21,582 bases of DNA from the IMG/VR virus record IMGVR_UViG_3300005086_000040, positions 1 to 21,582 of that record; one strand, written 5' to 3'. The notes beneath the pieces were generated by a model that worked only from the letters and a program-made list of their open reading frames with translations, made no database searches and was not told where the DNA came from. Positions 1-21,582 of this stretch are shown piece by piece (within the stretch, counting starts at the first letter, position 1; every line of letters starts with the position of its first letter). The position numbers and the translations under genes were made by a program. The stretch comes from a virus.

Positions 1-554
1 TAGCCCACGGTGCGGCTGCCGCGGTCGAACGGCTGCACCAGGGGCGGCCTGACCAGCTCGTCCACGTAGAGGTCGACGACGCCGCGCTTGTCCGTGTAGA
101 TGCGGGCGTAGCTGTCGCCGAACACGCTACCCAGATAGGCCATAGGGTAGGCGGACCGGTTTAGGATGCCGGACAGGTCTTCGCGAATCTCCTCCACGAT
201 CTTGCCCAGCTGTTCGTTCTGCTCGGCGGCCGGGCGCTTCTCGATGAAGACGATATCGCCCGACGTCTCGTGTCCGCCCAGGGCGGAGGTCACCAGCAGC
301 TTGATGGCGGACGACACGATGGGGTCGGCCTCCATCTGCGCCCACTTGTCGTAGATGGCCTGTCGCGTGCGCGCCTGGCGTGACCCCGACGCCAGAAGGC
401 TCGCGACCGTGGTCGTGCCGGCACCATAGAGCATGGTGTCGGACGGCGATATTTCGTGGCTCTCGGGGAGGTGCTCGCTCTCCCACTTCTTGGCACCAAT
501 GCCGAGTCGTGAGAGAAGCCCTCGCCGATGCCCAGTGGAAGATGATTTAGGCAT
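1..554 (-). CDS. Portal protein, N-terminal part (runs off the left edge)
   Basis: This is the first 184 codons of a phage portal protein; the 3' end lies beyond base 1. The portal is the dodecameric ring at one capsid vertex through which DNA is packaged and ejected. Residues 67-93 hold a portal-like segment (IYDKWAQMEADPIVSSAIK), in which a subunit of known valence carries paired-helix 'DP.VSSA' spacing, followed by a GDSYARIYTDKRGVV stretch near residues 147-161, as in T4 gp20-like and P1-like portals. I cannot see the stem or clip domains. The start is placed at the ATG at 554-552. A second in-frame ATG lies six codons upstream (573-571); both sit in the arms of a perfect hairpin and neither has a clear Shine-Dalgarno sequence. 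It is the last gene seen in the operon, 50 bases after the 139-aa gene and close to the DarB-like gene; a darB-portal neighbourhood is, from memory, also the P1 arrangement. The family call is from sequence reading only. Confidence 0.72.
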   Translation of the reverse strand, partial: MPKSSSTGHRRGLLSRLGIGAKKWESEHLPESHEISPSDTMLYGAGTTTVASLLASGSRQARTRQAIYDKWAQMEADPIVSSAIKLLVTSALGGHETSGDIVFIEKRPAAEQNEQLGKIVEEIREDLSGILNRSAYPMAYLGSVFGDSYARIYTDKRGVVDLYVDELVRPPLVQPFDRGSRTVG

Positions 555-575
555 GGCCCGATGGTGGGCCATGCC
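550..575. promoter_or_regulatory. Perfect 10-bp hairpin over the portal start codon
   Basis: The arms GGCATGGCCC (550-559) and GGGCCATGCC (566-575) pair perfectly around a 6-base loop. On the coding (minus) strand both candidate portal ATGs (573-571 and 554-552) lie inside the stem. No T-run follows on either strand, so it is not a standard intrinsic terminator. A role in limiting portal translation or in RNA processing is inference. Confidence 0.6.
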
Positions 576-604
576 AGGGCGGGATCAGCGGGGCGTTTTC
601 CGGC

Positions 605-1024
605 TTAGGCGTCGGCGAGGCGGGATTCCATGTCCTCGTCTTCCAGGGTGTAGATGGCGCCGGTCTCGCCATCCAGGATGAACTGGTTGGTGCCCACTGC
701 CTGCGTGGCCAGGTAGCGGGTGCGGAACTCGTCGGCCATGACGATGGTCTCGGCCGGCGTCTCACCCTGGTAGGCGGCACGCACCATCGGGTCGTCGCGC
801 TCGCCCAGCTCCCGGCCGCTGTCGATCAGCAGCGCCTTGAGCGCCCACCAGTAGGGCCCATAGTCCCGGTACCGAAGCGGATCCTTGGCCAGGCGGCGCT
901 CGACCACCCCCAGCGCGAAGCCGGGGAGGTCTGAGAAGCCGCGATTCTCCTTGAGGGCGGCGGCCCGCTGCCGGGCCAGCGCCTTGATCTCGTCCTCGTC
1001 GAACAGGTGTTCCGTGAATGCCAT
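605..1024 (-). CDS. Hypothetical protein, 139 aa, between the DarB-like and portal genes
   Basis: I do not recognise this protein. It is acidic and mostly helical in appearance, begins MAFTEHLFDEDEIKALARQ, has no signal peptide, membrane segment or cysteine, and contains an aromatic patch (YGPYWWALKALL, about residues 55-66). Its C-terminus is Asp/Glu-rich (YTLEDEDMESRLADA). The start codon is one base after the TGA of the DarB-like gene (TGACATG), with GAGAGG just upstream, so translation is almost certainly coupled to that giant gene. The position between a virion anti-restriction gene and the portal fits a small capsid or portal-associated protein, or a chaperone for DarB packaging, but nothing in the sequence proves either. 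The gene is well supported as coding: it is translationally coupled and its length and codon usage match its neighbours. Confidence 0.8.
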   Translation of the reverse strand: MAFTEHLFDEDEIKALARQRAAALKENRGFSDLPGFALGVVERRLAKDPLRYRDYGPYWWALKALLIDSGRELGERDDPMVRAAYQGETPAETIVMADEFRTRYLATQAVGTNQFILDGETGAIYTLEDEDMESRLADA

Positions 1025-1025
1025 G

Positions 1026-4000
1026 TCAGCCTCTCAGGTTGAGTTCTTGGGCGGCGCGCGGATGGTCGGCGATCAGCGCGTTCCAGGCCTGGCGGCGCAC
1101 GCGCCATGCCGTCTCCTTGCGCACCCAACGCCGGTAGCTGCCGTGCCGGGTGCCGTACTCCTTGATGCGATCCTTCCAGGCGCGGGTATCGCCTTCGATC
1201 AGCACCATCTCGTCGGGGTCGCCGCCGGCGCTTCCCGCGGGCGCGGGCTCGTCTGCCGGCGCGCTGCCGGTGTCGTCGGGCAGTTTCTCGGCGATGGCGA
1301 CCATGGCCCGGCGCTGCAGGTGGTGCGGCAAGTATGAATGGCCCTCGCCGTCGAAGTCGAACCACGGGGCGTGCGCCTCCATGAAGGCCTCGACGTTGCG
1401 ACCAATCTCGTCGCCATCCTCGCCGACCAGGGTCGCGGCGAAGGCCTCCTCGTTCAGGCCCTCGCGAATCAGTTGGCGCAACCGATAGAGCTCGCCGGGC
1501 AGGTCGGACGCCTTGAGCTTGAGCCCGTGGGCAATGGCGTAGTCGCGCAGCGCCTCGGCCTTGGCCGGGCGGTCGCGAACCACCTCGACGTCGTTGCCGA
1601 CCACGAAGTCGGACCCCTCCCAGCGCTTGATGACGGCCTTCTGCTCCTCGGCGATCCTGGCCAGCACCTCGGACCCTGCCGGCACTTCCTCGGCGCGCAC
1701 CGCCAGCGGGAAGTGCGGGGCAGGCAGCGAGTAGGAATAGCTCGAATAGGCGGCCGATACGTCGGTCTCGCGACGCGTGGCCACCGCCGGACAAGCCGTG
1801 GAGTAGGTGTTGAGCGTTTCGCCGGCACGCTCCGCCGCGTCCTCGATGGCGGCGGCACGGGTCAGGCACTCCTCGTACTTGGCAGACCCCGGGTAGACGA
1901 TCTCGCCCACCGGCACCAGGGCATACAGCAGGGCGCGGCGTTCGCGGCCATCCACCACGGCGGTGGCCCCGGGGCGGAAGTCGGACAGCCCGCCGCGACC
2001 GACCACGAACAGCTCGCCATCGGCCAGCACGAAGCATTCGGCGATCACCGGCTGGTCGCCCACCAGCACGCCGTTGCCGGCCTCGAAGGCCTCGGCCACG
2101 CCATCGGGCAGGCCGCCGACCTCCTTGGCCTGGCGCTGGTAGCTCTCCACCGCCTGGCGGCGCATCTGGCGCGCCATGTCGACCTCGGTCTCCCACTCGT
2201 TGACCAGCTCCGACTCGTGGTCGACATCGATATCGACGGCCCCGAAGCCCAGCCGGCCCCGGCGCAAGGCCTCCACCAGGTCGGACGCGCGATTCTCGCC
2301 GCGCTTGGCACGATCCAGGAAGGTGGTCACCACCTCGCGCGGGCTCAGCGGGGCATCGCCGCTGCGCTCATTCTGGCGGGTCTGGTAGTTGTAGCTGGCC
2401 CGATGGAAGGTCGCCGCCTCCTCGATCTGGCGTTGCAGGCCGCGCTCCTTGACCTCCAGCTCGGCCAGCAGGCCCTCGTTCTTGGCCCGGGCCGACTCGC
2501 TCATCTTGGGGCGCGACAGCCGCTTGCGGACCTTCTCGGTCTGCCCCATGGCGCTCAGCAGCTGCCCCATCTTGCGCGCCACCCAGTCGCTGGCCTGCTC
2601 GTTATCGGCCAGGAACTGGTTCTGCTTGTCGATGGTGTCCAGATTGATGCGCTGACGCTCGCGGTTGGTCGTGGCTCGGCGCTCGGCCTCCTTGGCGGCC
2701 ATCGCCTCCTGAATGCGGGTCACGGCATCGGCGTCGCCCACCACGTCGATCAGCGCCTCCATCTGCTCGCGGCTCATGCCGCCGCTGATGGCCAGGCTGT
2801 CGCCGCCGTCGGGCTTCATCATGGCGCCAATCCAGTCCGCCTTGCTGTTGACCAGGGAGCGCTTGGCGGTGTCGAAGGTGCCGTCGGCGTCGTAGTGGTA
2901 GACCGTGACCTGCTCAGTCTTGTTGCCCTGGCGCACGCCGCGACCGTTGTGCTGGGTCAGGCTGTCCGGCGTCCAGCCGATGGTCAGGTGGTGGATGGCC
3001 TGCGTGCCCTTCTGCAGGTTGATGCCGACCTCCGCCTTCTCGTTGGCGATGATCACGCGGTACTTGTTGGCCTCGCCCGGGGCGTTGAAGCCATCCTGCA
3101 CCTCCATGATCTCCTCCGGGCTGTTGTTGCGCTGCCCGGTGACGACGGCGATGGCCGATGCCGGTACGCCGGCTCGACGGGTCAGCAGCCGGCGGATCTT
3201 GTTGTGAAGACCCAGCAGGTCGCAGAAGATGATCTGCTTGGCGTGCGGGATGCGATTGCCCTCGGCATCCACACCGCGCGGGGTCGCCGCCTCGGTCTGG
3301 AAGTTCTCGAGCATGGCGGCCAGCTTGGGCGGTACCGAGACGTCGATCTCGACGCCGGCCTTGTCGGCCATGGCCTCGAAGCGGTCCTGCGTGTCCGAGC
3401 TCACGGTGTCGAGCACGATGGCGCCACCCTCGATCCACGCCTTGACCGGCATCTTGTACTGGCGGCCGACCACCTCGCGGTTGGCGTCGCGGATGGTCTT
3501 CACGCTGACCGCTTCCTCCGCCGTGGCGTTGGGCCCGGGGCGGGTGCGCTGCTCGGTGGGCGGCTTGGCGTTCCACTGCTCCACCAGGGCGCGGGCCTGC
3601 TCCTCCTCGCCGTCGTTGATCACGTAGCGCGACACCCGGGCATCGAGGTCGGGGTCGGCGATGAGCATGGTCATCTTGTTGATCAGGTTGAAGGGGTGGC
3701 CGACGAGCTCCATGGGCTCGCCGAACTTGCCGGCGATGCGCTCGAAGGCCGCCGCGTCGCCGCGGTTCTCGCCGCGCTCCGCCATGGCGTCGGCGGCATA
3801 GCGATAGGCCTGCTTGTACTCCTCCAGCTGCACCACGGTCGCCTCCGGCAGCTGGATGCTGCTGGCCCGCTCCGGGGCGTCCGGCACCTTGATCTGGCTG
3901 CCGACGTCATCGGCGTTCTTGATGGTAGCCACCTGGCGCATGGCGCCGCGCAGCATCTCGACGTTGTTGAGCCCCTTGAACACGTTGATGGCCCGGCTCT

Positions 4001-7000
4001 CGCCGTCGATGGACTCGTCGTCCTCGTTCTCGATCTGGCACACGGTGTTCATGAAGCCGTCGGCGCCCGATGTGCCGATGAACATGTCGTTCACGCGGTC
4101 ATGACCCACGGCCAGGGCCATCATGGAGTAGATCTCCAGCGGGCTGTTGGTGATGGGCGTGGCGGTCAGCAGCATGACGCCATCGCCCCGGGCGCCGCTG
4201 CCGCCACGGATGGCCCAGGCCTTGGCCTGCGCATCGAGGCCGCGCTTGGACGCCGGCGACTGCGACAGGTACTTGCCACCCTTGAAGTCCACGGTGGTCG
4301 CCGAGTTCTTGAACACGTGGGCCTCGTCGATCACCAGCGAATCGATGCCCATGTCCTCGAGGAAGGGGGCGGCGCCGTCCTTCTTGCCCAGCACGTCGAC
4401 GATGGTCGCTGCCTTGCCCTTGGCGCGCTCGTCGGCCTTGCGGTCCTCGCTCTCGGCGAAGGACTGGTCGGCGCTGCGCATGTAGGACTCGTAGCCGGTG
4501 ATGGTGTCGTCGCGCAGCCGGATCCGCTCGAAGGCCTCCATGGTCATGAAGATCTTGCTGTGGCGGTTCTCCATGATGCGGTTGAGGTCTTCGTCGTAGG
4601 CCGACGAATCCACGCGGCCGTCGCGCAGCCCCACGTAGAGGCAGTCATCGGTGCTGGCGTAGGCCTTGGCGCTCTCCTTCTGCCAGTTGGACAGCACGGA
4701 GTTGGGGACCACGAAGACGGTCTTCTTCTTGGCGCCGATGGACTGCACGTACTGCGCCACCGCCAGCGCGGTGAAGGTCTTTCCCAGTCCTACGTCGAAG
4801 CCGTTGATGCCGGAGAAGTCGCGCGCGCGGGAGCGCACGTAGGCGTTTTGGTAGCCGTGCAGCTCGAGCTCGGGGTTCATGCCCGGGATGGCCAGCGGGC
4901 TCTCGTCCTCGGGCTGGGCGAAGCGCAGCTTCTCCGGGTCGTTGGCCTGGCTCTCCAGCCGCGACACCACGTTGGCGTTGCCCCGCGCCCAGCCGTTGAA
5001 CTGCTCGTTGGCCTTGTTGACCAGGGCGCGAAGCTCGCGGATGCCCTCGGCATCGCCCATGTCCAGCTTGGTGCCGCCCAGGGTGATGGTGCCGTTCTTC
5101 AGGTAGGCGCCGATGCGGCGGATCAGCTTCTCGCGGTCGGTCAGCTGGCTACCCGGGATGTCAAACTCGATGCGCGGCTCGCTGGTCTTGTCGTCGAAGG
5201 TGACCACCGCTCCGGGGTGCACGAAGCGACGCAGGAACTCGGCCTTCTCCTCGAGGGTGACGTAGGGGCTGAACAGGTTGAAGGAGATGCGCGACACGTC
5301 CACGCGGTCGATGCGCTCGGCAGCCACCGCCTTCTGGCGCATCAGCTTGGCGCGCACCTTGTCGTTGGGCGCCGCCGCCATCTCGGCGTCGATGCGCTTC
5401 ACGAACTCGCCGTAGCTGCCCACGTAGTAGTCGTCGGCGCGACTCACCTGGCTGCCGTCGGCGGACACGCACCAGTCGTCGTTGGCGAACGGGTCGAAGC
5501 CGTCGCCCAGCACGGTGCGCGCCTGCTCCAGGCTGACCCAGCTCGACTGATTCTCGTACAGCAGGCCCTCGAAGCCGTGCTCGGCGCTCACCTGCATGGC
5601 GGGCGCCTCCTGCACGTCGCCACGCCACAGCGCGCTGAAGCCGGCCTTGCGCTGATAGTGGGCGGCCAGCTCGCCCAGGCCGCGACGCAGCTCGCCGTCC
5701 ACGCCCTTGACCCGCCGCGCGGCGGCCGCCTGGCGCTTCATCGCCTCGGAGAGCTTGGCATAGCCGGACAGGAAGTCGGTACCGCTGCCCCGCCCGCTCT
5801 CGTCCAGCACCTGCGATACGGCCAGGCCCACCAGGCCGGGCGCCCACGCGCGGGCGCGGGCATCGTCGTCGGGTAGCTTGTCCAGGGTGGCCAGCGCCGA
5901 CGCCAGCCAGGCCGGCATGTCCAGGGTCTGGGAGGTGTCGCGCATGTACTGACGCAGCGTCAGCGCATCGTCATAACTCATGCCGGCGTCGAAGGCGGTG
6001 TAGGCGTCCTTGAACTGTCCCAGCAGCTCGGCGCCGCGCACGTCGCGGCTGCCCGCCTCCAGTGGCACCCACTGGCCGTCCCGCAGCTGCAGGGTCTGGC
6101 CGGCCTGAGTCAGGGTGTCGCCCTCGTGGTAGATGATGGGCTGGGTCTCGGCCGCCTCCAGCAGCATCCAGTCGACACGACTGCCCGGCAGGCGGCGAAT
6201 CAGCTTGGCCACCTCGGGGACGCTAGCCGGGTTCTTGACGCGATCGACGTCGCGGAACTTCTCGGGGTCCTTGGGCACGAACTCGCCGAGCACGAAGCGC
6301 CGGCCCTCGCCCTTGAAGTAGCGCCCCTCGACGAACTCGCCCCACATGACCTTGGCCTCGGCCAGGGTCTCGGGCGCCTGCTCGTGTAGCTCCTCGATCT
6401 TATCGGCGGCGTCGCGGCCGTACTTGCGGAAGAAGATGACGTCGGTGATGGTGTCCGCGTCGGCGGCGCCGAACACGCTGTTGGGCAACCGGTAGGCGCC
6501 CAGGAACTCGGCCTTCAGGCTGGCCCGCTGGCGTAGCTTGACCTCGGCGCCGCCCCGGCCCGACACGCAGCGCGGCGGCACCACGAAGGCGGCCAGGCCG
6601 CCGGGCTTTAGCTTGTCCAGGGAGCGCAGGATGAAGTAGGCCTCCAGGGTCTCCTTCTGGTACTTGGGGTCCAGGTTCTGATTGCCACCACGGTCGGCCA
6701 CGGTGCCGAACGGCACGTTGGTCACCACGGCGTCATAGCTCTCGTCGGGGGTGGCCGCCGCCACGGCCTCGAAGGGCGATACCGTGGCTGTGTAGCCGGG
6801 GCCGGCATTGACCAGGGCGTTGATGGTGCCCGACGTCTCGTCGAGCTCCACGGCATCCACGGCGGCATGGCGCGGCGCCGTGGCGCCGAACACGCCGGTA
6901 CCGGCCGCCGGGTCGAGAATCTTGCCACCACTGAAGCCCATCGCGCCCAGGGCATCCCAGATGCCCTCGGCAATCGGCTTGGGCGTGTAATACTCGTAGG

Positions 7001-7472
7001 CCGACCCCTTCTTGCCGTCGGCGCCGACCAGGGCCCCGCCGTTGCCGGAGTAGCCGGCCAGCACGGCGCGATCCTCGTCGGTCAGCTCCTCGCGGGCGAC
7101 TTCGCCGGACTGGATGCGGGCCAGCAGCTCGACGGCGGCATTGTTGGCCTTCTGGCGCTGCCCCTTGGTGCGCTTCTCGTCGTGGCTGTACAGCCCAGCC
7201 GTAGGCTGTCGCGGCGTCTCGACGGGCTCGGGCGGGTCGCGCTCGGCCTTCATCGCCTTGCCCGGGTCGGCGGCCAGGGTGGCCGCCTTGAGCTCGGTGC
7301 GAATCTCGTTGGCCCGCTTCACCAGCGTCAGGCGCTGCGCCATGGCGGCGATGCCTTGCGGCAGGGCGATAAGCTCCTTGCGCACGCGGCCCAGCTCGGA
7401 CACCAGCTTGAGCCGGGCCATCATCGCCTGAGCACCGCCACCGGCAGAGGCATCGTCGTAGATAGGCTTCAT
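1026..7472 (-). CDS. darB: DarB-like anti-restriction protein: N6-adenine methyltransferase fused to SNF2-type helicase
   Basis: A 2148-aa protein close in size to P1 DarB (about 250 kDa), which is injected with phage DNA and protects it from type I restriction. A gamma-type methyltransferase domain lies near residues 155-350: SAM-binding motif I (LDPAAGTGVFG, 186-196) and catalytic-loop motif IV in the form NVPFG (252-256) instead of NPPF/Y. A superfamily 2 SNF2-like helicase spans about 860-1560: Walker A GFDVGLGKT (891-899), DEAH (1049-1052), TATP (1103-1106), motif IV region (IIFCDLLGLHNK, 1414-1425), motif V (ANEKAEVGINLQ, 1476-1487) and motif VI (QHNGRGVRQGN, 1507-1517). The last 590 residues, including a helical charged stretch at 1590-1700, match nothing I know. 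The start has AAGGAG eight bases upstream and lies 12 bases after the DarA-like gene, so the two are co-transcribed. Family and motifs are seen; packaging into the virion and protection against restriction are inferred from P1. Confidence 0.9.
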   Translation of the reverse strand: MKPIYDDASAGGGAQAMMARLKLVSELGRVRKELIALPQGIAAMAQRLTLVKRANEIRTELKAATLAADPGKAMKAERDPPEPVETPRQPTAGLYSHDEKRTKGQRQKANNAAVELLARIQSGEVAREELTDEDRAVLAGYSGNGGALVGADGKKGSAYEYYTPKPIAEGIWDALGAMGFSGGKILDPAAGTGVFGATAPRHAAVDAVELDETSGTINALVNAGPGYTATVSPFEAVAAATPDESYDAVVTNVPFGTVADRGGNQNLDPKYQKETLEAYFILRSLDKLKPGGLAAFVVPPRCVSGRGGAEVKLRQRASLKAEFLGAYRLPNSVFGAADADTITDVIFFRKYGRDAADKIEELHEQAPETLAEAKVMWGEFVEGRYFKGEGRRFVLGEFVPKDPEKFRDVDRVKNPASVPEVAKLIRRLPGSRVDWMLLEAAETQPIIYHEGDTLTQAGQTLQLRDGQWVPLEAGSRDVRGAELLGQFKDAYTAFDAGMSYDDALTLRQYMRDTSQTLDMPAWLASALATLDKLPDDDARARAWAPGLVGLAVSQVLDESGRGSGTDFLSGYAKLSEAMKRQAAAARRVKGVDGELRRGLGELAAHYQRKAGFSALWRGDVQEAPAMQVSAEHGFEGLLYENQSSWVSLEQARTVLGDGFDPFANDDWCVSADGSQVSRADDYYVGSYGEFVKRIDAEMAAAPNDKVRAKLMRQKAVAAERIDRVDVSRISFNLFSPYVTLEEKAEFLRRFVHPGAVVTFDDKTSEPRIEFDIPGSQLTDREKLIRRIGAYLKNGTITLGGTKLDMGDAEGIRELRALVNKANEQFNGWARGNANVVSRLESQANDPEKLRFAQPEDESPLAIPGMNPELELHGYQNAYVRSRARDFSGINGFDVGLGKTFTALAVAQYVQSIGAKKKTVFVVPNSVLSNWQKESAKAYASTDDCLYVGLRDGRVDSSAYDEDLNRIMENRHSKIFMTMEAFERIRLRDDTITGYESYMRSADQSFAESEDRKADERAKGKAATIVDVLGKKDGAAPFLEDMGIDSLVIDEAHVFKNSATTVDFKGGKYLSQSPASKRGLDAQAKAWAIRGGSGARGDGVMLLTATPITNSPLEIYSMMALAVGHDRVNDMFIGTSGADGFMNTVCQIENEDDESIDGESRAINVFKGLNNVEMLRGAMRQVATIKNADDVGSQIKVPDAPERASSIQLPEATVVQLEEYKQAYRYAADAMAERGENRGDAAAFERIAGKFGEPMELVGHPFNLINKMTMLIADPDLDARVSRYVINDGEEEQARALVEQWNAKPPTEQRTRPGPNATAEEAVSVKTIRDANREVVGRQYKMPVKAWIEGGAIVLDTVSSDTQDRFEAMADKAGVEIDVSVPPKLAAMLENFQTEAATPRGVDAEGNRIPHAKQIIFCDLLGLHNKIRRLLTRRAGVPASAIAVVTGQRNNSPEEIMEVQDGFNAPGEANKYRVIIANEKAEVGINLQKGTQAIHHLTIGWTPDSLTQHNGRGVRQGNKTEQVTVYHYDADGTFDTAKRSLVNSKADWIGAMMKPDGGDSLAISGGMSREQMEALIDVVGDADAVTRIQEAMAAKEAERRATTNRERQRINLDTIDKQNQFLADNEQASDWVARKMGQLLSAMGQTEKVRKRLSRPKMSESARAKNEGLLAELEVKERGLQRQIEEAATFHRASYNYQTRQNERSGDAPLSPREVVTTFLDRAKRGENRASDLVEALRRGRLGFGAVDIDVDHESELVNEWETEVDMARQMRRQAVESYQRQAKEVGGLPDGVAEAFEAGNGVLVGDQPVIAECFVLADGELFVVGRGGLSDFRPGATAVVDGRERRALLYALVPVGEIVYPGSAKYEECLTRAAAIEDAAERAGETLNTYSTACPAVATRRETDVSAAYSSYSYSLPAPHFPLAVRAEEVPAGSEVLARIAEEQKAVIKRWEGSDFVVGNDVEVVRDRPAKAEALRDYAIAHGLKLKASDLPGELYRLRQLIREGLNEEAFAATLVGEDGDEIGRNVEAFMEAHAPWFDFDGEGHSYLPHHLQRRAMVAIAEKLPDDTGSAPADEPAPAGSAGGDPDEMVLIEGDTRAWKDRIKEYGTRHGSYRRWVRKETAWRVRRQAWNALIADHPRAAQELNLRG

Positions 7473-7484
7473 CCTTGGGTCTCC

Positions 7485-10400
7485 TTACAGGTCTTCGGTG
7501 GCGGACAACATGGCGCGCTCATAGGCGGCGCCCGCTCGCTCGATCAGGTCTTCCATCTCGTCGTCGCCGGACTGGCGTTCCATGACGGCCAGGATCCGGT
7601 CGGCCAGGTCGGGGGACAGCATGTCGGGCACCGTGCCGTCGATCACGGATTGCAGGAACTGGCGGTCGTTGCGGCGCATGGCCTCCTCCTCGCTTTCTGG
7701 CGCTGCGGGCTCGGGGGTTGCGCTGCCCTCGCCTTCGCCGGCCTCTTGGCCGCCGCTGGGCGCGGCGTCACGGTTGAACAGGGGGCGATAGCTCTCCCAG
7801 TCGTCGGCAGCCTTCCACACGGCGTTGCGCGCGGTGACGGCCGGCTTGTCCCAGTCCTTCTGCTGTTCGGCCAGCCAGGCCAGCAGCACGCCGGCCATCA
7901 GCGGGTCACGCTTGGCGCGGGTCTTGATCTTGCCGGTGATCGAATTGACGAACAGCGAGCGCTCCATGCCCGGCATGGTGCCGGCATCGATGCCCTTGAT
8001 GGTGGCCAGCGAGCGCGTGAAGTCGCGGGTCAGCGACGCGAACTCGTCGCGCTGGGTGACGGCCCGAGCCTGCTCCAGCGGATCGGCGGCGGGCGCCTCC
8101 TCGGCGGGCTCCTCGGCGGCAGCGGGCTTGCCCTCGGCGGCGCTCGGCAGCCAGGCCTTGAGCTCGTCGACGCTCATCTCCTGCGTGCTGCCCAGGCCAT
8201 CCCAGCCGGCGCGGTAGCTGGACAGGTAGCCCTGCTCGGCAGCCTCCTTGGTGGCGAAGCCCAGCATCACCTTGTGCTCGTCCAGCTCGCCGTCCTTGCC
8301 CACCTGGTTGATGACGAACACGCGCTCGCTCTCCAGGTCGGGGCCGATGAACACGTCGACCTCATCGCCGTCGGCGCCCTTGGTGCCCTTGATGTAGCCG
8401 TAGTCGTTCGCCATGGACACCGACCACGCCTCGCCCTCCTGCGTGGTGCCCGAGCGCTCGCTGCCCTTGGGGTTCTCGATGGCCACCGTCAGGCCGTGGA
8501 TCTCGACCTCGCCCTTGGCGTACTCCCCGTTCTCCTTCTCCGCCTCGGTCGGCTCGGTATCGGTGGCCTGACGAGCCTGCTCGATGTCGTCCTCGTTCGG
8601 CTGGCCGTCACCGGCGGGCGCCTCGTCCGGGGGTGCGCTGAACATGTCCAGCGACTCGATGGCGTAACTGCCCTCGCCGTACTCCTTCTCCAGCTCCCGG
8701 TTGGCGGCGTCGATGATCTGCTCGAGACTGGCCTGCTGGCCCTCGCCGAACATGTCCACGGTCTGGCCGCGCTCGGCTTCCTGGCGCACGAACGCCGCCA
8801 TGGCCTTGAAGGCCAGTCCCAGACGCTTGGCGCTGCGGTTGTTCTGGTTGATGAACAGGGCCATGGCAGAGGTGGCCGGCGGAATATCGCCGAACAGCCC
8901 CATCTGGTTGACCACCTCCTCGACGCTCGACCCGTCCGCCTTGGCGCGGCGCACCAGGTTGGTGGCGTCGATGATGGCCTGCACCGCCTGCTCGTTCAGC
9001 GAGACCTCGACGCTATCCACCAGCTGATTGGTCAGCGCATCGGTGCCGGCCTGGTCGGCAGCCTGTGCCCGAATGAACTCGGGGGCGGCCACGTTGAGGG
9101 CGTTGACCACATTGGCCACCTCGGGCTTGCTGGCGTCGGCGGTCATCTCCAGCAGGCGCTCGTCGTTGTACGCCTTGGCGAAGATGGCGGCCTGAATGCG
9201 CGCCACCAGCGCCCCGGTGGGATTGCCGTCGCTGGTCATGTACTGGGCGGCCTCGGTATCGCCCAGGGACTGCAGGAAGCCCATGATGAAGTCGCGGTTG
9301 GATGCGGCCAGCAGGTTGCCGTCATCGGCCAGCTTGGCGACCAGGGCCTCGTCCAGCCGGTCGGCGTCGGCGCGGGCCTTCTCGGTACCGGTCATGCTCA
9401 GCTTGTCGTCCTGGTTGGCCTCGACGGCGAACTCCCGGCGGTCCAGCGCGGACGTGCGCACACGCACGAGCACGGGCGCCTTCATGGCGCGCACGCGGCC
9501 GGCATCCAGGTTGTAGTGGTGGGCCTCCTCGATCAGCCATTCGCGGTACTCGTCGGCGCTGCCGCTGCGGTACGCCTCCTGAATGGCCATGGTGCGACCG
9601 TTGCCGGACTCCACGACACGATCCGGGCCGACGATGGGCGCCCCGGTGTCGGCGCGACGGGTGCGCCCCAGGCTATCCGGATCCAGCTGGCGGGCGGTCT
9701 TCTTGACCCAGGCGATGGACGCATCGCGCCCGCGATCACGCGGCTGAAGCTCGGTCGGGAAGGCAGGGTTGGGGTCGCCGTTGATGTCATGCGAGGCGAT
9801 CAGCTCCTCGGCCTCCACCACGGTGAAGCCGGTCTGCACCTCGGAGCCCTTGGCGGTCTTGACCACGTTCTCGGCGCCCTCGGGCTCGAGCTCGCCGTCG
9901 GCATTGACGCCGGTCGGCGTGTCCTTGCCGGTGGGCTCGGCGGGCGGCTCGCCCTCGGCCAGCTCCACGAAGCGCTCCCAACCGATTTGCTCGGCCAGCT
10001 CGTTCTTCACGGCTGCTGCCTGAATCGGGTAGGCCTTCTGGAAGGCGGACCACGCCTCGGCATCGACCTGGCTTGGCGCCTCGCCGGCGGCGAGAGACGC
10101 CTTCCAGCCGTCGATGGTGGCCTCGGCCGCTTCGCGACGTGCAGCGGCGCCGTCGTCGCGGCTTGTGACTCCCAGGTCGATACGCTCCGCCAGCGCCTCG
10201 GGAGACAGGTCCAGAGAGTCGCTCATGAAGAAGCCGGCGACGCCGGAGAGCGTGTAATTCATGCCCACCACGTTGCCGCCGGCGCCGACGCTCTCGGTGT
10301 TGACTACCAGCGTGACGCCACCCTTCGACAGTTCGCCGTAGCTTTCGCCGCCCCATCCCAGCTCGCGAAGGGCGTTGCGAACCTCGATGACGCGGCCTTG

Positions 10401-11672
10401 GAAGAAGCTGTCGAGCTGGTCCTGGTAGCGCTCCTTGGCCTCATCGCCGGCCGCGATGATGCGCGCGAAGTCGTCAGCAGTCTGCGGATCTTGAGGGAGG
10501 GCACCGGGAGCATCAGCGGCACCCGGGAAACCCCCGGCCTCCCGCCCAGAGACGCCTTCCTCGCCTTCGCTCACCGCCTGGCTCAGCGGCTTGGGTTCGA
10601 AGTACAGGTCGAGCTCCACCCCGGCGCCTGTCAGCTCGTCGACGCCGATGTAGCCGAGCTCACCCTGCCCCAATCCGGGGTCGGCCCAGCCGAAGGCCTG
10701 CTCGGTGCCATCGCCCTTGGCGTCCTTCTCGGTGATGTACCAGTCGCCTCCGCCGCGAAAGTAGTGCAGGTAGGCGGTGGTCTCGTCCATCTCCTTGCCG
10801 TCCTGCTCATAGGTCTTGGCCATGCCGTCGATGATGCTGGCCAGCACCTGAGCGCGATCGATGTAGGCCTCGGACTCCTCGCCCTTGCGGATGACGTCGG
10901 CCATGGCCCGGTACTGCTGACGGGAAAGCCAGGGGCGAAGCTCGTCCAGCAGGTCGAGGCCTTCCTGCTTGGTCAGCGGCTTGGGCGTGTTCAGCGCCTC
11001 GTCCTCGGCCTCGATGCGGGCAATCTCGATCTGCCGGGTCAGGCCGTCGAGTTCGGTTTCCAGCTCGCCGATTTCGCCCTTCAGGGACTCGATGTACGCC
11101 AGGCGCTCGGCACGCTTCTGGTTCATGCGCGCGAAGGTCTTGGAGTTCTTCTCGGCCAGCTTCATGATGCGCTTCGCCACCTGGCGAATCGGCAGGTCGC
11201 TGCCGCGCTCCGGGGCCACCACGATGGTGATGTCCTTCTTGTTGAGCAGCCACTTCCAGCTGATGAGCTCATCGGTGGGCTTCAGCGACTTGGCGGTACC
11301 GGCGTCGGGGTTGTGGAACATGACGGTCACGGTCTGGCCGTCGCTCAACTCGAAGATGGCGGCGACATTGACCACGCCCTGACGCTTGAAGGGGCTGGAC
11401 ACCTGCGAGGCCACGACCTCCAGCTCGCCGCCGCCGGCCGACATGACGCGCTCCAGGCTGCGCACCTTGCGCCCCAGGCTGGATTGGGTGGCAACCAGGG
11501 CGTCCAGCTCGAAGATGGCCTCGGCCTCCTCCAGGATGTCGTCGAGCGTCACGCTGTCGAAGATCAGGCCGTCGTCGGCGTCGGAGCGCCGGATGCGGTA
11601 CAGCAGTTGGTCCAGCGACATGCCCACCGGCATGGCGCTACTGTCGTTCCACAGAACAGGAGGTGCAGACAT
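7485..11672 (-). CDS. darA: DarA-like large polyvalent protein (DarA-N, DUF2958, DdrB/ParB-like, pyrophosphatase-like)
   Basis: A 1395-aa multi-domain protein. Residues 1-225 match the DarA N-terminal domain known from P1-type defence-against-restriction proteins (FELSDGQTVTVMFHNPD, 107-123; ISWKWLLNKKDITIVVAPER, 137-156; LAEKNSKTFARMNQKRAE, 172-189), followed by a coiled coil. Residues 307-366 look like DUF2958 (GDWYITEKDAKGDG ... ELGYIGVDEL). Residues 635-985 resemble the DdrB-like ParB-superfamily domain (GAPIVGPDRVVESGNGR, 677-693). Residues 1050-1176 resemble the soluble inorganic pyrophosphatase-like domain of polyvalent proteins: YGYIKGT (1091-1097) and DGDEVDV (1101-1107) keep the three metal-binding Asp of the DGDPVD signature, with Glu in place of Pro. 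Acidic, low-complexity linkers join the parts. The start follows AAGGGG at moderate spacing and a 120-base gap. P1 DarA is a capsid-internal protein injected with DNA; the same role here is inference. Domain borders are approximate. Confidence 0.88.
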   Translation of the reverse strand: MSAPPVLWNDSSAMPVGMSLDQLLYRIRRSDADDGLIFDSVTLDDILEEAEAIFELDALVATQSSLGRKVRSLERVMSAGGGELEVVASQVSSPFKRQGVVNVAAIFELSDGQTVTVMFHNPDAGTAKSLKPTDELISWKWLLNKKDITIVVAPERGSDLPIRQVAKRIMKLAEKNSKTFARMNQKRAERLAYIESLKGEIGELETELDGLTRQIEIARIEAEDEALNTPKPLTKQEGLDLLDELRPWLSRQQYRAMADVIRKGEESEAYIDRAQVLASIIDGMAKTYEQDGKEMDETTAYLHYFRGGGDWYITEKDAKGDGTEQAFGWADPGLGQGELGYIGVDELTGAGVELDLYFEPKPLSQAVSEGEEGVSGREAGGFPGAADAPGALPQDPQTADDFARIIAAGDEAKERYQDQLDSFFQGRVIEVRNALRELGWGGESYGELSKGGVTLVVNTESVGAGGNVVGMNYTLSGVAGFFMSDSLDLSPEALAERIDLGVTSRDDGAAARREAAEATIDGWKASLAAGEAPSQVDAEAWSAFQKAYPIQAAAVKNELAEQIGWERFVELAEGEPPAEPTGKDTPTGVNADGELEPEGAENVVKTAKGSEVQTGFTVVEAEELIASHDINGDPNPAFPTELQPRDRGRDASIAWVKKTARQLDPDSLGRTRRADTGAPIVGPDRVVESGNGRTMAIQEAYRSGSADEYREWLIEEAHHYNLDAGRVRAMKAPVLVRVRTSALDRREFAVEANQDDKLSMTGTEKARADADRLDEALVAKLADDGNLLAASNRDFIMGFLQSLGDTEAAQYMTSDGNPTGALVARIQAAIFAKAYNDERLLEMTADASKPEVANVVNALNVAAPEFIRAQAADQAGTDALTNQLVDSVEVSLNEQAVQAIIDATNLVRRAKADGSSVEEVVNQMGLFGDIPPATSAMALFINQNNRSAKRLGLAFKAMAAFVRQEAERGQTVDMFGEGQQASLEQIIDAANRELEKEYGEGSYAIESLDMFSAPPDEAPAGDGQPNEDDIEQARQATDTEPTEAEKENGEYAKGEVEIHGLTVAIENPKGSERSGTTQEGEAWSVSMANDYGYIKGTKGADGDEVDVFIGPDLESERVFVINQVGKDGELDEHKVMLGFATKEAAEQGYLSSYRAGWDGLGSTQEMSVDELKAWLPSAAEGKPAAAEEPAEEAPAADPLEQARAVTQRDEFASLTRDFTRSLATIKGIDAGTMPGMERSLFVNSITGKIKTRAKRDPLMAGVLLAWLAEQQKDWDKPAVTARNAVWKAADDWESYRPLFNRDAAPSGGQEAGEGEGSATPEPAAPESEEEAMRRNDRQFLQSVIDGTVPDMLSPDLADRILAVMERQSGDDEMEDLIERAGAAYERAMLSATEDL

Positions 11673-11792
11673 AGCAAGGCCCCTTGATGGGTTGAACAGG
11701 GCGCCGATGGGCGCGCTATGGGGCCATGCTATGGGAGGGAGAGGGGTGGGCCCGGTCGGCTTTTCCTGGCCGCGACGGGCTCCATGGCGGGC
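11673..11792. other. 120-base intergenic region upstream of the DarA-like gene
   Basis: This is the longest gene-free gap in the window. It is GC-rich. On the minus strand it holds a direct repeat of CCCATAGC (about 14 bases apart) flanking CATGGCCC, and a short GCGCC/GGCGC dyad at 11701-11714. It is where a promoter or operator for the two giant anti-restriction genes would be expected, but I see no convincing sigma70 -35/-10 pair and no T-rich terminator for the upstream tail operon. Confidence 0.4.
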
Positions 11793-12083
11793 CTAGCCGC
11801 CGGCAAACACGTCACCGGAGCCGGCCGCCACGGCAGAGCCGCAGTCCACGGAGTCGCCGACACGCCCCAGGGGCTTGCCGTTGACGTTGACGCTGCCTGA
11901 CCCGCTGGCCAGGGCGCCGCCGTGGCAGACCGGCACGTCGTTGCAGTGCGTGGCCCAGCCATCGCCCACGCGGTGAGCCGGGATGCCGTTGACCATGACG
12001 TCAGGGCTTCCGCTCGTGCTGTTGCGCGGCGGGAACGCCCCGTGTCCGGTGCAGCTATCGCCTTGCCGAGTGACGGCGGGCAT
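11793..12083 (-). CDS. PAAR-domain spike-tip protein
   Basis: A 96-aa PAAR-repeat protein of usual length. PAAR proteins form a small zinc-bound cone on the end of the phage or type VI spike and sharpen it for membrane piercing. The pattern is complete: TGHG at 12-15, a VNG.PAHRVGD turn (31-41), THC (45-47), CHGG (53-56), a second VNGKPLGRVGDSV turn (67-79) and CGSAVAAGSGDVFAGG at the end. Likely metal ligands are among His14, His46, His54 and Cys81, by analogy with the family. The start is fixed by a strong AAGGAGG six bases upstream, which makes the gene overlap the end of the preceding ORF by 29 bases. It lies downstream of the hub and OB-fold spike genes, consistent with assembly of the central spike. 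It is the last tail gene before the anti-restriction pair. Confidence 0.92.
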   Translation of the reverse strand: MPAVTRQGDSCTGHGAFPPRNSTSGSPDVMVNGIPAHRVGDGWATHCNDVPVCHGGALASGSGSVNVNGKPLGRVGDSVDCGSAVAAGSGDVFAGG

Positions 12084-12564
12084 CGATCTCCTCCTTCAGC
12101 CGGTCGCGGCCGGCCGTCCAGTCCTGGTGAATCTCGATCAGGTACGACATGTAGGCCTCGCTGCCGTCCTCGAGGTCGGCGATCACGTCGAGCCGGTAGG
12201 CGCGCGTGGTGTCGCGGCTGGGTCGGAACTCGATCACCTCCTCGGCACTGGCGGGCAGCGCCTGCCAGTCGAGCACGCGGGCCACCTGGCCGTCCTGCAG
12301 GTAGTCGATGAAGTCGATGGGGAACAGTCCGGCCAGGTTGCCAGCGCTCACCGTCAGGCCGTCGGGACCACCCTCCACCGCCAGCACGCTCTGTTCCGGG
12401 GTGATGCTCCCCCGGTAGCCGGTCACCGCCACCGGCGCCGGCAGCCCGGTCACGGGGTCGACGCCCTCCACGTCCACGCTGATGGTGGTCGACACCGGGC
12501 CGCCGGTCTCCGGCAGGCTGAACAGCACGTCTGGCGGCGGCGTCCAGGTCTCGGTCGTGGCCAT
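12055..12564 (-). CDS. Hypothetical tail/baseplate-associated protein, 169 aa
   Basis: I do not recognise this protein. It looks beta-rich, with many Val/Thr/Gly segments (for example VSTTISVDVEGVDPVTGLPA, residues 24-43), then ends in a charged helix (DWTAGRDRLKEEIDARRH, about 148-165). There is no signal peptide or membrane segment. It begins six bases after the stop of the DarA-N-like gene with no clear Shine-Dalgarno sequence, so it probably relies on re-initiation, and its 3' end overlaps the PAAR gene start by 29 bases. Its place between the spike gene and the PAAR tip suggests a baseplate or spike-adaptor role; that is inference from neighbours only. A tail-fibre or immunoglobulin-like structural domain is another possibility. 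Confidence 0.8.
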   Translation of the reverse strand: MATTETWTPPPDVLFSLPETGGPVSTTISVDVEGVDPVTGLPAPVAVTGYRGSITPEQSVLAVEGGPDGLTVSAGNLAGLFPIDFIDYLQDGQVARVLDWQALPASAEEVIEFRPSRDTTRAYRLDVIADLEDGSEAYMSYLIEIHQDWTAGRDRLKEEIDARRHSARR

Positions 12565-12569
12565 GGCGA

Positions 12570-13055
12570 TCAGGCGGCGTCAGGCTTGAGCTCGGCGAGC
12601 TGCTGGCGGGCGTCGTCCACGGCCTCCTTGAGGGCGTCGCGCTTCTCCTCGAGGCGGGTCTCCATGCGCGGGGCCGCCGTCTTCATGCGCTTGGGCAGCT
12701 TCACCTTGGCCTTGGCCAGGCGCTTCTGGAAGGCCGTCCGGCCCCGGTCCATGGCCTGCACGATCTCGCCGATGGCCTTGGCGTGATCGTCCTGGTTGGC
12801 CATCGGCATGACCTTGCGGTTGAGCATGACCTGAAAGATGTCGCCCGGGCGCTTGATGCGCAGCTTGACCACCTGGCTGTCGGAGAAGGTCAGGCTGATT
12901 TCGCGGTAGCTGACGCCGCTGGTGCGCTTGACGCGGGAGTCGACGTCGACGCTCACCGGGTTGGCGCCGGCGCGCTTGAAGTGCTTTTCGAGCTCCTTGA
13001 CGGCCTTGTCCTTGCGGGTCAGGTCGTCGAAGGAGAACAGGAGATTGGCAGCCAT
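12570..13055 (-). CDS. Small DarA-N-like protein, 161 aa
   Basis: A basic, helical-ended protein whose residues 35-115 resemble the N-terminal domain of the DarA-like protein in this window. Shared features in the same order are a KR.(.)GV motif (KRTSGV at 43-48 versus KRQGV at 96-100), FSDSQVVKL (57-65) versus LSDGQTVTV (109-117), LNRKVMP (78-84) versus LNKKDIT (143-149), and a helix with AF.KR..KAK (108-117) versus TFARMNQKRAE. The C-terminal 45 residues are a charged coiled-coil-like helix. In P1 a small gene (hdf) lies next to darA and is a member of the Dar group; equivalence is tentative. A perfect AAGGAGG five bases before the ATG fixes the start. The gene sits between the OB-fold spike and an unknown tail gene. 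Possible roles: internal virion protein, packaging partner or chaperone for the large DarA-like protein. The resemblance was found by eye and is not scored. Confidence 0.75.
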   Translation of the reverse strand: MAANLLFSFDDLTRKDKAVKELEKHFKRAGANPVSVDVDSRVKRTSGVSYREISLTFSDSQVVKLRIKRPGDIFQVMLNRKVMPMANQDDHAKAIGEIVQAMDRGRTAFQKRLAKAKVKLPKRMKTAAPRMETRLEEKRDALKEAVDDARQQLAELKPDAA

Positions 13056-13068
13056 GGCGGCCTCCTTG

Positions 13069-13539
13069 TCAGTTCAGGTTGATCATGCTGGCCAGCTGCG
13101 TGATATCGCCTGGCGTCAGGGTGATGGTCGAGCTACCCACCTGCAGGGTGATGCTGTCCTTGGCGCTGACGTGCACCAGGCCGCCGGAGTTCAGGCGCAT
13201 CTCGGCATCGGTGAGCAACTGCATGTTCTCCTTGTGCCAGCGCCGCCAGCCGATGGAGTTGCCGGTCGTCGGGTTCCGCCAGCCGGTGATCAGCGGGTGG
13301 CGCGGGTCGCCCTGTATGAACTCGACCCACACCTTGTCGCCGGCCAGCACCTCGATCTCGGTCATGGTCTCGTGCCGGGACTTGTCGCCGATGGGGTACT
13401 CGATCTCGGCGATCAGGCCACCCTCGGCACCATCGGTGATGCCCGGGATGCTGACCTCGCAAGTGCGGCTGTCGCCGTCGTAGGACGTGACTACCGCCGG
13501 CCACTTGCCGGCCAGCAGGCCGCCTCCGGTCGCACTCAT
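13069..13539 (-). CDS. Baseplate central spike protein, gp5/gpV-like OB fold
   Basis: A 156-aa spike protein. Residues 10-90 form a gp5/gpV-type OB-fold: PAVVTSYDGDSRTCEVSIPG, then LAGDKVWVEFIQGDPRHPLI (65-84) with the GDP..P.ITG hallmark of the spike family. After a linker with WHKENMQLLT come short alternating beta segments (LVHVSAKDSITLQVGSSTIT, 121-140), expected for a trimeric beta-helix needle. The open frame continues 99 codons upstream (to 13836), but that part overlaps the hub gene and reads as an Arg/Gly-rich shadow, so the ATG at 13539 is chosen; it overlaps the TGA of the hub gene as ATGA, a coupling signal. With the hub upstream and the PAAR protein three genes downstream it should form the membrane-puncturing device. 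No lysozyme domain is present, so this is a P2 gpV/T6SS-like spike rather than a T4 gp5. Confidence 0.9.
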   Translation of the reverse strand: MSATGGGLLAGKWPAVVTSYDGDSRTCEVSIPGITDGAEGGLIAEIEYPIGDKSRHETMTEIEVLAGDKVWVEFIQGDPRHPLITGWRNPTTGNSIGWRRWHKENMQLLTDAEMRLNSGGLVHVSAKDSITLQVGSSTITLTPGDITQLASMINLN

Positions 13540-14435
13540 CGCTCCCACCTCCCCAGCCATACGCGGGTGAATTGCTCCGGGGCATCGCCGTCGGCCCCGG
13601 GCGCGAACAGGTTGGCGACCGTCATGGCCACCAGCGGCTCCCCGCCCACGACCTCGATCAGGTCGCCGGCGGCGATCTTCTGCGTGTACTTCAGGCGCGT
13701 GACCTTGGTCAGCACCAGGCAGCCCGTCATGTTGCGCAGCGTCATTGCGTTGGCGCCCGGCTGGAAGCGCGCGGCGCGCGGCTTGCCCCGGTTGCCGTAC
13801 ACGAACTCGCCATCGGCATCCAGGCTGTAGAACCACGGGATGTCGTGGCGCTCCAGGAAGCCGGACTCCACGTCATCGGAGGCGGAGTCGACGATGGTGT
13901 CCACCGGCTCCTGGTCGAACAGCGAGCCCAGCGGGATGAATGCCAGGCGGCCGTTTCGCCACCTAACGACGCCGCCCGCCTCCTGCAGGGCGCGGGCGAT
14001 GTGATAGGTGTGGGCCTCACCGGCCAGGCAGACGAAGCGCGGTACCGCGAAGTCGCCCTCGATGCCGCGCAGCGTGGCCCCGCACGCGCGATAGACCTCG
14101 GCCAGGGTGGCGCCGTGCTTGATCACCGCCCGGGGCTTGATGAACGCCACCGGCGTCACCGGCTTCAGGGTGGCGATCAGCCGCACATAGCCGGACAGGT
14201 CGTCGCCCTGCATGCGCGCCTGCTGGACGTGCTCGGACTTGATGATCTCCAGCTCGTCGCCGTCATAGGTGGTGATCGAGCGCCCGACCTCGAAGTGCTG
14301 GGCGGTCTCGGTACCGACGCGGATCTCGGCTTCCAGGGTGAGCGGTATCGGCACCAGGTCGGAGCGCAGCACCGCCCGGCGGATGAAGTCGCCGCGGATG
14401 CGTTGGTCGCCGTTCTCGCCGAAATACAGCTCCAT
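13536..14435 (-). CDS. Putative baseplate hub protein (gp27/gpD-like)
   Basis: A 299-aa protein placed directly before the OB-fold spike, where gp27/gpD-type hub proteins are found. It begins MELYFGENGDQRIRGDFIRR, followed by LVPIPLTLEAEIR (27-39) and an ERDE-like beta segment ITTYDGDELEIIKSEHV (54-70). Later parts include a GATLAEVYRACGATLRGIEG stretch (108-127), typical of the hub domain in which a short helix precedes a beta barrel, and a polar, beta-rich C-terminus. The hub is a trimer that connects tail tube to spike. The ATG has a purine-rich AGGGGG upstream and starts 10 bases after the preceding gene. Assignment rests on position and overall pattern; I could not confirm specific hub motifs, so the name is provisional. 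Confidence 0.6.
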   Translation of the reverse strand: MELYFGENGDQRIRGDFIRRAVLRSDLVPIPLTLEAEIRVGTETAQHFEVGRSITTYDGDELEIIKSEHVQQARMQGDDLSGYVRLIATLKPVTPVAFIKPRAVIKHGATLAEVYRACGATLRGIEGDFAVPRFVCLAGEAHTYHIARALQEAGGVVRWRNGRLAFIPLGSLFDQEPVDTIVDSASDDVESGFLERHDIPWFYSLDADGEFVYGNRGKPRAARFQPGANAMTLRNMTGCLVLTKVTRLKYTQKIAAGDLIEVVGGEPLVAMTVANLFAPGADGDAPEQFTRVWLGRWER

Positions 14436-14445
14436 GTCCTACCCC

Positions 14446-14823
14446 CTAGATCGTGATGACCGGGTGATAGAAGACGCGACGCGGCAGCTCGGCCTCCATC
14501 TGGGCAATCTCGCCGCCGACCTCGGAGCTGGACCGCCCGAAGCCGCCGCCGGCACTGAGGATGCCGGTCGCCTCCAGCTGTAGCGCGTTCTCGCGCTCGA
14601 CGTAGAGCACGAACAGCGGGCGAATCTCTGCCCACTCGGACACCGTGACGTCCAGGGTGTCGTCGATCTCCGCGCCGTCGGCCAGGTGCGTGAGCTCGGC
14701 GAAGCCGGCGTAGTACGACACCGCCGCCACGGCCAGGGCCGTGACGGATTCGGGTGGCAAGATGTTGGCGGCCCCGCGTTCGTTCTCGACGAACCGGGCC
14801 ACCAGGTTCGCCAGGATGGCCAT
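14446..14823 (-). CDS. Small phage structural protein, unknown function, 125 aa
   Basis: I do not recognise a specific family. The N-terminus has a helical segment (MAILANLVARFVENERGAAN), then an Ala-rich helix (VTALAVAAVSYYAGFAEL, 27-44) that is not hydrophobic enough to call a membrane segment with confidence. The middle carries VSEWAEIRPLFVLYVERENA (61-80), a pattern resembling small neck or tail-completion proteins, and the end is FGRSSSEVGGEIAQMEAE followed by a short PRRVFYHPVITI tail. Its start overlaps the stop of the tube-like gene by one base (TGATG), and it ends 10 bases before the hub gene, so it is embedded in the baseplate operon. A connector, tail-completion or baseplate role is likely from position alone. 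Confidence 0.78.
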   Translation of the reverse strand: MAILANLVARFVENERGAANILPPESVTALAVAAVSYYAGFAELTHLADGAEIDDTLDVTVSEWAEIRPLFVLYVERENALQLEATGILSAGGGFGRSSSEVGGEIAQMEAELPRRVFYHPVITI

Positions 14824-15323
14824 CAGCGATAATCCGCGCTATTGCCTTCCACGATCTCACCGAAGTAGTGGAAGAACATGGTGCCGCTGAAGGTCAGGAT
14901 CTGGCTGCGGTTCTCCCAGTCGCGGTCGGGGTCGTCGATCTGGATGAAGGCATCGGTGATGCGCTTGTAGCGCAGGTAGCGCTCGGGCGTGCCCTCGTAG
15001 ATCTTGGCGTTGAAGGTGCCGCCGTTGGCGATGATGTCGACCAGCATCTGGTCGATGCTGCCGGCCGTCACCTCCATGAAGGTCACCTGACCCTGGTGGT
15101 TGACGCGGATCTGCTGCGGCTCGAACAAAGCGGCGCCCAGCGGCGACGGCACCTCGATCTCGCCTTGCACGGCCACGTCCGGCCACGGGCACTGCCGGGC
15201 CAGCAGGTAGTTCTGCTCGAAGCCCTCGATCTCGAAGGTGAAGTCGGAGTTCACGACCTTCTGGCCCATGGCCTTGGTCTGGTCGTAGAAGCCCTTCAGG
15301 TAAGAGGCATTGGATACGGTCAT
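14823..15323 (-). CDS. Tail tube-like protein, 166 aa
   Basis: The length and pattern fit the gp19/tail-tube superfamily: an N-terminal strand FTFEIEGFEQNYLLARQCPW (28-47), IEVPSPLGAALFEPQQIRV (56-74) and a C-terminal strand ending LTFSGTMFFHYFGE (144-157), which matches the closing 'G....Y.G' of tube proteins. Tube proteins stack as hexameric rings inside the contractile sheath; baseplate proteins of the same fold (gp54/gp48-like tube initiators) are the main alternative. It follows a 70-base gap that contains a perfect dyad. The ribosome site is weak (GAGAG, several bases before the ATG), odd for a protein that would be needed in large amount. The next gene overlaps its stop by one base. 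The sheath-like gene lies 5 kb upstream rather than adjacent, which is unusual for a tube gene. Confidence 0.55.
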   Translation of the reverse strand: MTVSNASYLKGFYDQTKAMGQKVVNSDFTFEIEGFEQNYLLARQCPWPDVAVQGEIEVPSPLGAALFEPQQIRVNHQGQVTFMEVTAGSIDQMLVDIIANGGTFNAKIYEGTPERYLRYKRITDAFIQIDDPDRDWENRSQILTFSGTMFFHYFGEIVEGNSADYR

Positions 15324-15366
15324 GGCGAAGCTCTCATTGGGTCAACGGAGGTCGGATTACGACGCA

Positions 15367-15384
15367 GCCATGGCGCACCATGGC
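15367..15384. repeat. Inverted repeat in the gap before the tube-like gene
   Basis: GCCATGG (15367-15373) and CCATGGC (15378-15384) form a perfect 7-bp dyad with a 4-base loop inside the 70-base gap 15324-15393. On the minus strand it is followed seven bases later by TAATCC, a weak -10-like hexamer. No T-run follows, so intrinsic termination is unlikely. It could be an operator or late-promoter element, or an RNA processing hairpin. Confidence 0.45.
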
Positions 15385-15393
15385 CTTGAGATG

Positions 15394-15819
15394 TCAGCGT
15401 ATCGCCGCCCCGAGCGCCGGGGCCGCGCGGTTTTCCTGTGCGGTCTTGCGCCAGTACACCAGCCCGGCCACCAGCCCGGCCGCGGCGGCCAGCCCATAGG
15501 GTGCGCCCGCCAGCAGGGCCAGGTTCCAGCCGCCGGCCGTCATGCCGCCGGTCTCTATGCTGCGCTCGGCCGCGCGTTCGCCCATCCAGGGCGTCAGGGC
15601 ATACTTCATGCCGTGCTTGACGGCGATGGTGGCGACGAAGGCTTGGGGCCCGGTGAGGCCGTCGAACAGCGGGTTGGCCTCCTCCAGGCCGGGCGCCTCG
15701 ATGGCGGCGAACGTGGTCGCGCCATCCAGGTAACTGCCCGCCCCCGGGCGGTGTGCACAACCGGCTACCAGCAGGGCAATCAGCAGGGCGGCAACGGGCT
15801 TGGCGAGACGGGCAGGCAT
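15394..15819 (-). CDS. Putative lipoprotein with C-terminal membrane helix, 141 aa
   Basis: A predicted lipoprotein: residues 1-20 are a type II signal peptide (MPARLAKPVAALLIALLVAG) with lipobox LVAGC and acylated Cys21. A TTFAAIEAPGLEEANPLF segment (35-52) is like the D..TT..AL...G..E.NPL signature of small DUF5658-type membrane proteins. A second strongly hydrophobic segment at about 96-122 (LALLAGAPYGLAAAAGLVAG) precedes a short basic tail. The start is fixed by AAGGAGG five bases upstream. It follows the outer spanin by 11 bases and closes the lysis block, so a lysis-accessory or superinfection-exclusion role is conceivable; both are inference. A lipoprotein that also spans a membrane is odd: the second helix would put it in the inner membrane as well, unless residues 96-122 sit elsewhere in the mature fold. 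Confidence 0.78.
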   Translation of the reverse strand: MPARLAKPVAALLIALLVAGCAHRPGAGSYLDGATTFAAIEAPGLEEANPLFDGLTGPQAFVATIAVKHGMKYALTPWMGERAAERSIETGGMTAGGWNLALLAGAPYGLAAAAGLVAGLVYWRKTAQENRAAPALGAAIR

Positions 15820-15830
15820 GGCGCCCTCCT

Positions 15831-16085
15831 TCAGTGCGTGGTGCGGATGACGGCCTCCAGGCGCCGAACATGGCCCTGCAAGGTGGCGTCGCGTGCGGCC
15901 AGGCCCTCATAGGCGTCATCGGGCAGGCACGCCATGGCGTCGGCCGGGATGCGCGGCAGCGCGGGCCGGTCGGGTACCGGCAGCGGCTCCTGCACGAAGA
16001 CGGTCTCAGTCCTCGTGGCGCATCCAGCCATCAGCAAAATGGTCGCGCCGACCGCTGCGCGCTTCAGTGCGGACTTGCTCGACAT
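15831..16085 (-). CDS. Outer-membrane spanin lipoprotein (Rz1-like), 84 aa
   Basis: An o-spanin: a small lipoprotein that joins the inner-membrane spanin across the periplasm and fuses the membranes in the last step of lysis. The signal peptide is MSSKSALKRAAVGATILLMA, with lipobox LMAGC and acylated Cys22. The mature part is Pro-rich (EPLPVPDRPALPRIPADA, 33-50), typical of Rz1, then ends in a helix (TLQGHVRRLEAVIRTTH). The open frame extends 35 codons further upstream, but that part is Pro/Arg-rich shadow sequence; the ATG at 16085 is chosen because GGAGGAGGGGGAG stands directly before it and the signal peptide begins there. The first 80 bases lie inside the end of the inner-spanin gene in another frame, the usual Rz/Rz1 overlap. 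Confidence 0.88.
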   Translation of the reverse strand: MSSKSALKRAAVGATILLMAGCATRTETVFVQEPLPVPDRPALPRIPADAMACLPDDAYEGLAARDATLQGHVRRLEAVIRTTH

Positions 16086-16299
16086 GTCGCTCCCCCTCCT
16101 CCTTGGCCTCGGCGCTGGCCACGTCGGCGGCCTGGCGCTGGGCGATGCGTTGTTCAGCGGTATCGGCCCGCCGGGCCTGGCGGTCGGCACGCTGGCTGGC
16201 GTTGTCGCGTTGTCGTTGGGCGTTTTGCAGCAGGAAGCCCAGCACGGCGGCGGTCAGCCCCAGGGCGCCGGCGACGATCTGCCATAGGCGGCTAATCAT
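16006..16299 (-). CDS. Inner-membrane spanin (Rz-like), 97 aa
   Basis: An i-spanin: one N-terminal membrane helix (about residues 7-24, IVAGALGLTAAVLGFLLQ) followed by a long charged coiled coil (26-80) rich in Arg, Gln, Glu and Ala (for example QRQRDNASQRADRQARRADT). This is the standard N-in, C-out layout of Rz, shorter than lambda Rz (153 aa) but in the range seen in other phages. Its start has GGGAGG seven bases upstream and overlaps the stop of the preceding membrane-protein gene as ATGA. The outer spanin begins inside its last 80 bases. Function from topology and neighbours; no enzymatic motif is expected for this family. Confidence 0.85.
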   Translation of the reverse strand: MISRLWQIVAGALGLTAAVLGFLLQNAQRQRDNASQRADRQARRADTAEQRIAQRQAADVASAEAKEEGERHVEQVRTEARSGRRDHFADGWMRHED

Positions 16300-16577
16300 G
16301 CTCGGCCCTCCCGCTTGCCCAGCATCGACAGGCCGCTATCCGCCATGTAGCCGGCGGCGAAGGCACCCATCGCGGTCACCTGGCCGCTGTCGATCATGAA
16401 GCCCATGGCCACGGCACTGCCGGCCATGCCCAGCGCCGTGCGGTAGCGCCGGCTCTTCACGTAGTCGACGATCCCCACGCCCTGCCCGCCCGCGCGGGCC
16501 TCGACGACGCGCTTCAGCAGGTGCACCAGGTGGCCAAGCATGGCCATGCCAATCCCGATAACGATCTCGAGCATCAT
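16296..16577 (-). CDS. Small membrane protein in the lysis block, 93 aa
   Basis: A small hydrophobic protein with three likely membrane segments: about 3-21 (LEIVIGIGMAMLGHLVHLL), 46-62 and 63-85. Basic stretches (LKRVVEAR and VKSRRYRT) lie between the first and second segments, and the tail is GKREGRA. It lies between the endolysin and spanins, and could be a holin, an antiholin or a pinholin-like regulator. The open frame extends upstream to 16682, but the extra 35 codons overlap the endolysin and look like shadow. The chosen ATGATG (16577) has GGAGG five bases before it and overlaps the endolysin stop as ATGA; the second ATG (16574) is a possible alternative start, one residue shorter, which recalls dual-start holins. 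I do not recognise a family. Confidence 0.75.
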   Translation of the reverse strand: MMLEIVIGIGMAMLGHLVHLLKRVVEARAGGQGVGIVDYVKSRRYRTALGMAGSAVAMGFMIDSGQVTAMGAFAAGYMADSGLSMLGKREGRA

Positions 16578-17227
16578 GCAAGCCTCCCGCCCCGCTGCTG
16601 GTAGAAATCGAGAAGATCCCGCGCAGCCACTTCGCGCTGGCCGTAGCCCGCGCCCGGGAAGGAGGCCCAGATGTTGGCGCACTTGCGGATGGCATCGCTG
16701 ATACGCCCGGCCATCACGTCGTGATAGGCGCCGCGCTCGCGAATCTGCTGGATGGCGTAGCGGTCCTGCGACGCGGGGCCGAAGTCGGGCAGGCCGAGCT
16801 GCGCCTGGTAGTGCTTCCAGTAGCGGTGCAGGATCTGGTACCGGCCGGCCGCCGTGGAGTGGATGCCATAGGCCGGCAGCCAGACCCGCTTGTTGGGGTG
16901 GTCGCTGTAGTCCGTGAACAGTTCGCCGCCGACGATCACGTTGTAGCCCGCCTCGTCGCCGTAGCGGTCGGTACCCTCGGCGTGGCTGATCATGTCCAGG
17001 AAGGCGCGCATGTTGGCGTCACCGGTCTCGCCACCGGCCAGGGCGTCGAAAGTGTCCGGGCCGGCCACGCCGTCGACGGCCAGTCCGTGGCGCAGCTGGA
17101 ATTCGCGCACGGCGCGCTCGGTCATCGGTCCGTAGATGCCGTCGACATCATCGGCTGCAAAGCCTAGGTCGCGTTGCAGGTGGCGCACGGCATCGCCGCG
17201 GCTACCGCGCTTGAGTAGAACCGTCAT
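16574..17227 (-). CDS. Endolysin: peptidoglycan-binding domain plus lambda R-type transglycosylase
   Basis: A 217-aa modular lysis enzyme that cleaves murein. Residues 5-63 form a peptidoglycan-binding type 1 domain (GSRGDAVRHLQRDLGF, then DGIYGPMTERAVREFQLRHG). Residues 73-215 strongly resemble the lambda R endolysin, a lytic transglycosylase: FLDMISHAEGTDRYG with catalytic-type Glu84, VIVGGELFTDYSDHP (97-111), STAAGRYQI and the C-terminal NIWASFPGAGYGQ (186-198). Lambda R itself (158 aa) lacks the binding domain. There is no signal peptide or N-terminal anchor helix, so release should need a holin. The ATG has GAGG seven bases upstream; the gene starts inside the last 26 bases of the holin gene and overlaps the next gene by four bases, so translation is coupled in the lysis cassette. 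Confidence 0.93.
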   Translation of the reverse strand: MTVLLKRGSRGDAVRHLQRDLGFAADDVDGIYGPMTERAVREFQLRHGLAVDGVAGPDTFDALAGGETGDANMRAFLDMISHAEGTDRYGDEAGYNVIVGGELFTDYSDHPNKRVWLPAYGIHSTAAGRYQILHRYWKHYQAQLGLPDFGPASQDRYAIQQIRERGAYHDVMAGRISDAIRKCANIWASFPGAGYGQREVAARDLLDFYQQRGGRLA

Positions 17228-17510
17228 GGGGCATCCTCATCAGGGTGGCGACATTGCCCCGCGCGCGCAGCGTCAGGACACAGAACAGCAGGGCCAGCGC
17301 ACTCTGAAAGACGCTCACCTCCGGCTCGAGGAACACGATCTCGAGCCCGGCACACAGCAAGGTGCCGATGAGGGCGCTGGCGAATAGCGACAGGTGACGC
17401 TTGTAGCGGCGACTGCCGCGCCGGAAGGTGGCCAGTCGCACGGCTGCAATGAAGTAACTGCAAGCCGCCACGACGGGCACGATGTTATGGATAACGCCTG
17501 TCTCAGCCAT
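17202..17510 (-). CDS. Putative 3-TM holin (Phage_holin_3_7-like), 102 aa
   Basis: A small membrane protein with three predicted helices: about 9-27 (NIVPVVAACSYFIAAVRLA), 39-60 and 65-82, and short basic loops (RRGSRRYKRH, 30-39). The RR..R..RH loop and the C-terminal LRARGNVATLMR motif (81-92) match the 3-TM holin family, where 'RARGNVA.L' is typical. Holins collect in the inner membrane and, at a set time, open holes that let the endolysin out. The start has GAGG before the ATG. It begins nine bases after the preceding membrane protein and overlaps the endolysin by 26 bases, a classic holin-endolysin pairing. The TM count is by eye. Confidence 0.8.
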   Translation of the reverse strand: MAETGVIHNIVPVVAACSYFIAAVRLATFRRGSRRYKRHLSLFASALIGTLLCAGLEIVFLEPEVSVFQSALALLFCVLTLRARGNVATLMRMPHDGSTQAR

Positions 17511-17519
17511 TGCCTCGCC

Positions 17520-17873
17520 TCACTTGCCTTTGCGGCGGTCAAGCCACGTCGCCAGGTCGAACCTTTCGACGTGCTGGATGAGTTTCAGCGACAGCGGGAC
17601 GATCACGATGGCGCCGATGAAGCCGCCGGCCCCGTCATGGGTGACCGGGGTCTGGGCGACGATCTCGGGCGTCATCAGGTAGCCGCACAGGGCGGAGAAC
17701 AGCAGCGCGCCGATGCGCTGCCAGGCCCGAAGGTCGGTCTTGGTGTAGGCCACCAGACCGGCCCCCAGGGCGGCCCCCATCAGGGAGTTGGCGTTGATCC
17801 AGGGCAGCAGGGCCGCCAGCCCGATACCGGTCGCTGTCGCTGCCGCCGCTGCGCTGGTCGTTGGTTCTGCCAC
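17520..17873 (-). CDS. Putative phage holin (Phage_holin_8-like), GTG start
   Basis: A 117-aa membrane protein resembling putative phage holins that begin MAEPTT..A. Hydrophobic segments lie at about 16-26, 29-43, 53-68 and 83-101 in GTG numbering, and the tail is basic (DLATWLDRRKGK). An ATG at 17894 would give a 124-aa form beginning MRNEEGDVAEPTTS, with a weaker GAGGTG before it. I prefer the GTG at 17873, since a consensus AGGAGG stands five bases before it (17884-17879) and the product then starts MAEPTTS as in related proteins. It is nine bases from the second holin-like gene, so the phage seems to carry a holin plus a second holin or antiholin. Family membership is by memory of the pattern. 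Confidence 0.68.
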   Translation of the reverse strand: MAEPTTSAAAAATATGIGLAALLPWINANSLMGAALGAGLVAYTKTDLRAWQRIGALLFSALCGYLMTPEIVAQTPVTHDGAGGFIGAIVIVPLSLKLIQHVERFDLATWLDRRKGK

Positions 17874-17878
17874 ATCGC

Positions 17879-17885
17879 CCTCCTC
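17879..17885 (-). promoter_or_regulatory. Ribosome site choosing the GTG start of the first holin-like gene
   Basis: GAGGAGG lies five bases before GTG (17873-17871), much better spaced than the GAGGTG in front of the ATG at 17894. Confidence 0.6.
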
Positions 17886-17915
17886 ATTGCGCATGGCCGG
17901 ACACCTCGCGACGCC

Positions 17916-18194
17916 CTACCGACGCCCCAGTGATGCCACTGTCTTGACGATTGCACCGCAGGCGCGAATCACACCGTTGAGCCGGTCGTTCACGGCTGCC
18001 TGCAGCTTCAGTTCCTGCTCCTTGCCCTTGCGCCACTCGGCGTAGGCCTTGCCCTCGAAGAAGGCCTCGGCCTCGCTGTGGGTCATGCGCAGCGCCTCGG
18101 GCAGCGATGTCGACGAATATAGGGCCAGGCTATGAGCCAGCAGCCGCTGGTTTTCCGCCCAGGTATCGCGCGAGGTCGGTGATGCAGGTGCCAA
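17916..18194 (-). CDS. Small ORF overlapping the tail-chaperone-like gene; likely a frameshift extension
   Basis: A 92-aa open frame whose only upstream starts are TTG/CTG codons; the TTG at 18194 has no Shine-Dalgarno sequence. The first 65 bases overlap the end of the 252-aa gene in the +1 (equivalently -2) frame, and this frame stays open back to about 18245. Residues 30-60 (LPEALRMTHSEAEAFFEGKA, then YAEWRKGKEQE) look like the short, charged C-terminal part of tail assembly chaperones (gpT-type). Many tail phages make such a part by programmed frameshift near the end of the first gene, lambda gpG/gpGT being the classic case. An independent start at the internal ATG (about residue 37) is possible, but no good ribosome site is visible there. 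I annotate it as real coding sequence with uncertain translation start. Confidence 0.6.
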   Translation of the reverse strand: MAPASPTSRDTWAENQRLLAHSLALYSSTSLPEALRMTHSEAEAFFEGKAYAEWRKGKEQELKLQAAVNDRLNGVIRACGAIVKTVASLGRR

Positions 18195-18888
18195 CTGGAA
18201 ATCGCGCCGGCGGCTTTTCAGCCGCGCTGTCCTCCCTTGGCAGGGCCATCAGGCCGTGCTCGTCGGCTTCCAGCAGGAACAGGTGGTCGAGCTCATGCCG
18301 GACGGCCTCGAAGGCGTCCAGCAGCTGCACAAAGGCGCTCTCCGGGTAGTTGGCGATGACCCGCATGCGCTCGATCAGGGCGGCGTCGACGTCGCCGGAA
18401 GACGGCACGGCGTCGCCATTGACGATGAGCTGGGCGGCCATGCGCCCGATTCGCCAGTGGGCATGACCGGACACGCCGGGCAGCTCGCCCTGCAGGCGCT
18501 CGATGGCCCCGGACAGGGCCCCAGTCAGGTGGCGCGCCTCCCAGCGGTCGCCCTCGATGGTGCCGACCTCGACGCGCTCGCCCGGGTAGTCCTGCTCGCC
18601 CAGCAGGTAGTCGGAGAAGTTGGCCTTGCCGCCGGCCAGGCTGAAGTCCGGACCGTCGTCGAGGGTGGAGGCCATGTAGTGGCAGACGGCCATGGTGCGT
18701 TCCTGCACCGTCCAGTCCTCGGGGTTCTCCACCCCTTGCACGTCGTCGACGGCGGCGCGCAGGAAGGCAGTGGTGGCTTCCTCGTTGAGGTGTGGCGGTA
18801 TCGCCGCCAGGGCGATGGCATCGATCATCGCCAGCTCCCTCATGCGCACCGTCAGGCGTCGAGTGCGCAACACCGGGAAGTGGATCAT
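18130..18888 (-). CDS. Putative tail assembly chaperone-like protein, 252 aa
   Basis: The first gene of a candidate chaperone pair. It begins MIHFPVLRTRRLTVRMREL, an N-terminal pattern of short beta strands seen in tail chaperones and baseplate assembly proteins, then a helical body with NEEATTAFLRAAVDDVQGVE (35-54) and YPESAFVQLLDAFEAVRHEL (181-200). The end is CITDLARYLGGKPAAAGS. There is no signal peptide or membrane segment. The start has AAGGAG seven bases before the ATG and overlaps the stop of the previous gene as ATGA. The next ORF begins inside its last 65 bases in another frame. A T4-like baseplate assembly or cytoplasmic chaperone is an alternative. Notably the gene is followed by lysis genes, not by the tape-measure gene that normally follows a tail chaperone. 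Confidence 0.55.
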   Translation of the reverse strand: MIHFPVLRTRRLTVRMRELAMIDAIALAAIPPHLNEEATTAFLRAAVDDVQGVENPEDWTVQERTMAVCHYMASTLDDGPDFSLAGGKANFSDYLLGEQDYPGERVEVGTIEGDRWEARHLTGALSGAIERLQGELPGVSGHAHWRIGRMAAQLIVNGDAVPSSGDVDAALIERMRVIANYPESAFVQLLDAFEAVRHELDHLFLLEADEHGLMALPREDSAAEKPPARFPVGTCITDLARYLGGKPAAAGS

Positions 18889-19646
18889 TGCGGTTCTCCT
18901 TTCATGGCATCCCAGTCATGGCGATCGATGGCGGTCAGCGTGCTGAACGTCACCGGCAGCTGGAGCTGGATGAAGCGGCCGAACTTGTCGGAGGGGGAAT
19001 TGAGCGGTACGCCGATGCTCTCGACGACCATCGGGGCATAGGTGCGCCCCTTGTAGCGGATGGCCAGCAGGGTCGGCGCCGCCGATGGCATGGCGGCCTC
19101 GACGAAGCCGTTCACGTCGCGTTCGCCCTGTTGGTACCAGTCCAGTGCCGCGGTCAGCAGCGTGCCCTCGGGCGCCAGGTACTGGGGCAGCACCCAGCGC
19201 ATGAGCTGGTCCAGCGGCTCCTCGACCTCGGTGCTGGGGTCGCGCCAGGCGCGCAGCATGAGCGTGGTCTGCAGGCGGATAGGCGGCATGCCGCTGAACA
19301 CCTGCGTGCTGTTGAGCTTGGTGATGCCCGTGCGCCCGCGCGCGGTCTCGCTGACCTCCTTGGTGGCATTGCCAGCACCTTCGCCCAGGCGCTCGGCGAT
19401 GGGCTGGATGGCCCCGCTTTGCAGCATGGCGGCCAGCGTCGGCGCCCTGGCCTCGGGGCCGGCGCCGTCGAACGGCGATTGCCAGTTGAAGGTCGCCTCC
19501 AGATTGGCGTCGTCGACGAACAGGCAGCGCACGCGCGCGCTCTCGTCCAGTGGCTCGCCCTTGTGGTCGACCTCGTAGATGGTCGCCACCAGGTGCGGAT
19601 TGATGCCGTCCCACAGCGGGCCCAGGCCGGTAAATGGCAGCACCAT
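18885..19646 (-). CDS. Putative baseplate/tail-tube-associated structural protein, 253 aa
   Basis: A soluble 253-aa protein I cannot place with confidence. It begins MVLPFTGLGPLWDGINPHLV, then YEVDHKGEPLDESARV. The central part has TKLNSTQVFSGMPPIRLQTT (109-128), LMLRAWRDPSTEVEEPL and LMRWVLPQYLAPEGT (147-161). A motif of a short beta strand, then 'AF/W RDP.TEV..P' and 'W..PQYLAP', is one I associate with baseplate or tube-initiator proteins of contractile tails. The C-terminus LPVTFSTLTAIDRHDWDAM is beta-rich, fitting a tube-fold end. The start has GGGAG six bases before the ATG and is only 17 bases after the terminator T-run. It overlaps the next gene as ATGA. Tube-initiator or baseplate role is inference. 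Confidence 0.5.
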   Translation of the reverse strand: MVLPFTGLGPLWDGINPHLVATIYEVDHKGEPLDESARVRCLFVDDANLEATFNWQSPFDGAGPEARAPTLAAMLQSGAIQPIAERLGEGAGNATKEVSETARGRTGITKLNSTQVFSGMPPIRLQTTLMLRAWRDPSTEVEEPLDQLMRWVLPQYLAPEGTLLTAALDWYQQGERDVNGFVEAAMPSAAPTLLAIRYKGRTYAPMVVESIGVPLNSPSDKFGRFIQLQLPVTFSTLTAIDRHDWDAMKGEPQ

Positions 19647-19662
19647 GTCAGACTCCCGTCAG

Positions 19663-19685
19663 AAAAAAGGCGGCCACTGGCCGCC
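19663..19685 (-). terminator. Intrinsic terminator between the capsid/tail genes and the downstream operon
   Basis: On the minus strand GGCGGCCA and TGGCCGCC form a perfect 8-base inverted repeat (19678-19685 and 19669-19676) around one base, so the folded stem is about 7 bp with a 3-base loop. It is followed directly by six T (19668-19663). This is a good rho-independent terminator 23 bases after the stop of the 237-aa gene. The next gene's ribosome site starts six bases after the T-run. Confidence 0.85.
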
Positions 19686-19708
19686 AAACACCCCACCCCA
19701 TCGTCGGG

Positions 19709-20422
19709 TTACTTGCCCATGCGACGGCGCACCTTCATGGACTTCAGGCGGCGCGCCTTGGCCCGTGGGCTGTGCGCCTTCTTGCGCGCCTTGCGGATGG
19801 CCAGCTTCTGCTTGCCGGACAGCCGCACGTTGCCGGAAACGCGCTTGTTGACACGCTTCTTCTTGCCGCCTCGCACCACGGTGCGCTTGCGGTAGGCGGC
19901 GTCGAATACGGCTTCCTGGTCGGCCTCGTCGAAGGTGAAGTCGTCGATGGCGTCGAAGGCGGCGTCACCGTCGGGCAGCGCAGCAGCCACGGCGTCACGG
20001 ATGCGCTCGGCGGCCTCCTCGTCCCAGTCGTCCAGCAGCAGGCCGATATCCTCGTCCTCGATCCCCACGGCGGACAGGTAGTCCCAGGCCGCCTCGCGGG
20101 CGACGTCGACCACCTCGTTCTCGTCCTCGTCGAGCTCGCCGTCCTGGTTGTCGTCGGCGATGCCGACCATCATGGCCAGCAGTCGGTCGGCGCTGCTCTC
20201 GCCATCGTCCAGGTCGTCCTCCTCGATCCACTGCTGGATGACGGCGACGGCATCCATGCGCAGGCTCATGTGCTCGTACTCGCCGGCGGAGTCGAGCACC
20301 GGCTCGCCCGCGTCGTCGAGCACCAGGAAGCGCCGGGGCATGCCCTCGGGCTCGGCGGCGGGCTTGGGTTCACGCTTCGCGGGGTAGATCAGCCCGCGCA
20401 GCACGTTCTGCAGTTCGCTCAT
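19709..20422 (-). CDS. Acidic/basic bipartite protein with EF-hand-like loop, 237 aa
   Basis: A protein with three parts. Residues 1-35 are basic and Pro-rich. Residues 36-175 are strongly acidic (WIEEDDLDDGES, 65-76) and contain an exact 12-residue EF-hand-type loop DDNQDGELDEDE (90-101) with Asp1, Asn3, Asp5, Gly6, Leu8 and Glu12 in place. The last 60 residues are extremely basic (RGGKKKRVNKRVSG, GKQKLAIRKARKKAHSP, RRLKSMKVRRRMGK). There is no signal peptide. A strong TAAGGAG precedes the ATG, and the gene follows the sheath-like gene by nine bases and ends at the terminator. The pattern suggests a protein that binds calcium and nucleic acid or negatively charged surfaces, such as a virion-internal or scaffold-like protein. 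I do not recognise the family and the role is inferred. Confidence 0.78.
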   Translation of the reverse strand: MSELQNVLRGLIYPAKREPKPAAEPEGMPRRFLVLDDAGEPVLDSAGEYEHMSLRMDAVAVIQQWIEEDDLDDGESSADRLLAMMVGIADDNQDGELDEDENEVVDVAREAAWDYLSAVGIEDEDIGLLLDDWDEEAAERIRDAVAAALPDGDAAFDAIDDFTFDEADQEAVFDAAYRKRTVVRGGKKKRVNKRVSGNVRLSGKQKLAIRKARKKAHSPRAKARRLKSMKVRRRMGK

Positions 20423-20431
20423 GGTTTCTCC

Positions 20432-21582
20432 TTAGCGGCTCAGCGTCTGGGTCACGTGGATCTGGCGAGTGGTGCCGTCGTAGCGCAGCCAGTAACGGAC
20501 ATCCATCAGCTCATACGGGCGTTGCTCGTTGGGCTGCACCTCGAAGCGCCAGGCCGCGCCATTCATCGCCGGGTCGTCGGACGGCACCAGCCAGCCGGAC
20601 GCCTGAGCCGCCTCGAAGTGCGTGGTCAGGAAGTCGCGCATCTTCTTGATGGCCACCGACATCGGCAGCTGCAGGATGTCCTTGCCGAAGCGGGTCACGG
20701 CGTCGTCGATGGACGTCGACATGTCGGCGACGGCGATCAGCTTCTTCAGGCTGGAGTCGACCATGGCGCTGGTCAGCGAATCGCGGAACACGTAGCGCCC
20801 GCCCCCGGAGTAGTTCTCGAAGATCACCGGATTGATCTTCGCCCGGGCCAGGGCGTTGAGCTCCTGGTTGTTGGGGCTGTAGGTCTGCACGATGCCCTGA
20901 CGGCTGACCGGCCACTCGCGGCCGGCAATCGGGTAATGCTTGGGCGCGAAACCCTTGGCATTGATCCGCGCGTTGCGCCCGCACGCCATGGCGATGTTCA
21001 GCGTCGCCGTGCCGAAGTGGCGCTTGCCGTTGATGCCGGTCGGGTCCATGGCCTTCAGCGGCGTCCAGAAGGCGTGCAGCAGGTGGGCCTCGGGCTGGCC
21101 GCCCAGGTTCATCTGCTCCACGAAGGCGATGGCGCCCTCGACGTCCAGCCCGCCGGGCACGTCGATGCGCAGCTGGCGGTTGGTGTCGAAGGCCAGGCTC
21201 GCCAGCTCGGCGATCAGCCCCGGGGCCTCGCTCCCGCCGGAGGCGATGTAGGCATAGCCGTGCTGGGTGCCGTACAGCTGCTCGCGGGCGCGCACGTAGT
21301 CGTCGACGGTGTAGGCGGTACCGCCCTCGTCGAAGTAGTCCATGACCGCTGAGGTCGACCACTTCTCGCGATACATGGCGTCGTAGCCGTAGGCGTCGGA
21401 GTCGGGCGCGATGGTGGTCGTGGCGCCGGTAATCACCTCCAGGCGGTCGGTGCGCGCCTCGATGACGGTCGGCAGATAGAAGGAGTTGCCGTTGTCGTCC
21501 TTGGCGTCGCGATCCAGGGAGCCGGTGATCTCGATCAGCTTCTCGCCGTTGGGCTCGAGCAAGCGCAGGGTGATGACGTCGT
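20432..21582 (-). CDS. Tail sheath-like protein, C-terminal 383 residues (5' end beyond the window)
   Basis: The frame is open to the right edge of the window (DVITLRLLEPNGEKLIEITG is the first visible stretch), so the 5' end is missing. The visible part has a subtilisin-like sheath core in which beta/alpha repeats alternate (LIAELASLAFDTNRQLRIDV, then HLLHAFWTPLKAMDPTG), a conserved HYPIAGREWPVSRQG turn, INPVIFENYSGGGRYVFRD (about 266-284 of the ORF that starts at 21562), and a terminal MDVRYWLRYDGTTRQIHVTQ with the closing beta strand that sheath subunits use to link neighbours. Sheath proteins form the contracting outer tube of the tail. A major-capsid assignment was considered and seems less likely, since there is no HK97-type E-loop. 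The next gene follows after nine bases. Confidence 0.7.
   Translation of the reverse strand, partial: DVITLRLLEPNGEKLIEITGSLDRDAKDDNGNSFYLPTVIEARTDRLEVITGATTTIAPDSDAYGYDAMYREKWSTSAVMDYFDEGGTAYTVDDYVRAREQLYGTQHGYAYIASGGSEAPGLIAELASLAFDTNRQLRIDVPGGLDVEGAIAFVEQMNLGGQPEAHLLHAFWTPLKAMDPTGINGKRHFGTATLNIAMACGRNARINAKGFAPKHYPIAGREWPVSRQGIVQTYSPNNQELNALARAKINPVIFENYSGGGRYVFRDSLTSAMVDSSLKKLIAVADMSTSIDDAVTRFGKDILQLPMSVAIKKMRDFLTTHFEAAQASGWLVPSDDPAMNGAAWRFEVQPNEQRPYELMDVRYWLRYDGTTRQIHVTQTLSR

Follow-up and report, generated by a model that had tools for sequence, protein, structure and literature searches.

A P1-type Dar module in a viral genome fragment, with shared terminal modules as candidate head-loading tags

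Results

A P1-type Dar module among late structural genes

The DNA analyzed here, hereafter the window, is a linear piece of 21.6 kb (21,582 nucleotides) from a virus record, and it carries a Dar module of the P1 type, composed of Hdf, a DarA scaffold, DdrB, DarB, and Ulx, in which DarB starts with a leader, NT1, that is common to other Dar proteins and effectors. The comparison with relatives showed that DarA keeps its N-terminal scaffold constant and ends in a new C-terminal module, CT, and that the cargo lying between the two is exchangeable. Our preferred reading, with a probability of roughly two-thirds, is that NT1, two further leaders (NT2 and NT3), and CT would tag proteins for packaging or docking on a modular platform, as suggested by sequence comparison and by analogy with P1.

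All the annotated genes in the whole window are on the minus strand. The order along it is tail sheath, then PmgG-like and PmgB-like genes, holins, endolysin, tube, and baseplate genes, followed on the same strand by Hdf, PAAR, DarA, DarB, Ulx, and portal, and the block from hdf to ulx is co-directional. The window contains neither the prohead protease nor the majority of the head genes. The features used in this analysis are the following:

20432-21580, minus strand: tail sheath
12570..13055, minus strand: Hdf, 161 aa (phrog_1620, 3.5e-41; PF18788, 2.4e-22; phmmer to P1 Hdf 9ukm_H, 7.6e-11)
12055..12564, minus strand: 169-aa protein between hdf and PAAR (phrog_1168 only, 0.0011)
11793..12083, minus strand: PAAR-type spike-tip protein (phrog_281, 8e-31)
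7485..11672, minus strand: DarA-type polyvalent protein, 1395 aa
11004..11651, minus strand: DarA N-terminal capsid-binding region, residues 8-223 (PF18788, 9.3e-41; P1 DarA 9ukm_I)
10575..10961, minus strand: DUF2958-like domain, residues 238-366 (phrog_5203, 6e-15; PF11171, 0.0016, below cut-off)
10176..10490, minus strand: DX, an unnamed domain, residues 395-499 (own HMM)
8670..9881, minus strand: DdrB N-terminal region with ParB-like domain, residues 598-1001 (ddrB-ParB PF18763, 5.8e-35)
8148..8552, minus strand: InPase domain, residues 1041-1175 (PF18823, 3.2e-52)
7494..7670, minus strand: CT module, C-terminal ~58 aa, residues 1335-1393 (own HMM)
1026..7472, minus strand: DarB, adenine methylase and SNF2 ATPase, 2148 aa
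7284..7460, minus strand: NT1 leader of DarB, residues 5-63, tandem amphipathic motif
6060..7196, minus strand: DarB N6-adenine methylase region, residues 93-471 (N6_Mtase PF02384, 9.7e-11)
2622..4991, minus strand: DarB SNF2-type ATPase region, residues 828-1617 (PF00176, 3e-10)
605..1024, minus strand: Ulx, 139 aa (phrog_1629, 5.9e-28)
3..572, minus strand: portal, N-terminal part, incomplete and running off the window (phrog_1497, 2e-43)

The original prediction placed a DarA-type gene of 1395 aa at 7485-11672 and a DarB-type gene of 2148 aa at 1026-7472, both on the minus strand and 12 bases apart, and these open reading frames were recovered exactly, with the gap at 7473-7484 and a Shine-Dalgarno-like AAGGAGA preceding DarB. 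The family assignments were far beyond chance (DarA_N PF18788, 9e-41; PHROG 'DarB-like antirestriction', 8e-72), and the proposed setting within the late structural genes was borne out by the sheath, tube, baseplate, and portal genes around them. The portal gene, said to be adjacent, is indeed nearby but is not the direct neighbor, as Ulx (605-1024) stands between. Open reading frames of 1512 and 1606 aa on the plus strand opposite both giant genes were taken to be high-GC antisense artefacts. A search of positions 1-13600 found no sigma-70-like promoter, which says nothing on phage late promoters.

Methylase-SNF2 proteins resembling DarB often occur on plasmids (2062 plasmid records), and one could take the pair for methylase-helicase genes of a plasmid or ICE, picked up by chance and unrelated to virion anti-restriction. 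This explanation appears highly improbable, as the genes sit among sheath, tube, baseplate, and portal genes and are linked to Hdf and Ulx; moreover, the best characterized relatives were those of tailed phages and P1-like phage-plasmids, and not the plasmid or ICE helicases that the original prediction had named as the finding that would count against it.

Domain content of DarA, DarB, and Ulx

The DarB protein contains the motifs NVPF, DVGLGKT, DEAH, and QxxGRxxRQG, and Ulx, which begins one base past darB, is 41% identical to P1 Ulx over 63 aa. In DarA, the N-terminal part matched P1 DarA as seen in the cryo-EM head (9ukm_I; phmmer, 1.2e-18), and the same chain was the best Foldseek match of the predicted DarA model (1.1e-6). 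Since the confidence of this model is low (mean pLDDT 65), only the match to P1 DarA was taken from it. The DdrB region within DarA is 43.8% identical to P1 DdrB over 409 aa.

With the matches to Hdf, DarA, DdrB, DarB, and Ulx, all the P1 Dar proteins are thus recognizable except a separate DdrA. The window holds a DarA bearing DarA_N, an upstream Hdf, a DarB with methylase and SNF2 parts, and Ulx beside darB; DdrB is present as its N-terminal half only, fused into DarA. Neither the metallopeptidase C-terminal half of DdrB nor any metallopeptidase domain was found in the window. No separate DdrA was detected in the window by PHROGs (no phrog_1855 match) or BLAST, and the divergent leader at the N-terminus of DarB is the only trace of DdrA there.

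The original prediction described a fusion of darA and darB; the two genes adjoin, an arrangement that is the norm in this clade, and the real fusion is that of DarA, the DUF2958-like domain, DX, DdrB, and InPase in one polypeptide. DarA is, therefore, a polyvalent protein, having several unrelated enzymatic domains in one chain and lying beside packaging or virion genes. The earlier interpretation is thus partly supported: it was largely right, yet it missed most of the system, namely the fusion inside DarA, the presence of hdf and ulx, and the end-modules that Dar proteins share.

Relatives and constant ends of DarA

Relatives were collected from IMG/VR (17 loci via DarB and 58 via DarA) and from genomes such as those of Ectothiorhodospira mobilis DSM 237, whose element has a DarB 97% identical to that of the window, and Halomonas salipaludis (85%), together with phage and plasmid records; the metagenome contigs in this set may carry errors. 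DarA lay no more than 20 bp from DarB in 23 of the 41 DarB loci tabulated, indicating that adjacency is a feature of the clade. In 34 of these 41 loci, DarB was followed by Ulx on its own strand, and the other seven comprised four contig ends, two with Ulx on the opposite strand, and one split darB with Ulx past its second half.

The CT module ended 0-9 residues from the C-terminus in 37 of 38 distinct DarA proteins bearing it, and it had no Pfam match. Between DarA_N and CT, these 38 proteins showed ten arrangements of cargo that differed in kind and order, with a spacing of 328-1768 residues; the DUF2958-like domain was kept in relatives, and DX was gained and lost. In one relative (L081), DNA about 95% identical flanked a different cargo that lacked DX and was longer by some 205 residues, for which an ADP-ribosyltransferase was matched only weakly, short of the Pfam cut-off. 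In another (L043), the cargo included MutS_I and LPD3, and PBECR3 was matched weakly. When the cargo was split into genes of its own, the separate proteins could carry their own CT (L064, L066, L086). In 22 of 25 records CT was found once, at the end of darA, with one more weak match in L030. A tblastn search of named phages and plasmids retrieved only Ideonella at the cut-offs used, by a method whose sensitivity does not suffice for a query of this length.

Leaders shared between DarB, effectors, and DdrA

NT1 is a leader of about 55 aa at the start of DarB that is also borne by peptidase-like, LPD1, and PBECR1-nuclease proteins. An HMM built from DarB N-termini only detected it on metallopeptidase proteins, within DUF2958-like proteins, and on small proteins resembling DdrA, one of them encoded by a 154-aa open reading frame of phage Rb1 that lacks annotation. 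All 25 records contained NT1, once each save three with two copies (split peptidase and DUF2958-like genes), and narrower NT1 scans of viral contigs returned mostly known loci. In addition, NT2 was common to other DarBs and small DdrA-like proteins (1e-6, 2.7e-5), and NT3 to DUF2958-like proteins and other DarBs (2.7e-7, 8.8e-6).

The DdrA family phrog_1855, which was made independently, matched NT1 in the same register (L082, 1.7e-7 and 6e-4; L014, 0.0014), with values of 0.066 and 0.16 against two DarB leaders; the window's own NT1 copy had no PHROG match. A 103-aa protein of Vibrio p0908 matched phrog_1855 at 3e-32 and was matched by NT1 as well. When the P1/D6/Pantoea DdrA profile was aligned with the DarB-leader profile, the score was 22.5 against a maximum of 19.1 in 500 column shuffles (hhalign, 20.6%). 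In the bridged form of this comparison, one column-shuffle control scored 131, a degenerate 14-column gap alignment, and for this reason we relied on the unbridged comparison with its 500 clean shuffles. Compared directly, the putative homology between P1/D6 DdrA and NT1 is weak, and it depends on the bridge through Vibrio p0908. The DUF2958-like domain, which occupies the same place, was considered as DdrA and rejected, because phrog_1855 matched NT1 instead.

The first 30 residues of P1 DarB are enough to package a foreign reporter (PMC9024508), and residues 11-30 were dispensable in one deletion in the P1 work. The N-terminus of P1 DarB matched none of NT1-3, and therefore this experiment backs the position of a signal, not its sequence. 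Within P1, BLAST revealed no signal shared among the Dar proteins (PMC9024508).

These data bear on another explanation, that the NT leaders and CT serve assembly and act only between Dar proteins, in oligomerization or in a DarB-DarA contact after ejection, with other signals setting capsid entry. Short helical modules often mediate contacts, and the LPD1 model shows NT1 as a hairpin of two helices, with modest confidence in that part. On the other hand, P1 DarB carries its packaging signal at the N-terminus, where NT1 also lies, and this signal suffices for a foreign protein (PMC9024508). We regard a role in assembly only as unlikely, though it is the strongest of the competing explanations.

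Replacement of the effector behind a constant leader

In seven loci (L035, L037, L039, L042, L050, L060, L104), the place of DarB was taken by an LPD1-type protein that has an HExxH motif; in one further locus (L030), a PBECR1 nuclease-like protein stood there. NT1 was at or near the start of all seven LPD1 slot genes and of the one PBECR1 gene. Ulx was missing from all six tabulated LPD1 loci, and neither L030 nor L104 showed one. The LPD1 protein was modeled with low confidence and without any PDB match below 1e-3, so that its peptidase nature is suggested by the HExxH motif only. It should be considered that the loci were gathered with DarA and DarB queries, which biases this census of effectors.

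Loci L030 and L013 were about 91% identical in DNA across darA and the start of the slot gene, as far as codon 65, and the slot proteins were 84.6% identical at residues 1-65 and unrelated beyond. This is the only swap seen at the DNA level, and it breaks exactly at the end of the leader, as a homologous upstream arm predicts. It would thus suit a different explanation, in which the leaders are conserved recombination landing sites, kept only because crossovers fall there, with effectors exchanged via the homologous 3' end of darA plus the leader. Leaders, nevertheless, also occur away from the darA 3' end and in the middle of proteins (peptidase and DUF2958-like proteins), and they are held at the protein level: dN/dS was 0.08 for the L030/L013 leaders, 0.16-0.23 among the LPD1 leaders, and 0.08-0.27 overall, with dS above 0.5. 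These low values indicate that the peptide is under selection whatever comes after it, and we find the landing-site explanation improbable, somewhat more so than assembly domains.

Discussion

Proposed function of the module

Under the preferred reading, that of tags on a modular platform, the late Dar proteins would be built into the head, ejected with the DNA, and shield it from host restriction. In P1, all six Dar proteins are virion proteins (PMC9024508), pairs of Hdf and DarA line the inner capsid surface with the other Dar proteins added in order (PMC12810830, PMC9024508), and Ulx helps the localization of DarB. By analogy, a virion-borne arrangement of DarA and DarB is expected here: Hdf and DarA would line the inner capsid, DarB would be loaded later with the assistance of Ulx, and its methylase-ATPase would protect the incoming DNA. 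The NT leaders and CT may be loading or docking tags, as the comparison of relatives suggests, with the packaging role of the leaders drawn from analogy; if they are, any effector joined to a leader could be loadable. The P1 DdrA, a leader and a tail in one small protein, would then be a free-standing adaptor, whose leader sits on DarB in the window.

We consider the odds evenly balanced for a wider proposal, in which Dar would be a general head-loading platform with interchangeable NT1-3 and CT tags, NT1 would be homologous to the N-terminal half of P1 DdrA, and the slot after darA would be refilled (methylase-SNF2, LPD1 peptidase-like protein, or PBECR1 nuclease) as the tag stays. The sequences suggest a kit for general delivery, with effectors swappable behind short conserved end-modules. 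This clade supplies concrete candidate head-loading signals with natural effector swaps behind them, making the loading of proteins into heads and the choice of injected effectors directly testable. In addition, the leaders are usable as probes for injected effectors still to be discovered.

Comparison with P1 and other systems

The polyvalent-protein catalogue (Iyer et al. 2017, PMC5512222) is the source of DarA_N, DdrB-ParB, InPase, LPD1, PBECR, and methylase-SNF2. The passages of it consulted, within a search of open-licence literature, did not mention NT1-3, CT, or an exchange of DarB with its leader kept.

Xanthomonas phage Rb1 (PQ569993) is the closest named phage, with identities to the window of 46.9% over 2105 aa for DarB, 52% for Ulx, 56% for Hdf, 61% for the sheath, and 65% for the tube. 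Unlike that of the window, the Rb1 DarA has an N-terminal InPase and no DdrB; Rb1 has a separate metallopeptidase gene and the 154-aa DdrA-like gene bearing NT1, and its DarB leader is NT3, not NT1.

The likeness to the P1 Dar system lies in the homologous Hdf, DarA N-terminal part, DdrB N-terminal half, DarB, and Ulx, all among late genes and with the P1 order hdf-darA-ddrB-darB-ulx preserved. The original prediction held that the other genes looked unlike P1, whereas the Hdf, Ulx, PmgB-like, PmgG-like, and portal families are common to both. It correctly stated that darA and darB are separate in P1, where 10,667 bp lie between them. P1 has two separate blocks, hdf-darA-ddrA-ddrB and darB-ulx, and the window has one, in which DarA, the DdrB N-terminal half, and InPase are one protein, without the DdrB peptidase C-terminal half, a separate DdrA, or the 10.7-kb gap before darB. 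In P1, prt is divergent, whereas the portal gene of the window is downstream on the same strand, and the NT1 leader on DarB is a feature of the window unlike P1. The internal proteins of T4 with their capsid targeting sequence (discussed in PMC9024508) would represent the same idea, an N-terminal head-loading tag.

DarB and DdrA in relatives

An ORF without annotation in Xanthomonas phage Rb1 (PQ569993), lying between darA and a metallopeptidase gene, was found to carry the NT1 leader, which also starts the DarB of the window, and a tail like the C-terminal module of DarA (CT), and this is probably DdrA.

L003:25480-25944, 154-aa ORF of Rb1

Intein-like inserts split the SNF2 region of DarB in three relatives.

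L018:12947-14155, intein-like insert
L017:662-1882, intein-like insert
L043:18913-19998, intein-like insert

Two of these matched an intein splicing domain in Pfam (5e-15 and 3e-14), and the third a LAGLIDADG homing endonuclease (1e-9). A DarB with 49% identity was observed on a Bacteroidota-labelled MAG contig (L083, titled Alistipes senegalensis); its other relatives are mainly from proteobacteria, contrasting with that label, and the contig may be mis-binned.

Other ORFs in the window and comparison with P1

15831-16088, small lipoprotein-like ORF, lipobox-like MAGCATRT
1338-5876 (+), 1512-aa ORF antisense to darB
6867-11687 (+), 1606-aa ORF antisense to darA
11793-12083, PAAR spike-tip gene

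The first, near the holin and endolysin genes, is possibly an outer-membrane spanin, and both antisense ORFs were taken to be by-products of high GC and codon bias. The PAAR gene is flanked by hdf and darA, an arrangement that most close relatives share; P1 lacks such a gene at this position. InPase precedes DarA_N in many relatives, including Rb1 (L003:21802-25467). In P1, the prohead protease is thought to cleave off ~70 residues ahead of DarA_N, and it is the place of these residues that InPase occupies in such relatives.
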